Assembly (NCBI RefSeq): GCF_012849215.1
Contig: NZ_CP051682.1
Location: 2,976,001-3,040,000 of the forward strand
Reading direction: 5' to 3'
Length of the DNA: 64,000 bases
Source: Mucilaginibacter robiniae
GTDB taxonomy: Bacteria > Bacteroidota > Bacteroidia > Sphingobacteriales > Sphingobacteriaceae
The position numbers and the translations under genes were made by a program. Position 1 is the first letter of the stretch. Every line of letters begins with the position of its first letter. Below the pieces are notes generated by a model. The model made no database searches. It had not been told where the DNA came from and saw nothing but the letters and a program-made list of their open reading frames with translations. This document shows, piece by piece, positions 1-64,000 of this stretch.

Positions 1-1177
1 TTTGTGATATCTGCTTAAAAAAAGTAAAACGTAGCTTGGGGCTTTTCCATGCTCGTTTTAATAGTAGTGGGAGTATCCATCTTTTAAATACGCGAGCCCA
101 CCAATGGCGAGACATCACGAGTGTAAAAGCCCGATCAGTTGTTTTAAGCAGTTGTTCGGCTATAGGCATTCGTTCTGCTTGGTAGCTGCTGAGTATGGTA
201 GAGGGTAATTGCTTCCGGATAACGCCGGCTAGCTTCCAGGCCAAGTTATAAGCATCCTGCAAGCCGGTGTTCATGCCTTGCCCACCTACCGGCGAATGAA
301 TGTGCGCGGCATCGCCAATCAAAAAACAGCGCCCTTGCTGAAACTCATCGGCCATGCGGTGGTGCAGGCGGTAAGTTGTAAACCAGTTTACCTGTTGTAC
401 TTGCAATGGCTTTCTGGTAATTCGTTGTATTCGGGGCAGTACATCATTTAAGGCTAAATCAACCTTCTGGGCTAATTGATCTGGCAGGTTGCCTAAAACA
501 CGGTAAGCTCCGGCTTCCGGCATCGGGAAAAATGCAGTAAATCCTCTGCTTGATAAATATAGGTTTACAAAGTCATCAACCTCATCCAGCACTACATCGG
601 CCAGGTAAAATTGGTGGGTATAAGTATCGCCGGTAAAAGGTATTTGTAATTGCTTTCTTACGGTACTATGTGCGCCATCAGCGCCAATAAGCCAGTTGCA
701 GGTAAGGTGATATTCTTCTTCTGCCAGCTTTAAAGTGGCGCTTACTACACCGGTACCTTGTTGTAAAGTAGTAAGCGTAGTGTTCCAGTAAACCGGGCAG
801 TTGTTTTGCGTAAGATAATCAACCAACGCACGTTCATTCTTGTGCTGCTGATAAATGTGAATGAATGGATAAGGCGTATAGCCCTCACCAATATCATGCA
901 GCGGAAACGTGGCTTTAGGTTTGCCACCTACATTAAAATGCAAACCCTGCGCAGGCTTTCCGTTAGGAATTACGGCATCTGCAATACCCAATTGCCGGTA
1001 AATTTCCAATGAACGGGCTTGCACTGCCAACGCTTTAGAGTGCTGGGTAGGGCCAGGCCGATTATCAATAATAATGGGTTGTATGCCGTAGCGTAAAAGC
1101 TGGGCTGCCATCATCAGGCCGGATGGGCCAGCACCTACAATGAGCACCGGAGCAGGGCCTTGTAAAGCGGGTTTCAT
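1..1177 (-). CDS. FAD-dependent aromatic-ring monooxygenase, 3' end cut by window edge
   Basis: The frame opens at ATG 1177 and stays open to base 1, giving at least 392 residues; the C-terminus lies outside the window. The N-terminus has the FAD-binding glycine motif VGAGPSG near residue 15. A second FAD motif, LIGDAAHIHSPVGGQGMN, begins near residue 277 and is typical of the p-hydroxybenzoate hydroxylase fold (UbiH/PheA/TetX-like). Such enzymes use NAD(P)H and oxygen to hydroxylate aromatic or polyketide substrates. The substrate cannot be told from the sequence. It is a lone gene pointing out of the window, with an RsmI-like gene behind it on the same strand. Confidence 0.85.
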   Translation of the reverse strand, partial: MKPALQGPAPVLIVGAGPSGLMMAAQLLRYGIQPIIIDNRPGPTQHSKALAVQARSLEIYRQLGIADAVIPNGKPAQGLHFNVGGKPKATFPLHDIGEGYTPYPFIHIYQQHKNERALVDYLTQNNCPVYWNTTLTTLQQGTGVVSATLKLAEEEYHLTCNWLIGADGAHSTVRKQLQIPFTGDTYTHQFYLADVVLDEVDDFVNLYLSSRGFTAFFPMPEAGAYRVLGNLPDQLAQKVDLALNDVLPRIQRITRKPLQVQQVNWFTTYRLHHRMADEFQQGRCFLIGDAAHIHSPVGGQGMNTGLQDAYNLAWKLAGVIRKQLPSTILSSYQAERMPIAEQLLKTTDRAFTLVMSRHWWARVFKRWILPLLLKRAWKSPKLRFTFFKQISQ

Positions 1178-1304
1178 AAGCGTGTATCTTTACTATGGGA
1201 ATGTACCTATTAACTTACAAGTTCCACTATAGTTGTAAAAAAATGTTTTACAGCTTAAGCTTCATCAAGCCTTTTGCAAAATTATCCTATAACTCAATTG
1301 ATAT

Positions 1305-2015
1305 TTAAGCTTTGTACAATAAAAATATGGTAGGCCGCTTGTGTAAATCAGGCGTATGCTTTTTCCACTCACTAACGGTACGTGTTTGTACCATTTCATC
1401 AGAAGCGGTAAGGTTACAAGCAATACACAAGCGGGTAGTTGGTTTGCAGGTTTTTAGTATTTCTTCCAGCAATGGGTTGTTACGGAAAGGGGTTTCAATA
1501 AACAGCTGTGTTTGACTCCAGCGTTCGGCTTGGCCTTCCAGTTCTTTCAGGCGTTTGCTGCGCTGCACTTTATCAATAGGCAGATAGCCATGAAAGGTGA
1601 AACTTTGTCCGTTAAAACCGGATGCCATCAGTGCCAGCAAAATAGAACTGGGACCAACCAATGGCACTACCTTAATACCTCTGCGGTGCGCTTCGGCTAC
1701 AATATCGGCACCAGGGTCGGCCACACCAGGGCAACCCGCTTCGCTCATTAAACCTGCATCGCGGCCGGCAGTCAAACCGGTAAAAAAACTATTGATATCA
1801 TTATCACGCTGATGTTTGCCGTAGTCATGTATAATCAGCTGACTTTGCGGAATGGTAAGGCCGGCTTGTTTTAAAAACTTGCGGGCTGTTTTTTCATTCT
1901 CAACAATATATTCGGTCAACTGGTTAATGGTTTGTACCAGGTAAGGGGTGAAGGATTGGACCGCGGCATCATCAGCAAGCGGAACCGGGATAAGATATAA
2001 CGTTCCGGCAGGCAT
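1305..2015 (-). CDS. SAM-dependent methyltransferase, tetrapyrrole methylase fold (RsmI-like, short form)
   Basis: The 236-residue protein starts MPAGTLYLIPVPLADDA and carries the family signatures SEAGCPGVADPG near residue 92 and VPLVGPSSILLALMASG near residue 115, which build the SAM pocket of tetrapyrrole-methylase-fold enzymes. The closest well-known relative is RsmI, which 2'-O-methylates C1402 of 16S rRNA. This version is shorter than the usual 280 or so residues and differs at the N-terminus, as in the shorter Bacteroidota paralogue. The fold is secure; the rRNA target is inferred. It stands 55 bases from the divergent gene at 2071. Confidence 0.85.
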   Translation of the reverse strand: MPAGTLYLIPVPLADDAAVQSFTPYLVQTINQLTEYIVENEKTARKFLKQAGLTIPQSQLIIHDYGKHQRDNDINSFFTGLTAGRDAGLMSEAGCPGVADPGADIVAEAHRRGIKVVPLVGPSSILLALMASGFNGQSFTFHGYLPIDKVQRSKRLKELEGQAERWSQTQLFIETPFRNNPLLEEILKTCKPTTRLCIACNLTASDEMVQTRTVSEWKKHTPDLHKRPTIFLLYKA

Positions 2016-2070
2016 GTTGCAAAAGTGACGTTTTTATTTTTAAATTACACATTCAAGAAGGGGTTTACGC

Positions 2071-2787
2071 ATGAAATCATTAAGCACTAATTGGTTTATT
2101 GAAGGTCGGGTAGATTTTGAATATAAAAAGTACGTACTGCTGGATTACTTGCAGGAAATTAACCGCTACTTCAGCAGCAACCAGTTATACCCTAATTTAT
2201 CTGACTTGGTACTGCACTACAACAACCTGCTCGATTTTAAAAAGCATAAAACGTTGTTGCAGCAAAACTTTTCGCAACGGTTAAGCAAAGCAGATATAGA
2301 TGCGGTAAAACTCACGTACCAGAAAATAGTGCAGGATGATTATACCATGCAGGAGATAGAGCAAATTATTACCTATGCCTTGCGCAAAATGGACCCTACC
2401 TTGAAAAACGGGCGGGAGTTATATGATTTTGTAGAGAGCCGTTTAGATATAGACACCATAGGGCTAGTGCCGTTACAACCTTGTAGTGGCTACTTTACCC
2501 TGCGCAACGGTAAAGAAACTACTAACTGGGTTTATGAATACCAAGTAACCTTATTTGAAGGTAAAGACGATAACTACCGCGGCATCAACATTAAGCTAAT
2601 AGATACCTATGAGCAAAGCTTGGTAAATACCCCAGAAAGTGTAAAGCAAAACCTGATCAAGCAACACAAGCACTTGCCTAATCCCGCCATGTATTATGTA
2701 AAAAGCGATATGACTTTTCCGCTAGAGCAAACTTTGCTGCCCATAGCTAAACGTAGTTTGGTTAAGTATATATCTGCAGCTGCCTAA
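2071..2787 (+). CDS. Conserved hypothetical protein, 238 aa, soluble
   Basis: No family is recognised. There is no signal peptide or membrane segment. The first half is charged and helical, with several tyrosines and DYLQEINRYF near residue 25. The second half looks like a beta-rich region (TIGLVPLQPCSGYFTLRNG near residue 130). Codon use matches the neighbours and the frame fills the gap between divergent and convergent neighbours, so it is very likely expressed. The stop lies 3 bases from the stop of the convergent map gene. It resembles an uncharacterised protein type I associate with this group, but I assign no function. Confidence 0.8.
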   Translation: MKSLSTNWFIEGRVDFEYKKYVLLDYLQEINRYFSSNQLYPNLSDLVLHYNNLLDFKKHKTLLQQNFSQRLSKADIDAVKLTYQKIVQDDYTMQEIEQIITYALRKMDPTLKNGRELYDFVESRLDIDTIGLVPLQPCSGYFTLRNGKETTNWVYEYQVTLFEGKDDNYRGINIKLIDTYEQSLVNTPESVKQNLIKQHKHLPNPAMYYVKSDMTFPLEQTLLPIAKRSLVKYISAAA

Positions 2788-2790
2788 TAC

Positions 2791-3552
2791 CTACCAAACG
2801 CCGTTATTTTCAGTTAAGATAATGGGTTCGCCACTGGTAATTAGAATAGTATGCTCGTGTTGTGCTACGTAGCCGCCCTTGTTCCCAACCAGCGTCCATC
2901 CGTCCTGCTGCGTTTCTGCAATAGTAGATGCGGTTGAAATGAAGGTTTCTACAGCTACTACTGAGTTTTTCTTGAAACGTTGCAGGTTAAAACGATCACG
3001 ATAATTAGCAATTTCGTGAGGCGCTTCATGTAAACTCCGGCCCACGCCATGCCCGGTTAAATTCTTTATAACGGTATATCCGCGCTTTTTCGCTTCTGTT
3101 TCGATAATCAGACCAATGTCAGACACGCGTACACCACCTTTAATGTTGCTGATGGCTTTGCGCAATATCTCTTTCGAAGCATCAACGAGGGCTTGATGAC
3201 CATGTTCATCTTTACCTAAAACAAAAGAACACCCATTGTCGGCCCAGTAATCGTTGAGTTCAGCCGAAACATCAATGTTTATCAGATCGCCCTCTTTTAA
3301 TATGGTTTCTGCCGTAGGGATACCATGGGCAATTTGTTTATTAATGCTAATACAAGTATGGCCCGGAAAGTTGTAGGTTTTTATAGGAGCAGAAGTTGCG
3401 CCATGTTTTTCTAAAATTAAACCGCCAAAATCATCCAACTCCTTTGCGGTCATTCCCGGCTTGGCATAATCAATCATTTGCCTTAATGTAAGTGCTACCA
3501 GTTCACTTACTGCTTTCATTCCTGCTAACTCTTCGTTGGTGGTAATAGACAT
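2791..3552 (-). CDS. map: Type I methionine aminopeptidase
   Basis: This 253-residue cytoplasmic metalloprotease removes the N-terminal methionine from new proteins. The five metal ligands of the family are visible: D94 (INIDVS), D105 (YWADNG), H168 (LTGHGVGRSLHE), E202 (VAVETF) and E233 (AQHEHT); H76 in IAHGIP is the conserved substrate-binding histidine. The length matches a bare type I enzyme with no N-terminal extension. It lies tail to tail with the gene at 2071, 3 bases apart, with no terminator between them. In many genomes map sits in the ribosomal protein cluster; here it stands alone, so this may be a second copy. Confidence 0.95.
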   Translation of the reverse strand: MSITTNEELAGMKAVSELVALTLRQMIDYAKPGMTAKELDDFGGLILEKHGATSAPIKTYNFPGHTCISINKQIAHGIPTAETILKEGDLINIDVSAELNDYWADNGCSFVLGKDEHGHQALVDASKEILRKAISNIKGGVRVSDIGLIIETEAKKRGYTVIKNLTGHGVGRSLHEAPHEIANYRDRFNLQRFKKNSVVAVETFISTASTIAETQQDGWTLVGNKGGYVAQHEHTILITSGEPIILTENNGVW

Positions 3553-3959
3553 GTTTATCTGTATTATGGGTCAGATCAATTGATCAGCCAAAAGTAGTTA
3601 AACTTCGTTAATTACAGGTCAAAGCAGTTTACTATTCGAATCCGGTTGACACGAAGGACTATTCTTTCTTTATGACAATGGCTGTTCATACGGCTTAATC
3701 AGCTATGGAAAGAAGGTATTGAAAATAGAGAATAGGAGAGTACTATGCCGTAACCACAACTATTGTTATGACGACCTAATAGATAATACGTATATACTAA
3801 ATAGGGAAAATAATTAAATAAACTTATCAGTAGAGATAAGAGGTAAACATTACCTATCTATCTCTACTGATTTATCATCTTATAAAAACCTTGCAGGGAT
3901 ATAGCAAAAGCAAGGAGCTTGCTTTTAAAATTAACAGTGTAGCTTTTGATTGTACACTA
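3553..3959. other. Intergenic region, 407 bp
   Basis: This AT-rich stretch lies between the start of map and the stop of the DUF4290 gene. No convincing ORF was found in six frames. Its only clear structure is the long hairpin at 3826-3871. The promoter of map should lie in its left part, but I see no clean TAnnTTTG element there. Confidence 0.7.
3826..3871 (-). terminator. Long hairpin behind the DUF4290 gene, probable terminator
   Basis: A perfect 13-bp stem (3826-3838 with 3859-3871) encloses a short internal mismatch and an inner 6-bp stem (3841-3846 with 3850-3855) with a 3-base loop. It lies about 90 bases past the minus-strand stop of the DUF4290 gene, and a T-rich stretch follows on that strand. 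There is no uninterrupted U-run, so termination is inferred. Confidence 0.5.
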
Positions 3960-4709
3960 TTAATATTTACGCGCTCCGCCGTTGTTGCTGCGGTTGTTGT
4001 TATTGTTGTTGCGCTGCTGCTGGTTGTTCCGGTTTTGATTATTGTTGTTGTTGTTCCGGTTTTGGTTGTTATTGTTGTTCCGGTTCTGGTTATTGGTACG
4101 TTGCTGATTATTGCCGCGGGTGTTTTGTACAGGCGTACGGTATTCAACCCGGTTCAGGTTTACGTTATCTTCCAGTTGCAGTTCGCCGTTTGATAGTTCG
4201 CGCAAGTCGGCCAGAATGCTTTCATCCGATACCGAATCTTTGTTCCATTGTACATAAGCCATTTTCATGAAGTTGGCAATAGCCTGTACCATGTGCTGGC
4301 GGCGAGCAGGTTCTTCAATACTTTTGGCTTTGTTAATCATCAGCTCAATAGTTTTGCCATAGTGCTTGTATTTAATGCGCTGATGCGGGTAGGTTAATGG
4401 ATCTGGCTTAATGTGCAAAGCTTCGGGCTCGGGCACAGGGTAAGGCGAATCTACATCAATCTTATAGTCAGATATAATATGCAGGTGATCCCACAGTTTA
4501 TGTTTAAAATCGGCCACGTCACGCAGGTGCGGGTTTAAAAAGCCCATCAGTTCAATCACCACGTTGGCGTAACGGTTGCGTTCTTCTTTAGTAGGCAGGT
4601 TTACAATGTACTTCACCATGTTCTGTACATTGCGGCCATATTCAGATAATAAAAGTTTACTACGGGTTGAGTTATAATCAAACGGAGCAGGCATTGCTTT
4701 TGGTGCCAT
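3960..4709 (-). CDS. DUF4290 protein with asparagine-rich tail
   Basis: Residues 1 to about 184 match the Bacteroidota DUF4290 family as I know it: PFDYNSTRSKLLLSEYGRN near residue 8, then NPHLRDVADFKHKLWDHL near residue 58 and YGKTIELMINKA near residue 115. The function of the family is unknown. From about residue 185 the protein turns into a 65-residue low-complexity tail made almost only of Asn, Gln and Arg, ending NNGGARKY. The tail is encoded by imperfect repeats of gttgtt and ccggttttg units. No signal peptide or membrane segment is seen. The tail may be disordered and, with its arginines, could bind RNA; that is inference. Confidence 0.85.
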   Translation of the reverse strand: MAPKAMPAPFDYNSTRSKLLLSEYGRNVQNMVKYIVNLPTKEERNRYANVVIELMGFLNPHLRDVADFKHKLWDHLHIISDYKIDVDSPYPVPEPEALHIKPDPLTYPHQRIKYKHYGKTIELMINKAKSIEEPARRQHMVQAIANFMKMAYVQWNKDSVSDESILADLRELSNGELQLEDNVNLNRVEYRTPVQNTRGNNQQRTNNQNRNNNNNQNRNNNNNNQNRNNQQQRNNNNNNRSNNGGARKY

Positions 4710-4935
4710 GTAGTTTTTTAAATAAGTTTAATTTATCGGCGAGCTTCTGTTTGTAGGTTGTACTTTCTAAAGCTTAAGCCGGAATGATAAGTATTGCTAT
4801 CTATAAAAGTGTATCAGGGTAACGCAAATATACAGGTTTTGTGTTATTGCTAAAACCTATAATCGGGTAAATGAGTTATTTTTATTGAAAAACAATGCAA
4901 ATTGTTTAGTTTTTAATCTATAAAGCATTTTAATA

Positions 4936-6048
4936 TTGGTACAAGAACAAGTTTATATCAAGTATATTGACATTTACCGCTTCAGTATTGCCATGGAGCC
5001 GTTTACCATTGCAACCGGAACTATGAACTATGCACAGAATGTGCTTGTACGTATTCATACCGATGCAGGTTTTGATGGCGTAGGCGAATGTTCAGCTTTC
5101 CCGATGATTACCGGCGAAACGCAGGATACCTGCTTGGTGATGGCACGCGAATTTGCCCGCTTATGGAAAGGAACCAACGCGCTTGAAATAGCCTTGCGCC
5201 TGCAACAACTGCATGATTTTACGGCCGGTAATACCACCATTAAAAGCGCTTTCGATATGGCGCTGTATGATATTGCTGCCAAAAGCGCAGGCTTGCCGTT
5301 ATACCAATTTTTAAAAGGTAGCCGCCGGGAGGTAGAAACTGATATAACCATTGGCATAGCCGAACCTGAAGTAATGGCCGATAAAGCCCGGAAGTTTCAG
5401 CAAAGTGGAGCCAAAATATTGAAAGTTAAATTAGGTAAAGATGCCCGTCAGGATGTGGAGCGCATCCGGCAGATCAGGGAAGCGGTAGGAGAAGATATGC
5501 AGATACGCATTGATGCCAACCAGGGGTGGAGCTTTGAGGATGCCATACTGGCTTTGCAGGGCATGGCCGATATGAACATAGCTTTTTGTGAACAACCTAT
5601 GCGCACCTGGTACGATGATTTGCTGCCCGAACTGATGCGCCAGTCGCCGGTGAAAATTATGGCAGATGAAAGCGTGTACAATCACCATGATGCCCGCAAG
5701 CAAATACAAAGTGACTCGTGCGATTATATCAACATTAAACTGGCCAAATCGGGTGGTATTTATGAAGCTTTGCAGATTCATGATCTGGCTGAAGATTACA
5801 ACATTCCCTGTATGATGGGTGGAATGCTGGAAAGCCGCATTGCTTTAAGTGCCAAACTGCATTTGGTGTACGCTAGTCCTAATATCCAGTTTTTTGATAT
5901 GGACACCTGTATGCTGGGCCACCTGGAAGACCCCTGCACTGGAGGTGTTACTTACAACGGCTATTCCCTGAACATTGATGATACCCCCGGCATTGGTGCT
6001 GATGTCAAACCCGAATTTTTAAAGAAATGTGAACACTGGCGGGTGTGA
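4936..6048 (+). CDS. Dipeptide epimerase (L-Ala-D/L-Glu epimerase type, enolase superfamily)
   Basis: The 370-residue protein has the muconate-lactonising fold: an N-terminal capping domain followed by a barrel with the ordered catalytic residues KVKLGKD (near 162), RIDANQGW (near 191), CEQPM (near 219), MADES (near 242) and INIKLAKSGG (near 263). Paired lysines on opposite barrel strands are typical of dipeptide epimerases, which serve recycling of cell-wall dipeptides. The exact substrate is not fixed by sequence. The first beta strand (YIKYIDIYRFSIAMEPF) lies upstream of the first ATG (4993), so TTG at 4936 is the best start. Confidence 0.88.
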   Translation: MVQEQVYIKYIDIYRFSIAMEPFTIATGTMNYAQNVLVRIHTDAGFDGVGECSAFPMITGETQDTCLVMAREFARLWKGTNALEIALRLQQLHDFTAGNTTIKSAFDMALYDIAAKSAGLPLYQFLKGSRREVETDITIGIAEPEVMADKARKFQQSGAKILKVKLGKDARQDVERIRQIREAVGEDMQIRIDANQGWSFEDAILALQGMADMNIAFCEQPMRTWYDDLLPELMRQSPVKIMADESVYNHHDARKQIQSDSCDYINIKLAKSGGIYEALQIHDLAEDYNIPCMMGGMLESRIALSAKLHLVYASPNIQFFDMDTCMLGHLEDPCTGGVTYNGYSLNIDDTPGIGADVKPEFLKKCEHWRV

Positions 6049-6201
6049 GCGTAAAGCTAGAGGTTAAGAAGTGGTAAAATGGAGAATGATTAAACTCGGT
6101 TCTTTTTAAGGCAGTAGTGATTATGTTACTATTTTATACTAAACGTATTTTTTGTATATACGCTGGCATAGGATATACTCTACGTAATAAGATATCAGAT
6201 A

Positions 6202-6396
6202 TCACAAGCGTCTGACTGCATCAACAAATTTTACTAATACATATCCAATGATAGCCATACCTAACAGGATTCCACCAAAAAATTCAAGCATTCCTAGCCA
6301 TCTTGGATTGCTAGGATCGCCATAGCCTAGTTCACATAGGTAGCCACTTAACATAAGTGCAACAAACGCTAATAAAATTTTAACTGTAGTTTTCAT
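6202..6396 (-). CDS. Small membrane protein, 64 aa, unrecognised
   Basis: The ORF starts MKTTVKILLAFVALMLSGY and has two hydrophobic segments, about residues 5-20 and 38-56, joined by a short loop with CELGYGDPSNPRWLG; it ends KFVDAVRRL. This fits a two-pass inner-membrane protein with positive ends. No family is recognised. It stands alone in a stretch of small orphan genes. The coding call rests on the sensible membrane topology and the lack of a better frame. Confidence 0.5.
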   Translation of the reverse strand: MKTTVKILLAFVALMLSGYLCELGYGDPSNPRWLGMLEFFGGILLGMAIIGYVLVKFVDAVRRL

Positions 6397-6424
6397 GCAA
6401 AAGGCAGATGCTTCATGTCATGAA

Positions 6425-6580
6425 GGTAAGGAAAGATTACTATACTTCCCGCCGTTGCGCAAAGTATCCAGACTGCGTACGCTTATGCCTGTAGTCTCCA
6501 GACTACCGAAAAAAGCTGATGGGTTCGGCAGCTTAGAGTCTGCGGGCATATAGTTTCGTAGTTAGAAACTACGAACAGCG
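6425..6580. repeat. Cluster of short inverted repeats before the gene at 6584
   Basis: Two clean palindromes lie here: 7-bp arms at 6491-6497 and 6500-6506 (gtagtct..agactac) and 9-bp arms at 6555-6563 and 6567-6575 (ttcgtagtt..aactacgaa). The words 'cagact' and 'agtct' recur (6469, 6494, 6499, 6537), and tatgcctgtagtct near 6485 is nearly complementary to agtctgcgggcata at 6537. The dense palindromes and higher GC content suggest a mobile or repeated intergenic element rather than a promoter; this is inference. Confidence 0.4.
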
Positions 6581-6583
6581 ATT

Positions 6584-7198
6584 ATGTTTCTGAAAAGCTT
6601 TAGAAAGTATATATTTACTGAGAACATCACTGATTGCACCATGCTAACCTTTACCATCGGATTGCATCACCTTGAGATAGCTAATTCAGTTCTTTACGAT
6701 GAAGGTACTGCTGATAACTTAGAACAGTATGATGCGGTGTACTTGAATGAAGACCATTATAAACCAACATCGTTGTATATCATAAAGCTTTATCAAGATG
6801 GTAAACTTATAAAGAATGTCTTAATAGGTGCTTTGGGTAGTGGTATAGGTATTCATAGAAGCTCACAAGTTATAGAACAGGACCGGATGGTTATATGTTG
6901 CTGTGATATGGTATTTTGCCTTTCCCTTCCTGAACTTGATTTATTGTGGAAGACGAAAGCTGATTGGGCGGTCTGCTTTGAAATATTCAAGTACATGGAA
7001 GATTATATTGTACATGGCGAGATTGATATTAGCCGGATTGATAAAGATGGTAAGATTATGTGGCAACAAAGTGGTGCTGATATCTTTACAACTGCAGAAG
7101 GCAAAAATGATTTTATACTTACGAAAGATTATATCTTGGCTACCGATTGGGGATACTGCAAATACAAGTTTGACTTTGATGGTAACAGGTTAAGTTAA
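6584..7198 (+). CDS. Hypothetical protein, 204 aa, possibly beta-propeller-like
   Basis: No family is recognised. The protein has many short beta-like strands with repeating aromatic and aspartate turns (LDLLWKTKADWAVCFEI, ISRIDKDGKIMWQQSGADI, ILATDWGYCKYKFDFDGN), a pattern seen in partial beta-propellers with an outer-strand Trp. There is no signal peptide. The first ATG is 6584, but an internal ATG at 6641 (MLTFTIGLHHLEIANS) would also give a sensible protein. Codon use is more AT-rich than in the housekeeping neighbours and short palindromes lie just upstream, which fits accessory DNA. Confidence 0.65.
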   Translation: MFLKSFRKYIFTENITDCTMLTFTIGLHHLEIANSVLYDEGTADNLEQYDAVYLNEDHYKPTSLYIIKLYQDGKLIKNVLIGALGSGIGIHRSSQVIEQDRMVICCCDMVFCLSLPELDLLWKTKADWAVCFEIFKYMEDYIVHGEIDISRIDKDGKIMWQQSGADIFTTAEGKNDFILTKDYILATDWGYCKYKFDFDGNRLS

Positions 7199-7205
7199 GC
7201 TCCTT

Positions 7206-7313
7206 ATGGATATGCAAACAAAAGTTAATAAGCGGAAACTTACTTTAGCTATCCTAATCACGGTAGTGTTTTTTACCGCCAAGGTCTGTGTCCTCACAGA
7301 CCTTCTTGCTTAA
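7206..7313 (+). CDS. Possible small membrane peptide, 35 aa
   Basis: A short ORF starts 7 bases after the stop of the gene at 6584. It has a positive N-terminus (TKVNKRKL) and one hydrophobic helix (TLAILITVVFFTAKVCVL). ATG at 7206 or 7212 could be used. The hairpin 7281-7304 lies inside its end. The topology is plausible for a small membrane protein, but length alone gives little support. Confidence 0.3.
   Translation: MDMQTKVNKRKLTLAILITVVFFTAKVCVLTDLLA
7281..7304 (+). terminator. 10-bp hairpin, possible terminator of the 6584 transcript
   Basis: Arms aaggtctgtg (7281-7290) and cacagacctt (7295-7304) are perfectly complementary around a 4-base loop. No U-run follows, so terminator function is weak inference. 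Confidence 0.35.
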
Positions 7314-7408
7314 ATTACAAAAGATAAAGGTTAGTTGCATGAACACCAACAACGGCTTAAAGGAAAAAGGCGCTGACAAAACAGTGCCACCACTGCCAAT
7401 GGTTTGTC

Positions 7409-7455
7409 AGTGTTACAGGGTGTTACACACTGAAACATGTAACACCTGTAACACT
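7409..7455 (-). terminator. Inverted repeat at the dNTPase stop codon
   Basis: agtgttacagggtgttaca (7409-7427) is complementary to tgtaacacctgtaacact (7438-7455) apart from one extra G. The right arm touches the minus-strand stop codon of the dNTPase gene, as expected for its terminator. The word gtgttac also occurs twice as a direct repeat in each arm. No U-run is seen. Confidence 0.5.
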
Positions 7456-8804
7456 TAATGAATAGCCGGAAACGAGATGCCTTTGATGTTCCGGTAAAGT
7501 TCTACCGCGTATAAATCCGTCATACCCGACACGAAATCAAGTACGCTTTGAATTTGGTAGTACAAGCCCGGGTTTTTGCTGATAAACTGTTTGGGGATCA
7601 TAGCCACTAACTTTTTATAATAATGGTTGTCATTATGTAGCAACGCAAGAATAAACTCTTCCAGCAAACCGCCCATCACCTGGTAACCGGCCACTTCAAT
7701 TTGCACAACCGACTGATAATTGTAAATCTTCTGCCGGGAAATTTCGGTAATCGCTTGCCACGGTGCGCCGAAAGGCTCGGGTAAAACGTCGGTCAAACTT
7801 TGATTGAAGTTGCCACTCAGAATAGCTTCCTGGTTTTCCAAAAATATCTGCGAACAGGCAGTAATTAAGTTATTAATGGCTTTGGCCCGTAACAAGCCTA
7901 CTTTGGCATCTTCATCCTCAAACTCGCTGTTCAGCCAGCCAGCTAATCGGCTGCTGTTGCAAATGGGCAATAAAAGCTCTTCTATCTTTTCGTACGATAA
8001 TATTTTCAACCGGTGGGCATCTTCCAGGTCGATGATGCTGTAGCAAATATCATCGGCAGCTTCCACCAAATAAACCAGTGGGTGCCGTTTGTAAATTAGT
8101 GGACTATCCTGCGTTTTAATCAACTGCAACTCTTCGGCTATTTTTTGAAAGCTAGCCTGTTCTGATTGGAAAAATCCGTATTTCTTTTGATGAATGTTGC
8201 CTTTGACATGTCCTGCTATAGCAGCGCATGGGTATTTTACAATAGCGGCCAGCGTAGTGTAAGTTAACGCAAACGCGCCATTCCCCTTACCGGTAAACGG
8301 ATGAGTAAGGATGCGCAGCGCATTGGCATTACCTTCAAAATGAATAAGATCATGCCATTGCTCATCGGTTAAATGCTGACGGTACTGCCTGCCATCACCG
8401 TCGGTAAAATAGCGCGACAATGCCGATTCGCCCGAATGGCCAAACGCTGGATTGCCCATATCATGCGCTAAGCAAGCGGCGGCTACAATGTTGCCGGTTT
8501 CGCTGATTAGCGGAAGGCGCTGATCTAAATTAGGCTCCTGCTTTTTAAGATTGTTGTAAAATATGGTACCTAATGATCGGCCTACGCTGGCTACTTCTAA
8601 ACTGTGAGTAAGTCGGTTATGTACAAAAACACTACCCGGTAGTGGAAATACTTGGGTTTTATTCTGTAACCTGCGGAATGGCGAGGAAAATATCAGCCGG
8701 TCGTAATCGCGCTGAAACTGTGACCGGGCTTTATCCTGATCCTGCAAATCATTGCTTTCAACACCCCAGCGCTTGGCCGAAATAAGGTTTTCCCATTGCA
8801 TCAT
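7455..8804 (-). CDS. dgt: Deoxynucleoside triphosphate triphosphohydrolase (dGTPase family)
   Basis: The 449-residue HD-domain enzyme cleaves dNTPs to nucleoside and triphosphate and so trims dNTP pools. The N-terminal family motif SPFRRLQNKTQVFPLPG (near residue 41) is followed by the metal-binding histidine in NRLTHSLE (H67) and the HD pair in CLAHDMGNPAFGHSGE (H114, D115); a later aspartate lies in EAADDICYSIIDLED. Length and motif order match the bacterial dGTPase-like group. Several members act on other dNTPs or in phage defence, so strict dGTP specificity is not proven. It is a single gene with its own 3' inverted repeat. Confidence 0.92.
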   Translation of the reverse strand: MMQWENLISAKRWGVESNDLQDQDKARSQFQRDYDRLIFSSPFRRLQNKTQVFPLPGSVFVHNRLTHSLEVASVGRSLGTIFYNNLKKQEPNLDQRLPLISETGNIVAAACLAHDMGNPAFGHSGESALSRYFTDGDGRQYRQHLTDEQWHDLIHFEGNANALRILTHPFTGKGNGAFALTYTTLAAIVKYPCAAIAGHVKGNIHQKKYGFFQSEQASFQKIAEELQLIKTQDSPLIYKRHPLVYLVEAADDICYSIIDLEDAHRLKILSYEKIEELLLPICNSSRLAGWLNSEFEDEDAKVGLLRAKAINNLITACSQIFLENQEAILSGNFNQSLTDVLPEPFGAPWQAITEISRQKIYNYQSVVQIEVAGYQVMGGLLEEFILALLHNDNHYYKKLVAMIPKQFISKNPGLYYQIQSVLDFVSGMTDLYAVELYRNIKGISFPAIH

Positions 8805-8930
8805 AATACGGGCAATTTACAATTTATGTCGAAAAATGTAGTGTGCTGATGGTTAAGCTACTGTATTAGTCTGCAAACAAACAAGCCGATAAATTTGAGT
8901 TTACCGGCTTGTTGATGAAAGTAGTTAATA

Positions 8931-10298
8931 TTAGCTTAATTCAGCAAAGTACTTATAGAATAAAGGGATAGTTTCAATACCCTTATAATAATTGTAAATG
9001 TCGTATTTCTCGTTAGGGGAATGCAACGCATCACTGTCTAATCCAAAACCCATCAGCACGGTTTTAATACCCAGCTCGGCTTCAAACAAAGCTACAATCG
9101 GTATGCTACCGCCACCCCGGGTAGGGATTGGTTCTTTACCGAACGATTCAGTTATGGCTTTTTGAGCGGCTTGGTAGGCTACGCTATCGGTAGGTGTTAC
9201 TACCGGCTCGCCACCATGATGCGGCGTAACTTTTACCTTCACATAAGGCGGAGCAATGTTCAGAAAATGCTGTGTAAACAATTCGGTAATCTTTTCGGAG
9301 CTCTGGTTTGGCACCAAACGCATGGATATTTTAGCATTCGCTTTGGATGGTAACACGGTTTTAGCCCCTTCGCCAATGTAGCCACCCCAAATACCGTTTA
9401 CTTCCAACGTTGGGCGTGTGCCGGTACGTTCTAAAGTGCTATACCCCTTTTCGCCCCATACTTCGTCAATATCCAGATCTTTCTTGTATTCTTCTTCGTT
9501 GTAAGGTGCGCTGTTTAACGCGTTGCGCTCTGCATCGCTCAGTTGCACTACCTCATCATAAAAGCCCGGGATGGCAATGTGGTTGTTCTCATCATGCAAA
9601 GAAGCAATCATTTTAGCCAGTATGGTAGCTGGGTTAGCTACTGCACCACCATAAACACCAGAGTGCAAATCGCGGTTCGGTCCGGTTACTTCTACTTCCA
9701 GGTAAGATAAGCCACGCAAACCGGTTTCTAGTGATGGGGTTTCCATGCTCAGCATAGAAGTATCTGAAATCAATACCACATCAGCTTTCAGGCGTTCTGT
9801 GTTCGCTTTCACAAATATGCCCAAATTGGATGAGCCTACTTCTTCCTCACCCTCAATCATGAATTTGATATTGCAGGGTAGGGTGTTGGTTTGCATCATC
9901 AGCTCAAAAGCTTTTACGTGCATGTAAAACTGGCCTTTGTCATCACAAGCACCACGGGCATAAATCTTACCATCGCGTACGGTAGGTTCAAACGGCGGTG
10001 TTTTCCATAGTTCCAATGGATCGGCTGGTTGAACATCGTAATGCCCATACATCAATACCGTAGGCTTGGCTGGGTCAATAATTTTTTCGCCATACACAAT
10101 AGGGTAGCCGGCAGTAGGACAAACTTCTACATTATCGGCACTGGCTTCGCGCAGCTTGGCAGCGGTATATTCGGCCGTTTTCAGTACATCTGCCTTGTAT
10201 TTAGGATCGGCGCTTACTGAGGGGAAGCGCAATAATTCAAACAACTCATCTAACATGCGCTGCTTGTGCTCTTCAATATATTGCTTAATGACTTGCAT
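8931..10298 (-). CDS. M20 family metallo-dipeptidase (CNDP/carnosinase-like)
   Basis: The 455-residue zinc dipeptidase shows the M20 ligands in order: H86 and D88 in MYGHYDVQPAD, D119/D120 in ARGACDDKGQ and the glutamates of IEGEEEVGSSN (about 149-153). A lid domain follows (RDLHSGVYGGAVANPATIL near 225), and the C-terminus carries the final histidine region DALHSPNEKYDI. There is no signal peptide, so it probably acts on dipeptides in the cytoplasm. A TAnnTTTG element on the minus strand (10327-10320) suggests a short leader. Confidence 0.92.
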   Translation of the reverse strand: MQVIKQYIEEHKQRMLDELFELLRFPSVSADPKYKADVLKTAEYTAAKLREASADNVEVCPTAGYPIVYGEKIIDPAKPTVLMYGHYDVQPADPLELWKTPPFEPTVRDGKIYARGACDDKGQFYMHVKAFELMMQTNTLPCNIKFMIEGEEEVGSSNLGIFVKANTERLKADVVLISDTSMLSMETPSLETGLRGLSYLEVEVTGPNRDLHSGVYGGAVANPATILAKMIASLHDENNHIAIPGFYDEVVQLSDAERNALNSAPYNEEEYKKDLDIDEVWGEKGYSTLERTGTRPTLEVNGIWGGYIGEGAKTVLPSKANAKISMRLVPNQSSEKITELFTQHFLNIAPPYVKVKVTPHHGGEPVVTPTDSVAYQAAQKAITESFGKEPIPTRGGGSIPIVALFEAELGIKTVLMGFGLDSDALHSPNEKYDIYNYYKGIETIPLFYKYFAELS

Positions 10299-10489
10299 AA
10301 TTTACAATGAGGTAAAAAGCAAATATAGAGGTATGTACTATTATTAACGAAGTAACTTGAATTAAACTGGTTACGGTTGCTGAATACTAATTGGGTAGTT
10401 GAATTTTCAATAAAAAGGCAGATAATTGCTGTACAAAAATATATTTAAATTTTCAACATGCTGCTGATAAAGCTTTTAACTCATTACAG

Positions 10490-11437
10490 ATGCGCTATCA
10501 GAAAGTAACATGCTTAATGCTTTTTGTTTTGTGGAGTGTTCTAGTTCGGGCACAGGCACCCAGTTGTAGTGCGGCATCTCAGTTTTACAGTAAAGATAGT
10601 ATTAACGTGACCACCTTTGGAGCCAGTACAGTGCAAGGAATAGGCGGGGTATCTTTTCAGCATTACCTGCAACAAAATATTGCATTATGCTACACAGGCC
10701 GAACAGTAACTATGACGAATAATGGCATTGGTGGAGAAACTACTACGCAAGGTCGGGAAAGATTTGATCAGGCCATACAAGGGCGTACTGGGTTTGTGCT
10801 CATTTTGATGGGAACGAATGATGCACAAGCCATAGTGAACAAAAAAATGACGCTCAGTGAAACAGAAGCGAACATGCGTTATTTCATTGAAGAATCATTG
10901 AAATACAAGCTAGTACCGATAATTGGTACGCTGCAGTTTTTTAATGATAAAGGCAATCAATTCTTTAAAAATGCTAATTTTTATGTAATTGCCATCAACC
11001 GGCTGTACCGGCAGCTAGCTAAAGAATACAAAGTTTATATAGCCGATATTAATACAGCTATAGGCCGAAACAGCAGCTTGTACCAAGACAATATACACCC
11101 TAATGATGAGGGGTATAAACTGATTAGCTATGTTTGGTTTGACGCCATTAACAAAGCTATTGAAGATAAGCTCCTGCTTATCGGTTTAAATCAAAACTAT
11201 CCTAATCCGGTACATGGTGATACACAAATCGGTTTTAGTTTGTCGCAAGCAGGCCGGGTACAAATCAAGTTGTACAATATGAATGGTGCAGCTGTTAAAA
11301 GCATTATTGATGAGTATGAAAGCTCAGGGTATCATATTATCAGCACCAATTTAACCGGGCTAAACGCGGGCATGTACATTTATGTAATGGAGGTAGGTGG
11401 CAGGCAACTCAGTAAAAAGCTGTTGATTATGAAGTAG
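10490..11437 (+). CDS. Secreted SGNH/GDSL-like hydrolase with type IX secretion sorting domain
   Basis: A signal peptide (about residues 1-22, ending LVRAQA) leads into an SGNH-hydrolase domain: block I TTFGASTVQG with the nucleophile serine near residue 46, block II NNGIGGETT near 88, block III MGTNDAQ near 110 and block V DNIHPNDEGY near 194. From about residue 232 comes a Por/T9SS type A sorting domain (LNQNYPNPVHGDTQIGFSL, then YNMNGAAV and the final KKLLIMK). The protein should cross the outer membrane by the type IX system and be released or anchored there. SGNH enzymes cleave esters of lipids or sugars; the substrate is unknown. Confidence 0.88.
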   Translation: MRYQKVTCLMLFVLWSVLVRAQAPSCSAASQFYSKDSINVTTFGASTVQGIGGVSFQHYLQQNIALCYTGRTVTMTNNGIGGETTTQGRERFDQAIQGRTGFVLILMGTNDAQAIVNKKMTLSETEANMRYFIEESLKYKLVPIIGTLQFFNDKGNQFFKNANFYVIAINRLYRQLAKEYKVYIADINTAIGRNSSLYQDNIHPNDEGYKLISYVWFDAINKAIEDKLLLIGLNQNYPNPVHGDTQIGFSLSQAGRVQIKLYNMNGAAVKSIIDEYESSGYHIISTNLTGLNAGMYIYVMEVGGRQLSKKLLIMK

Positions 11438-11817
11438 CCATACTATATGGGCTAAATCATATTCTTTATAGCTTTAGGCAAGCTACCAACACTGGTGTTT
11501 TTACCAGAGTTCCTGCCGGGGCTTGTTTATACTTATACAGGCCCCGGCTTTGTTACTCTCTATATATAAATGTAACAGTTCTTGTAATAAAGCCGATGTT
11601 TATCAATGATCATCATCAGCAATTGCAGAATATTCTTGCCTGAATTTTTTATTGCTCGCTTGCAATGCTTTCAGCTTTAATCTCTGCTTTACGGCTAACG
11701 TAACTAGTTTCTATAGTTTACGTTAAATCCTATGTTATAGTAGCGCTATGGTTTAAAGTAAGCACTAAAAAAGATATAAACCTTTTACGGTAATAGTGTA
11801 CAGTAGGTGATTAAAAA
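11438..11817. other. Intergenic region, 380 bp
   Basis: The region holds the terminator at 11515-11548 and otherwise AT-rich sequence with no convincing ORF. A weak inverted repeat (aacgtaact near 11698 and agtttacgtt near 11717) is visible. Its right half is the 3' flank of the first small lipoprotein gene. Confidence 0.6.
11515..11548 (+). terminator. Intrinsic terminator of the SGNH hydrolase gene
   Basis: gccggggc (11515-11522) pairs with gccccggc (11541-11548); with one G-U pair the stem extends to 12 bp. It is followed by tttgtt and lies about 80 bases past the stop. Confidence 0.65.
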
Positions 11818-11977
11818 TCAACCATTGCCATGACCGCCGCTTGATGGACGAGCATCACCAGTACTTAAAATTACATCATTGCTCTGGGTAGAGGGTTTTA
11901 CGCTGTTTTCTTTAGTGCAAGAAGATACTACACCAGTAGCTAAGAATAGGGCTGCAATTACAAAAATCTTTTTCATG
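11811..11977. repeat. 167-bp perfect direct repeat, copy A
   Basis: Every base of 11811-11977 recurs at 12229-12395, in the same orientation and 418 bp away. The identity starts just outside the stop codon and ends one base beyond the ATG, so it covers almost exactly one gene. The flanks on both sides are unrelated. Confidence 0.9.
11818..11976 (-). CDS. Small lipoprotein, 52 aa, copy A of a duplicated family
   Basis: The ORF is below 60 residues. It starts MKKIFVIAALFLATGVVSSC, a signal peptide with a lipobox (VSSC, lipidated Cys20), followed by 32 polar residues: TKENSVKPSTQSNDVILSTG, then DARPSSGGHGNG. The mature part is short, charged and ends in a Gly-rich stretch. The protein should sit as a lipid-anchored peptide in the periplasm or at the outer membrane. 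Copy B at 12236 is identical and a dead copy lies between them. It is divergent from the TPR sensor at 12781. No family is recognised. Confidence 0.75.
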   Translation of the reverse strand: MKKIFVIAALFLATGVVSSCTKENSVKPSTQSNDVILSTGDARPSSGGHGNG

Positions 11978-12071
11978 ACTATAATATTGAATGTTGGGGG
12001 GTGAAAAAATGTATAAAACTTAATAAAGTTGTGTACTATAATGTTGATTGTTCAAGGCTTGTCTTGCCTGC

Positions 12072-12194
12072 CTTAATGCTTAAAATTACGTCGTTGCTTT
12101 AGGTAGATGGGTTTACACTATTTTCTTTAGTGTAAAAGAAGACACTACACTGATAGCTGTAAGCAATGCTGCAATTACAAATGCTTTTTTTCGA
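12072..12194 (-). pseudogene. Degenerate third copy of the small lipoprotein gene
   Basis: The minus strand keeps clear homology to the neighbours: GTAATTGCAGC, GTGTCTTCT, ACTAAAGAAAA and GACGTAATTTTAAGC all align in order. The start codon is replaced by TCG, an extra base lies in the early poly-A run, the lipobox TGC has become TTTAC (a 2-base insertion, so a frameshift that destroys the cysteine), and the CAG codon for Gln31 reads TAA. The C-terminal Gly-rich part is gone. It is therefore a pseudogene. Confidence 0.75.
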
Positions 12195-12228
12195 CAATAT
12201 GATTAGGCATGGAAGCAATAACTGGCTT

Positions 12229-12395
12229 TTAAAAATCAACCATTGCCATGACCGCCGCTTGATGGACGAGCATCACCAGTACTTAAAATTACATCATTGC
12301 TCTGGGTAGAGGGTTTTACGCTGTTTTCTTTAGTGCAAGAAGATACTACACCAGTAGCTAAGAATAGGGCTGCAATTACAAAAATCTTTTTCATG
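12229..12395. repeat. 167-bp perfect direct repeat, copy B
   Basis: Identical to 11811-11977, while the degenerate copy between them has diverged widely. This pattern fits recent gene conversion or a recent copy event limited to the gene. Confidence 0.9.
12236..12394 (-). CDS. Small lipoprotein, 52 aa, copy B of a duplicated family
   Basis: This gene is identical in sequence to the one at 11818-11976, with the same lipobox (VSSC) and Gly-rich C-terminus, but its upstream region differs, so the two copies probably have separate promoters. It is the copy nearest to the divergent TPR sensor, 386 bases away across an AT-rich stretch. Function unknown. Confidence 0.75.
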   Translation of the reverse strand: MKKIFVIAALFLATGVVSSCTKENSVKPSTQSNDVILSTGDARPSSGGHGNG

Positions 12396-12780
12396 GTTCT
12401 TATTAATTATTGTTGTTACTTATTATTTATATGTACTTATTATAAAATCACTTCAACTTTTTACACTGGCTAATAAGCCTAAATGCATCTTTAATATTCA
12501 TTCGAGCTATAAAATTCTTCCAAAGCTCTCTTTGTTATTACGTTTTCAAAAACAATATTGTTGCGTAATAATATTATTAAAACAGCATAATTATATAAAG
12601 TATAATATCATTTGATTGACATTAAATCTTTGTTTTATAGCTTATTATCTTTCAACATTACAAATTTAAATAAGTTTTATAATATTTAGAAAAAAAAATA
12701 AAAATTTTTTTCCGAGGCGGTTGAAGCATATTATTTCTATATTTAAAACATTTAAGGTTAGTAAACGTAATACCCCTTTG
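12395..12780. other. Divergent AT-rich intergenic region, 386 bp
   Basis: It lies between lipoprotein copy B (minus) and the TPR sensor (plus) and is about 80% A+T. A minus-strand TAAATTTG element (12668-12661) fits the Bacteroidota -7 consensus but lacks a clear TTTG partner. A run of 9 A and 6 T precedes the sensor gene. No ORF is seen. Confidence 0.5.
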
Positions 12781-14202
12781 ATGAAGAGAATTTTTACCTG
12801 TGTTATACTGCTGCTGTTTACAGTAAGTGTATATGCTAGTATCATAGAAAACAGCATAAAGCAAGACACTAACGAGGTAGAAAATTTGTATAATCATGCT
12901 TTTGATGTGCGCCTTACTGATGCCATGCAGACGGTAAAATATGCAGACCGTGCACTGGAGCTTGCTAAACAACTTGATTTCAAAAGAGGAGTAGCTGAAT
13001 CTTATCGTGTAAGAGGTATAGGGCAGTTTTATTTAGGGCATAGTGAAGACGCCATTGATGATTATTTAAATGCCTTAACCAAGTTTCAGGATATAAAAAG
13101 CTATATCGGGCAGGTAGAGGTAAATATCAATATCTCATCGCTGTACCAAGATATTGATTATGATAAGTGTATTGAGTATTTGAACAATGCGCTGGAGTTA
13201 TACCAATCGAAGAAGTTAAAGCAAAGTGATGTATTGGCCTCTATTTACATGAACTTTGGTAACGTTTATATACGAGAAAAAAGTTTTACCAATGCCTTGC
13301 GCAGCTATGATAAGATTTATGAACTTGCATCGCACGCCAATAATGAAGAGATGAAAACGATGGTGCTGGAGAATAAAGGCAGTATCTATTATGAGTTGGG
13401 TGATAAGGAGCGGGCGATATCCTATTACAAAAGGGCAAGTGTACAGGCCAAAGATTTAGACTTGAACCAACTGGTAGCCGAAATTGATTTGAACCTGGCT
13501 GATGTATACCTATCAGAAGATAACTATGGTGATGCCGAGAAAGTATTGAATGAAGGTTATGGCTATTCTACCCTGGTAAAAAGTGATAAATTAACCCGTT
13601 ATTATTTAGCCACCCGCTATAAACTAGAAACTAAACGTAAAAATTTTGAACGGGCTTTATATTATTTGCAAAATATCTATAAGCAGGATAGTACCAAGTT
13701 TAATTCCAATAGTTCGGCAGCATTAAGTATATACCAAGTAAAATTTAACCAGGGGCAGCTTGAATTGGAAAAAGAACGCCTTACCCAGAGGCAGAAGTAT
13801 AATATTATTTTGGCCGTATTGTTAGGGCTTATTATTGTACTTTTAGTAGGTAATGTAAAACGCAAAGCGGAAACTAACAAGCGTTTAACTGGGCTTAACA
13901 ACGAGATTTCGGTACAAAAGGATAACCTGGACAGGATTAATCACCACTTGGAAGAAATTATAGATGAGCGTACCAAAGATTTACAGATCAAGAATAAAAA
14001 GCTATCCGAGTATTCTTCTTATTTGTCTCACCAAATACGTGGACCTATTGCTACGCTTAAAGGGTTGCTCAACCTGGAACGTGAAGGTTTAGTAGGACAG
14101 GAAGAGTGCATTAATATGATGGTGAAATGCGTTAATGAAATTGACGATAAAATTGTAGATATGAGCGATATGTTACATAACCCTGAGCGGGCTGGTATGT
14201 AA
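12781..14202 (+). CDS. Periplasmic TPR sensor with histidine-kinase dimerisation helix but no ATPase domain
   Basis: ATG 12781 gives a signal peptide (MKRIFTCVILLLFTVSVYAS) and 473 residues; an upstream TTG at 12721 would bury it. Residues about 25-320 form TPR-like helical repeats (SEDAIDDYLNALTKF, SFTNALRSYDKIYEL, DKERAISYYKRASVQ). A membrane segment follows at 341-359, then a coiled coil, then LSHQIRGPIATLKGLLNLE with the H-box histidine at 417. The protein ends 56 residues later (HNPERAGM) with no N, G1 or G2 box. It may be phosphorylated by another kinase or act as a scaffold. It is divergent from the small lipoprotein genes. Confidence 0.85.
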   Translation: MKRIFTCVILLLFTVSVYASIIENSIKQDTNEVENLYNHAFDVRLTDAMQTVKYADRALELAKQLDFKRGVAESYRVRGIGQFYLGHSEDAIDDYLNALTKFQDIKSYIGQVEVNINISSLYQDIDYDKCIEYLNNALELYQSKKLKQSDVLASIYMNFGNVYIREKSFTNALRSYDKIYELASHANNEEMKTMVLENKGSIYYELGDKERAISYYKRASVQAKDLDLNQLVAEIDLNLADVYLSEDNYGDAEKVLNEGYGYSTLVKSDKLTRYYLATRYKLETKRKNFERALYYLQNIYKQDSTKFNSNSSAALSIYQVKFNQGQLELEKERLTQRQKYNIILAVLLGLIIVLLVGNVKRKAETNKRLTGLNNEISVQKDNLDRINHHLEEIIDERTKDLQIKNKKLSEYSSYLSHQIRGPIATLKGLLNLEREGLVGQEECINMMVKCVNEIDDKIVDMSDMLHNPERAGM

Positions 14203-14221
14203 ATATTCGCCTTGTAATATT

Positions 14222-14518
14222 TTACTTAAAATTGAGTGGCAAGCTGGAATGTATCTGTGCTTCCATTAACCCCAGGTACATGCAGTACCAAGCCACCATA
14301 TGTAATATAAGCAGCTTGCGGTGGCGTTTATAGCCTTGAGTTTCGAAAGCTAAAGTTTCCTGACCTGCTGTTACAAAATAGCGCACTTCACCTTTACGTG
14401 GCTTAAACTTTGATTTTAGCATATCGCAAACTGTTACCTTTAATTTGGTTTGCGGATCATGAATGGTGCTGTTTTTAACAGCATCATTCATAGATATAGA
14501 TAATAGATAGTTAGTCAT
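14222..14518 (-). CDS. Small hypothetical protein, 98 aa
   Basis: The ORF starts MTNYLLSISMNDAVKNSTIH and contains a basic stretch (KSKFKPRKGEVRYFV) and a partly hydrophobic C-terminal part (KLLILHMVAWYCMYLGLM). No family is recognised. It is convergent with the TPR sensor, 19 bases apart. A short palindrome (ctatac, 6-base gap, gtatag; 14525-14542) lies 6 bases before its ATG and may be an operator. The coding call is moderate. Confidence 0.5.
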   Translation of the reverse strand: MTNYLLSISMNDAVKNSTIHDPQTKLKVTVCDMLKSKFKPRKGEVRYFVTAGQETLAFETQGYKRHRKLLILHMVAWYCMYLGLMEAQIHSSLPLNFK

Positions 14519-14754
14519 CGTGGCCTATACAAAAGTGTATAGTCCTGATTACAATTATTACTCCAAAAAAGGTTAATCCCTACAAAATATTGGCAAAAAA
14601 TATAGTTATAGCGCAGGCAATAAAAGTGTTGTTAATCTATAGGGAAAATATTTAACCCACTGTTTAATATTGAAATGCGTTTGAATATTTGTCTAATTCA
14701 CATGAGTCAAATTCATTCACAAGTGTCAGTTTTTGTAAACAACTAGCTTGTTGC

Positions 14755-15123
14755 TTACACTGCAATATAATGGCGACTATGTAATTCCTCGTACAGTTCA
14801 ATTACTTTACGTTGCAGATTGGTGATTTCGGCCTCACGGTCAATCAGCTTTTGTTGGGCTTTATTCATGCTTGAATATTGCTTTTCAGTTTCGGTTAAGC
14901 CTAGGCCTAATAGCTGCACTACACTAATTTCAAAAATAGTGGCAATCTGCTCCAGGCGCGATAAATTGACATCGGTAATGCCGGTTTCGATTTTTGAAAA
15001 AGCTGGAATGGATATGCCTAATCGGTTTGCCATATACTCCTGGCTCCAACCGCGCTGATGGCGAAGCGTACGGATATTTGTACCAACTGAATTTACTGCT
15101 TTGTTATTGATTGAATCGCTCAT
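14755..15123 (-). CDS. XRE-family helix-turn-helix regulator with C-terminal coiled coil
   Basis: The 122-residue protein has an HTH_3 domain at about residues 15-70: IRTLRHQRGWSQEYMANRLG, then the recognition helix ISIPAFSKIETGITDVN and LSRLEQIATIFEISVVQLLG. Residues 78-115 form a predicted coiled coil (NKAQQKLIDREAEITNLQRK) that probably makes it dimerise. It is monocistronic. The upstream region carries arms ttaactaata/tattagttaa (15189-15198, 15235-15244) that could be its own operator. The target genes are unknown. Confidence 0.88.
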   Translation of the reverse strand: MSDSINNKAVNSVGTNIRTLRHQRGWSQEYMANRLGISIPAFSKIETGITDVNLSRLEQIATIFEISVVQLLGLGLTETEKQYSSMNKAQQKLIDREAEITNLQRKVIELYEELHSRHYIAV

Positions 15124-15494
15124 AAAGGGTTAAAACGCACAATTTTTAGGGGAAAGGGCGTGCAAAGATTAATTCAAAGCTTATGCCATTAACTAATAAT
15201 AGCCTTTGTGAGCCTAAAAGCTTGGTTTTGTAGCTATTAGTTAAGTTTATTGTTGAAAATATTCTACAGTTGTTGGGTAACAAACGTGTTACACGTTGCC
15301 CATATTGGGGAAATAATGCCTGATAGTTAATGGCGATGTTGCCTGAGAGTTTAACTTATGTAAGCCTAAGTAGGAAAAGGTACACTAATAATAACTATCA
15401 GTAAAGTTAATAGGATAACCAATGTTATAGTAAAGGGTTTTACCTTCTTATAAAAATGTAAAACCCTTTATGTGATTTGTATAAGCCAGTAGCA
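15124..15494. other. Intergenic region, 371 bp, with repeated TTAACTAATA-like words
   Basis: It lies between the XRE start and the uvrD stop. The words ttaactaata (15189), tattagttaa (15235), actaataataact (15384) and gttaatagg (15406) recur here. The 13-bp hairpin at 15431-15470 belongs to the uvrD end. No ORF is seen. Confidence 0.5.
15431..15470 (-). terminator. 13-bp perfect hairpin downstream of uvrD
   Basis: taaagggttttac (15431-15443) is fully complementary to gtaaaacccttta (15458-15470) around a 14-base loop. It starts 25 bases past the minus-strand uvrD stop at 15495. No long U-run follows. Confidence 0.55.
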
Positions 15495-17777
15495 TTATAC
15501 AATGCGTAGTTTGGCAAACTTTAATAATAATTGTTTTTGGCCAATTTCTTTAAAAAATATTGTTGCCTTCACATCAGGCTTTTTGCCTTCTAAGTTAATG
15601 ACTTTACCAAAGCCAAAGCGTTCGTGTTCTACTTCCATGCCTACCTGCAGGTTGTTGGTATCTGATGGAGCAAAGCCTGCCGAGGGTACGTGAGCTTTAG
15701 CCAGCAACGAAGTGGTTTTAACTGCTGCCGGTGGCTTAGGCTTTGAAAAAGTATCATTGTTGCCATTATTGCTGTTACGGCTCCAGGCAGTACGCTCGTC
15801 ATTAAAAAATGGATTGTCATTTTTCTGTTTGGCTTTGAAATCCAGTTCCAAGTATTGTGGGTCAATCTCGTCCAGAAAACGGCTGGGCTCACAGTTAATC
15901 AGCGTTCCGAATTTAAAGCGTGAAGTTGCGTAGCTGATATTCAATTTATACTCGGCTCGGGTTACGGCTACGTAAAACAAGCGGCGCTCTTCTTCCAAAT
16001 CGCTGCGTGAGTTAAGCGACATTTGCGACGGGAACAGATTTTCTTCCAAACCCACTACATACACCTGCGGAAACTCTAATCCCTTCGAAGAGTGTATCGT
16101 CATGAGCGAAACTGTATCGGCATTTGGGTTTTTATCATTATCGTCATTGGTCAGCAAAGCTACATCCTGCATAAAAATATCCAAGCCTCTCTCTTCAATA
16201 TCTTCCCGCTCCGAAAACTCTTTAATACCGTTTAACAACTCCTGAATGTTCTCATACCGGTTTAAGCCTTCTACTGATTTATCTTCATATAAATCTTTCA
16301 ACAAGCCGGAATGCTGCGCAATGTGCAATGCTGCATCATAAGCAGATAAAGTTTTGGTAATTACCTGAAAGCTTTGAATAAGTGTTGAGAAAACCCCTAC
16401 ACTGCCCGCACTACGACCATCTAAATATTTGGCAGGTTCCAGAATTACTTCCCATAAGGTAATATTGTTTTGGCCTGCGCTTAGGATAACGCGATCAACC
16501 GTAGTGTCGCCAATGCCTCGGCGCGGATAGTTAATTACCCTTTTCAGTGCTTCTTCATCATTGGGGTTGAAAGTAAGTCGAAAATAAGCAATTAAATCCT
16601 TTATCTCCTTACGTTGATAGAACGAAAGTCCTCCATAAATTTTATAAGGAATGTTCAGCTTCCGTAAAGCTTCCTCCATCGAACGCGATTGGGCATTGGT
16701 GCGATATAAAATGGCAAAATCGTTCCACTTCAGTCCGCTGGTGGTACGTTCCTGCATAATGGACTCGGCTACTGTTTTGCCTTCCTCGTTATCGCTGAAT
16801 GCCCGGTTTACTTTGATTTTATCACCATGATCTTTTTCTGAAAAGACGTTCTTTTTCAGCTGCTCTTTGTTATTAGAGATGATGCTGTTCGCAACATTAA
16901 CAATGTTTTGGGTAGAGCGGTAGTTCTGCTCCAGTTTAAATACGTGCAGATCTGGATAATCTTTTTCGAAGTTTAAAATGTTCTGAATGTTAGCACCACG
17001 GAAGGCATAAATACTTTGTGCATCATCACCTACAACACAGATATTTTCATTGATGGAAGCCAGCTTTTTTACTATCAGGTACTGCGAAAAGTTAGTATCC
17101 TGATACTCATCCACCATCAGGTATTTAAACTTGTTCTGGTATTTATAAAGTACATCAGGGTATAGCTTCAATAATTCGTTGGTTTTGAACAATAAATCGT
17201 CAAAATCCATTGCGCCAGCACGGTAGCAGCGCTGCACATACATTTCATAAACCTTACCAATCTGGCCGCGACCACTCTGAAAATCATCGGCTTGTATCTG
17301 GTCATTCTGCTGATACTCTTGCCACGCTACCAGGTTGTTTTTAGCTGCTGATATACGATTATATACAAAGTTTGGATTGTATAGCTTATCATCAAGGTTC
17401 AGCTCTTTCAATACTGCTTTTAGCACGCTTTTGCTATCGTCTGTATCGTAAATCGTAAAGTTGCTCGGATAACCCAGCTTTTCAGCCTCTACCCGTAGTA
17501 TTTTAGCAAATACGGAGTGAAAGGTACCCATCCAGATATTTTTGGCTTCCAGACCTACCACATCGGTAATCCGGTTGCGCATTTCTTTGGCCGCTTTGTT
17601 GGTAAACGTAAGCACCAGTATGTTAAAGGCATCCACACCGCTCCGAATGAGGTGGGCTACCCGGTACGTAATTACCCTGGTTTTGCCCGAGCCAGCACCG
17701 GCAATAATCATCACCGGCCCTTTTGTTTGCTCAACTGCGCCCCGCTGCTGCGGATTTAATCCCTGTAAATAATCCAA
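15495..17777 (-). CDS. uvrD: ATP-dependent DNA helicase UvrD/PcrA (superfamily 1)
   Basis: The 760-residue 3'-5' helicase unwinds DNA in repair and removes RecA filaments. All SF1 motifs are in place: Q motif LNPQQRGAV, Walker A AGAGSGKTR (27-33), Walker B LMVDEYQDTNFSQY near 222, motif III VGDDAQSIYAFRGAN, motif IV EQNYRST, motif V TIHSSKGLEFPQVYV near 562 and motif VI LFYVAVTRAE. The last 70 or so residues form the Tudor-like C-terminal domain (VGMEVEHERFGFGKVINLEG), as in PcrA. The length is normal. A good promoter lies at 17803-17832 on the minus strand. Confidence 0.96.
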   Translation of the reverse strand: MDYLQGLNPQQRGAVEQTKGPVMIIAGAGSGKTRVITYRVAHLIRSGVDAFNILVLTFTNKAAKEMRNRITDVVGLEAKNIWMGTFHSVFAKILRVEAEKLGYPSNFTIYDTDDSKSVLKAVLKELNLDDKLYNPNFVYNRISAAKNNLVAWQEYQQNDQIQADDFQSGRGQIGKVYEMYVQRCYRAGAMDFDDLLFKTNELLKLYPDVLYKYQNKFKYLMVDEYQDTNFSQYLIVKKLASINENICVVGDDAQSIYAFRGANIQNILNFEKDYPDLHVFKLEQNYRSTQNIVNVANSIISNNKEQLKKNVFSEKDHGDKIKVNRAFSDNEEGKTVAESIMQERTTSGLKWNDFAILYRTNAQSRSMEEALRKLNIPYKIYGGLSFYQRKEIKDLIAYFRLTFNPNDEEALKRVINYPRRGIGDTTVDRVILSAGQNNITLWEVILEPAKYLDGRSAGSVGVFSTLIQSFQVITKTLSAYDAALHIAQHSGLLKDLYEDKSVEGLNRYENIQELLNGIKEFSEREDIEERGLDIFMQDVALLTNDDNDKNPNADTVSLMTIHSSKGLEFPQVYVVGLEENLFPSQMSLNSRSDLEEERRLFYVAVTRAEYKLNISYATSRFKFGTLINCEPSRFLDEIDPQYLELDFKAKQKNDNPFFNDERTAWSRNSNNGNNDTFSKPKPPAAVKTTSLLAKAHVPSAGFAPSDTNNLQVGMEVEHERFGFGKVINLEGKKPDVKATIFFKEIGQKQLLLKFAKLRIV

Positions 17778-17802
17778 AATCTTCTCCTCTTTTCTGAACG
17801 TG

Positions 17803-17832
17803 CAAAATTAGGGGTTTGTGATGAAAGCCAAA
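17803..17832 (-). promoter_or_regulatory. Predicted Bacteroidota promoter of uvrD
   Basis: On the minus strand TTTG (17832-17829), an 18-base spacer and TAATTTTG (17810-17803) match the Bacteroidota sigma-A consensus. The predicted transcript starts about 20 bases before the uvrD ATG at 17777. Confidence 0.5.
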
Positions 17833-17989
17833 AGAGCAAAGGTGAAACAGCGTGCTAAAAATTTTAGGTGTATCGTGAAGGATTCATCATTGATTGATGT
17901 AGTTTAAACAAAATATGAGTAAATAATGCTAGCCCTAATAAAACTAATTGCGGTTGTAAGTTCTTAGTAATTAATTAAAAGTTAATCAA

Positions 17990-18898
17990 ATGAGCAACAT
18001 TAATAAATATGCACTGATTACCGGAGGTACCAGTGGCATAGGATACGAACTGGCAAAAGTATTTGCCCGCGATGGATATAGTTTAGTTATTGTTAGCCGT
18101 AGCGATGAGCGATTGGAAGAGGTAGCGCGAGAGTTTGAGCAGATGTTTAACATTGAAGTAAAAACTATTGCTAAAGATTTGTTTAAGCCAGGTGCTGCTA
18201 AAGAGGTACACGAGCAAACTGCTCAATGGGGCATTACCATTAATGCACTGGTGAACAATGCTGGTCAAGCTGAGTTCGGTAAGTTTGTGGATACGGATTT
18301 AGATCGGGATATTGATTTGGTGCATCTGGATGTGATTGCATTAATGAGCTTAACTAAGTTTTATTTGAAAGAAATGGTGGCTCGTAATGAAGGTAAGATA
18401 TTGAACCTGGCTTCATCATTATCAAAAGCACCAACGCCGATGATGGCAGTGTATGCCGCCTCTAAAGCTTTTGTGCTATCATTTACCGAGGCATTGATAC
18501 AAGAGGTAAAAGATACCAATGTTACCTTAACCGCACTGATGCCGAATGCTACTGACACCGACTTCTTCCATAAGGCCAAAGCTTTAGATAGTATGGCTTA
18601 TAAAAAGCTGACTTTCTACAGCCCGCAGGAAGTGGCCGAAGCTGCTTACGAGGGCTTACAGGCCGGTACAGATAAAGTAGTACCTGGCATAATTAATAAA
18701 ATAAATATGGTAACGAATGATCTTTTGCCGGATAAAGCCGTAGCTGCCATGACCAATATGATGACAGCCCATAGTGAAAGCGGCAAGCAGTATACAGAAC
18801 ATACTGCTTCAGCCGAAGAGCGAGCTGCCATTAACAACAAAACTGGTGGTACCCAAGGCGATTACAATTCGCACGAGGGCCATGTGCATGAAGATTAA
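17990..18898 (+). CDS. Short-chain dehydrogenase/reductase, NAD(P)-dependent
   Basis: The 302-residue classical SDR has the cofactor motif ALITGGTSGIGYELAK (near 8), NNAGQAEFG (near 88), the catalytic serine in LNLASSLSKAP (near 140) and the YAASKAF pair with Tyr and Lys (near 155). Residues 260-302 form a polar, His-rich tail (ending SHEGHVHED) beyond the normal fold. The family resembles DltE/YqjQ-type short-chain reductases; the substrate is not evident. It is monocistronic and followed by a strong bidirectional terminator shared with cysN. Confidence 0.9.
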   Translation: MSNINKYALITGGTSGIGYELAKVFARDGYSLVIVSRSDERLEEVAREFEQMFNIEVKTIAKDLFKPGAAKEVHEQTAQWGITINALVNNAGQAEFGKFVDTDLDRDIDLVHLDVIALMSLTKFYLKEMVARNEGKILNLASSLSKAPTPMMAVYAASKAFVLSFTEALIQEVKDTNVTLTALMPNATDTDFFHKAKALDSMAYKKLTFYSPQEVAEAAYEGLQAGTDKVVPGIINKINMVTNDLLPDKAVAAMTNMMTAHSESGKQYTEHTASAEERAAINNKTGGTQGDYNSHEGHVHED

Positions 18899-18914
18899 GT
18901 GTGATGTATATATA

Positions 18915-18957
18915 AATTAAAAAGCCGTATTGCATAAAGCAGTACGGCTTTTTAATT
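18915..18957. terminator. Bidirectional intrinsic terminator between SDR gene and cysN
   Basis: A perfect 15-bp stem (18915-18929 with 18943-18957) with A-run and T-run flanks serves both convergent genes. An inner tgc/gca pair lengthens the stem past one mismatch. Confidence 0.85.
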
Positions 18958-18985
18958 ACAGCGGAGTAACGTTTAATATTATTTG

Positions 18986-20236
18986 TTACTCCACATTGGC
19001 TCTGAACATTAAAGCACCAACAGTTACATTGGTGCGACTGTCAATCAGGATAGCGCCACCATTTGTTTTATTGTCTTGATAGGTATCAAAGGCAAGTGGT
19101 TCGGCTGTTTTAATTATGATGCGGCCGATGTCGTTCAATTTAAAATCTTCATCATATACTTTTTCAAGTGTATTAATATTAACTTTATAAAGCACTTCTT
19201 GTATGCGGCAGCGAGTTAACTTACTGTTATGCTGAATAAAATAGGTGTGCGAGGTATCCAGTGCGCGGGTATCCATCCAGCATAAATCTGTTTCGATTAA
19301 TCTTGATAACTCTGGCTGGGTAGTGCTGTTCACTAGCGTGTCGCCACGGCTGATATCAATGTGGTCTTTCAAATGCACAATCACCGACATGCCAGCGGTT
19401 GCCTCTTCAAAATCCTGATCTAATAATTCAATTTTTGTAATGGTAGAATGAAAGCCCGATGGTAAAACTGTAATAGAATCATTCACTTTGAATGAGCCGC
19501 TGATAACCCGACCGGCATAGCCGCGATAATCATGCAATTCGTCGGTTTGCGGACGTACTACCCATTGTACCGGCAAACGGGCGTGTGCCACGCTTTTATC
19601 AATGGTTATTTCTACTGTTTCCAGATAATCCAACAAGCATTTCCCGGTGTGCCAAGGCATGTTTGCTGAAGTGTTAACAATGTTATCACCTTTTAAGGCA
19701 CTTACCGGAATATAGGTAATGTTTTGCAGGTTCACCTTAGTGGCCAGTTGCTGGTAATGGCTAACAATTTGGTTAAAAGCAGTTTCATCATAACCTACCA
19801 TATCCATTTTGTTCACGCATACCACCACTTGCGTAATACCCAATAAAGATACCAAAAACGAATGCCGGATGGTTTGCTCAATAACACCCTTACGAGCATC
19901 AATCATGATAATGGCCAAATGGGCATTGGAGGCGCCGGTAACCATATTGCGGGTGTACTGAATATGACCGGGAGCATCGGCTATAATAAACTTTCGTTTA
20001 TCGGTTTGGAAGTATTTATAAGCTACATCAATGGTAATACCCTGTTCGCGCTCAGCCTTCAGGCCATCCGTTAAAATAGCGAGGTCAATAGTACCATCAT
20101 CATTTTTGCGGTTTGAACGATGTAAGGCTTCCAATTGGTCAGCCAGAATAACACCGCTATCATACAGCAAACGGCCAATCAGGGTGCTTTTGCCATCATC
20201 AACACTACCGGCAGTAATAAATTTAAGTATATCCAT
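18986..20236 (-). CDS. cysN: Sulfate adenylyltransferase subunit 1 (GTPase)
   Basis: ATG 20236 (MDILKFITAGSVDDGKSTLI) is chosen because it sits 1 base after the cysD stop; the longer frame to 20314 would overlap cysD. The 416-residue GTPase drives formation of APS from sulfate and ATP together with CysD. G1 is GSVDDGKST, G3 ADAPGHIQYTRNM, G4 CVNKMDMV and G5 VSALKGDN. Elongation-factor-like beta-barrel domains follow. There is no fused CysC kinase, which fits an APS-reducing pathway. It is the last gene of the sulfur operon. Confidence 0.95.
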   Translation of the reverse strand: MDILKFITAGSVDDGKSTLIGRLLYDSGVILADQLEALHRSNRKNDDGTIDLAILTDGLKAEREQGITIDVAYKYFQTDKRKFIIADAPGHIQYTRNMVTGASNAHLAIIMIDARKGVIEQTIRHSFLVSLLGITQVVVCVNKMDMVGYDETAFNQIVSHYQQLATKVNLQNITYIPVSALKGDNIVNTSANMPWHTGKCLLDYLETVEITIDKSVAHARLPVQWVVRPQTDELHDYRGYAGRVISGSFKVNDSITVLPSGFHSTITKIELLDQDFEEATAGMSVIVHLKDHIDISRGDTLVNSTTQPELSRLIETDLCWMDTRALDTSHTYFIQHNSKLTRCRIQEVLYKVNINTLEKVYDEDFKLNDIGRIIIKTAEPLAFDTYQDNKTNGGAILIDSRTNVTVGALMFRANVE

Positions 20237-20237
20237 A

Positions 20238-21140
20238 TTAAAAGTAACCTCCTTTCTTGCGGTCTTCCATAGCGGCTTCCGATACCTTGTCGTCCATACG
20301 GGCACCACGTTCACTTATTCTTGAAGCGCTGATCTCATCAATAATATCGTCAATCAAAAAAGCTTCTGATTCTACAGCAGCTGTACAGGTCATGTCGCCT
20401 ACAGTACGGAAGCGTACGGTTTTATTTTGAACAACGTCTTGTTCATCCATATTCAGAAACTCGGCAGCCGCCATGAGTTGTCCGTTGCGGGTAATACAAT
20501 CGCGCTGATGTGCAAAGTAAATGCTGGGCAGGGCAATGTTTTCACGACGGATGTAGTTCCAAACATCCAGCTCGGTCCAGTTACTGATCGGGAATATGCG
20601 TACATTTTCACCTTTGTGAATTTTGCCGTTGTAAATATTCCATAACTCCGGGCGTTGACGTTTAGGATCCCATTGGCCAAACTCATCACGTACCGAAAAT
20701 ATGCGTTCCTTGGCGCGGGCCTTTTCCTCATCACGGCGGGCACCGCCTATGCAGGCATCAAATTCGTAATGGGCTATGGTATCCAGCAAAGTAACCGTTT
20801 GTAGTGCATTGCGGCTGGCATTTTTGCCTTTCTGTTCTACCGCTTTGCCTTCGTTAATCGAATTCTGTACGTAACCTACAATCAGCTTTTCACCCAAGCG
20901 GGCTATCATTTCATCGCGGTACTGTATGGTTTCCGGAAAGTTATGTCCGGTATCAATATGTACCAACGGAAAGGGAAACCTACCAGGGCGGAATGCCTTT
21001 TCTGCCAGCCTTACCAGTGTTATCGAATCTTTACCGCCCGAAAATAGCAGGGCTGGGCGCTCAAATTGCCCGGCTACCTCTCGTAAAATATAGATGGCTT
21101 CGGCTTCCAGCTCATCTAAATAGTCCAGTTGTTTACTCAT
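20238..21140 (-). CDS. cysD: Sulfate adenylyltransferase subunit 2
   Basis: The 300-residue protein has the PP-loop of ATP pyrophosphatases, LLFSGGKDSITL (near 28), plus the CysD signatures HIDTGHNFPETIQYRDEM, CIGGARRDEEKARAKER and FPISNWTELDVWNYI. It adenylates sulfate to APS, powered by the GTPase CysN. Its ATG overlaps the cysH stop by 4 bases, and cysN starts 1 base after its own stop, so the three genes are probably translationally coupled. Confidence 0.96.
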   Translation of the reverse strand: MSKQLDYLDELEAEAIYILREVAGQFERPALLFSGGKDSITLVRLAEKAFRPGRFPFPLVHIDTGHNFPETIQYRDEMIARLGEKLIVGYVQNSINEGKAVEQKGKNASRNALQTVTLLDTIAHYEFDACIGGARRDEEKARAKERIFSVRDEFGQWDPKRQRPELWNIYNGKIHKGENVRIFPISNWTELDVWNYIRRENIALPSIYFAHQRDCITRNGQLMAAAEFLNMDEQDVVQNKTVRFRTVGDMTCTAAVESEAFLIDDIIDEISASRISERGARMDDKVSEAAMEDRKKGGYF

Positions 21141-21862
21141 TTTTCAGTGATAATTTCCTTAACTGAATGCAAGCCGCATTCTTTTTTTGACTGATCTTCC
21201 CACCACCAGCGGCCGGCTCTGAAATCTTCGCCGGGTTGTACTGCCCGCGTACAGGGGGCACAACCAATGCTTGGAAAGCCTCTGTCATGTAGTGTATTGT
21301 AAGGAATGTTATTAGTTTTGATGTAGTTTTTTACCTCGTCCAATGTCCAGTGGTATATGGGGTGATACTTAATTAGGCGGTTGCCTTCGTCCCATTCCAC
21401 ATTATCCATAAACTGCCGGTTGGCTGATTGTTCGGCCCGAATGCCGGTAATCCAGCACTGGTTGCTAGCTAAGGCTCGTTGCAGTGGCTCTATTTTACGG
21501 ATGCCGCAACATTCTTTTCGGTTATCTACCGATTCATAAAAGCTATTAGGGCCTTTAGCATTTACCATTTGCTCTAAAGCTGCATGATTGGGGTAATAGG
21601 CATAAATAGGCTGACCATACATTTCTATGGTGCGGTTCCAGACATAGTAGGTTTCAGGGAACAAACGGCCGGTTTCTAAAGTAAATACTTTAATTGGCAG
21701 ATGGTTGCTGAAAATTAGGTGGGTAATAACCTGATCTTCCCAACCAAAACTGGTTGAGAATACAATCTGGTTCGGAAACGTCTCTGCCAGCCAGGCTAAG
21801 GCACTACCCGGAGCCCGGCCAGTAGTATGTTGTTTTATATCTTCAATTAACTTAGAATTCAT
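21137..21862 (-). CDS. cysH: Assimilatory adenylyl-sulfate (APS) reductase, iron-sulfur type
   Basis: The 241-residue enzyme has the family core STSFGWEDQVITHL (near 36), the cysteine pair in RKECCGIRKIEPL (near 116) and a second pair in GCAPCTRAVQPGEDFRAGR, and it ends with KKECGLHS. The two Cys pairs bind a 4Fe-4S cluster and mark APS reductases (and some dual enzymes) as opposed to PAPS-only CysH of enteric bacteria. Reduction of APS gives sulfite for CysI. It overlaps cysD by 4 bases. A 2-base gap separates it from the upstream fusion gene. Confidence 0.94.
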   Translation of the reverse strand: MNSKLIEDIKQHTTGRAPGSALAWLAETFPNQIVFSTSFGWEDQVITHLIFSNHLPIKVFTLETGRLFPETYYVWNRTIEMYGQPIYAYYPNHAALEQMVNAKGPNSFYESVDNRKECCGIRKIEPLQRALASNQCWITGIRAEQSANRQFMDNVEWDEGNRLIKYHPIYHWTLDEVKNYIKTNNIPYNTLHDRGFPSIGCAPCTRAVQPGEDFRAGRWWWEDQSKKECGLHSVKEIITEK

Positions 21863-21864
21863 GC

Positions 21865-23373
21865 TTATAAAAATTTAGCAGCAAAGGCGTAAATACTTTT
21901 CAAACTCACCAGTATTACAATAACAGCTACCGAAACCATAATAACCTTGGTAGAGATTTTATTGGATATACGTGCGGCAATGGGCGATGCCAGCGCACTA
22001 CCTAAAACCAAGCCAGCTACGGCATACCAATGGGCACCATTCAGCATGGTAATAAAAGTTAGCGAACCCATTAAGGCAATAAAAAAGCGTGATAACTTAA
22101 CCGTGCCTAAGGAGAACCTCGGACTACGCCCCCCAGCAATAAGTGTTGATAAAACAATAGAGCCCCAGCCACCACCGCCAACGGCATCAATAAAACCGCC
22201 GCCTAAACCCAACAGCGATATGCGCTTAACTTTATCGGCCGATTTGATACGCTTGGGTTTAAAAGCTTTTGAGAAAATAACAAGGCCCAGTATTAAGGTA
22301 TAAACAGATACTACAGGCTTTGTGTATTGACTATAATGTTCTAGTGAGGATAGCAGGTAAGCCCCGGCTACCGAACCTATTATGCCAGGAATCAGGAGCA
22401 TTTTAAATAATTTCCAGTTCACGTTGCCCATGCGGTAGTGCATCCAGCCGGCTATGCCGTTGCTCATGATTTCCGATAGGTGCACGCCCATGCTGGCCGA
22501 TGCTGGCGGTATACCCATAGATAAGGAAAATGTAGTAGAAGTAACGCCGTACGACATACCGATAGCCCCATCAATCAGCGCAAATACAAAGCCTGCACCT
22601 AAAAAGTAATAAAACGCCGGGTTTATATGTTGTACATAAATTTTAAACCCAGGTTGGTTAAACCACAAAGTGGTAAGGCTTAAACCCAATGCGAGTACAG
22701 TAGTAATCCAGATCAACCATTTGAGGTGGTGCTTTTGAGCAGGCTTTTGCTCAACCAACATGGCTGTAGCCTCATTAAGTGCTTTTACTTTATCAGCGAA
22801 ATTACCTTTTAATTGCAGGCGCAAGGCATTCATCTGCTGCAAAGTGGTGTCCAAATCATCGGGCAACGCTTCGCTTAATACCTGTTTAAGCCGTTTGGCT
22901 ATAGTAGGTGATTTACCGTTGGTAGAAATGGCAATTTTTAAATCGCCTTTTTTTATGATGGAGCCTAAATAGAAATCGCACAGATCAGGTTTGTCTGCTA
23001 CGTTGATCAACAATTTACGCTGATGGGCGGCCCTGCGTATATGCGCATTCAATTCATTGTCGCCTGTTGCGGCCACTACTAAATCAGCTTCATTCAAATC
23101 ATCGGCTTCAAAGGTTTTCTGCCTGATGCTGATTTGCGGATAAGAAGCAACTAATTGTTGTACTTCAGATAAAACGCGTTCGGCTATGATAGTAACACGG
23201 GTTTGCGGACTGTTATGCAAAAGTGCAGTCAGTTTTTCCAACCCAATGTTACCCGCACCAATCAATACCACATGCAACTCATTCAGTTTCAGAAAAACCG
23301 GAAAGAGTTGATTGTCGCCTTGTATAGGTGCAGGCTTAGCCGTTGCTGCGTTATTACCTGGTTGTATAATCAT
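21865..23373 (-). CDS. Fusion of siroheme synthase (Met8/CysG-N type) and TSUP sulfur-anion transporter
   Basis: Residues about 22-215 are a precorrin-2 dehydrogenase/ferrochelatase: NAD-binding VVLIGAGNIGLEKLTALL, VAATGDNELNAHI, INVADKPDLCDFYLGSI and ISTNGKSPTIAKRLKQ. Residues about 225-502 form a TauE/SafE (TSUP) transporter of some eight helices, including GAGFVFALIDGAIGMSYGV and a second half with GLGGGFIDAVGGGGWGSIV. The first part completes siroheme for CysI; the second probably moves sulfate or sulfite across the inner membrane. The frame runs through both parts without a break. It overlaps the cobA end by 20 bases. Confidence 0.92.
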   Translation of the reverse strand: MIIQPGNNAATAKPAPIQGDNQLFPVFLKLNELHVVLIGAGNIGLEKLTALLHNSPQTRVTIIAERVLSEVQQLVASYPQISIRQKTFEADDLNEADLVVAATGDNELNAHIRRAAHQRKLLINVADKPDLCDFYLGSIIKKGDLKIAISTNGKSPTIAKRLKQVLSEALPDDLDTTLQQMNALRLQLKGNFADKVKALNEATAMLVEQKPAQKHHLKWLIWITTVLALGLSLTTLWFNQPGFKIYVQHINPAFYYFLGAGFVFALIDGAIGMSYGVTSTTFSLSMGIPPASASMGVHLSEIMSNGIAGWMHYRMGNVNWKLFKMLLIPGIIGSVAGAYLLSSLEHYSQYTKPVVSVYTLILGLVIFSKAFKPKRIKSADKVKRISLLGLGGGFIDAVGGGGWGSIVLSTLIAGGRSPRFSLGTVKLSRFFIALMGSLTFITMLNGAHWYAVAGLVLGSALASPIAARISNKISTKVIMVSVAVIVILVSLKSIYAFAAKFL

Positions 23374-24136
23374 GCAATTCGTGAATGGTTCGAAATTGAG
23401 GATGTAGCGATACTACCTGACCAAATACCAGGATGGCAGGGGCTTTAATATGGTGCTCGAAGGCTAAATCAACCAAAGTATCAACCGTACCAATTACCAC
23501 CTTTTCATCAGGCATCGAGCCATTTTGAATAATAGCGGCGGGTAAATGGTGTTTGCCTTCGGCTTTGAAAAGAGCCGTAATTTCAGCTAATTTGTGTAAA
23601 CCCATCAGTACCACAATAGTAGCATTGCTGCGTACGGCTTGGTATAAATCTGCCGAGAGTTGACCACTGGCTGTAGTACCGGTTACTACCCAGAAACTTT
23701 CGCTCAGGCCTCGATGCGTAACGGGTATTTGTTGCAGACCTGGCACCGAGATAGAGCTGGATATACCTGGAATAACAGTAGCCGGAATGTGATGTGCTGC
23801 TGCAAACTCCAGTTCTTCATAACCCCGGCCAAACACAAAGGGATCGCCGCCTTTCAGGCGAACTACGTGACCGTAGTTTAAGGCATAGTCCACCATAAGC
23901 TGATTAATAGCTTCTTGCTTTTGCGAGTGTTCGCCCGAGCGTTTACCTACATAAACTTTAATAGCTTGTTCGGGTGCAAATGCTAGCAGTTCCTCGCTCA
24001 CTAAGGCATCGTATAATACTACATCGGCAGCTTGCAAAGCTTTAAGCCCTTTTAAAGTAATCAGTTCCGCATCGCCGGGACCGGCACCTACTAAGGTAAT
24101 GCGGGGTTGCTTATAAGTTGGATGGGATGATGTCAT
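23354..24136 (-). CDS. cobA: Uroporphyrinogen-III C-methyltransferase
   Basis: The enzyme methylates uroporphyrinogen III twice to give precorrin-2, the first step to siroheme. The motifs are clear: VGAGPGDAELITLKGLKALQ near residue 15, VRLKGGDPFVFGRGYEE near 95, VIPGISSSISVPG near 123 and PVTHRGLS near 141. ATG 24136 is preferred over GTG 24151 because GAGGA lies just upstream of it, one of the few good ribosome sites in the window. It overlaps the cysI end (24111) by 26 bases and the fusion gene by 20 bases, so the operon is tightly packed. Confidence 0.95.
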   Translation of the reverse strand: MTSSHPTYKQPRITLVGAGPGDAELITLKGLKALQAADVVLYDALVSEELLAFAPEQAIKVYVGKRSGEHSQKQEAINQLMVDYALNYGHVVRLKGGDPFVFGRGYEELEFAAAHHIPATVIPGISSSISVPGLQQIPVTHRGLSESFWVVTGTTASGQLSADLYQAVRSNATIVVLMGLHKLAEITALFKAEGKHHLPAAIIQNGSMPDEKVVIGTVDTLVDLAFEHHIKAPAILVFGQVVSLHPQFRTIHELHDYTTR

Positions 24137-26222
24137 TTTTAAATTCCTCACGTTTAGCTTTCATTTCTATTAAAAAACCTTCAGCATCCTGCATATAAGC
24201 CGTAGCAAAAGCTTCTGATGGTTCATTTTGGTTCAGGCGGGTTACCCAGTTGTTAAAAGTATCAGGCAGGTGCACCAGACCGGTAGCTATGAAATGCGTA
24301 TCAAACTCTTTCATGATACCAATCTGCGTACTGCTGTTCACGTTCTTATCCAACAGTAAAGCTTTAGCCGCACTGATGAAGGTATTGTAGCTATGATAAA
24401 TGGCATCTGCCCAGCGGCTTTGCTGGTAAGCTTCTTTAGCCCAGCCTATTTTTTCGTCGGCTTCGTATAATAAGGTGGCTACTAGGTCAATCATTACCCC
24501 GGCGCATTCCCCTACACCAATGGCTGTAGCAAAGGTTTCTTCATGGCCCCAGTCTACAAACTCTTCCTCGGTCAGGTTAGTCAGGTCAGCCAATGGTTTC
24601 AGTAACTGGTAAAAATAGTCTTTGCCTTTAGCATCATAATAGGCGTGGAAGTTACCGTACTGCTCGGCTTGCGGGCGATAGTCATCCAGCACATAGCGTA
24701 AGGCATGAGTAGCACGTTTAGCTGGTACCTTAATAACTTTATCAGCAGCGCGGCCAACGCCATTGCCTACGGTGCCACCACCTAGTAAAACTTGTACCGA
24801 TGGTAAAACGCGTGTGCCCGCTTTTAATGAGCTACCATGAAATCCGATATGAGCCAGCCCATGTTGCCCACAAGAATTCATGCAACCGCTTATTTTTATT
24901 TTAATATCCTGATTGTAAATCAAGTCTTCGTATTCATCGTAAATTACTTCTTCCAGCACGCGCGATAGGGTCATGCTGTTAGAAATGCCCAAGTTGCAGG
25001 TATCAGTACCTGGGCAGGTGGTTACGTCGGCTACACTGTCAAAGCCAGGTGCCGCTAAGCTTACTGTTGCCAAAGCATTAAACAAAGCAGGTAAAGCTTC
25101 TTTGCTTACGTATTTCAGTAGTAAGCCTTGGTTCTGGGTAACCCGTATTTCATCGGCCACTAAATTTTGTATGCCGGCTATGAGTTGTCGTACTTCGGGA
25201 GTATGGATATCACCTACCGGAACTTTTACCCATACGCCATAAAAGCCAGGTTGCTTTTGTTCAAACACGTTGGTAGCCAACCATTGCTCATACTGCCGCT
25301 GATTGCTAACTGTTACTTCCGGGTAAGCTTGAGTTTGCGGCAGGGCAGGAGCAGGTACGGTATCGCGGTTGATTTTAAATGATTGTACCTTGTTGGCTGT
25401 CTTTTCACCTTCGGCCAATCGCAGTAATTCATCCAACCCCATTTTTTGTACCAAAAACTTCATGCGGGCCTTACTGCGGTTACTGCGTTCACCATAACGG
25501 TCAAATACCCGGATAATGGATTCGATAAAAGGTATCAGTTCATCTTCAGGCAAAAATTCATGTACCGGATGGGCTAAGGCTGGCTGTGCACCCAAGCCAC
25601 CGCCCAACATTACTTTAAAGCCGCGCTCATCACCATTTTGCAGTTTGGGGATGAAACCTAAATCATGAATGTAGCTGAAAGCAGTATCAGCATCGCTGGA
25701 TGAAAAAGTTATTTTAAACTTCCGGCCCATTTCTTGGCAAATAGGGTTTCGCAGCAAATATTCAAATACGGCCTGTGCATAAGGCGATACATCAAAAGGC
25801 TCTTGTGGGTCAATACCAGCTGATGGTGACGTGGTTACATTACGTACCGTATTGCCGCAGGCTTCACGTAGCGTAATATCATCCTGCTCCAGCTTAGCCC
25901 ATAGTTCTGGGGTGCGATCCAGGCTCACGTAATGGATCTGGATGTCCTGACGGGTGGTTAAATGCAGGTTGCCGCTGCCGTACTCATCGGCAATGTCGGC
26001 AATGCGCAGTACTTGTTTAAAAGTTACTTTACCAAACGGTAGTTTAATGCGCACCATTTGTACACCCGGCTGCCGCTGGCCATATATCCCGCGGGCTAAA
26101 CGCAGACTTCTGAATTTTTCTTCATGTATTGTACCTTCACGAAAAGCCCTGATTCTTTTCTCCAGATCAACAATATCCTTCTCTACTACCGGGTTTTCCA
26201 GTTCCGTTCTGAAACTATGCAT
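24111..26222 (-). CDS. cysI: Assimilatory sulfite reductase hemoprotein with C-terminal HEPN domain
   Basis: The 703-residue protein has the duplicated nitrite/sulfite reductase fold, with LTTRQDIQIHYV in the N-terminal half and siroheme/4Fe-4S cysteines in TCPGTDTCNLG and SGCMNSCGQHG. It reduces sulfite to sulfide, probably with ferredoxin since no flavoprotein CysJ is near. From residue 582 the tail (SRWADAIYHSYNTFISAAKA, then KEFDTHFIATGLV) closely resembles a HEPN helical domain. ATG 26222 is chosen over TTG 26243; the upstream terminator would otherwise touch the start. It is the first structural gene of the operon. Confidence 0.94.
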   Translation of the reverse strand: MHSFRTELENPVVEKDIVDLEKRIRAFREGTIHEEKFRSLRLARGIYGQRQPGVQMVRIKLPFGKVTFKQVLRIADIADEYGSGNLHLTTRQDIQIHYVSLDRTPELWAKLEQDDITLREACGNTVRNVTTSPSAGIDPQEPFDVSPYAQAVFEYLLRNPICQEMGRKFKITFSSSDADTAFSYIHDLGFIPKLQNGDERGFKVMLGGGLGAQPALAHPVHEFLPEDELIPFIESIIRVFDRYGERSNRSKARMKFLVQKMGLDELLRLAEGEKTANKVQSFKINRDTVPAPALPQTQAYPEVTVSNQRQYEQWLATNVFEQKQPGFYGVWVKVPVGDIHTPEVRQLIAGIQNLVADEIRVTQNQGLLLKYVSKEALPALFNALATVSLAAPGFDSVADVTTCPGTDTCNLGISNSMTLSRVLEEVIYDEYEDLIYNQDIKIKISGCMNSCGQHGLAHIGFHGSSLKAGTRVLPSVQVLLGGGTVGNGVGRAADKVIKVPAKRATHALRYVLDDYRPQAEQYGNFHAYYDAKGKDYFYQLLKPLADLTNLTEEEFVDWGHEETFATAIGVGECAGVMIDLVATLLYEADEKIGWAKEAYQQSRWADAIYHSYNTFISAAKALLLDKNVNSSTQIGIMKEFDTHFIATGLVHLPDTFNNWVTRLNQNEPSEAFATAYMQDAEGFLIEMKAKREEFKNDIIPSNL

Positions 26223-26249
26223 GTTTAATTTATTATTTGCCAAATAAAA

Positions 26250-26282
26250 AAGCCTCTGTAGCTATAAGTGCTGCAGAGGCTT
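26250..26282 (-). terminator. Leader terminator (attenuator) of the sulfur operon
   Basis: On the minus strand AAGCCTCTGCAG pairs with CTACAGAGGCTT (one C/A mismatch) around a 9-base loop, followed directly by a run of T. It lies only 24 bases before the cysI ATG and 25 bases after the stop of the leader ORF, so it ends transcription before the operon unless it is prevented from folding. Confidence 0.75.
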
Positions 26283-26306
26283 CCAAAATATCTTTAAAAT
26301 TACCCT

Positions 26307-26384
26307 TTACAGCCGAATAGCAGCGAACATACCGCAACAGATTGTAGCAGCATAACAATTTTCAGCCATAAACAGGGTTTTCAT
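26307..26384 (-). CDS. Cysteine-containing leader peptide, 25 aa, candidate attenuator ORF
   Basis: ATG 26384 to TAA 26307 encodes MKTLFMAENCYAATICCG followed by MFAAIRL. Three of 25 codons are cysteine, two of them adjacent (TGT TGC), in front of a cysteine-synthesis operon. The intrinsic terminator at 26282-26250 follows. This is the layout of a leader peptide whose ribosome stalls when charged tRNA-Cys is scarce. The leader has TGCTGC at about 26354-26349, complementary to GCAGCA in the terminator's left arm, so alternative pairing is possible. A minus-strand TATATTTG (26397-26390) lies just before the ATG, so the RNA may be nearly leaderless. Confidence 0.6.
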   Translation of the reverse strand: MKTLFMAENCYAATICCGMFAAIRL

Positions 26385-26541
26385 AAAGTCAAATATAGGT
26401 ACACTTAATTTAAAGTTTGTGCCTTTTTGAATAAAATCTTGTGTTTGTATTGTAACAATTATCTTTCAAAAAGCTAATCCACGTCAGAAGCCAATATATT
26501 TAAGGTATCTGCATCATGTACTAAAACAGCAGACCTGTAAT

Positions 26542-27438
26542 ATGATTATAGCTTTACTTTTCAACAAAAAGAGAGTTACACTACTTTTTAGCAGTTTATT
26601 TATACTGTCTTTTTTTAGTGTTCGGGCACAATCCGGCACGGCAAACACTGTAGGACCTGAAAAAGGTGCGCTGGTTATTGTAGGCGGCGGTAATGTAGGG
26701 GCTGATATCTGGGCCAGGTTTATCCAACTGGCTGGTGGTACTAAAGCGCGCATTATTTATGTACCCACAGCGCAGGAAGATTCAATGTTGAAAAGCGACC
26801 GTGAAATTAGAAGCTTAAAGCAGGCTGGTGCGCAGGAAGTTGTTGTACTGCATACCCGCGACCCGAAGGTAGCCAATACTGAAGCTTTTGTAGCCCCGAT
26901 TAAAACAGCTACAGGTGTCTGGTTTGAAGGTGGCCGTCAATGGCGATTGGCCGATTCCTACTTAAATACCCGTACACAGCAGGAGTTTAATGCTTTGCTG
27001 AACCGAGGTGGCGTAATTGGTGGTACATCGGCCGGGGCCAGCATACAAGGTTCGTTTTTGTTCAGGGGAGATACTAAAGGGAACAATATTATTGTGGGCG
27101 ATCATGTGCAAGGCTTAGGTTTTATGCACAACACGGCTATTGATCAGCATATTTTGAAACGAAACCGCCAGTTTGATATGGCTGAGTTTATTAAAACTCA
27201 CCCCGATTTGTTGGGGATTGGCATTGACGAGAGTACAGGCATCGTAGTACAAGGCAATCGGCTGGAAGTAATCGGCATCTCGTATGTTTGCATCAACGAT
27301 TACAATATTATTAGTGGTAAGGAGAAGAACCCTTATGCTAATGGACCATTCTTTTTTTTACAAAAAGGACAGGTTTTAGATTTGCAAACACGCCGCATAA
27401 AGCGTGATATTGCACGCGCTAATAATACAGGCAATTAA
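26542..27438 (+). CDS. Secreted cyanophycinase-like S51 serine peptidase
   Basis: A signal peptide (about residues 1-30, ending SFFSVRAQ) precedes an S51 peptidase: GALVIVGGGNVGAD near 42, WFEGGRQWRLAD near 127, nucleophile Ser163 in IGGTSAGASIQG, then a long loop and GIGIDESTGIVVQ near 232. Cyanophycinases release Asp-Arg dipeptides from cyanophycin. The exported form suggests use of polymer from other organisms, or cleavage of other aspartyl peptides. The frame ends 34 bases before thrC on the same strand, so the two may be cotranscribed. Confidence 0.88.
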   Translation: MIIALLFNKKRVTLLFSSLFILSFFSVRAQSGTANTVGPEKGALVIVGGGNVGADIWARFIQLAGGTKARIIYVPTAQEDSMLKSDREIRSLKQAGAQEVVVLHTRDPKVANTEAFVAPIKTATGVWFEGGRQWRLADSYLNTRTQQEFNALLNRGGVIGGTSAGASIQGSFLFRGDTKGNNIIVGDHVQGLGFMHNTAIDQHILKRNRQFDMAEFIKTHPDLLGIGIDESTGIVVQGNRLEVIGISYVCINDYNIISGKEKNPYANGPFFFLQKGQVLDLQTRRIKRDIARANNTGN

Positions 27439-27472
27439 ATGCCCGTTTTTGTGATACCAAATACAAAAACTT

Positions 27473-28681
27473 ATGCTTGAAAAAGATACTGATACGATAG
27501 ACGTACAGCAGCCAACCGGCTCCTTGTTTACCCACCTGCAATGCCCTGAATGTGGCGCAACGTATGATACCTCAAGTTTACACAATACTTGCACCAATGA
27601 AGATAAATCAACCCTGTTTGCACAGTATGATTTGAGTGGTGGTTTAACCAAAGATATTTTGAAAGGCCGGCCAGCCAACATGTGGCGCTATAAAGAGTTT
27701 TTACCGGTTATGGATGCGGCAAACATGATAACCATGGGCGAAGGCTTTTCACCCATGCTGCCCCTACAAAACTTACAGCAGGTAGCTGGAGATAACGAAG
27801 TATTCATTAAAAATGAAGCTAATAACCCAACGGGCTCTTTCAAGGCTCGCGGTATTAGTATGGCTGTATCCAGGGCGAAAGAGTTGGGTGTAAAAGCTAT
27901 TGTTATCCCTACCGCCGGTAATGCAGGTGGAGCGCTATCGGCCTATGCAGCGCGGGCTGGTGTAAAGGCTATTGTTTATATGCCTAAGTTAACACCAGAT
28001 TTATTTAAAAACGAATGCCGCCTGTATGGTGCCGAACTGCACGAAATAGATGGCAGCATTGCTGATTGTGGTCGTATATCAACTGAGCAGGCGCAGGTAG
28101 AAGGTTGGTTTCAAATTGCTACCCTACGTGAACCATACCGCGTAGAAGGCAAAAAAACCATGGGCTACGAAATAGCCGAGCAGCTGAATTGGGAATTGCC
28201 TGACGTGGTAATGTACCCAACCGGAGGCGGTACCGGCCTAATTGGTATTTGGAAAGCCTTTGATGAACTGGAAGCCTTGGGCTGGATTGGCAGTAAGCGT
28301 CCGCGTATGGTAGCCGTGCAATCTGAAAGCTGCAACGGCTTGGTAAAAGCTATTCAAGGCAATCAAACTACCGCTGAGTTTACTGATGGCGGTTTTACTA
28401 TTGCCAATGGCTTGCGGGTACCTAAATCTTACGGAGATAAAATTATATTACAGATACTACGTAAAAGCAACGGTACGGCTGTTAGTGTACCTGATGCGTT
28501 GATGAACGAGGGTGTGCTGGAAATTGCTCGTCATGAAGGTTTATTAATAGCGCCCGAGGGGGGAGCTTTGTGGCAGGCCTTCAAACAACTGAAAGCTTTG
28601 GGTTGGGTCAAGCCACAGGAAAAGGTAGTAATGCTGAATACCGGTAGCGGTTATAAGTACATGGAGAATATTACATTTTAA
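27473..28681 (+). CDS. thrC: Threonine synthase (PLP-dependent)
   Basis: The 402-residue enzyme turns O-phosphohomoserine into threonine. A zinc-ribbon-like start (CPECGATYD, C24, C27 and C40) precedes the fold type II core with the PLP lysine K124 in NNPTGSFKARG, PTAGNAGGALSAYAARAG and the phosphate loop YPTGGGTGLIGIWKAF. This matches the class II/archaeal-type threonine synthase common in Bacteroidota. Homoserine genes are not in the window. No strong terminator follows; a G-U rich hairpin near 28715-28743 is weak. Confidence 0.93.
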   Translation: MLEKDTDTIDVQQPTGSLFTHLQCPECGATYDTSSLHNTCTNEDKSTLFAQYDLSGGLTKDILKGRPANMWRYKEFLPVMDAANMITMGEGFSPMLPLQNLQQVAGDNEVFIKNEANNPTGSFKARGISMAVSRAKELGVKAIVIPTAGNAGGALSAYAARAGVKAIVYMPKLTPDLFKNECRLYGAELHEIDGSIADCGRISTEQAQVEGWFQIATLREPYRVEGKKTMGYEIAEQLNWELPDVVMYPTGGGTGLIGIWKAFDELEALGWIGSKRPRMVAVQSESCNGLVKAIQGNQTTAEFTDGGFTIANGLRVPKSYGDKIILQILRKSNGTAVSVPDALMNEGVLEIARHEGLLIAPEGGALWQAFKQLKALGWVKPQEKVVMLNTGSGYKYMENITF

Positions 28682-28830
28682 GCTTTTATTGAGCTTAGAA
28701 TATTTTAATGTAAGGGGATTGCTAATGAAAAAGCAGTCCTCTTAATGTTTATTGATTGAACGGCATTGGAACGGCCAAAAGGTTGTGATGACGTTAGTGC
28801 TTTATGAGAGTTGGTCTGCTCATGGCCGCA

Positions 28831-28930
28831 GGGGCCTAGTTACTTTTGTCTTAGTCACAAAAGTAACCCAAAAGACAAGGCAGAAAAAAGCTTCTACGCT
28901 CATGCCCCGCTCTGGTCCGCTTTTCTGCCA
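28831..28930. repeat. Structured intergenic repeat-like element with two stem-loops
   Basis: gttacttttgt (28839-28849) pairs with acaaaagtaac (28857-28867); ggcagaaaa (28879-28887) pairs with ttttctgcc (28921-28929), enclosing a GC-rich core. The sequence resembles multi-copy intergenic elements I associate with this group; the copy number cannot be tested here. Confidence 0.45.
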
Positions 28931-29017
28931 GCCCTACGCCCGTTTTGATTGATTCATTACTTTAACTGAACGCATGACGTTTTTGTAATTGACAGAACTG
29001 CGTTTATGCCTATGCAA

Positions 29018-29043
29018 AGATTGCTTCGTACCTCGCAATGACG
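29018..29043. repeat. Short CGTCATTGC...GCAATCT intergenic repeat element
   Basis: On the minus strand it reads CGTCATTGCGAGG, then TACGAAGCAATCT, with attgc/gcaat arms. The same core (GTCATTGC..GAAGCAAT) occurs in the hairpin at 62626-62670. Elements with this core are widespread intergenic palindromes in many bacteria. Confidence 0.55.
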
Positions 29044-29382
29044 CTTTGTTGGGCCACTCACTTTGAACTATATAACCACAAATACCCTTTCTTCTGCGGA
29101 ATCAGGAATGTTGCGGATAGCATCGGGTAGCCCAAGCACTATCTTACAAAGCAATATAATGTAGCCCAAGTTTTCTCTTTAGTATCTTTCTTTTTTGTAT
29201 AAAAAAGAAAGTACATCCGCTAACGTAAATAACTTACTTTACTTATCCTCACGAAGAACTAGTTAAAGCTCACCTTTATAAAATTTCAATCAATACAGCC
29301 ATTTTTACTCATTAAAAATAGATAGTGTTTTTTTTACACTAACTATTGGTTGGTGATTATTTCCGATTATCTTTGACAATCG

Positions 29383-29413
29383 ATTGCATAAGCTAAAATA
29401 ACCATTAACTTTG
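29383..29413 (+). promoter_or_regulatory. Predicted promoter of the xylB-xylA-symporter operon
   Basis: ATTG (29383-29386), a 19-base spacer and TAACTTTG (29406-29413) fit the Bacteroidota consensus. The palindrome accaattggt (29422-29431), with nearby ggttggt and accaac words, overlaps the expected start site and is a candidate operator for a xylose-responsive regulator. Confidence 0.55.
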
Positions 29414-29458
29414 GTGCTTTAACCAATTGGTAAACTAACCAACACATATATAAAACAC

Positions 29459-30964
29459 ATGTTATTACTTGGTATTGATATCGGAACATCATCGGTTAAA
29501 GTATCGGTGGTGGATGCCGAATCGCAAAAAGCATTGGCTTCAGCACAGTATCCTGATACGGAATCGCCTATTATTTCCTTGCAATTGGGATGGGCTGAGC
29601 AATCGCCGGATATGTGGTGGGATCAAACCCAGCAAGCGTTGCAGCTTTGTCATAATTCAGGCGCTTATAATCCGCAAGATATTGCCGCTATTGGTATTGC
29701 TTACCAAATGCACGGCCTGGTACTGGTGGATAAAAACCAAGAAGTGTTGCGCAATAGCATTATTTGGTGTGATAGCCGGGCTGTAGAGTATGGTGATCGT
29801 GCATTTGCAGCTATTGGTGAAGAAAGAAGCTTATCGCATCTGCTGAACTCTCCTGGCAACTTTACCGCCGCTAAGCTGGCTTGGGTAAAAGAGAATGAAC
29901 CAAAAGTATATGCACAGATTGACAAGATTATGCTCCCTGGCGATTTTATTGGTATGAAGCTTACCGGTGAAGTAACTACTTCCGTTTCGGCCTTGTCAGA
30001 AGGGATTTTCTTTGATTTTAAAGGAAATGGCTTATCTGAAGATGTAATGAACTTCTTTGGCTTTAGCGAAGAACTAATTCCGACTATCAATCCAGTGTTT
30101 TCAGCACATGGTACTTTATTACCTACTGTTGCCGAAAAGTTAAAGCTGAAAGCGGGTATCCCGGTAGCCTATAAAGCCGGCGACCAACCCAATAATGCCT
30201 TATCGTTAAACGTTCTGAATCCTGGTGAAGTAGCCGCTACTGCCGGAACATCGGGCGTGATTTACGGCGTGAGCGATCAGCTGGCTTATGATCCGCAATC
30301 GCGTGTGAACACCTTCGCGCACGTAAACTATACAGACGAGCAAAAGCGTTTGGGCATTTTGCTATGCATCAATGGTACCGGCAGCTTAAACCGCTGGACT
30401 AAGAGTTTATTTGGCACCAACATCAGCTATGCACAAATGAATGAGCAGGCCAAGCAGGTACCTGCCGGTAGCAACGGTTTGCATGTATTGCCTTTTGGCA
30501 ACGGTGCCGAACGTATGTTGTGCAACAAACTGATAGGTGTACATTTTCATCATATTGATTTGAACATGCATACCCAATCGCACATTTTCCGTGCGGTGCA
30601 AGAGGGTATTGCTTGTGCATTCCGTTACGGTCTGGATATTATGCGCAGTAACGGCATGAACCCGACGGTAATACGTGCCGGTAAAGCCAACCTGTTTTTA
30701 AGCGACCTGTTTGCTGAAACTTTTGTAAACGTAATTGGCGTGCCGGTTGAGTTGTACAAAAATTATGGCAGTGTAGGTGCCGCTTTAGGTGCGGGCATTG
30801 GTGCTGGTATCTTCAGTTCGCCTGCTGAGGCGTTTAGAGGAATGGAAAAGGTTCAGGTAATAGAACCTGCTCAAACTGATTTTGAAAGTGTTTATCAGGA
30901 ATGGAAAGTGCTGTTGGATAAACAACTGATTGCCGAACAACAAATTGAAGAAGCAACTAACTAA
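29459..30964 (+). CDS. xylB: Xylulokinase
   Basis: The 501-residue FGGY kinase phosphorylates D-xylulose to xylulose 5-phosphate. The N-terminus has the ATPase phosphate loop GIDIGTSSVKVSV; YQMHGLVLVD near 82 and WCDSRA near 101 are xylulokinase signatures; the catalytic aspartate lies in YKAGDQPNNALSLN near 240; and the C-terminal half has GAGIGAG. It is first in the operon, 33 bases before xylA. It is likely induced by xylose through the promoter and palindrome upstream. Confidence 0.95.
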   Translation: MLLLGIDIGTSSVKVSVVDAESQKALASAQYPDTESPIISLQLGWAEQSPDMWWDQTQQALQLCHNSGAYNPQDIAAIGIAYQMHGLVLVDKNQEVLRNSIIWCDSRAVEYGDRAFAAIGEERSLSHLLNSPGNFTAAKLAWVKENEPKVYAQIDKIMLPGDFIGMKLTGEVTTSVSALSEGIFFDFKGNGLSEDVMNFFGFSEELIPTINPVFSAHGTLLPTVAEKLKLKAGIPVAYKAGDQPNNALSLNVLNPGEVAATAGTSGVIYGVSDQLAYDPQSRVNTFAHVNYTDEQKRLGILLCINGTGSLNRWTKSLFGTNISYAQMNEQAKQVPAGSNGLHVLPFGNGAERMLCNKLIGVHFHHIDLNMHTQSHIFRAVQEGIACAFRYGLDIMRSNGMNPTVIRAGKANLFLSDLFAETFVNVIGVPVELYKNYGSVGAALGAGIGAGIFSSPAEAFRGMEKVQVIEPAQTDFESVYQEWKVLLDKQLIAEQQIEEATN

Positions 30965-30997
30965 TTTATTTATAAAAGCAATTAAATAATAATTTAT

Positions 30998-32329
30998 ATG
31001 GCAAGTATTTTAACAGGAGACAAAGAGTATTTTAAAGGCGTTGGCCAGATAAAATACGAAGGACCGGAAAGCGATAACCCATTAGCTTACCGCTGGTATG
31101 ATGAAAACAGAGTGGTAGCGGGTAAAACGCTGAAAGAGCACCTGAAATTTGCAACTGCCTACTGGCACTCTTTTGTAGGTAGCGGTGCCGATCCGTTTGG
31201 CGGCCAGACGCACGTTTTTCCTTGGGATGAAAAATCAGATGTAATTGAGCGTGCCAAAGATAAAATGGATGCTGCATTTGAGTTTTTTACCAAAATAGGT
31301 TTCCCTTACTACTGTTTTCATGATGTTGACGTAGTTGACTATGGTAATGACATCAACGAAAACGACCGCCGTTTACAGGCTTTAGTGGAGTATGCTAAAG
31401 AAAAACAAGCTGCCAGCGGCATCAAATTGCTGTGGGGTACGGCTAATCTGTTTTCGCACAAACGTTACATGAACGGTGCTTCAACCAACCCTGATTTTCA
31501 TGTGTTGGCTCATGGTGCTGCACAAGTGAAATCAGCATTGGATGCTACTATTGCTTTAGGTGGCGAAAACTATGTATTCTGGGGGGGGCGTGAAGGTTAC
31601 ATGAGCCTGTTGAATACCGATATGCATCGTGAAATTGAGCATTTTGCTAAATTTTTACATGCGGCTAAAGATTATGCACGCAAACAAGGCTTTAAAGGTA
31701 ACTTCTTTATTGAGCCTAAACCATGCGAGCCCACCAAGCACCAGTATGATTATGATGCAGCTACTGTATTAGGTTTCTTGCAGAAATATGATTTGATGAA
31801 CGATTTTAAACTAAACCTGGAAGTAAACCATGCTACCTTAGCTGGTCATACTTTCCAACATGAAATGCAGGTAGCTGCTGATAACGGTTTGTTAGGTTCA
31901 CTGGATGCTAACCGTGGTGATGCGCAAAACGGCTGGGATACCGACCAGTTCCCGAACGATATTAATGAAGTTACGGAGTACATGTTGGTACTGTTACAAT
32001 CTGGCGGCTTACAAGGTGGTGGTGTTAACTTTGATGCTAAAATCCGTCGTAACTCAACCGATCCGGCTGATTTGTTCTATGCTCACATTGGTGGTGCCGA
32101 CGTATTTGCCCGTGCTTTGATTATTGCGGATAACATTCTGCAGAAATCAGATTACAAAAAAATCCGTGCAGAGCGTTATGCATCATACGATAGCGGTAAA
32201 GGCAAAGAGTTTGAAGAAGGCAAATTAACTTTAGAAGACTTGCGTGCTTACGCCATTGAAGCTGGCGAACCAGCAGTGATTAGCGGCAAGCAGGAATATC
32301 TGGAAAATTTGGTAAACCGCTATATTTAA
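30998..32329 (+). CDS. xylA: Xylose isomerase
   Basis: The 443-residue TIM-barrel enzyme converts D-xylose to D-xylulose. Signatures are [14 protein letters not shown] near 48, [13 protein letters not shown] near 100, WGGREGY near 195, the metal-binding glutamate in [17 protein letters not shown] near 238, [16 protein letters not shown] near 273 and the late [10 protein letters not shown]. The length and [15 protein letters not shown] start are typical of group II (long) isomerases. A run of eight G at 31581-31588 encodes the invariant Trp-Gly-Gly. It is the middle gene of the operon. Confidence 0.97.
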
Positions 32330-32379
32330 TCTATACTTGTTACCAGTATAAACCAAAAAACTCCTAAGTATAGATTACA

Positions 32380-34053
32380 ATGAGACAACTAACCGCAGGT
32401 GACTATACCGTATTTGTCATCTACTTTATTATTGTGGCTGCGTATGGCCTATGGGTGTACCGGCGTAAAAGAAACGCCGATGCGACCTCTAAAGATTACT
32501 TTTTAGCTGAAGGATCACTCACTTGGTGGGCCATTGGAGCTTCCTTAATTGCTTCTAACATTTCGGCCGAGCAGTTTGTGGCTATGGCGGGTAATGGTTT
32601 CACCATGGGTCTGGCTATCTCAGCATATGAGTGGATGGCGGCCCTGACGCTGGTTATTGTGGCTACATTTTTTATTCCGGTTTACCTTAAGAATAAAATT
32701 TTCACCATGCCCCAGTTTCTCAGTCAGCGGTACAATGATACGGTAGCGATGATTATGGCCGTATTCTGGTTGTTGTTGTATATCATTGTTAACTTAACCT
32801 CTATTCTATACTTAGGCGCTATTGCGGTGAATGGTATATCGGGTATCAACTTCAACGTGTGCTTGATTGCTTTGGCCGGCTTTGCGGTAATTATCACGCT
32901 GGGTGGTATGAAGGTGATTGGCTTTACCGACGTGATACAGGTATTCTTCCTGATTCTGGGCGGTTTGGTCACTACCTATATTGCCGTAGGTCAGGTAGCT
33001 CAACATTATGGCACTACCGGTTTTGGTAATGGTTTATCACTGATGTACCATCAGTTTAATGATCACTTCCACATGATTATCAAGAAGGATAATCCCAACT
33101 TTATTGATTTGCCGGGCTTAACAGTATTGCTGGGTGGTTTGTGGATTGTGAACCTGAACTACTGGGGCTGTAACCAATACATTACCCAACGGGCTTTGGG
33201 TGCTAACCTGAAAACAGCTCGTGGTGGTTTGTTATTTGCTGCTTTTTTGAAGCTGATGATGCCGCTGATTGTAGTGTTGCCTGGTATTGCCGCTTTCGTG
33301 TTGTACAAGCAAAGCGTATTTGGCGGCGACGAGATGAAGAGCTTAACTGATAATCATGATAAAGCTTATCCGGTATTGTTAAACTTGTTGCCTGCTGGCT
33401 TCAAAGGTTTATCTTTTGCGGCATTAACAGCAGCTGTGGTAGCTTCGTTAGCAGGTAAGGCCAATAGTATTGCCACCATCTTTACACTGGATATTTACAA
33501 AAAGAAAATCAACCCAAGTGCACCAGATTATAAGCTGGTGAACGTAGGTAAGATTTCCGTTATTGTAGCCATGATTTTAGGGGTAATTATATCTCCTTTC
33601 CTGGGCATCGATAAAAAAGGTGGTTTTACCTTTATTCAGGAGTATACCGGCTTTGTATCACCAGGTATCTTTGCCATGTTCATCTTGGGCTTCTTCTGGA
33701 AAAAAGCATCATCTAATGCAGCCTTGTTTGCCACTATTGGCGGTTTTATCCTATCAGTAATATTCAAGTTCATGCCTAAGTTTATGGATTTGTCTTTCCT
33801 GTATCCAGTTGGTTTTGCGGTGAAAAGCAAAGACAGTGGCTTGTGGGAAATACCGTTCCTAGATCGTATGGGCTTTGTGTTCATCCTGTGTATTGTTGGT
33901 ATGATTATCATTAGTTTGGCTGATGCGGCAAAGGGTAAAGAAACCAATGGTTTGGATGTAGATACTAACATGTTTAAAACCTCAAATTCATTTGCGGTAG
34001 GTTCATTAATTGTGTGTGGTATCCTGGTAGCTTTATATACCCTATTCTGGTAA
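32380..34053 (+). CDS. Sodium/sugar symporter (SSS family), probable xylose transporter
   Basis: The 557-residue protein has 13-14 hydrophobic helices and SGLT-like signatures: DYFLAEGSLTWWAIGASLIASNISAEQFVAMAGNG is split over residues 43-77, and WGCNQYITQRALGA lies near 264. A long helix pair ends the protein (VGSLIVCGILVALYTLFW). As third gene behind xylB and xylA, 50 bases after xylA, it probably imports xylose with sodium; glucose or galactose cannot be excluded. The operon ends at the terminator 34083-34112. Confidence 0.92.
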   Translation: MRQLTAGDYTVFVIYFIIVAAYGLWVYRRKRNADATSKDYFLAEGSLTWWAIGASLIASNISAEQFVAMAGNGFTMGLAISAYEWMAALTLVIVATFFIPVYLKNKIFTMPQFLSQRYNDTVAMIMAVFWLLLYIIVNLTSILYLGAIAVNGISGINFNVCLIALAGFAVIITLGGMKVIGFTDVIQVFFLILGGLVTTYIAVGQVAQHYGTTGFGNGLSLMYHQFNDHFHMIIKKDNPNFIDLPGLTVLLGGLWIVNLNYWGCNQYITQRALGANLKTARGGLLFAAFLKLMMPLIVVLPGIAAFVLYKQSVFGGDEMKSLTDNHDKAYPVLLNLLPAGFKGLSFAALTAAVVASLAGKANSIATIFTLDIYKKKINPSAPDYKLVNVGKISVIVAMILGVIISPFLGIDKKGGFTFIQEYTGFVSPGIFAMFILGFFWKKASSNAALFATIGGFILSVIFKFMPKFMDLSFLYPVGFAVKSKDSGLWEIPFLDRMGFVFILCIVGMIIISLADAAKGKETNGLDVDTNMFKTSNSFAVGSLIVCGILVALYTLFW

Positions 34054-34082
34054 TAAAAATTTAGTATAGCTTATTCATATTC

Positions 34083-34112
34083 AAGGCGGCAGATATTAAA
34101 TCTGGCCGCCTT
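34083..34112 (+). terminator. Intrinsic terminator of the xyl operon
   Basis: aaggcggc (34083-34090) pairs with gccgcctt (34105-34112), with an inner agat/atct extension past a bulge, followed by a strong T-run. Confidence 0.85.
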
Positions 34113-34225
34113 TTTTGTTGTTTGTGCTGTTTAAAAGCGTGTTAATGTTAATAACGTTAGCCGCAGTTATTGGTAACGTACGTTTTTTTTAAGCTTAAAC
34201 TTCATGGAACCATTAAACTCAAGAA

Positions 34226-35374
34226 TTATGATTCTTCAATTTTATCTACCATCCACACCATCAATAAGCCTAACAAAGCGATAATCCCGAACGACCAGCG
34301 GAAGCCGACCTGTTGTGCGGCATGGCCTACAAAGGGAGGTACAATCAAAAAGCCGAAGTACCCAATGGTAGATATAGAGGCAATAGCAGTACCACTGTTC
34401 AACGTAGCCGATTTGCCAGCAATACTAAATACTAATGGTACCACGCACGATACCCCCAAGCCCACCAGCATAAAGCCAAGGGTAGCAGTTAATGGATAGG
34501 GCAGGAGCACAGCTACCATTAGCCCACCGAAGATGAACCAGCCACTATAGTTAAGTAGATTTTTAATGCCGATTTTGTGTACTACTTTATCGCCAGCAAA
34601 GCGTCCGGTAGTCATGGCGATCATGTAGGCTACAAAGGCGGCGGTGGAAACAGCTTTGGTAGCATGGATAGCGTTCTTAAAATAAATGGTACTCCAATCA
34701 TACATCACGTTTTCACAAGCCATGCTGGCAAAGCAGATAATGGCAAACTTTAGCATGGGTTTATCAGGTAAAGTAAGCAGTGGCTTGCGTTGGGTAGGTA
34801 TCGGTTTTTGATACAGGGTTGAAGGATAAAAGTACAACGATAACAGAATAAGCAACACGCCAGCTATGGGTAAATGGTAAGCCGGTGCAATACTGGCGCT
34901 TACCATAATATAGCCAACACCCGCTCCTGCAAACCCTGCCAAGCTCCAGATACCGTGAAAGGTAGTGATGATGGATTTGTTATATAGTGATTGAACACCT
35001 ACCGATTGTGCATTTACAGATAAATTCAGCAGGTTGCGTGCTGAGCCAAAGCAAAACAGGATAAATACCAGCTGCCATACTTGTGTGGTAAAGCCCAGCA
35101 AACCCAGCATTACATTAAAAAATAAGGCACCAAAAAGTAGAATGCTTTTACTGGTATATTGGCTCAGTAAACGGCCTGTGACAGGTAAAGTTATCATGAG
35201 GCCTATGGGTAAGGCAAATAGCACGTTACCTAATTGTGCCTCGTTTAAGTGCAACTGTTGTTGCAACGTAAGTATTCGAGATGCCCATGAGGCATAGCCA
35301 AAGCCTGAAATGAAAAAGAAAACGGCACAGCCAATTCTTAACTCTCGTAATGATTTATTCTTAACCTCTGTCAT
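34226..35374 (-). CDS. Major facilitator superfamily transporter
   Basis: The 382-residue protein has 12 hydrophobic segments and the MFS layout: FFISGFGYASWASRIL near residue 17, LPIGLMITLPVTGRLLSQY near 55 (loop 2-3 region) and a second half with TGRFAGDKVVHKIG near 250. It lies behind lacI and GH67 on the same strand, 64 bases after the GH67 stop, so it may import glucuronate or an oligosaccharide freed from xylan. That is context only; the sequence also resembles the YbjJ type of drug or sugar exporters. Confidence 0.88.
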   Translation of the reverse strand: MTEVKNKSLRELRIGCAVFFFISGFGYASWASRILTLQQQLHLNEAQLGNVLFALPIGLMITLPVTGRLLSQYTSKSILLFGALFFNVMLGLLGFTTQVWQLVFILFCFGSARNLLNLSVNAQSVGVQSLYNKSIITTFHGIWSLAGFAGAGVGYIMVSASIAPAYHLPIAGVLLILLSLYFYPSTLYQKPIPTQRKPLLTLPDKPMLKFAIICFASMACENVMYDWSTIYFKNAIHATKAVSTAAFVAYMIAMTTGRFAGDKVVHKIGIKNLLNYSGWFIFGGLMVAVLLPYPLTATLGFMLVGLGVSCVVPLVFSIAGKSATLNSGTAIASISTIGYFGFLIVPPFVGHAAQQVGFRWSFGIIALLGLLMVWMVDKIEES

Positions 35375-35438
35375 GGAATGGCAAAAGTAAGATAATGCCT
35401 GTAGGTTACTTTCAGGATTTGTTTAGAACAGACTCATT

Positions 35439-37604
35439 TTATTGCACACCTCTGGTACCTGGGATAAAATAGAATTTCTGATTTTCATAGTAAGCCAAAT
35501 CATGATCCGGCTTTTCGTACCCGGCAGGGATAGGCATTTTCGAAAAATGTTGAAAATACAACACGCAGCTATTGCGCCACCACTCGGCTTCCTGTTCTTG
35601 TATGGCTAATAAATCTTTTACTTCCGCAAAACGTTCATTATCAATTTTGCCTTGCATCAAACTCCAGGTCTTCTGCATGTTTCTGACTGAATCAACACCG
35701 CTGTAATAACGATGTACCATTTCCTGCCACAAGTTGCGACCTGAAGGCATGGCATAGTTCCAGCTTACGTGATGGAACCACAGCAGAAATTTTTCAGGCG
35801 TAGTTTGTACATTTTCCAGTTGGTTGCGTACTTCTGGAAAGTATTGTGCTACGGCGTTACTTCCTCTGGAACTACGCTCAAAACCTACACCTGCCGAATC
35901 AGCTTTGTGGTAATAAACCGCTGTCCAGTCGGGCCTACCGGCTTGAGCAACCCACGGGCCGGGTCCATAATGCGCATCGCGTCCCATAATGTGATGTAAC
36001 CCGAGCGGCGTCATGTAATTAACAGTAATCTCGCGCGAATCCATCATCATTTGTTTGACCGGGTTCACAAAGGCAGCATCGTTGGTAAAAGTCATACGTA
36101 GCCAATCGTCAGCAATAGTATTGGGGCTTTGTTCCGGGTTCCAGGCCAATCTACCAAAGGCATACCAGTTGGCCTGTGCAAACGGATGCCCGCACCAGTT
36201 CACATCCGAGCCAATGTTAGCCACGCCAGCCATTCCGGTAAGCGGTTGATGGTCTAACTGCCCATCAATCACCTTAGCTACAGTAGAGCCTTTCCCATGC
36301 GCATAAGTATCAGACGCTAGCGTCTCTTTAAATAGTTGACCCAAATAAACCAGGTGAGTAGAGAAGCCCAGGTACTCCTGCGTAATCTGGAACTCCATCA
36401 TCACTGGCGTTTTAGGCATCGCCCCAAACAATGGATGGAAAGGTTCGCGTGGTTGAAAATCAATAGCACCATTCTTTACTTGCACAATCACGTTACTGTG
36501 AAATTGCCCATCTAATGGTTTAAACTCGTTGTAAGCTTGTTTGGCACGATCGTCGGGTACTTTATCATCATATACAAAAGCACGCCACATCACAATGCCG
36601 CCATGAGGTTTTAAGGCATCGGCCAGCATGTTGGCACCTTCGGCGTGGTTGCGGCCGTAAGTTTGCGGCCCTGGCTGACCTTCAGAGTTGGCTTTCACCA
36701 GAAAGCCACCAAAATCAGGAATATAGCGGTAAATTTCATCGGCTTTATCTTTCCACCATTTTTGTACGCCGGCATCCAGCGGATCGGCCGTTTTCAAGCC
36801 ACCAATTTCAACCGGTGCGCTAAAGCGGATAGACAAGAACAGTTTAATACCATACGGCCGGAAAGCTTTAGCTAATGCTGCAGCTTTGGTAATATAATCA
36901 GTAGTGAGTGATAATGCATTAGCATTTACATTGTTTACTACCGTGGCGTTGATACCAATAGAGGCATTCGCGCGAGCATAATCAATATAACGCCGGTCAA
37001 TGTAACCCGGCAGTTTATGCCATTTCCATAAAGATGAACCGGCATAGCCGCGCTCAACTGTACGGTCCAGATTATCCCAGTGATTCAGGATACGACATTG
37101 GATTTTAGGCTGATCAATTAGGGCTAAATGATTCAGACTGCTATGGGTTTGTAAAAGCTTTAAAAAGTTGAATACGCCATATAAAACACCTACATCGGTA
37201 TTTGCGCCTATAGTTATAGTGACCTTGCCATTTTGCTGCGTATTCTTAATGAAGTAGCCTTCCCGCCTGATAGTATTAAGTTCTTGACGGTGCTGCGCTA
37301 TGAGTGTTGATGTTTGTGGAGTGCCTATCACCAATGTACCATTAGCCGTAACTGTATTGGCCTCGGCTGGCTGCAAACTAAGCATCTGCCCTAATGCGTT
37401 TTGTAGTTCTGTTTTGGCAACCTTAAGTGTAGGCGAACCAGCCGGAAATATCAGCTGTTTTACCGATTGCCGGTAGTTATTGTACAACGCGGGTTCAGTA
37501 ACGCGTTCATACCTGAGCCATAAGCGATAATTATCTTCGGCCCAGGCATGCAGGGTACTGAACAGCAGCAAAACCGCCGCAATAAAACAGATACTTTTTC
37601 TCAT
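35439..37604 (-). CDS. aguA: Alpha-glucuronidase, glycoside hydrolase family 67, exported
   Basis: The 721-residue enzyme cleaves 4-O-methyl-glucuronic acid from the non-reducing ends of xylo-oligosaccharides. A signal peptide (about 1-22) is followed by the N-terminal domain and a TIM barrel with CRILNHWDNLD near 170. The catalytic acid is E308 in NSEGQPGPQTYGR; D382 in IDFQPREPFHPL and E410 in MEFQITQEYLG fit the known base residues of Cellvibrio GH67. The signal peptide suggests a periplasmic enzyme. It lies 24 bases after lacI and probably shares its transcript. Confidence 0.95.
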   Translation of the reverse strand: MRKSICFIAAVLLLFSTLHAWAEDNYRLWLRYERVTEPALYNNYRQSVKQLIFPAGSPTLKVAKTELQNALGQMLSLQPAEANTVTANGTLVIGTPQTSTLIAQHRQELNTIRREGYFIKNTQQNGKVTITIGANTDVGVLYGVFNFLKLLQTHSSLNHLALIDQPKIQCRILNHWDNLDRTVERGYAGSSLWKWHKLPGYIDRRYIDYARANASIGINATVVNNVNANALSLTTDYITKAAALAKAFRPYGIKLFLSIRFSAPVEIGGLKTADPLDAGVQKWWKDKADEIYRYIPDFGGFLVKANSEGQPGPQTYGRNHAEGANMLADALKPHGGIVMWRAFVYDDKVPDDRAKQAYNEFKPLDGQFHSNVIVQVKNGAIDFQPREPFHPLFGAMPKTPVMMEFQITQEYLGFSTHLVYLGQLFKETLASDTYAHGKGSTVAKVIDGQLDHQPLTGMAGVANIGSDVNWCGHPFAQANWYAFGRLAWNPEQSPNTIADDWLRMTFTNDAAFVNPVKQMMMDSREITVNYMTPLGLHHIMGRDAHYGPGPWVAQAGRPDWTAVYYHKADSAGVGFERSSRGSNAVAQYFPEVRNQLENVQTTPEKFLLWFHHVSWNYAMPSGRNLWQEMVHRYYSGVDSVRNMQKTWSLMQGKIDNERFAEVKDLLAIQEQEAEWWRNSCVLYFQHFSKMPIPAGYEKPDHDLAYYENQKFYFIPGTRGVQ

Positions 37605-37628
37605 AATTAAGGCAGATAATAGCGGGCA

Positions 37629-38660
37629 TCATTTTTTTCTTAAAGACGACTCCCGGATAATAAGATCCGATTTCAGGATCAATTTATTGTCGGTCACCGT
37701 ATCGGTTACATTGTTCAGCCTGTCCACTAAAATTTGTGCAGCTACTTCGCCCATCTCGTAGCCTTTATAATTCACAGTGGTTAAGTTTGGCTCAACTATG
37801 CTGGCTTCCCTGTCATTATTGAAACCGGCAACGGCTATATCTTCAGGTATGTTGATACCGTGTTTTTTTAACTCCAACAGGCAGCCTACTGCACATGCAT
37901 CATTAATAGCAAAAACAGCATCAGGCCGTTCAGGCATGTTAAGTATTTGATGTGCGGCCTTCTCACCATCTTGCATGCCTAAATGCGTATAAATAATCAG
38001 GCTTTCATCAAAAGGAATGTTGTTATCCAGTAAAGCTTGTTTGTAACCATTAAAACGATCGAGGGCTACAGCACTTAGCCGGTAAGCCGTAACATGAACA
38101 ATTCGTTTACAGCCCTGCTCAATCAGGTGCTGTGTAACATCATAAGCTGCTTTCACATTATCAATAGCCACACCTGGGCATTGCTCATGCGGAAAGGTAC
38201 GGTCGAAATAAACCAGCGGAATGCCGCGTTTAACAAAGCTTTCGAAGTGTTCGGCATTTTCGGTATCATAAGCTAACGATACCAGCAAGCCATCAACCCG
38301 GTTGTTGTACATGGCTTGAGCAATGTTAACTTCTTTATCAATATTATCTAATGATTGACTGATAATCAAGTTGTAATTGGCTTTGCTCAGCACGCTATCC
38401 ACGCCCGATATAATGTTCGACATGAAACTGCTGTTCAGGTTACCTACAATAATGCCGATAATATTGCTGCGCTTTTTGCGCAGGTTACTAGCCAAATGAT
38501 TAGAACGATAGCCCATCTGATCGGCCGTTTCTACAATTCTTTGTTTGGTATTAACGTTTACCGATGGATGGTTCATCAAACCCCGGCTTACAGTAGCCGC
38601 AGATATGTTCAGCTTCCTGGCAATATCATATATCGTAATCTCTTTCTCTAAAATATTCAT
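37629..38660 (-). CDS. LacI-family transcriptional regulator, probable glucuronate/xylan switch
   Basis: ATG 38660 (MNILEKEITIYDIARKLNIS) is chosen as the normal LacI start; the frame extends to 38684. The HTH (ITIYDIARKLNISAATVSRG, then LMNHPSVNVNTKQRI) is followed by the hinge SNHLASNLRKKRS and a periplasmic-binding-protein-like effector domain with GIIVGNLNSSFMSNIISG and VAGFNNDREASIVEP. It is the first gene of lacI-GH67-MFS and is divergent from uxuA. It probably binds the TGATGCRTCA sites at 39087-39135 and responds to a hexuronate-derived sugar; this is inferred from position. Confidence 0.92.
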   Translation of the reverse strand: MNILEKEITIYDIARKLNISAATVSRGLMNHPSVNVNTKQRIVETADQMGYRSNHLASNLRKKRSNIIGIIVGNLNSSFMSNIISGVDSVLSKANYNLIISQSLDNIDKEVNIAQAMYNNRVDGLLVSLAYDTENAEHFESFVKRGIPLVYFDRTFPHEQCPGVAIDNVKAAYDVTQHLIEQGCKRIVHVTAYRLSAVALDRFNGYKQALLDNNIPFDESLIIYTHLGMQDGEKAAHQILNMPERPDAVFAINDACAVGCLLELKKHGINIPEDIAVAGFNNDREASIVEPNLTTVNYKGYEMGEVAAQILVDRLNNVTDTVTDNKLILKSDLIIRESSLRKK

Positions 38661-39258
38661 AGTCTGTATGCCCTCAATAATCAATGTATCAGTAAATACG
38701 AAGTAAGGTAATCAAAAGTTAGATACTCAGCTTGAGTAAATCACTAACAATACCCTGTTAAAATGTACTCAACGTTTCATAAACGTGATTTGATATATAG
38801 ATTTGATGAATGGCTAATATATTAAAATAATGTAATCGATTGTGCTTGTGAGTATATACCTTCAGTCGTACATCATAAGAATTATACCTAAAAAGTTATG
38901 CAACAATAGGCTATGATAATAACTATAACCATAAAGTTAGTTGCCAATGAGCTATTTAGGCACTCAACAATTAAGTTAATTTTTGTTATATGAATGTTGA
39001 CCTATTTTATCAAATACTATTCATTTATTGATAAAACTATTATAACCTAGACGATTAGCACATTAAGTTTGCTTAAAAAACATTTTTGATGCGTCAAAAT
39101 GATGTTTACCTTGTAACGGTAAATTTGATGCATCATAAATGAGGGTTGATTTGTAACGGAAGTTAACAGCAGCTAATTTTTAGTTCAGCAAAACAACAAA
39201 CAGTAAAGTCATTATAACCAATAACCAATAACCAATAACAACTAATATAACGCTAAGT
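38661..39258. other. Divergent lacI/uxuA intergenic region, 598 bp
   Basis: It is AT-rich, with no ORF. The right part contains the duplicated operator-like element (39081-39159). A further stretch (38750-39050) shows only AT-rich sequence with no clear motif. Confidence 0.55.
39081..39159 (+). promoter_or_regulatory. Tandem 40-bp element with TGATGCRTCA palindromes, candidate LacI operators
   Basis: Two copies share tttgatgcRtca, then a-a-atga-g, a short variable part and ttgtaacgg. The palindromes tgatgcgtca (39087-39096) and tgatgcatca (39126-39135) are 39 bases apart, and ttgtaacgg recurs at 39111 and 39151. TAAATTTG (39120-39127) is a possible -7 element inside. LacI-type regulators bind such palindromes. 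Confidence 0.5.
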
Positions 39259-40455
39259 ATGATTGCTAATTTAGAACAGACCTTCCGTTGGTTCGGTCCT
39301 TCTGATCCGGTTACGTTAAGTGCTATTACGCAAACCGGTGCTACCGGCATTGTAAATGCTCTACACCATATTCCGGCAGGCGAGGAGTGGAGCCTGGAAG
39401 AAATACAAAAACGCAAAGCCATGATTGAGGCTGCCGGTCTGCGTTGGTCGGTAGTGGAGAGTGTGAACATTCACGAAAGTATCCGGATAGCCAGTCCTGA
39501 ACGTGATGCATATATTGAGAAATACATTAAAACACTTAAAAATCTTTCGGAAGCTGGCCTGAGTGTAGTTTGCTACAACTTTATGCCGGTATTAGATTGG
39601 ACCCGTACCAATCTGGATTACCGTTTGGCTAATGATGCTTCGGCACTACGCTATGATGCACCGGCGCTGGCTGCCTTTGACTTGTACATACTGCAACGTC
39701 CCGGAGCTTACAACGAGTTTACACCCGAGCAGCAGCAAAAAGCCAAAGCTTACTTTGATAGCTTAAGCGACGAGGAGAAGCAAAAGCTGACCAATATTAT
39801 TATGGCTGGTTTGCCAGGTACAGATGATGTTTACACCATTGAGGAGTTTAAGACGCATTTGAAAAAATACGAGCATATTAACGCTACTACATTGAAAGCT
39901 AATATGGCGTACTTTTTACAGGCTATTATACCCGATGCTGAAAAGTTGGGTATAAAGATGTGCGTACACCCCGACGATCCACCGTTTTCTATCTTGGGCT
40001 TGCCTCGTATTGTTTCAACCGAGCAGGATTTAAATGATGTGGTGAATGCCTGTCCATCGTCAAGCAATGGCTTAACTTTCTGTACAGGTTCATTAGGTGC
40101 TAACCCGGCTAATGATTTACCTGGTATTGTAAGCCGATTAGGGCAGCATTTTCACTTTTTACACTTGCGTAATGTAAAGCGCGAACCTGATGGCAGCTTC
40201 TACGAGGCCGATCACCTAGCCGGCAGTTCGGATATGTTTGCTATCATGAAGAACCTTATTTTAGAGCAAAAAAAGCGGGTTGATGGTGGACGTGCTGATG
40301 TTGCTATTCCGATGCGCCCCGATCATGGCCATAAATTGCTGGATGATTTTAATTATAAAACTTATCCGGGCTATTCTATAATCGGTCGTTTAAAAGGCTT
40401 AGCCGAACTACGTGGTTTGGAAATGGGCATTAAACGTACCTTGTTTGAAGAATAA
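39259..40455 (+). CDS. uxuA: Mannonate dehydratase
   Basis: The 398-residue enzyme dehydrates D-mannonate to 2-keto-3-deoxygluconate in glucuronate breakdown. Signatures include EQTFRWFGPSDPVTLSAI near the start, GIVNALHHIPAGEEW near 31, VESVNIHESIRI near 69, MCVHPDDPPFSILGLPRIV near 234, FCTGSLGANPAND near 273 and IPMRPDHGHKLLDDF near 353. No other uronate genes (uxaC, uxuB) are in the window. It is divergent from lacI and ends at a strong hairpin. Confidence 0.96.
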   Translation: MIANLEQTFRWFGPSDPVTLSAITQTGATGIVNALHHIPAGEEWSLEEIQKRKAMIEAAGLRWSVVESVNIHESIRIASPERDAYIEKYIKTLKNLSEAGLSVVCYNFMPVLDWTRTNLDYRLANDASALRYDAPALAAFDLYILQRPGAYNEFTPEQQQKAKAYFDSLSDEEKQKLTNIIMAGLPGTDDVYTIEEFKTHLKKYEHINATTLKANMAYFLQAIIPDAEKLGIKMCVHPDDPPFSILGLPRIVSTEQDLNDVVNACPSSSNGLTFCTGSLGANPANDLPGIVSRLGQHFHFLHLRNVKREPDGSFYEADHLAGSSDMFAIMKNLILEQKKRVDGGRADVAIPMRPDHGHKLLDDFNYKTYPGYSIIGRLKGLAELRGLEMGIKRTLFEE

Positions 40456-40466
40456 CCTATAAACAT

Positions 40467-40514
40467 AAAATACAGCAGGTGTTTATTATTGATAATAAAC
40501 ACCTGCTGTATTTT
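40467..40514. terminator. 22-bp bidirectional terminator between uxuA and asparaginase gene
   Basis: Left arm 40467-40489 is perfectly complementary to 40492-40514, with A-run and T-run flanks; 22 bp form a stem with a tiny loop. It serves both convergent genes. Confidence 0.85.
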
Positions 40515-40533
40515 TACAAACTTACTTAAGAGG

Positions 40534-41553
40534 TTACGATACGGTTAACTCACCGCGTATATCGGTCTCTATCCATTGTTTCACCCCTTTTGCATCATCA
40601 AACTGGCTTAATAGGTACATGGTTTTGGTAATGGCAGCCTCAAAGGTCATGTCGTAACCATTAGCTACCCCAATATCTTTTAACTGCTTGCTGGTTTCGT
40701 AACGGCCCAGCTCAACGGTACCTACCTTACACTGCGAAATGTTAACAATTACCTTATTGTTGTCAATAGCAGTTTTTAGTAAATCTACAAACCAAGGGTC
40801 GGTAGTGGTATTGCCGGCACCATAAGTTTCCATCACAATGCCGCGCACATCCGAGTTAACGATTGTTTCAATTACTTTCGGGCTAATGCCAGGGTAAAGC
40901 TTCAGTACAGCTACATCACTTACTAAATTTTGGTGTACAATAAGCTCTTCTTGTGCAGCCGGACGTATGTCATTAATGCTAAAACGCAAATGCACGCCAG
41001 ACTCGGCCAGTACCGGATAATTAGGCGACCGGAATGCTTCAAACTTAGAAGAATTGTATTTAAAGGCCCGGTTACCTCTGAATAGTTTATAGTCAAAGTA
41101 AATACAAACTTCAGGTACCCGTACGCGGTCGTTCTTTTTGGCTTTAGCAATTTCGATGGCCGTCATCAAGTTTTCTTTAGCATCGGTACGTATAGCACTA
41201 ATGGGTAGCTGCGAGCCTGTAAAGATAACTGGTTTAGAAAGGTTCTCTAACATGAAGCTTAAGGCTGAGGCTGAATAAGCCATCGTATCTGAGCCGTGCA
41301 AAATTACAAAGCCATCCACATCGTCATAGTTGCTCTGTATGAGTGCAGCCAAGCGGCTCCATATAGCCGGGTTCATGTTTGAGGAATCAATTACCTCATC
41401 AAAAGAGTGTACCTTGATGCGACAATTCAAACGCTCCAATTCGGGAACGTTTTCCATTATCTGCTCAAAATTAATAGGTACGAGCGTTTTCGTCCGCGGA
41501 TCGCTCATCATACCGATTGTCCCGCCGGTATAGATGATTAGTATCTGGCACAT
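40534..41553 (-). CDS. ansA: Type I (cytoplasmic) L-asparaginase
   Basis: The 339-residue enzyme hydrolyses asparagine to aspartate and ammonia. The catalytic threonines lie in IIYTGGTIGMMSD (near residue 9) and ILHGSDTMAYSASALSFM (near 84), with the lysine in RTDAKENLMTAIEIA near 155. No signal peptide is present, matching the type I cytoplasmic class. It is monocistronic or followed by tatD only across separate promoters; tatD lies upstream of it, 50 bases away on the same strand. Confidence 0.92.
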   Translation of the reverse strand: MCQILIIYTGGTIGMMSDPRTKTLVPINFEQIMENVPELERLNCRIKVHSFDEVIDSSNMNPAIWSRLAALIQSNYDDVDGFVILHGSDTMAYSASALSFMLENLSKPVIFTGSQLPISAIRTDAKENLMTAIEIAKAKKNDRVRVPEVCIYFDYKLFRGNRAFKYNSSKFEAFRSPNYPVLAESGVHLRFSINDIRPAAQEELIVHQNLVSDVAVLKLYPGISPKVIETIVNSDVRGIVMETYGAGNTTTDPWFVDLLKTAIDNNKVIVNISQCKVGTVELGRYETSKQLKDIGVANGYDMTFEAAITKTMYLLSQFDDAKGVKQWIETDIRGELTVS

Positions 41554-41603
41554 GGTAATTGGTTGTATGCTAAAAATAAAAAAATCAAATTATAAAACAT
41601 GAG

Positions 41604-42371
41604 CTATATGCCAAAAACTTTAACCGAGTTATCGGTGGTGATTTGGGCTACCGTTTCCAAACTTACCTGATGCAGGTCGGCTACTTTTTGGGCCACATAA
41701 ATCAGGTATGCACTTTCGTTAGGTTTGCCCCGGTATGGCACCGGCGTAAGGTACGGAGAATCGGTTTCTAAAACGATATGTTGTAAATCAATTTGTTGAA
41801 CAACCTTATCCAAACCTGCGTTTTTATAAGTTACTACACCGCCAATGCCTAGCATAAAACCTAAGTCGGTAATCAATTTGGCTTGCTCTACCGTACCTGA
41901 AAAGCAGTGGAATATCCCCCGCAGCTTTTCGTCATGTTCTTCCTGTAAAATGGCATATACTTCATCAAAAGCATTGCGGCAATGGATAACAATCGGTAAA
42001 TCGGCAGCTTTAGCCCAGCTAATCTGCTGTTTAAAAGCTTCCTGCTGTTCGACCAGGTAGGTTTTATCCCAATACAGGTCAATACCAATTTCGCCAATGG
42101 CATATACCCGGGTTTGTTGCAAAGCTGCATGTATGGTTTGCAGTTCCTGCTGCCAATTGGCTTTTACATCACAAGGGTGCAAACCCAGCATAGGATAGCA
42201 GTACTGTGGAAAAGTGCTTACCATATCCATCACCAGGGGGATCGAAGCCGAATCAACATTGGGCAGAAACAAACGGCTGATACCTTGATCAAGGCAACGT
42301 TGCATCAGGGCTGCTTTTTTATCTGTATCGGTTTCGTAGTACTGGTGGGTATGAGTGTCGGTTAATACCAT
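41604..42371 (-). CDS. TatD-family metal-dependent DNase
   Basis: The 255-residue protein has the amidohydrolase metal ligands: LTDTHTHQYY at residue 3, EIGIDLYWDK near 93, VIHCRNAFDE near 129, IFHCFSGTV near 152 and LETDSPYLTPVPYRGK near 200. TatD enzymes cut DNA with 3' exonuclease activity and help repair oxidative damage; some act in D-aminoacyl-tRNA editing. It lies 50 bases ahead of ansA on the same strand and may be cotranscribed with it. A terminator separates it from the FKBP gene behind it. Confidence 0.92.
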   Translation of the reverse strand: MVLTDTHTHQYYETDTDKKAALMQRCLDQGISRLFLPNVDSASIPLVMDMVSTFPQYCYPMLGLHPCDVKANWQQELQTIHAALQQTRVYAIGEIGIDLYWDKTYLVEQQEAFKQQISWAKAADLPIVIHCRNAFDEVYAILQEEHDEKLRGIFHCFSGTVEQAKLITDLGFMLGIGGVVTYKNAGLDKVVQQIDLQHIVLETDSPYLTPVPYRGKPNESAYLIYVAQKVADLHQVSLETVAQITTDNSVKVFGI

Positions 42372-42383
42372 GGCGGCTAAAAT

Positions 42384-42416
42384 AAAAAGCCTTCTGCAGT
42401 TAGCAGAAGGCTTTTT
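42384..42416 (-). terminator. Intrinsic terminator of the FKBP gene
   Basis: A 14-bp perfect stem (42384-42397 with 42403-42416) with a 5-base loop follows the stop at 42424 on the minus strand, and T5 follows the GC-rich part. Confidence 0.85.
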
Positions 42417-42423
42417 GATAAAA

Positions 42424-43440
42424 TTATTTGTGGCTGACTTTTTTCCTAACCGGCAGTTTTCTACTTATCGGCTTTTTAGTGGACTTTTGTGCCACAGGCG
42501 CTGGCTTGTGTACACCTCTGGTTACTTTAACTAGTTCGATGTCAAATGCCAATGGACTAAAAGGTTTGATATCGTTACCGGCACCCCGCTCACCATAAGC
42601 TAGAGCTGATGGGATAATGAACGTAGCTTTTGAACCTTCGTTCATGAGTAACAAGCCTTCATCCCAGCCAGATATTACATCGTGGTTGCCTACAGTAAAT
42701 TTGAATGGCTCGTAAGGGCGGCCTGGCTGATCTAAGCCAGAGGCTTTAGCTATAGTTTCCACGCTGGAATCAAATACCTTACCATCTAGTGTACGGCCAG
42801 TATAATTTACCAGTAAGGTATCGCCAGCTAATGGTTTAGGGCCGGTTCCTGCTTTAGTAATTACGTATTTTAATCCTGATGCGGTGGTTTTAGGCATCAG
42901 CTTATGCGCAGTTAAATACTGGTTTACGGCCGGTACTTCAGCTGCTTGCAACTTGGCATTGGCAGTTGCTTGCTCGGCGCGTGATTTTTCAACCGTAGCC
43001 CGGTACTCGGTCATGGCTTCATCCAGCGATTGTACTTTTACAATCTTTAAATCAAAAATCATATAGCTGCCTTTTGGTAAAAAGGGCGGGCGCTGATTTT
43101 CAAACTTAGCAAATATCGAATCGGTAGGTATTTGCACCTCCGCACTATCATTCACACTCAGTAGTGGGAACACCTCCATCAGGTCTGATACGTTTTTAGA
43201 TGAATCGACCTGAACCCGGGCCAGCTGCCCGCGTTGGTAGGAACTACCTAATACCGAATCTTTACTGGTTTTTTGTATAAAGTTGAACGCAACCACATCA
43301 CCACGTTTAATGCGCTGGCCATTACCATGCGTAATGATACGATAACGGGCACCTTTAGGCGTGGTGCTGAAAGTAGCCTGTGCCGCAGCCTGGTAAATAA
43401 AGGCGGCAGACAACAGTAAATAAACAAAAAGCTTTTTCAT
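42424..43440 (-). CDS. Exported FKBP-type peptidyl-prolyl isomerase
   Basis: ATG 43440 gives a signal peptide (MKKLFVYLLLSAAFIYQAAAQ); the two codons before it are GTG ATT. Residues about 28-130 resemble an FKBP-like domain without the usual active-site set. The C-terminal part is a full FKBP: GLKYVITKAGTGPKPLAGDT near 192, NYTGRTLDGKVFDSS, VISGWDEGLLLMNEG and ALAYGERGAG. The tail is basic (ending RKLPVRKKVSHK). It folds exported proteins in the periplasm. Its layout mirrors the lipoprotein paralogue at 43501, so the two arose by duplication. Confidence 0.9.
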   Translation of the reverse strand: MKKLFVYLLLSAAFIYQAAAQATFSTTPKGARYRIITHGNGQRIKRGDVVAFNFIQKTSKDSVLGSSYQRGQLARVQVDSSKNVSDLMEVFPLLSVNDSAEVQIPTDSIFAKFENQRPPFLPKGSYMIFDLKIVKVQSLDEAMTEYRATVEKSRAEQATANAKLQAAEVPAVNQYLTAHKLMPKTTASGLKYVITKAGTGPKPLAGDTLLVNYTGRTLDGKVFDSSVETIAKASGLDQPGRPYEPFKFTVGNHDVISGWDEGLLLMNEGSKATFIIPSALAYGERGAGNDIKPFSPLAFDIELVKVTRGVHKPAPVAQKSTKKPISRKLPVRKKVSHK

Positions 43441-43453
43441 AATCACATTAAAA

Positions 43454-43479
43454 AGCCTCCTGTATAGGTACAGGAGGCT
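43454..43479 (-). terminator. Hairpin between the two FKBP genes
   Basis: An 11-bp stem (43454-43464 with 43469-43479) with a 4-base loop is followed by T5 on the minus strand. It lies between the upstream lipoprotein FKBP gene and the next one, so it may end or dampen readthrough. Confidence 0.7.
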
Positions 43480-43500
43480 AAAAGTTTTATCACGTATTTA

Positions 43501-44478
43501 TTATTTAGCTTGTGGCTGCTGTGCCTGAGGCATCATTTGCGGCATAGCAGGTTTAGGTGCATTTGGGTCAGCGTGAATAATGTTTACCAGCTCAATATCA
43601 AAAGCGATAGGTGTGTATGGACCAATAGGTTGCATACCGCGTTCGCCGTAAGCAAGTTTTGATGGAATAATCAAGGTAATTTTAGCGCCTTTGTTTAACA
43701 ATTGTAAACCTTCATCCCAACCTGGAATAACCATACCGCCACCTACTGCAATTTTAATAGGCGTATAGTTGCGCATAGGGTTAAAGATTTTCTTGTTTTT
43801 CTGAGCAACGTCTTTTATGCTGGTATCGAAAACATTACCGCTTAATAATGAACCGGTATAGTTAACTACAGCAGTATCACCTTTAGCAACGTTAGGGCCA
43901 GATCCCGGTTTAGTAACCTGGTAGTATAAGCCTGATGCAGTTTTGTTAACTTTCAGGTCTTTATCAGCAATGTATTTCTGGATTTTGCCTGGCTCAGCAG
44001 CTTTAAAAACGTCTGCTTGCTTTTTAAAGTAATCAGCAACTCGGTTTTGGAACATCATATCGTTCAGTTTACCTTTCTGAATTACTTTCACAATTTTGAT
44101 ATCGTAAATAATAGACTTGCCTTTAAAGTTCGGCGGACGCTGACCGCTAGCTTTAAATAATGAGTCGGCATTTACTTTAACGGTAGCACTATCACCTTCG
44201 CTTAATAAGCCTAAGGCTGCAAACATATCACCTTTGTACTGTGGCTTTTGTGCCAGTACAGGTTGCGGCTGACCATTATCGTAAGAGTTGAATAAAACAG
44301 AATCGGCATCATTTTTAACTACCAGGTTAATGGCAGCAAAGTCGCCGGCTTGTATGGTAGGGCCATCTTTATCTTCATGGATATTATATACCATACCACC
44401 TTCGCCTTTTTTAAATCCGCTGTTGCAACTGGCCAAGCCAATAGCTGCCGCAGCTAAAAACAAGATACTTTTCTTCAT
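43501..44478 (-). CDS. FKBP-type peptidyl-prolyl isomerase, lipoprotein
   Basis: The signal peptide MKKSILFLAAAAIGLASC has a lipobox (LASC), so the protein is lipid-anchored. A degenerate FKBP-like region (residues 30-130, with NDADSVLFNSYDNG) is followed by a clear FKBP domain: GLYYQVTKPGSGPNVAKGDT, VNYTGSLLSGNVFDTS, VIPGWDEGLQLLNKGAKI and KLAYGERGMQPIGP. The C-terminus is Pro/Gln/Met-rich. It is a paralogue of the neighbour at 42424 and starts 2 bases after the nrnA stop, so it belongs to the nrnA transcript. Confidence 0.9.
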   Translation of the reverse strand: MKKSILFLAAAAIGLASCNSGFKKGEGGMVYNIHEDKDGPTIQAGDFAAINLVVKNDADSVLFNSYDNGQPQPVLAQKPQYKGDMFAALGLLSEGDSATVKVNADSLFKASGQRPPNFKGKSIIYDIKIVKVIQKGKLNDMMFQNRVADYFKKQADVFKAAEPGKIQKYIADKDLKVNKTASGLYYQVTKPGSGPNVAKGDTAVVNYTGSLLSGNVFDTSIKDVAQKNKKIFNPMRNYTPIKIAVGGGMVIPGWDEGLQLLNKGAKITLIIPSKLAYGERGMQPIGPYTPIAFDIELVNIIHADPNAPKPAMPQMMPQAQQPQAK

Positions 44479-44480
44479 TT

Positions 44481-45491
44481 TTACTGTATTAATAATGTTT
44501 TGTATTCGGGTAATAATTGTTTGAACTGCTGAGTAACCTGTTCAAGTGTAAGTTCAGAATGTCCTCCGGCAGCATTACGGTGACCGCCGCCGTTAAAATA
44601 TTTTTTACAAATTTCGTTAGCCGGAAATTCACCTTTAGAACGTAAAGATAATTTAACACGATCTGCCCGTTCAACCATAAGCGCAGCCAAGCGAATGCCA
44701 GCAATGCTGAGCGCGTAGTTAACTATGCCTTCCGTATCGCCGGTGATAACCTCAAATTCTTTAAGTTCCTGCCGAGTTATGGTAATAATAGCTGTGTTGT
44801 ACTCATACAAAACTTCCAGTTTATTACGCAGGCAATGGCCTAAAAAGCGCAACCGCATTTCGGATGAACTATTATAAACCAGTTCATGTATGCGCCAGTT
44901 TACCGCACCAGCATCAATCAAATCGGCAGTAATGCGGTGTACGGCAGCTGTAGTGTTCGGTAACCTGAATGAGGCTGAATCGGTCATGATGCCGGTGTAT
45001 AGGCAGGTGGCAACATCGGCGCTAATTAAATCAGGGCGTTGCAGCTCGTTTACTATAAAAGTGTATACTAGTTGTGCAGTAGCACAGGCTTTAATGTCCC
45101 AGTGGCGGTAATCATCAAAATCCTCAGGCTCCAAATGATGATCAATCATCACTTTAATGGCAGTACTGCTGCGTACCAGTTCGCCCAGTGCATTAATACG
45201 GGTTAGAGTATTAAAATCCAGGCAGAATACCAGATCGGCATCGGCTACCAGTTGTGCTGATAATTCAGTATTTTCGGTATAGATGATGACTTCTTCGTTG
45301 CCGGGCATCCAGTTCAAAAACTCAGGATAATCAGTAGGGGTAATTACTTTAGCATGATGCCCCTGCTGTATCAGGTAATTATATAAACCTAAAGATGAGC
45401 CCATTGCATCTCCATCGGGTTTGTGATGGGTGGTGATAACAATTTTTTGGGGCTGGTTTAAAAGCTGGCTAAGCGAAGCAATATCTAACAT
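44481..45491 (-). CDS. nrnA: DHH-family phosphoesterase (NrnA-type nanoRNase / pAp phosphatase)
   Basis: The 336-residue enzyme has the DHH motifs VITTHHKPDGDAMGSS near 18, VFCLDFNTLTR near 90, IDHHLEPEDFDD near 115 and the DHHA1 signature GGGHRNAAGGHS near 303. NrnA degrades very short RNAs and hydrolyses pAp, the latter a by-product of sulfur and lipid metabolism. A minus-strand TAAATTTG (45516-45509) suggests a short leader. The lipoprotein FKBP follows at 2 bases, an odd operon partner. Confidence 0.92.
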   Translation of the reverse strand: MLDIASLSQLLNQPQKIVITTHHKPDGDAMGSSLGLYNYLIQQGHHAKVITPTDYPEFLNWMPGNEEVIIYTENTELSAQLVADADLVFCLDFNTLTRINALGELVRSSTAIKVMIDHHLEPEDFDDYRHWDIKACATAQLVYTFIVNELQRPDLISADVATCLYTGIMTDSASFRLPNTTAAVHRITADLIDAGAVNWRIHELVYNSSSEMRLRFLGHCLRNKLEVLYEYNTAIITITRQELKEFEVITGDTEGIVNYALSIAGIRLAALMVERADRVKLSLRSKGEFPANEICKKYFNGGGHRNAAGGHSELTLEQVTQQFKQLLPEYKTLLIQ

Positions 45492-45559
45492 CCATTAAAA
45501 ACAAGCTGCAAATTTATATAATTATATGATAATGCCGCTATGTAATTTATTTTTAAAGC

Positions 45560-45590
45560 TTTATGTTTTAGCGGTAAAACGCTACTTTTG
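45560..45590 (+). promoter_or_regulatory. Predicted ndk promoter
   Basis: TTTA (45560-45563), a 19-base spacer and TACTTTTG (45583-45590) fit the Bacteroidota consensus, with the ATG 18 bases after it. Confidence 0.45.
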
Positions 45591-45607
45591 CGGCAATTTT
45601 AAAAACA

Positions 45608-46027
45608 ATGGAAACGAACAAAACTTTTACGATGATTAAGCCTGATGCTGTTGCTGCCGGCCATATCGGTGCTATACTGGATCAGATTATCAAAGCAGGC
45701 TTTACTATTAAAGCTATGAAGTACACTTACCTGACTGCGCAAAAAGCAGGCGAATTTTATGCCGTGCATCAAGGTCGTCCTTTTTACAATGATTTGGTGA
45801 GCTTCATGTCATCAGGACCGATTGTAGCTGCTATACTGGAAAAAGACAATGCTGTTGCTGATTTCCGTACATTGATTGGTGCTACCGATCCGACTAAGGC
45901 AGATGAAGGTACTATCCGTAAACTGTTTGCTAAGTCAATTGAAGCTAACGCTGTACACGGTTCTGACTCTGACGAGAATGCCGCTATCGAAGGTAGCTTC
46001 TTCTTCTCTGGCTTAGAAAAATTCTAA
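45608..46027 (+). CDS. ndk: Nucleoside diphosphate kinase
   Basis: The 139-residue enzyme equalises NTP and dNTP pools. The conserved [13 protein letters not shown] (residues 9-21), [17 protein letters not shown] near 67, [20 protein letters not shown] near 91 and the phospho-histidine H117 in [12 protein letters not shown] are all present. The length is normal. It has its own promoter and a strong terminator, so it is monocistronic. Confidence 0.97.
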
Positions 46028-46047
46028 GAGCTTAAATAATTATTGTA

Positions 46048-46096
46048 AATAAAAGCGTTATGGATAAGAGTAAACCTTATCCATAACGCTTTTATT
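46048..46096 (+). terminator. 21-bp terminator hairpin after ndk
   Basis: 46048-46068 is perfectly complementary to 46076-46096 around a 7-base loop, 21 bases past the ndk stop; A-run and T-run flanks make it bidirectional in form. Confidence 0.85.
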
Positions 46097-46202
46097 GCTT
46101 TATGGTAAACTGGAATTTTCTTTGCAGATAAATAATGCTGTTTATGTTGCAAATACACATGATGTGTTTATTTCAGTTAATGTAATTATATATATTCGTT
46201 TT

Positions 46203-46427
46203 ATGAAAGTAAAAGTAGGGTTAAAATATCTGATTTATGCATTAACCGTTGTGCTGTTTATTGTGGGTAGCCTTATGTTGGTTAAGGCTCATCCCGAAGT
46301 GCAGTTTGCTTTCTACATCCCGGCTGTAGCTCTTATTATCTATGCTGTTATTTATGATGATTTGTTTGCCAAACCTCATCATTTAAGCAGTTTACGGGAG
46401 CTACGGGCGCTAAAAGCTAAGCGATAG
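46203..46427 (+). CDS. Small two-pass membrane protein, 74 aa
   Basis: ATG 46203 is preferred over the TTG 46095 that opens the frame, because the upstream part is not protein-like and the ATG begins MKVKVGLKYLIYALTVVL. Two hydrophobic helices (about 7-25 and 32-50) are followed by a basic tail (SSLRELRALKAKR). No family is recognised. It is convergent with the DUF721 gene, 5 bases apart. Confidence 0.6.
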   Translation: MKVKVGLKYLIYALTVVLFIVGSLMLVKAHPEVQFAFYIPAVALIIYAVIYDDLFAKPHHLSSLRELRALKAKR

Positions 46428-46432
46428 TAATA

Positions 46433-46723
46433 TTATAAAAAGATAATTTCTTCAATCAGCTGTTCGCCAGCCTCGGCATTTATTTTTTCCATAATTTGGC
46501 TGCGCATCATTACCATTTCGTTTTTTACTACTGATGATTCAATGCGCAGGAATAATTTCTTGTTGCTGATAAAAATTTCACTGGTGCGGTTGGCCACAGG
46601 CTTGCCTACAATATCAGGCCAATGGGCAATGATAGCGGTTTCATCAAAGCGGCGTTTGATTTTATAAACGTTCAGCATTTGTTCAATCGCTTCTTTCATA
46701 GTTTTATCATTCGCCTTGCGCAT
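46433..46723 (-). CDS. DUF721 (DciA-like) protein
   Basis: The 96-residue protein matches DUF721: MKEAIEQMLNVYKIKRRFDE, IIAHWPDIVGKPVANRTSEIFISN and a C-terminal FLRIESSVVKNEMVMMRSQI. DciA relatives load the replicative helicase; the KH-like fold binds nucleic acid. Its start overlaps the recF end by 17 bases, a common Bacteroidota pair that supports a role in replication or repair. Confidence 0.88.
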   Translation of the reverse strand: MRKANDKTMKEAIEQMLNVYKIKRRFDETAIIAHWPDIVGKPVANRTSEIFISNKKLFLRIESSVVKNEMVMMRSQIMEKINAEAGEQLIEEIIFL

Positions 46724-47816
46724 ACACTTCTCCTTGGTTTACGGTAAATAATTTCACATCCACACTAATTGCATCAAATATGCGGTTTACACGGCCGGCA
46801 CTGGCATCCGTAATAAATACCTGCCCAAACTCGTGTTGAGATACTAGCTGCATAAGCTTGGTAATACGGTTTTCATCCAGTTTATCGAAAATATCATCCA
46901 GCAATAGTAAAGGTTTAAAGCCTTTTTGCTGTTGTAGATAATTGTATTGCGCCAGCTTTAACGCGATTAAAAAGGATTTTTGCTGCCCTTGTGAGCCAAA
47001 TTTTTTTAGCGGCATCTGGTGAATGCTGAATTGCAGATCATCACGATGAATGCCCATGGTGGTGCGTTCCAGTACCCGGTCTTTTTCGGTAGCTTTAATA
47101 AGTAGGGCGGCAAAATTGTTTTGCAGTAACTGCGATTCATATACCAGCTCTACCTTTTCAACATCTTCGGTTAAAAACTGATAATAGGTGTTAAATATGC
47201 CGGTAAAGCTTTCCATAAAAGCTCGGCGCTTTTCAAATATCCGATTACCTGATGATACCAATTGCTCATCCAGCACTTCCAGTAAGCCTGGATCAAAGCG
47301 TCCGGTTTCAGCAATGGTTTTAAGCAGGGCATTACGATTTAATAAGATACGATTGTAAGTAATCAACTCGTCCAGGTACTGATGGTCAGTTTGCGAAATA
47401 ACGTTATCCATGAACTTGCGGCGTTCTTCGCTACCTTCCATAATAATGCTGGCATCGTAAGGTGATACCATCACTAACGGAAATTGGCCAATATGATCGG
47501 CTAACCTGGGATACTCCTTTTTATTGCGTTTGAAAACTTTCTTCTGATTACGCTTTACCGAACAGGCAATTCTTTCCGGAATGTCGTTTTTATCGAAAGT
47601 GCCGTTGATAATGAAAAAGTCGGTACCTTGTTTAATTTGCTGGCTATCTATCGTATTAAAATAGCTCTTACATAAGGATAGATAATGTATGGCATCCAAT
47701 AGGTTGGTTTTGCCTGCGCCATTATTGCCGGTAAATGCATTCACTCCCTCACTAAAGCTGAGTTCAGCACCAGTGTAATTCTTAAAGTTGATAAGCGATA
47801 GTTGTTGCAAATACAT
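46707..47816 (-). CDS. recF: DNA replication and repair protein RecF
   Basis: The 369-residue SMC-like ATPase loads RecA at gaps. Walker A is GNNGAGKTNLLDA (30-42), the ABC signature GSQGQQKSFLIALKLAQ near 276 and Walker B PLLLLDDIFDKLDENR near 305; the D-loop and switch FITDAS follow near 337. The usual dnaA-dnaN neighbours are absent, as in many Bacteroidota. A promoter-like TTTG..TACCTTTG lies at 47859-47827 on the minus strand. Followed by the DUF721 gene with overlap. Confidence 0.96.
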   Translation of the reverse strand: MYLQQLSLINFKNYTGAELSFSEGVNAFTGNNGAGKTNLLDAIHYLSLCKSYFNTIDSQQIKQGTDFFIINGTFDKNDIPERIACSVKRNQKKVFKRNKKEYPRLADHIGQFPLVMVSPYDASIIMEGSEERRKFMDNVISQTDHQYLDELITYNRILLNRNALLKTIAETGRFDPGLLEVLDEQLVSSGNRIFEKRRAFMESFTGIFNTYYQFLTEDVEKVELVYESQLLQNNFAALLIKATEKDRVLERTTMGIHRDDLQFSIHQMPLKKFGSQGQQKSFLIALKLAQYNYLQQQKGFKPLLLLDDIFDKLDENRITKLMQLVSQHEFGQVFITDASAGRVNRIFDAISVDVKLFTVNQGEVYAQGE

Positions 47817-48031
47817 ACGGTGGCTTCAAAGGTAATTACAAATAATCAGCCCATGCAAAGTATTGTACTACTATGTTTACTTCTTTTTCAACACGCGATG
47901 TTAATAGCTTATATGACAGCAATGTTCAGTTTTAAGAGGGGAGTTGCTAATTAGCTGAGTAAAATATTAATGCCGTATATGGATAACCAGTTATAATGTA
48001 AAATGATATTGAAATATTTAGCAGAATACAT

Positions 48032-48062
48032 CTTGTCAAAAACACTGAAAAATGTATTTTTG
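48032..48062 (+). promoter_or_regulatory. Predicted promoter of the TPR protein gene
   Basis: CTTG (48032-48035), a 19-base spacer and TATTTTTG (48055-48062) fit the Bacteroidota consensus. The start site would be about 10 bases before ATG 48079. Confidence 0.5.
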
Positions 48063-48078
48063 CAAACTTAATTTTAGG

Positions 48079-48762
48079 ATGGAAATGTCAAAGGCAGAAG
48101 TAAATACAAATGTGGCAGCCGAGCAAAAGAATTTTGGGCAAACAGGCGGATTTGTAAGAGAAAACCAAAAAAGCTTATCATTTATCGGCGCGGCTATTGT
48201 AGCGCTTATTGTTGTTTATATTGCTTATCAGAAATTATACCTGGCTCCGCACGAAGCAGAAGCTGCCGACCAGATGCACGTAGCGCAGGATTACTGGGCT
48301 AAAAAAGAGTGGGACAAAGCTTTAAAAGGTGATGCTGGCTATCCTGGTTTCGAAAAGATTATTAACGATTACGGTAGCACTAAAGCGGCTAACCAAGCTT
48401 ATTTTTATGCGGGTATTGCGTACCTGAACAAAGGTGAATACCGTAAAGCTATTGACAATTTAACCAGCTATCATGGTGATGACAGCATGGTATCAGCCGA
48501 GGCTTTAGGTAGCACTGGTGATGCTTACGTAGAACTGAAAGACTATAGCAAAGCGGAAACTTACTTCCAGAAAGCGGCTGATAAAGCTAAAAATAAGTTC
48601 CTGTCTCCTTTTTACCTGAAAAAACTAGGTTTAGTGTACGAGACTGAAAAAGATAACAAGTCAGCTGTTGATGCTTACAAAAAAATTAAGAGCGATTATC
48701 CGGACAGCGGGGAGGCCCAAAATATTGATGCATACATTGCAAGAGCAGAAGCCAAGCTATAA
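48079..48762 (+). CDS. Membrane-anchored TPR protein
   Basis: ATG 48079 fits the promoter (the frame opens upstream at 48052, inside the -7 element). A 20-residue membrane helix (LSFIGAAIVALIVVYIAYQK) lies near residue 35, followed by TPR-like repeats (NQAYFYAGIAYLNKGEYRKA, SAEALGSTGDAYVELKDYSK, FLSPFYLKKLGLVYETEKDN). It looks like a cytoplasmic-to-periplasmic anchor with a TPR scaffold, similar to the YfgM/BamD-like set. It is a common Bacteroidota protein of unknown role. A hairpin overlaps the end (48749-48772). Confidence 0.85.
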   Translation: MEMSKAEVNTNVAAEQKNFGQTGGFVRENQKSLSFIGAAIVALIVVYIAYQKLYLAPHEAEAADQMHVAQDYWAKKEWDKALKGDAGYPGFEKIINDYGSTKAANQAYFYAGIAYLNKGEYRKAIDNLTSYHGDDSMVSAEALGSTGDAYVELKDYSKAETYFQKAADKAKNKFLSPFYLKKLGLVYETEKDNKSAVDAYKKIKSDYPDSGEAQNIDAYIARAEAKL

Positions 48763-48965
48763 AAGCTGGCTTTTGCTTTTTAAGGGCATTTCTCTTTTTA
48801 TCTTATACAGAACTTTCTCTTAAATATCTACATTCAGTATAACTTAAGCGCACCTTAAACCGTAAGGGTAGAGCAAGTAATAATTTATATTGATAAATAA
48901 TGTAGATGTATTTAGGAATGAACAAACCACTTTTATAACTATCTACTTTTTTATTTTAAATAAAC

Positions 48966-49466
48966 ATGGCAACCCAGCTTAAAAACTTGTCTGACTTTTC
49001 ACATACTACAGTGCCTAATGCTGCGCCTTACCGCTATGGTATTGTTGTAGCCGAATGGAATGCTAAAATTACAGGTGCCCTGTATGAAGGAGCTTATCAG
49101 AGTTTAATTAAGCATGGCGCTCAGGAAAGCCAAATCTATACGTATTCTGTTCCAGGAAGTTTCGAATTGATTTCAGGAGCAGACATTTTATTGAAAAGTA
49201 ACAATATTGATACAGTAATTTGTTTGGGATGCGTAATTCAAGGTGAAACACGGCATTTTGATTTTATTTGCCAGGCAGTAGCTACAGGTTTAAGTAATGT
49301 TGCTTTGAAACACGAAAAACCTGTTATATTTGGTGTATTAACCACTGATAATGAGCAACAAGCTTTTGATAGAGCCGGCGGTAAGCATGGCAACAAAGGC
49401 GACGAGGCTGCAATAACTGCTATCAAGATGGTTGATTTAGCAAACCAATTAAAACCAATAATTTAA
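48966..49466 (+). CDS. ribH: 6,7-dimethyl-8-ribityllumazine synthase
   Basis: The 166-residue enzyme joins the two riboflavin precursors. Signatures are GIVVAEWNAKITGALYEGA near 25, VPGSFELISGAD near 61, GCVIQGETRHFDFICQAV near 88 with the catalytic His, and FGVLTTDNEQQAFDRAGG near 120. The remaining rib genes are elsewhere. A tiny lipoprotein gene follows 13 bases after the stop, probably on the same transcript. Confidence 0.96.
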   Translation: MATQLKNLSDFSHTTVPNAAPYRYGIVVAEWNAKITGALYEGAYQSLIKHGAQESQIYTYSVPGSFELISGADILLKSNNIDTVICLGCVIQGETRHFDFICQAVATGLSNVALKHEKPVIFGVLTTDNEQQAFDRAGGKHGNKGDEAAITAIKMVDLANQLKPII

Positions 49467-49479
49467 AACTAATTGTAGT

Positions 49480-49593
49480 ATGAAAAAAGTAGCTTGTTTG
49501 GCTTTACTAGCCGCTACGCTGTTAACCGGTTTAGCTTCTTGCTCTAATCGCTTGTGCCCGGCTTATTCTTCTTATCCACACCGTTCACGCTAA
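49480..49593 (+). CDS. Tiny lipoprotein, 37 aa
   Basis: The ORF is too short for the usual cut-off. It starts MKKVACLALLAATLLTGLAS with the lipobox LASC (Cys21) and has a mature part of only 17 residues: CSNRLCPAYSSYPHRSR. It lies 13 bases behind ribH and 84 bases before ytxJ. The signal peptide and the RBS-distance-like spacing support a real gene. The short mature part with CPAY and a basic end is typical of very small Bacteroidota lipoproteins. Function unknown. Confidence 0.7.
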   Translation: MKKVACLALLAATLLTGLASCSNRLCPAYSSYPHRSR

Positions 49594-49677
49594 CATGATA
49601 TTGTCATTTTACATTTTGTCGTAAACCAATACCATACCTTAACTGTACTTTTGAAAAGTACAAATATTTGATTTTAT

Positions 49678-50004
49678 ATGAACTGGATTGCGTTGAACTC
49701 GGCAAATCAATTAGATGGCATTAAACAACAAACCGGATACAGCATTATCTTTAAGCATAGTACCCGTTGCTCCATCAGCATGATGGCTAAACGCCGTTTT
49801 GAATTGGATTGGGACAAGCTACCTGCTGATTTGCCTCTTTATTTTTTGGATTTAATCAAAAACCGTGATTTATCTAACCAGATAGCGCAAGAGTTTCACG
49901 TTCATCATGAATCACCGCAAATGCTGTTGATTAAAGATGGCGAATGTATTCTTGACCAATCTCATGGTGCCATCTCGGTTGAGGAAGCTTTATCGGTACT
50001 GTAG
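49678..50004 (+). CDS. ytxJ: Bacillithiol-system redox protein YtxJ-like (monothiol bacilliredoxin type)
   Basis: The 108-residue thioredoxin-like protein has the YtxJ active site FKHSTRCSISMMAKRRFE (residues 25-42, with the single Cys), then LDLIKNRDLSNQIAQEFHV and ESPQMLLIKDGECI with the cis-Pro. Such proteins handle bacillithiol mixed disulfides, so the organism probably makes bacillithiol. It is followed by a terminator. Position in the cluster with ribH and the tiny lipoprotein looks fortuitous. Confidence 0.88.
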   Translation: MNWIALNSANQLDGIKQQTGYSIIFKHSTRCSISMMAKRRFELDWDKLPADLPLYFLDLIKNRDLSNQIAQEFHVHHESPQMLLIKDGECILDQSHGAISVEEALSVL

Positions 50005-50310
50005 GTAGTAGCCAAGAATCAAGATTTATAGATTTGAATTTTATAGCCGTTATATATCCTATCAACGGCTATTTTTTTAATGAGCTATTCATTCTTACCT
50101 GTAAGTGCATTGCTGTCTTAGGAAGCTATCCATATCTTCGTGTTAACGCAGATAGCGGTCAAGGTAAATTAGATTGAGGTTTGTTAAGTTGATTGTTCCT
50201 GTAAAACTTTCATTTCAAAGAGACATCAAGAATAATATAACGGTATAAGCCTTACTAAATCATGACTCTTGACGTTATATTCTTTACGTTAAATAAACTA
50301 TTTTTGTATT
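50005..50310. other. Intergenic region, 306 bp
   Basis: It holds the ytxJ terminator (50043-50078) and further AT-rich sequence. An inverted repeat (aatataacg near 50234, cgttatatt near 50273) and TATTTTTG (50299-50306), 4 bases before the lipA ATG, are seen. No ORF is found. Confidence 0.5.
50043..50078 (+). terminator. Intrinsic terminator of ytxJ
   Basis: atagccgtt (50043-50051) pairs with aacggctat (50064-50072) and is followed directly by a T7 run. Confidence 0.85.
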
Positions 50311-51189
50311 ATGATTGATTTGCCGGTAATCCCTGCCAACAAGGTACAACGTAAACCCGATTGGTTGCGTGTAAAGCTTCCTGTAGGTAAAGAATATGCC
50401 CACGTGCGTAGCCTGGTTGATACGCATAAACTGCACACTATTTGCGAAAGCGGCAATTGCCCTAACATGGGTGAATGCTGGGGAGCCGGTACGGCTACCT
50501 TCATGATTTTAGGTAATATTTGTACCCGCTCATGTTCGTTTTGTGCAGTAGCCACCGGTCGGCCTTTGGCTGTTGATATGGATGAACCCAATCGTGTAGC
50601 CACATCGGTAAAGCTGATGCAAGTAAAACATTGCGTAATTACCTCGGTTGACCGTGATGACTTGAAAGATGGTGGTTCTACTATTTGGGCGGAAACCATT
50701 TTAGCTATTCGTCGTGAAAGCCCGGAAACTACATTAGAAACTTTACTGCCTGATTTTAAAGGCAACTGGGATAATCTGGCACGTGTATTAGCTGTACGTC
50801 CTGAAGTAGTATCTCATAACTTGGAAACCGTGCGCCGTTTAACACGTGAAGTACGTATCCAAGCTAAATATGATCGTAGTTTAGAGTGTCTGAAGCAGAT
50901 ATCAGAAGCTGGCTTGCGTACCAAATCAGGCATTATGCTGGGTTTGGGTGAGCAGGAAGAAGATGTATTGCAGGCGATGGATGATTTGCTGGAAGCCGGT
51001 GTACATATTTTAACACTGGGCCAATACCTGCAACCTACCCGCAACCACCATCCGGTTGTTGACTGGATTACCCCAGATCAGTTTAAGTACTACAAAGAAG
51101 TTGGCCTGAGCAAGGGCTTTAAATATGTAGAAAGCGGTCCGCTGGTACGATCATCTTACCATGCTGAAAAACACCTGTTTGATATATAA
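50311..51189 (+). CDS. lipA: Lipoyl synthase
   Basis: The 292-residue radical SAM enzyme inserts two sulfurs into octanoylated proteins. The auxiliary-cluster cysteines [12 protein letters not shown] (near 46) and the radical [11 protein letters not shown] (near 71) are both complete, and the C-terminal SSYHAEKHL is present. Further signatures are [10 protein letters not shown] near 116 and [17 protein letters not shown] near 212. ATG 50311 lies 4 bases behind a TATTTTTG element, so the mRNA may be leaderless. The sigma factor gene follows 33 bases downstream. Confidence 0.97.
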
Positions 51190-51222
51190 TTTAAGCATAT
51201 ATAATTATATATTTACAGCGTT

Positions 51223-51774
51223 TTGGCCAAGAAACATAAAATAAACCTTTCCGAAGAAGAACTTGTACAAGCATTGCAGCGTCATGAAAAAGTGGCGGCT
51301 GAAGCTTTGTATGATATGTACTCGCCCGCACTGTACGGTGTTATTTTCAGAATTGTAAATGATGAAACTACCGCCGAAGATATAGTGCAGGAAACCTTTG
51401 TGAAAATATGGCGCTCATCAAATAGCTATAGTGCCGATAAAGGCCGGCTGTTTACCTGGATGATGAACATCGCCCGTAACTTGGCTATTGATAAAATACG
51501 GTCAAAAGACTTTAAAAATCAATTTAAAAACCAGGAGCTGGAAAATAACGTAATTGTGATTGATACGCAAAGCAGTACGGCGTACAAGCCTGAATTGTTG
51601 GGCGTAAAAGATTTAGTAGAGAAGCTGAAACCCGAGCAAAAATCTATACTGGATTTAATATACTTTAAAGGTTACACCCACACCGAAGCTGCCGAAGAAC
51701 TTGGTATTCCGTTAGGAACAATCAAAACCCGATTGCGTACCGCTATACAGCAGCTTAGGAAATATTTTAATTAA
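51223..51774 (+). CDS. ECF-type RNA polymerase sigma factor
   Basis: The 183-residue protein has sigma region 2 (AAEALYDMYSPALYGVIFRI, IVQETFVKIW, FTWMMNIARNLAIDKIRS) and region 4 with the HTH YFKGYTHTEAAEELGIPLGTIKTRL. TTG at 51223 is the best start since no ATG lies before region 2. The anti-sigma gene follows 2 bases after its stop. It directs a stress or envelope regulon of unknown content, released when the anti-sigma factor is inactivated. Confidence 0.93.
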   Translation: MAKKHKINLSEEELVQALQRHEKVAAEALYDMYSPALYGVIFRIVNDETTAEDIVQETFVKIWRSSNSYSADKGRLFTWMMNIARNLAIDKIRSKDFKNQFKNQELENNVIVIDTQSSTAYKPELLGVKDLVEKLKPEQKSILDLIYFKGYTHTEAAEELGIPLGTIKTRLRTAIQQLRKYFN

Positions 51775-51776
51775 AG

Positions 51777-52601
51777 GTGGAAGAAGTTAAGGCATATATT
51801 GAATCAGGGAAGTTGGAGCTTTATGTTCTGGGTGATATGAGCGCAGAAGAGAGAGCAGAAGTAGAAACAATGGCCAAGGCTCATTCTGCAATCAGAGCAG
51901 AACTTAATGAGATTGAACAATCCGTAATGAGTTATGCTGATGCCCATAGCATTGACCCAGCCGATGCACTTCGTAACCGGGTATTAAACAGTTTACTAAC
52001 CAATTTAGGCGATGACCGTACTTTTACCCGAGGCAAATTCAATCAGCCTGAAGCACGTGTAGTACCTATAAAGCCAACTACGAGTATATTCTATAAGTAT
52101 GCATTTGCAGCTTGTTTGCTGCTGCTTTGTATTAGCATGGCAGCATTAGGCTTGGTGTACAAGCGCTTGCAGCAATCCAATCAGCAATTATACAGTATGC
52201 AGGTGCATGAGCAGCAGTTTGCTCATCAGGTAAAGTTGATGGACGATGAACTATCGGTTTTTCATGATTCTTCTTACCGTGTTGTAAAGTTGAAAGGAAC
52301 GCCACATTCTCCTTCTTCTTCATTAATGGTAGCCTGGAACCCTGGTAAAAAGCAGGTAATGATTGATATGCATCATGCCCAGATGCCTAATATTGATCAA
52401 AAGCATCAGTACCAATTGTGGGCTATCGCCAGCGGTAAGCCGGTTGATTTGGGCGTTTTTGATGCCACACCATCAGATTCATTGCAGATGAAGTTTATGA
52501 AGCCTATTTTGCTTGCGGATGCCTTTGCTGTTACTGTTGAACCGCGCGGTGGAAGCACAGAGCCTACCATGAACCAAATGGTAGCCATGGGAACTTTATA
52601 A
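51777..52601 (+). CDS. Anti-sigma factor, RskA-like
   Basis: GTG 51777 starts the 274-residue protein. Residues 1-85 are a helical anti-sigma domain (VKAYIESGKLELYVLGDMSA); one membrane helix (YAFAACLLLLCISMAALGLV) lies near 104; the exported C-terminal part is an RskA-type domain (SLMVAWNPGKKQVMIDM, HQYQLWAIASGKPVDLGVFD). It should hold the sigma factor at the membrane. It lacks the zinc HxxxCxxC motif of ZAS domains. It is convergent with the flavin-protein gene, 3 bases apart. Confidence 0.92.
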   Translation: MEEVKAYIESGKLELYVLGDMSAEERAEVETMAKAHSAIRAELNEIEQSVMSYADAHSIDPADALRNRVLNSLLTNLGDDRTFTRGKFNQPEARVVPIKPTTSIFYKYAFAACLLLLCISMAALGLVYKRLQQSNQQLYSMQVHEQQFAHQVKLMDDELSVFHDSSYRVVKLKGTPHSPSSSLMVAWNPGKKQVMIDMHHAQMPNIDQKHQYQLWAIASGKPVDLGVFDATPSDSLQMKFMKPILLADAFAVTVEPRGGSTEPTMNQMVAMGTL

Positions 52602-52604
52602 CGT

Positions 52605-53195
52605 TTAAGGAATAAGCCAGCTGTGCTGCCACGCTTTATTTTCATTACGTGTAAAGCTCGCGCGCCTGTTACCTTCGTGGCTTAGCTTTACCCATTCTAA
52701 AAAATCAACCTTAATTTCTACTACACCAAAGTTTTCATACCCATCCGGATCGTCACTCTCGAATAATTGTCCACTTAAATAACTTAATCCGTCTACAGCT
52801 TCATCAACAGGCGTAGATGGGGCTGGTTGTGCCAAATAAGATTTTCGGCTTTTGTAGCCCTGTTGTTGCCAGGCTTGTAACGAAACCTCATCTTGGTAAT
52901 AAATTACAGCAGTGCCTTTCAATAGCAATTGTACCTTTTCCTGGCTGTTGTAGGTTAGTATAGTAATACGGCTGTTTTGCTGTATTTGATTTACTTTAGG
53001 TGAACGCCAATCGGTATGAAAGGTGAGGGTAGAAGTATCTGCTGATGCCTTTCTTAACACTACCGTGTAGGAATTAATGCCATCATCTGCTAAATTGGCT
53101 ACAGTAATATTGCGAAAGCCGGATTGAGGTTGCTGGCCGGCTTCTGTAAGTTTCTGCCAGCAATCATCAAATATATTTTTTAAGGCGCTTTGCAT
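52605..53195 (-). CDS. Pyridoxamine 5'-phosphate oxidase-like FMN protein
   Basis: The 196-residue protein has the split-barrel FMN fold of the Alr4036/general-stress type: GFRNITVANLADDGINSYTV near 26, LTFHTDWRSPKVNQIQQN near 56 and FLEWVKLSHEGNRRASF near 170. Unlike true PdxH it lacks the C-terminal RPGR signature. The function may be flavin-dependent reduction or stress protection; the substrate is unknown. It is a lone gene, convergent with the anti-sigma gene. Confidence 0.82.
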   Translation of the reverse strand: MQSALKNIFDDCWQKLTEAGQQPQSGFRNITVANLADDGINSYTVVLRKASADTSTLTFHTDWRSPKVNQIQQNSRITILTYNSQEKVQLLLKGTAVIYYQDEVSLQAWQQQGYKSRKSYLAQPAPSTPVDEAVDGLSYLSGQLFESDDPDGYENFGVVEIKVDFLEWVKLSHEGNRRASFTRNENKAWQHSWLIP

Positions 53196-53363
53196 ATTTA
53201 TTTGTTGTATGATGATCGCTAATTCAAGTAAGTTTTAAAAAGTTGTTTTTCCGTGTAACATTTAGTGTCTTTCACGCATCTTATTAGTACTACTAAGTAT
53301 TACACGTTCTTTATAAGGTCAGTTAATAGTAAAGCGGTTGTTCGAATACTTACAACCGTTTTT

Positions 53364-54869
53364 TTATGCAGTTAGCTGAGCTATAACAGCAGGTATTTTA
53401 GCCGCTACCTGTCCGGGGAGTACCACATGTAGTTGGTTGGGTAAAGCTAACACATCGCCGGCTTTACCATGCAGGTAAACACCCGCTAAGCAAGCTTGTT
53501 CAGGTGTGTACTTTTGAGCTACTAGTGCTGTAATAATGCCCGTTAAAATGTCGCCCATACCGCCGCTGGCCATAGCAGCGTTGCTGGTTGAATTAAAATA
53601 CAGCTTTCCATCAGGTGTACCCGTAATGGTGTAATCATTTTTCAATACAATATTTATCTGTAGTTCCTGCGCTTTTTGTTTTAAGGTTTGTAACCTGTTC
53701 CACCAAGTGTCATGCTCGCCAAATAAGCGGTCAAACTCTTTCATGTGTGGTGTTACAATACTTCCTTTAGGGAGTTGTTGCAGTAGTTCCTGGTGAGTGG
53801 CTAATAGATTAAGTGCATCGGCATCTATTATCATAGGCTTGTGGTAGTTGGCTAGAATGTTCTTTAATAAAGCCAATGCATTATCATCTTTTCCTAAGCC
53901 TGGTCCTACACCTATAACGCTGAATTTATCCCATTCAATTTCTGGCAATTGATCTTGTTCACGAATAATAGCCATTACCTCAGCCTGGTAACTGTTCAGG
54001 GCTGTTAATCCGCTTTCCGGAATACAAACCGTGGTTAAGCCTGCACCTGCATACACACAAGCGGACGAACATAGCAGTGCGGCACCCATAGTTTTAGCTT
54101 GTCCGGCTACAAGCAGTGCATGCCCGTAAGTGCCTTTGTTGCTAAACTTATGACGGGGTTTTAGTATGGTTTTTATATCTCCTTTTTCTATCAATTGGTA
54201 AGGAGAGTTAAGTGATTGCAGATAGGTATCATCCAATCCAATATCTACGGCCTCCCAGCTTTCCATATGCGGGCCTGATTCAGGTAGTAAAAAGTTGATT
54301 TTAGGTTGTTGGAAGGTAATAACCAGCTTGGCTTTTAAAATAGTGGCTTCTTTACTAACTGCACCTTCAGTAGGCAAGCCTGTAGGTACATCAACTGCTA
54401 CCACGGTTTTTTCAAGCTGATTTAGGTGTTTTACCAGTTGTTCGTAATCGCCGCTCAACGGTTTATTTAAACCACTACCGAGTAAGGCATCAATTATTAT
54501 GGCACTATCTTCAGGTGGAAAGTTACCTCCCTTTTCAATCTCTAGCAAAGGAACAGACAAGTGCTGGAAGCGGTGCAGATTCGTATTAAAATCATCAGTT
54601 GCTTTATCAGAGAAGCGCACTACTTTAACATTAAGCTGCCTATAACCATGTTCATTTAGCATGCGGGCAATGGCTAAACCATCGCCGCCATTATTGCCGC
54701 TACCGCAGTAAGCAGATATAGTTTGTGCTTTATCTGGAAAGTGCTGCATAAAGCGGCTTACAAAGGCCTTAGATGCTCGTTCCATCAAATTAACAGAGGT
54801 TACTGGTTCATGGCTAATAGTATAAGCATCCGCTTCATGAATTTGCTGGGCAGTGAGTAGAGGTAACAT
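53364..54869 (-). CDS. nnr: Bifunctional NAD(P)H-hydrate epimerase and ADP-dependent dehydratase
   Basis: The 501-residue fusion repairs damaged NAD(P)H. Residues 1-215 are the YjeF_N epimerase (ISAYCGSGNNGGDGLAIARM near 51, IIDALLGSGLNKPLSG near 125, VAVDVPTGLPTE near 157). Residues 230-495 are the carbohydrate-kinase-like dehydratase (KGTYGHALLVAGQAKTMGAA near 245, GVGPGLGKDDNA near 317, VTPHMKEFDRLFGE near 371 and the catalytic NAAMASGGMGDILTGII near 432). The length is normal for the fused form. A weak hairpin (53335-53358) follows. Confidence 0.95.
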   Translation of the reverse strand: MLPLLTAQQIHEADAYTISHEPVTSVNLMERASKAFVSRFMQHFPDKAQTISAYCGSGNNGGDGLAIARMLNEHGYRQLNVKVVRFSDKATDDFNTNLHRFQHLSVPLLEIEKGGNFPPEDSAIIIDALLGSGLNKPLSGDYEQLVKHLNQLEKTVVAVDVPTGLPTEGAVSKEATILKAKLVITFQQPKINFLLPESGPHMESWEAVDIGLDDTYLQSLNSPYQLIEKGDIKTILKPRHKFSNKGTYGHALLVAGQAKTMGAALLCSSACVYAGAGLTTVCIPESGLTALNSYQAEVMAIIREQDQLPEIEWDKFSVIGVGPGLGKDDNALALLKNILANYHKPMIIDADALNLLATHQELLQQLPKGSIVTPHMKEFDRLFGEHDTWWNRLQTLKQKAQELQINIVLKNDYTITGTPDGKLYFNSTSNAAMASGGMGDILTGIITALVAQKYTPEQACLAGVYLHGKAGDVLALPNQLHVVLPGQVAAKIPAVIAQLTA

Positions 54870-54965
54870 GCTTTTTAAAGGAAAACAAAAGTCCTTTTGT
54901 TTGAAGTGGCAGAAACAAATGTGATAAACATTGCTTACAGCTTACCAATTCCAATCAGGCTAGAA

Positions 54966-55010
54966 AAACGAACGCCAGCTGCATTCCATTGAATGTAGAC
55001 GGCGTCGTTT
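54966..55010 (-). terminator. Terminator of the large sensor kinase gene
   Basis: aaacgaacgcc (54966-54976) pairs with ggcgtcgttt (55001-55010) with one bulged base, with an inner gcattc/gaatgt pairing, and T-run on the minus strand after it. It lies 23 bases past the kinase stop. Confidence 0.7.
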
Positions 55011-55032
55011 ATTTATATAATCTTTAACTGCT

Positions 55033-58000
55033 TTACAGCTTTGATTCCGGAAAGCTTAAATGGAATATAGTGCCTTTACCGGCTTCGGTTTCAAAGGATA
55101 TTTTGCCGCCGGCATTCTCAATAGAGTTCTTGACGAAAGCCAGCCCTAAACCGGTACCTGAACTTTTAGTCGTAAAGTTGGGCTCAAATATCTTGTTACG
55201 TAAGTTTTCAGGAATACCATTGCCATTATCTTTAATGTTCAAAACAATACTGTTACGGCTAACGGTATAGGCAACATCAATTATTCCCAAACGTTCGGGC
55301 GGCATGGCTTCAATAGCATTTTTTAGTAGGTTATTGAAGCAGCGTAACATTTGGTCGCGGTCGGCTCTAATCATAAACGGAGTTTCCGGCGTTTGATAAT
55401 TGATGGTAATATTATCCATCTGCTTAAAAATGATGACTGCCTGACCTAACGACTCAAATAAATTCAAGCGTTCCATACGGGTATCTGGCATTTTAGCAAA
55501 AGCCGAAAACTCGGAGGCAATAGAAGAAAGACTCTCAATTTGTTCGACAAAGGATTTACTGAATCGTTCAAACTTGGTGTCAAATTTCGGATCCTTATCC
55601 TTCCATGATTTTTCAAGCAGTTGCAAACCTAACTTAAGTGGCGTAAGCGGATTTTTAATTTCATGAGCTACCTGTTTAGCCATTTCGCGCCAGGCAGTTT
55701 CACGTTCCGATTGAGCCAGCCGGGTGGCACTTTCTTCCAGTGCGGCAATCATTTTATTGTATTCTTTTACCAGTGCCCCAATTTCATCATTGCGTTTCCA
55801 TTGAATAGGCTCATTCTTTTTACCGTAAATAGTACGGCTTAAGCTGTATTGTATAACGCTGAGCGGAGTGGTAATTTGCCTGGCAATTATTACTGAAAAA
55901 AAGCCAATCGCCACGAAAATTAAGGCATAAATGTTAATCATGGCATTCAGTAACGAGCCAATACGTTCGTTGGCCTTCATTTCATTAGCAAAATAAGGCA
56001 ATTGTAAAAAAGCTACCGTTGCGTTTTTACCATCTCGAATAGGCGCATAGGCTGCTGTATAGTTTAAGGTGCCTATCTTTTCGGCATTTACAATTACTGA
56101 TTTTTGCATGTGGCTTAACTGAATATAAGCTTTTGCATTCATGCGCCGCGCCAGCAAACCATAATCATAAATTTTGGGCTGGGTAGATAGCATGGGTGTT
56201 CCATCACGATTAAACAAGGTTAGATCGGTCGAGTAATCATTGGCGATGTTATCAAACTTAATTTCGCTTTGCTGGTCAATGTGCAGAATGTCATTTAAAG
56301 AATTGTTACCCAGTTTGGCTGCTATCTGAACAACCTTGTTGCTGATTAGGTCATCCTGCTGCTGTTTAAATTGATCGCGTATAGCTAAAAACGAAATACC
56401 ACCTACCAGAACCAGGGTAAGCCCTACCGCAAATATCATGGAGAACTGAATGCGGGTTTTGTATAAAATGTTATTTAAATCGAATTGAAAGTTCCAGTAC
56501 ATGGTTTGGCGGGTAACCTTAACGATAGTCACCCGTTTCCATAGCCATTGTGCTATGATGATAACAGCACTAAAGGCTAGTAATACTACAAAGAAGAAAG
56601 TGAAAGAAGCCAGATTGTTGATGGTATTGTTAGCCTGCCGGCTTACCACAATAGTTTTACGCTGACTAGGCTTGTAAATTAAGTGACTGTATTTACCTAG
56701 AATATGCAGCCATGATGCAGTTCCTTCGTAGGAGGAGGTAAATACATACTGCTTTAACTTCCCCTGAAACTCATTATTTACCATACTATAATCATAGCTT
56801 CCGTTTTGGCTTAATAAATGGTTGTCGCTGTAAAAAGCGTAAGAGTAATCTTTAAATGCCGTATTGTACTTTACCTCGTTAGCGGCCAGCAGAGTAGGGA
56901 ATGAATTATTGTCTGCAAAGGGTTTTGATTTTAACTCAACAATAACAGTTCCTAAATTCCGGTCTCTAGTCTGAATGGGTAGAATAGCAAAGTAACTCCG
57001 AAAGCCAAAAGCATCATTTTCACGGTAGAAGTAATTAGATACCTTGAATGAGCTCATGGCTACCATTTCCTTGAAATCATCAAGTGCGAAATCTTTGTCT
57101 GTTAAAATAGGTTTACCTGAGCTATCAAACTCATGCACTTTAAAGTTGTAATCAGACAAGAATCCATCAAAGTAGATTTTGCGGAAATAATATTCTAAGT
57201 AGCCCGGAGTGTGATTGGGAGATTGAAAATATTGAGGCAAAAAAGAATCGTGAAGGATTTGCTTTTCAATGTTTTTTAACACCGGTCTGATATCTATATC
57301 ATTACCATCTTCCAGTTGATGGATCAGGCTTATACGGGTTTCCTGCTCTTTAATGGTTTCAAAATCATTAAGTTTGATAGATGCAATTAGCGAACAAATA
57401 ATAATAATTGAAATATAGGCCAGTACACTTAAATTACCCTGATAGTGTAGTGTAGCATGTGCTCTGATAATGATTAATAGTGCCAACAACAGATAAAAAG
57501 CGGTAAACTCATAAAAGTAAGCGTATATAACTGTGGCTAAAACAACAGCAGCTAGAAAAATAATCAGTTTAGCTTTTTTACGAATGTTGATGCAGGTATT
57601 AATAGTCAGAAAAATATCTGCCATTAAGTAGAAAATCAAAAAGCAGAAACAGGCCATTAATACACCCAGTAGACTGTAAGCCGACAGGTTGAGTACGTTG
57701 TTGACATCAAAGCTAATGTTGGAATTAATGACCAAACGATTGAATAGATACAAAAAGCCTGTAGCCGAAGCCAGTAAGAAAATAATGCTGCTTGTAAATA
57801 CGATATAGCCTGTTTGTACACTAAGTTGCTGCTTGAACAGGCGGTGCCGATACTGGTAAATAAAGCCAACCAACCAGCATATAAATAAGAGATTAATACA
57901 TAAATCACCTAATGATGGAAATAGGCCATTGAGTGTAAATATAGTCGGGCTAAACAGCTTTACATTCTCGGCCAGATCAGGGAAGTGAAAGTACAGGTTG

Positions 58001-58770
58001 ATGAAGCGGATGAGTACTAAAGAGCCACCCAAAAATAAACAAGCCCATAAAAGTTTTCTTTTAAGTGCCAGGTAATTGCAGATGTTGCTGATGAGCAGAC
58101 ACAAAGCAAGTAAGCTGAGTACCCACAAAGTAATTTCGAAGCCTGAAATTTCCCTATGGTTAATGCGGGGCGAAGCTTTTACCGAAAACAAATATTTTTG
58201 ATTTCGGTCATGAATATGGTAAACGTCTTTATCTGTAAATTCAGCAATGGCCAGGGTATTCCCTTTATCAAGCAGATCAGTATGAAAGGTATTGCGCAGG
58301 TACTGGTTTTGTATGCGGTAGTCTTCGTGTATCGGAATTAGAATGATTGTTGAAAAATTACCGTCCGTTTTTTTAAGGGCCTCATAGTAGCCATTAGGCT
58401 GTTTGATGAATGAACAACCTTCATGAATTTGCTTTTCATCTTCAGGCAGTACCTTGATGCCACTCCAGAAATATAACTGCCCATTTTTAAATATCGTAAT
58501 CCAAATATGGTTTTCTTTGGCAGTGTACTGGTCTATAAACTTTAGCTTTTCATGCTCGGTAGCATGGGTGTTTTTTATATCCTGAAGTTTAGTACCATTG
58601 AGCAGCTTGTAAGCTACGGCTTCTTTTTCATGCAGGTTCTTTTCCAGCAAGCGGGCCGAGTTAACAAAGTCATGCTCTGGAGTATGATTATTGTGTACAA
58701 TAATAGCTGTAAGCAGCAAGCTGGAAAAAAGCAATGCCAGCAGTACACGTATTTTTGCAAATGTTGTCAA
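55033..58770 (-). CDS. Large multi-pass sensor histidine kinase, NtrY-like
   Basis: TTG 58770 is the only possible start; TGA and TAA lie in frame just upstream and no early ATG exists. The 1245 residues run: membrane helix 8-25, extracytoplasmic region, about eight membrane helices (215-470), a second extracytoplasmic region (490-720), two helices, a third sensor part (about 825-960), a helix, HAMP, HisKA with H1036 in QVAHEIKNPLTPL, and HATPase with NNLLKNAIEA (near 1146), DNGNGIP and GTGLGLAF. No response regulator lies beside it. The stimulus is unknown; membrane or envelope state is possible. Confidence 0.92.
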   Translation of the reverse strand: MTTFAKIRVLLALLFSSLLLTAIIVHNNHTPEHDFVNSARLLEKNLHEKEAVAYKLLNGTKLQDIKNTHATEHEKLKFIDQYTAKENHIWITIFKNGQLYFWSGIKVLPEDEKQIHEGCSFIKQPNGYYEALKKTDGNFSTIILIPIHEDYRIQNQYLRNTFHTDLLDKGNTLAIAEFTDKDVYHIHDRNQKYLFSVKASPRINHREISGFEITLWVLSLLALCLLISNICNYLALKRKLLWACLFLGGSLVLIRFINLYFHFPDLAENVKLFSPTIFTLNGLFPSLGDLCINLLFICWLVGFIYQYRHRLFKQQLSVQTGYIVFTSSIIFLLASATGFLYLFNRLVINSNISFDVNNVLNLSAYSLLGVLMACFCFLIFYLMADIFLTINTCINIRKKAKLIIFLAAVVLATVIYAYFYEFTAFYLLLALLIIIRAHATLHYQGNLSVLAYISIIIICSLIASIKLNDFETIKEQETRISLIHQLEDGNDIDIRPVLKNIEKQILHDSFLPQYFQSPNHTPGYLEYYFRKIYFDGFLSDYNFKVHEFDSSGKPILTDKDFALDDFKEMVAMSSFKVSNYFYRENDAFGFRSYFAILPIQTRDRNLGTVIVELKSKPFADNNSFPTLLAANEVKYNTAFKDYSYAFYSDNHLLSQNGSYDYSMVNNEFQGKLKQYVFTSSYEGTASWLHILGKYSHLIYKPSQRKTIVVSRQANNTINNLASFTFFFVVLLAFSAVIIIAQWLWKRVTIVKVTRQTMYWNFQFDLNNILYKTRIQFSMIFAVGLTLVLVGGISFLAIRDQFKQQQDDLISNKVVQIAAKLGNNSLNDILHIDQQSEIKFDNIANDYSTDLTLFNRDGTPMLSTQPKIYDYGLLARRMNAKAYIQLSHMQKSVIVNAEKIGTLNYTAAYAPIRDGKNATVAFLQLPYFANEMKANERIGSLLNAMINIYALIFVAIGFFSVIIARQITTPLSVIQYSLSRTIYGKKNEPIQWKRNDEIGALVKEYNKMIAALEESATRLAQSERETAWREMAKQVAHEIKNPLTPLKLGLQLLEKSWKDKDPKFDTKFERFSKSFVEQIESLSSIASEFSAFAKMPDTRMERLNLFESLGQAVIIFKQMDNITINYQTPETPFMIRADRDQMLRCFNNLLKNAIEAMPPERLGIIDVAYTVSRNSIVLNIKDNGNGIPENLRNKIFEPNFTTKSSGTGLGLAFVKNSIENAGGKISFETEAGKGTIFHLSFPESKL

Positions 58771-58807
58771 GGTAGTAGCGGATGGTTATCAATCCCAAAT
58801 ATATTAT

Positions 58808-58847
58808 AAAAAACAAAAGCCACTTTGGTTTGTGGCTTTTGTTTTTT
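58808..58847 (-). terminator. Terminator of fabD
   Basis: A 16-bp perfect stem (58808-58823 with 58832-58847) with an 8-base loop abuts the fabD stop at 58846 and has T-runs on both strands. Confidence 0.8.
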
Positions 58848-59733
58848 ATGCGGTTATGTTCAGGCTACTCGTCACAGCCGTACGATCGGCCTTTTTAACC
58901 AAGCCTTGTAAAACATTGCCCGGGCCAACTTCGGTAAATGAGGTAGCACCATCTGCAAGCATGTGCAATACGGTTTGGGTCCAGCGTACAGGTCCGGTAA
59001 GTTGTGCAATCAAACTTTGTTTAATTTCAGATGCATCGGTATGCGGCTTAGCATCAATATTCTGATAAATAGGGCAAACTGGTGCTTGAATATTGGTATT
59101 CACAATAGCATGTTCCAGTTCAACCCGTGCAGCTTCCATTAATGGCGAATGGAATGCCCCACCTACATTTAATACCAGCGCACGTTTAGCACCGGCAGCT
59201 TTCAATTTTTCACAAGCTTGCTCAACGCCGGCAATGGTGCCTGAAATAACCAACTGACCAGGACAGTTATAGTTAGCAGGTACCACCACTTCATCAATTT
59301 GCTGGCAAATATTTTCTACAACAGCATCTTCCAAACCCAGAACGGCAGCCATGGTTGAAGGTTGAATTTCGCAAGCTTTTTGCATAGCATTTGCACGGGC
59401 AGCTACCAAGCGTAAGCCATCTTCAAATGATAAAGCACCTGCTGCTACCAAAGCTGAAAATTCACCCAGCGAGTGGCCTGCTACCACATCTGGTTTAAAC
59501 GTGTCGCCAGCTATTTTAGCCAGAATAACCGAATGTAAAAATATAGCTGGCTGGGTAACTTTAGTTTGTTTTAAGTCCTCGTCGGTACCGTTGAACATAA
59601 TATCGGTAATACGAAATCCTAAAATGTCATTAGCTTGTTCAAACAGTTGTTTGGCTGCTTCATGCTGCTCATACAGGTCGCGGCCCATACCTACAAATTG
59701 GGCGCCCTGTCCTGGAAATATATATGCTTTCAA
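58846..59733 (-). CDS. fabD: Malonyl-CoA:ACP transacylase
   Basis: The 295-residue enzyme loads malonyl onto ACP for fatty acid synthesis. FPGQGAQFVGMGRDLYE opens the protein, the nucleophile S88 lies in VAGHSLGEFSALVAAGA, the oxyanion QP in KVTQPAIFLHS and the catalytic His in NVGGAFHSPLM near 202. It is monocistronic, with its own terminator; other fab genes are not in the window. Confidence 0.96.
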   Translation of the reverse strand: MKAYIFPGQGAQFVGMGRDLYEQHEAAKQLFEQANDILGFRITDIMFNGTDEDLKQTKVTQPAIFLHSVILAKIAGDTFKPDVVAGHSLGEFSALVAAGALSFEDGLRLVAARANAMQKACEIQPSTMAAVLGLEDAVVENICQQIDEVVVPANYNCPGQLVISGTIAGVEQACEKLKAAGAKRALVLNVGGAFHSPLMEAARVELEHAIVNTNIQAPVCPIYQNIDAKPHTDASEIKQSLIAQLTGPVRWTQTVLHMLADGATSFTEVGPGNVLQGLVKKADRTAVTSSLNITA

Positions 59734-59776
59734 GAGGGTTATTGGTTGGTTAGATAATTGATTTATTAAGTTGTTT

Positions 59777-59842
59777 GAATCAGAATTTACAGAATATTAA
59801 AATTTGCAGAATGCTCTCAATAAATTCTGTAAATTCTGATTC
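59777..59842. repeat. Long palindrome of attctgtaaattctg words between folE and fabD
   Basis: gaatcagaatttacagaat (59777-59795) is perfectly complementary to 59824-59842 (19 bp) around a 28-base loop that contains further 'gcagaat' words. It starts right after the folE stop (minus strand), so it may end that transcript; the repetitive cagaattta pattern also suggests a copied intergenic element. Confidence 0.5.
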
Positions 59843-59846
59843 TGAC

Positions 59847-60485
59847 CTATGACAGTTTCGAGCTTATCAAATTTAAAAACTCTGTTCTGGTTTTTTCTTT
59901 CAAAAACTCGCCGGTAAAGGCCGATGTAGTGGTTACTGAATTTTGCTTTTGCACACCGCGCATACTCATGCACAAATGGCGACATTCAATAACTACGCCC
60001 ACACCTAAAGGCTGCAGGGTTTCCTGTATGCAGTCGCGTATCTCATTAGTCAGGCGTTCCTGTACCTGCAAGCGGCGGGCAAACACATCCACAATGCGGG
60101 GGATCTTGCTTAAACCCACTACATAACCATTAGGTATGTAGGCTACATGGGCTTTACCGAAAAAAGGCAGCATGTGGTGCTCGCACATCGAGTACACCTC
60201 AATATCTTTCACCACTACCATTTGGCTATAATCTTCTTTAAACATAGCCGAGGTCAAGATTTCTTTAGCGTTTAAATCATAACCATGCGTAAGGTAAAGC
60301 AATGCCTTAGCCACTCGTTCAGGCGTTTTCAGCAGGCCTTCGCGGTTAGGGTCTTCGCCTATTTGTTCCAGCACATCTTTATAGTGGGTGGATAAGCTTT
60401 GAATCAGGTCCGGGTTATAACGGTCTATTTTGTGGTAGCCGTTTATACCTTCGTCCCGGTCGGGAATGTTGTTATCGTTGTCCAT
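59847..60485 (-). CDS. folE: GTP cyclohydrolase I
   Basis: The 212-residue enzyme makes dihydroneopterin triphosphate from GTP. Zinc and active-site motifs are all present: [18 protein letters not shown]-like [16 protein letters not shown] near 114, [20 protein letters not shown] near 140 and [20 protein letters not shown] near 172. It lies 8 bases behind queD on the same strand; the two form a pterin/deazapurine operon, since FolE product is the substrate of QueD. Confidence 0.96.
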
Positions 60486-60493
60486 TACATTGA

Positions 60494-60913
60494 TTAGTTG
60501 CCGAAGTATTCGGCAGAATTATTTTCAGTTTCTGCTAATTTAACGGAATGTAAAAATACACCCTCGTACGCTTCAATAGGCCCTTTCAGCTGATTAAATA
60601 TCTCGATACACAAAATTTCGGTTGATGCCATTTTGCCTTTCATGAAATCAACATCCATATTCAGGTTACTATGGTCCAGCTTTTCTATAACGCGCTCGTT
60701 AATGATTTTTTTCAGATCTTTCAGGTCAATCAAATACCCGGTTTCATAACTGATTTCACCTTTTACTGTTACAAACAAATTATAGTTATGTCCGTGCCAG
60801 TTCGGGTTAGCGCATTTACCAAATACTTCTACGTTTTTTTCTGCGCTCCACTCTTCGCGATACATGCGGTGTGCGGCATTAAAATGCTCTCTGCGCGTAA
60901 TATATATCATCAT
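60494..60913 (-). CDS. queD: 6-carboxytetrahydropterin synthase (QueD/PTPS)
   Basis: ATG 60913 ([16 protein letters not shown]) is chosen; the frame extends to 60943 without support, and ATG 60910 is equally possible. The zinc histidines lie in [10 protein letters not shown] and NWHGHNYNL, the catalytic Cys in [12 protein letters not shown], and a family glutamate region in [13 protein letters not shown]. It turns dihydroneopterin triphosphate into the queuosine precursor CPH4. It precedes folE in a two-gene operon. TATATTTG (60935-60928, minus) is a likely -7 element. Confidence 0.92.
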
Positions 60914-60973
60914 AACAATTGTTGGTGCAAATATACAAAACATAAACGGGTCAGTTGTTTTATCTTAGCCTGC

Positions 60974-61669
60974 ATGAAAATACTGGTAGTAGCTGCCACC
61001 CGGCCCGAGATTGAACCTTTAATGAGTGGAAGTAAAGAGCGCGGAGCGGAGACCCCAAGCATAGATGGCAATGGACAAAAGACTAATCAAGCAATTTCTG
61101 ATTCGTTTTCTACGACTACCGACTTCCTCATTACTGGTGTAGGTATGGTGGCTACAGCTTTCGCATTGGGGCGGCAGTTGGCTTCACACTCTTACGATTT
61201 GGCTATTAACTTAGGGATAGCCGGTAGTTTCGATCGTGATATTGCCTTAGGAGAGGTGGTGGAAATTACGCACGATAACTTTGCAGAGCTGGGTGCTGAA
61301 GATGACGAAAACTTCTTGACTTTGGATAGCATGGGCTTTGGACAAACAGCTTATACCACAACTACCCGGTTGAATGATTATTACAGGGAGCCAACCGTCC
61401 GGCAGGTATTTGCTATTACCGTAAATACAGTACATGGTAATGAACAATCTATAGCTAAAATGCAGCAGCGCATTAACCCGCAGTTGGAAAGCATGGAAGG
61501 GGCTGCCTTTTTCTATGCCTGTGCACAAGCTGGTGTACCTGCTTTACAAATCAGGGCTGTGTCAAATTACGTAGAAAAACGTAACCGCGAAGCTTGGAAA
61601 ATAGGTTTAGCCGTTAAAAATCTGAATACCTTTGCTGGCGATTTGTTGCGAGTGGTTAGCAGCCGGTAG
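60974..61669 (+). CDS. mqnB: Futalosine hydrolase
   Basis: ATG 60974 begins MKILVVAATRPEIEPLM; the frame opens far upstream in the shadow of queD, and that part is not protein-like. The 231-residue nucleosidase-fold enzyme (MTA/SAH nucleosidase relatives) has FLITGVGMVATAFALGRQL near 50, LAINLGIAGSFDRDIALGEVV near 77 and the purine-site SMEGAAFFYACAQAGVPAL near 178. It cleaves futalosine to dehypoxanthinyl futalosine in the alternative menaquinone route. With mqnD, 90 bases downstream, it marks the futalosine pathway. Confidence 0.92.
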   Translation: MKILVVAATRPEIEPLMSGSKERGAETPSIDGNGQKTNQAISDSFSTTTDFLITGVGMVATAFALGRQLASHSYDLAINLGIAGSFDRDIALGEVVEITHDNFAELGAEDDENFLTLDSMGFGQTAYTTTTRLNDYYREPTVRQVFAITVNTVHGNEQSIAKMQQRINPQLESMEGAAFFYACAQAGVPALQIRAVSNYVEKRNREAWKIGLAVKNLNTFAGDLLRVVSSR

Positions 61670-61759
61670 CGAGTTGAAAAATAGTTAATAATAGCTGTTT
61701 CTCTAACTCACCAATCAGAACCCGCAACTCATTACTGACAACCTGTAATTAATACCGCT

Positions 61760-62620
61760 ATGAAATTAACGCTCGGCTTTTCGCCATGCCCTAATGATAC
61801 TTTTATTTTTGATGCGCTCATTCATCATAAAATTGATACCGAAGGCTTGGACTTTGAAGTGTTTTACGATGATGTGGAAACGCTCAACCAAAAAGCTTTC
61901 CGTGGCGAATTGGATATAACTAAATTAAGCTATCATGCTTTCGCTTATGTAGCTAACCAGTATGTATTGCTGGATGCCGGTAGCGCTTTGGGCTTTGGTG
62001 TTGGACCATTGCTAATATGTAAGCGTAACCCTGATGAATTACAAACCCAACTTGAAATTCAAAATTCGCAACTTAGAATCGGTATTCCTGGTAAATACAC
62101 CACTGCTAATTTTTTATTGAGTCTGGCTTTTCCGGAAGCTATGAACAAACAGGAAATTGTATTTTCGGAAATTGAAGATGCTTTGCTGGAAGCGAAGATT
62201 GATATCGGGCTGATTATTCACGAAAACCGGTTTACCTACCAGGATAAAGGTTTGCACAAAATTATTGACCTGGGCGATTACTGGGAAAAACGTACAGGTT
62301 GTGCCATACCGTTAGGAGGTATCGTCGCCAATCGTCGTTTACCGGAGGAAGTACAATTAAAAATCAACCGCGTGTTGCGCCGTTCGGTAGAGTTCGCTTT
62401 TGCCAATCCGAAGTCTGGACTAGAGTTTATTCGTTCGCACGCCCAGGAAATGAGCGAAGAGGTGATGTACAAACACATTGATTTGTATGTAAACCAGTAT
62501 TCGCTTGATTTAGGCACCGAAGGCCGTAAAGCTATTCAGCTGATGTTTGACACCGCCAAAGAAAAAGGCATTATTCCTGAAATTCAGGAAGAGTTGTTTT
62601 TAACACCTTTGGTAGTGTAG
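61760..62620 (+). CDS. mqnD: 1,4-dihydroxy-6-naphthoate synthase
   Basis: The 286-residue protein has the MqnD start LTLGFSPCPNDTFIFDALIH, the family FRGELDITKLSYHAFAYV near 53, GSALGFGVGPLLICK near 74 and a conserved HENRFTYQDKGL near 154. It makes the naphthoate intermediate of menaquinone synthesis from cyclic dehypoxanthinyl futalosine. It follows mqnB on the same strand and ends at a long hairpin that also serves lnt. Confidence 0.94.
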   Translation: MKLTLGFSPCPNDTFIFDALIHHKIDTEGLDFEVFYDDVETLNQKAFRGELDITKLSYHAFAYVANQYVLLDAGSALGFGVGPLLICKRNPDELQTQLEIQNSQLRIGIPGKYTTANFLLSLAFPEAMNKQEIVFSEIEDALLEAKIDIGLIIHENRFTYQDKGLHKIIDLGDYWEKRTGCAIPLGGIVANRRLPEEVQLKINRVLRRSVEFAFANPKSGLEFIRSHAQEMSEEVMYKHIDLYVNQYSLDLGTEGRKAIQLMFDTAKEKGIIPEIQEELFLTPLVV

Positions 62621-62625
62621 TTGTA

Positions 62626-62670
62626 AGAACGATGTCATTGCAAACGATAGTGAAGCAATGACATCGTTCT
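62626..62670. terminator. 16-bp bidirectional hairpin between mqnD and lnt
   Basis: agaacgatgtcattgc (62626-62641) pairs perfectly with gcaatgacatcgttct (62655-62670) around a 13-base loop. It sits 6 bases past the mqnD stop and 9 bases from the lnt stop. Its core (gtcattgc..gaagcaatgac) matches the repeat at 29018-29043. Confidence 0.7.
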
Positions 62671-62678
62671 CATTATAA

Positions 62679-64000
62679 TTATCTTCTCACCCGCTTGTAC
62701 ACAATCCAAATGGCACCTAATAACGACAACCACATCGCTATTTTAGGCAGATAATCACCATGCAGGGTGTAAAAGGTAAAGTCAGAATTTAAGTTAATAT
62801 CCTGCTTTAAAGCGGTTCTGACCCACCATGCGCTATGCTGCACAATATCGCCACGTTCATTGATAAAGGCAGAAATGCCGGTATTGGCTGAACGGCAAAT
62901 CCAACGGCGGTTTTCAATAGCACGCAATTTGGCATAAGCTAGATGCTGATCTTTGCCAGCCGTATTTTCCCACCAACCATCGTTGGTAATAATGGCAATA
63001 AACTGCGCGCCTTTACGTACAGATCGGGCTACCCAATCTCCCCAGATCGACTCATAACAAATTACCGGATCGGCACCAATGCCGCTTTGCGAATAAAATA
63101 CCCCTACATCTTTCTGGCTGCCAAAGCTGCCGGCTGCCCCACCTAAATGTTCAAAAGCGGGCCGCAAAAAAGATAAGCTGCTGAACGGAATCATCTCGGC
63201 GCCAGGCACCAATTTAGATTTATGGTAAAACTGGATATTTTCGGAATTTTCAATATTAACCGCTGCGTTGTAATAATCTTTAAACAAGCCACCCGGCATA
63301 GTACTGGCAGTTATGGTACGCTGGTCTTCATAGGTTTTTGAAGAAGATACACCGGTTATGACATTGCCGTTTTTATACCGTCCCAAAAAATGCTTAACCT
63401 GTGCATAGGCGCTATTGGTTCGCATTTGGTCTTCATCAATATCTTCAGCCAAAGCTGTTTCCGGCCAAATAAAATATTCGGTATTGGGCTGTGCTAAGGA
63501 ATCTGACAAATGGGTAAGCGTATCAATTTCCAACTGATTAGGTGTGCCGAATTTAGCATTCGGGTTAACGTTAGGTTGTACCACCACTACGTTAGATGGA
63601 TCGGGTTGTTCCTGAAAGCTATAGTAGCGATATAGGGAAAAGCCTAACGGCAGTACCAGCACTAAAACAAAAGCAGTTACCAGCTTTTGCCGGTAAGCTT
63701 TAGGCTGAGCTTCACGCAAACTGGTGTAGAGTAAAAATAGTAAGATATTGATGGCCCATATCCAGATAGTACCCCCATATACGCCAGTGTATTCATACCA
63801 TTGTATCCATTTATGACTTACGGCAAAACCGTTGCCCAAGGTCATCCACGGGAAAGCCAGATCCCAGCTTTGATGCAGATACTCGTAAGTCATCCAAAAG
63901 CAAACCAGTCCGATTAAACCTATACCTCGTGATGTTGCCAGCCTGAATCTGTAATACAACCAGCAAGCTGAAGCCATCAACAGCGGCCCTAACGAGTAAG
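62679..64000 (-). CDS. lnt: Apolipoprotein N-acyltransferase, 5' end cut by window edge
   Basis: The frame is open to the window edge (YSLGPLLMASACW is read upstream of the first listed start), so about 100 N-terminal residues are missing. Membrane helices (for example GLIGLVCFWMTYEYLHQSW and WIWAINILLFLLYTSL) precede the nitrilase-like domain with the triad E in IWPETALAED, K in YHKSKLVPGAEMIPFSS and C in VICYESIWGDWV. It adds the third acyl chain to lipoproteins; this fits the lipoproteins seen in the window. It ends KRVRR close to the mqnD hairpin. Confidence 0.93.
   Translation of the reverse strand, partial: YSLGPLLMASACWLYYRFRLATSRGIGLIGLVCFWMTYEYLHQSWDLAFPWMTLGNGFAVSHKWIQWYEYTGVYGGTIWIWAINILLFLLYTSLREAQPKAYRQKLVTAFVLVLVLPLGFSLYRYYSFQEQPDPSNVVVVQPNVNPNAKFGTPNQLEIDTLTHLSDSLAQPNTEYFIWPETALAEDIDEDQMRTNSAYAQVKHFLGRYKNGNVITGVSSSKTYEDQRTITASTMPGGLFKDYYNAAVNIENSENIQFYHKSKLVPGAEMIPFSSLSFLRPAFEHLGGAAGSFGSQKDVGVFYSQSGIGADPVICYESIWGDWVARSVRKGAQFIAIITNDGWWENTAGKDQHLAYAKLRAIENRRWICRSANTGISAFINERGDIVQHSAWWVRTALKQDINLNSDFTFYTLHGDYLPKIAMWLSLLGAIWIVYKRVRR

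Follow-up and report, generated by a model that had tools for sequence, protein, structure and literature searches.

A duplicated lipoprotein gene of Mucilaginibacter robiniae is a reduced form of a widespread precursor array that looks like a peptide-signalling locus

Peptide quorum sensing through TPR receptors has been described for Gram-positive Bacillota. In RRNPP(A) systems, a pro-peptide of 10-100 aa with a Sec signal is encoded at a gap of about -60 to 400 bp from a receptor of 250-500 aa, which is cytoplasmic, has neither signal sequence nor transmembrane (TM) segment, combines C-terminal TPRs with an N-terminal HTH or three-helix bundle and binds the mature peptide after its import (PMC10075063). 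For the Phr pheromones, duplication of whole genes as well as intragenic duplication of the peptide is documented (PMC5199041, PMC11343458), and a parallel between Phr and fungal pheromones has been drawn (PMC5199041). In Porphyromonas gingivalis, a TPR sensor is found in FimS, the ligand of which is unknown (PMC11053733).

Here we analyse a window of 64,000 nucleotides of M. robiniae (contig NZ_CP051682.1 of assembly GCF_012849215.1, positions 2,976,001 to 3,040,000), by which we mean this whole stretch. It contains a pair of identical lipoprotein genes, the reduced form that a widespread precursor array takes in this one species; the array is encoded divergently to a TPR receptor-like gene. 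Across the family, this locus looks like an undescribed peptide-signalling system in Bacteroidota. Our search of openly accessible journal articles found no such system in this phylum. Loci and genomes are referred to by our own L and G numbers, and the features of the window are:

8931..10298, minus strand: M20-family metallopeptidase, cytoplasmic, no signal sequence; linked to the array by synteny
11818..11976, minus strand: copy 2, 52-aa lipoprotein, same as copy 1; open reading frame 11976-11818, MKKIFVIAALFLATGVVSSCTKENSVKPSTQSNDVILSTGDARPSSGGHGNG
12079-12189, minus strand: decayed middle copy, startless, with a +2 frameshift at the lipobox, Q31 changed to TAA and the C-terminal part missing
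12236..12394, minus strand: copy 1, 52-aa lipoprotein, candidate peptide precursor; open reading frame 12394-12236, MKKIFVIAALFLATGVVSSCTKENSVKPSTQSNDVILSTGDARPSSGGHGNG
12661..12668, minus strand: TAAATTTG, a consensus match that may be the -7 element of a promoter for the array; it precedes copy 1 by about 267 nt
12781..14202, plus strand: receptor-like gene, 473 aa, with signal sequence, about six TPRs, a TM segment at about 341-358, a coiled coil and a DHp, no HATPase

Like the Rap-Phr and RRNPP(A) systems of Bacillota, the locus combines a small pro-peptide with a Sec-type export signal, in which the probable message lies at the C-terminus or close to it, with an adjoining gene for a TPR protein in the range of 250-500 aa, with species-specific variants and with duplication of the peptide both as a whole gene and within the gene (PMC10075063, PMC5199041, PMC11343458). 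Most precursors are 45-100 aa long, with a K/R plus hydrophobic start that is Sec-type as judged by pattern, although some reach about 480 aa, and the gap to the receptor-like gene has a median of 326 bp (range 106-765). The receptor-like protein itself has a TPR_12 match (E 4e-20) and a Rap/LGN-like fold, peptide binding being a prediction. In contrast to the Bacillota systems, however, the genes are divergent, the repeats run to tens of copies, the phylum is Bacteroidota, and the receptor has a signal-like N-terminus followed by N-terminal TPRs predicted to face the periplasm, a TM helix and a C-terminal cytoplasmic DHp; homology was seen in the TPR fold only. Because its receptor is membrane-anchored with the TPRs outward, the locus is not a member of RRNPP, though Rap-like in its presumed working. 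To judge by its AlphaFold model and an alignment, the receptor-like protein shares with FimS the periplasmic TPR sensor between TM segments and the cytoplasmic kinase part, and NCBIfam HK_Porph_FimS is the best partial match to the receptor, at a score far under the FimS cut-off. FimS, however, is a full kinase, whereas the Sphingobacteriaceae-type protein ends after the DHp, without an HATPase or a linked response regulator, and has a dedicated precursor array. Fungal repeat pheromone precursors (alpha-factor type, Kex2-processed) likewise hold tandem peptides parted by basic residues (PMC7329392), but this is an analogy only, as the present system is bacterial, with no Kex2 and a receptor that is not a GPCR.

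The initial annotation had described two identical 52-codon lipoprotein genes with differing flanks and a dead third copy between them, all of which we could confirm. Direct comparison gave 100% identity across 167 nt between 11811-11977 and 12229-12395, from 1 nt 5' of the ATG to 7 nt 3' of the stop, while identity is 62% over 50 nt on the upstream side and 63% over 30 nt on the downstream side, against a background of 61% for unrelated flanks. Both copies are tied to unique flanks within 600 bp, which makes an assembly error improbable, and the block has no further occurrence in the 4.98-Mb, 2-contig genome. The middle copy, with an alignment score of 129 compared to at most 49 in 300 shuffles, has lost its start, has two extra bases at the lipobox and reads TAA at codon 31 (Gln). 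Its final ~14 codons, the stretch that counts in relatives, are missing as well. This leaves the window species with only two working copies. The C-terminal part of copy 1, DVILSTGDARPSSGGHGNG, aligns with LGTGDGG.[DE]RP / LGTGDGTRPSEGG of relatives, but its core, ILSTGDARP, is an odd member beside the clade cores LGTGDGG.[DE]RP; having no Lys before the core and a C-terminal tail, the window's precursors are the least typical of all, which counts against a signalling role. A fourth decayed precursor, supposed by eye at 11438-11810, was rejected, as an HMM built from the second type of precursor in the clade scored no higher there than in shuffles. Beyond the array, at 10490-11437, lies a GDSL lipase that carries a type IX sorting tail and is found in some relatives only.

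A search of relatives for the family, its copy number and its synteny, as proposed at the outset, revealed tandem arrays divergent to one orthologous gene. By protein search of 60 relatives, the lipoprotein family occurs within the genus only, often in tandem (seven matches in G015, four in G005, three in G023), and reading of the closed genome G033 gave seven copies. ORF clustering placed the array divergent to the ortholog of window 12781-14202 in 14 of 16 loci; outside this count are L041, which ends at a contig end, and L048, an unrelated match. Array and receptor-like gene stay together though far-side genes change in L033 and near-side genes in L035, L036, L040, L042 and L044. The receptor ortholog was found in 34 of the 37 genus genomes searched, the three misses being genomes that are 58-71% complete, and, at the level of the order, in 84 of 250 genomes. 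Of the 16 genera sampled there, 8 have it, and these belong to a single family; class-wide (395 genomes), the remaining matches are weak and mainly over the TPRs. No plasmid-borne receptor copies were found.

For a survey of precursors, 3.2-3.6 kb upstream of the receptor-like gene were read in 94 loci. Arrays lie beside the gene in 87 of the 91 loci with at least 1 kb of upstream sequence, 80 of them recognized by pattern and seven by reading (L086, L097, L102 and L113, and L115, L123 and L126, of which the last three have one small lipoprotein each, without an Asp-ended core). One locus, L081, was unreadable, its array being interrupted by sequence gaps, and no array was found at three of the 91, L070, L087 and L142; such receptor-like genes without an array speak against the signalling interpretation. 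One of them, L087 (G009:C2:757499-758572), is a second, truncated receptor-like paralogue in a two-contig genome. Under fixed rules, 290 of 419 candidate divergent-strand ORFs were Asp-ended, compared to 1 of 138 ORFs in control sequences, two of which were taken per locus; a few of these candidates are pieces of the adjacent peptidase gene, and their removal leaves 378 core-bearing genes, 287 of them Asp-ended. The linkage between array and receptor is thus not due to chance. Copy numbers from drafts are minimum values, because in many genomes contigs end within the array or just short of it, and some arrays hold runs of N (L069, L071, L085, L088, L095, L097, L111 and L112).

Among the surrounding genes, the M20 metallopeptidase precedes the array at 64 of the 82 loci of relatives, and at 18 of 18 in other genera; this could be mere synteny, or the enzyme could degrade imported peptides. 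Downstream of the receptor gene, the window encodes a 98-aa protein with a GTIHDP motif (14222-14518) and an HTH regulator (14755-15123). At most loci of the genus the receptor gene is succeeded by these two and then by UvrD; in G023 both are absent from the locus. An Rfam search of the locus returned no credible RNA element.

The limits of the identical block had been ascribed to gene conversion or to selection for the same product under two promoters. The former part of this interpretation is supported. Among arrays with comparable copies, coding identity exceeds that of both flanks in 35 of 38 (the exceptions are L103, L078 and L114). The window is the extreme case, with 1.00 for coding sequence versus 0.62 and 0.63 for the flanks, and L144, a relative of the window locus, is similar (0.87 versus 0.62 and 0.62). 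Gene-limited identity between copies is therefore the rule in these arrays, which include older tandem arrays of the same family in relatives, and it fits gene conversion and concerted evolution. A recent gene-sized duplication, in place of conversion between old copies, would explain the exact identity, including synonymous sites, by a single event. We nevertheless consider it unlikely, since the genus had tandem arrays ancestrally, the two copies have a decayed one between them, and gene-bounded identity is seen again in other arrays. With old tandem copies and a dead copy between, gene-bounded conversion is the simplest reading, and the 167-bp identity would then reflect a recent conversion event between the two surviving copies.

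Two promoters, by contrast, are not supported. The Bacteroidota-type -7 motif (TANNTTTG) has its sole match in the region upstream of copy 1 (12668, minus strand). Across the arrays, it is present upstream of 22 of 85 first genes (7 in shuffles), but before only 1 of 334 inner genes, for which the median spacing is 55 nt. Since the motif is nearly absent before inner genes and these are so closely spaced, each array is likely to form one operon with a single transcript. The initial interpretation was also too narrow, in that the receptor-paired array was missed.

The number of small proteins per array is 1-11. They carry Sec or lipoprotein signals (judged by pattern), and the only part they share is a short acidic core with the consensus K-x-(D/N/T)-(L/I/V)-(G/A/S)-(T/S/Q/N)-(A/G/W/Y/F)-D, in which W, Y, F or G replaces A in some species and Lys or Arg nearly always stands three positions before the L/I/V. 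The core lies at the C-terminus or is repeated up to ~37 times within one protein. NKKDVGTAD occurs four to eight times per protein in L035, L036, L042 and L105, TKKDIGTAD is found in L040, L136 and L147, TKKDIGQAD in L044 and L082, and GDKKDVGSAD in L047. Long series are formed by GPGPKRDLGSADFA-type repeats in a 411-aa protein of L075 (KRDLGSAD, 25 times), DKHTVGSGDLA in L143 (11 times), LSDKKSTGSAD in L089 (13 times) and GEKGQTGTGDL-type repeats in L086 (~37 copies), whereas in other genera single C-terminal cores were found, such as KRDLGSYD (L114), DLGTWD (L121), DIGTWD (L117), KKDTTQWD (L109) and KTLGSFD (L118).

Secreted proteins rich in repeats often have a structural role, and TPR proteins serve as scaffolds in general, from which one could construct a different account: the repeat proteins would be structural or adhesive surface parts, the TPR-DHp protein would regulate them or help in their assembly, and the core would be a structural element, not a ligand. 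We regard this as quite improbable, since proteins of 45-60 aa with one C-terminal core coexist with the repeat proteins in the same arrays, with the core alone being shared, and since the receptor-like protein includes a DHp domain whose His is invariant. Bacteriocins, too, are typically fast-evolving tandem small secreted peptides, and the small proteins could by the same token serve antimicrobial or interference purposes, the TPR protein providing immunity or regulation. There is very little to recommend this, considering that the cores are short, acidic and soluble, that no transporter, modification or immunity gene shows consistent linkage, and that no precursor tested had a Pfam or NCBIfam match above cut-off.

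Many precursors have ordinary Sec signals in place of a lipobox, which is absent from 257 of 404. Lipoprotein precursors tend to start with C-x-K-(E/D), with K at +3 in 88 of 97, E/D at +4 in 66 and E/D at +5 in 16 (raw counts). This is close to the surface-export signal LES, C-x-K-(D/E)2 after the lipidated Cys (PMC5080379), of which the precursors usually lack the second acidic residue. The LES-like start and the predicted periplasmic position of the receptor TPRs would also suit a system of envelope self-monitoring, in which the small proteins are reporters of export quality, not messages to other cells. If lipoprotein or Sec export were disturbed, C-terminal cores left in the periplasm would occupy the TPR sensor of the same cell. 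Neither the notion of export reporters nor this particular course of events appears likely to us, as they leave unexplained the species-specific cores, the up to 37 repeats per protein and the many precursors without a lipobox.

Within a species, precursors of different types have core variants that agree better than shuffled ones do (p<=2e-4), and some pairs change together (F/F versus Y/Y in L118/L114, A/A versus G/G in L078/L100). Across 18 phylogenetically independent pairs, however, we found no correlated core change between precursor types (rho 0.05, p 0.42), which argues against a signalling function, and ligand-type coordination between them, being significant against shuffles but not against phylogeny, was discarded.

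In the receptor-like protein, Pfam recognizes HisKA only in the kinase part, and the chain ends ~55 residues after the DHp His, His417, which is present in 80 of 80 receptor sequences. The AlphaFold model (pLDDT 85) is matched in Foldseek and profile searches by peptide-binding TPR superhelices, namely LGN, RapJ-PhrC, Rap-phi3T and RapF. Three Asn residues, N117, N158 and N198, occupy equivalent sites in three consecutive TPRs and are 94-99% conserved among the 80 sequences; in RapJ, Asn225 holds the backbone of the PhrC peptide (PMC3601965), to which the three Asn may be analogous. Mean identity is 45% for the TPR part and 73% for the cytoplasmic DHp part, as one would expect if the sensor diversifies and the output stays constant. 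Having no ATPase domain, the DHp-only end cannot autophosphorylate, which is a further argument against signalling, and no linked response regulator was seen at the loci compared. Elsewhere in the window genome, the cytoplasmic part has one distant match only, a 364-aa DHp-ended protein. Other families of the class likewise have TPR proteins with nothing but a DHp at the end (L158, L159, L161 and L164), with no array within their 1.5 kb flanks.

Weighing these points, we consider it probable, if far from assured, that the locus encodes multi-copy peptide-signal precursors and a periplasmic TPR receptor with a Rap-Phr-like function. We infer export, cleavage near a basic residue, binding in the TPR groove and output via the DHp and an unlinked partner. 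The small proteins would be exported by Sec, and the lipoprotein precursors perhaps flipped to the surface by way of their LES-like start. Proteolysis at the basic residue or residues before the core and at the repeat end would yield short peptides, for example DVGTAD or DLGTWD, which would remain in the periplasm or return to it and occupy the groove of the TPR superhelix, which is lined with Asn. Binding may then alter the state of the DHp, which would act on a partner, either a kinase or a response regulator, whose gene lies elsewhere. Duplication of genes and repeats would raise the peptide dose, with gene conversion keeping the copies alike.

Whether a whole Gram-negative family uses ribosomal, unmodified, multi-copy peptide pheromones, with a dedicated periplasmic TPR receptor that signals via a kinase-less DHp, as an independent invention of the Rap-Phr kind with dozens of species-specific codes, is a proposition to which we give even chances. 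If true, the signal peptides predicted for dozens of species could be tabulated directly with their cognate receptors, and there would be a ligand class for periplasmic TPR sensors that lack known signals, including FimS. The arrays are also a natural system for the dose, redundancy and concerted evolution of signal genes.
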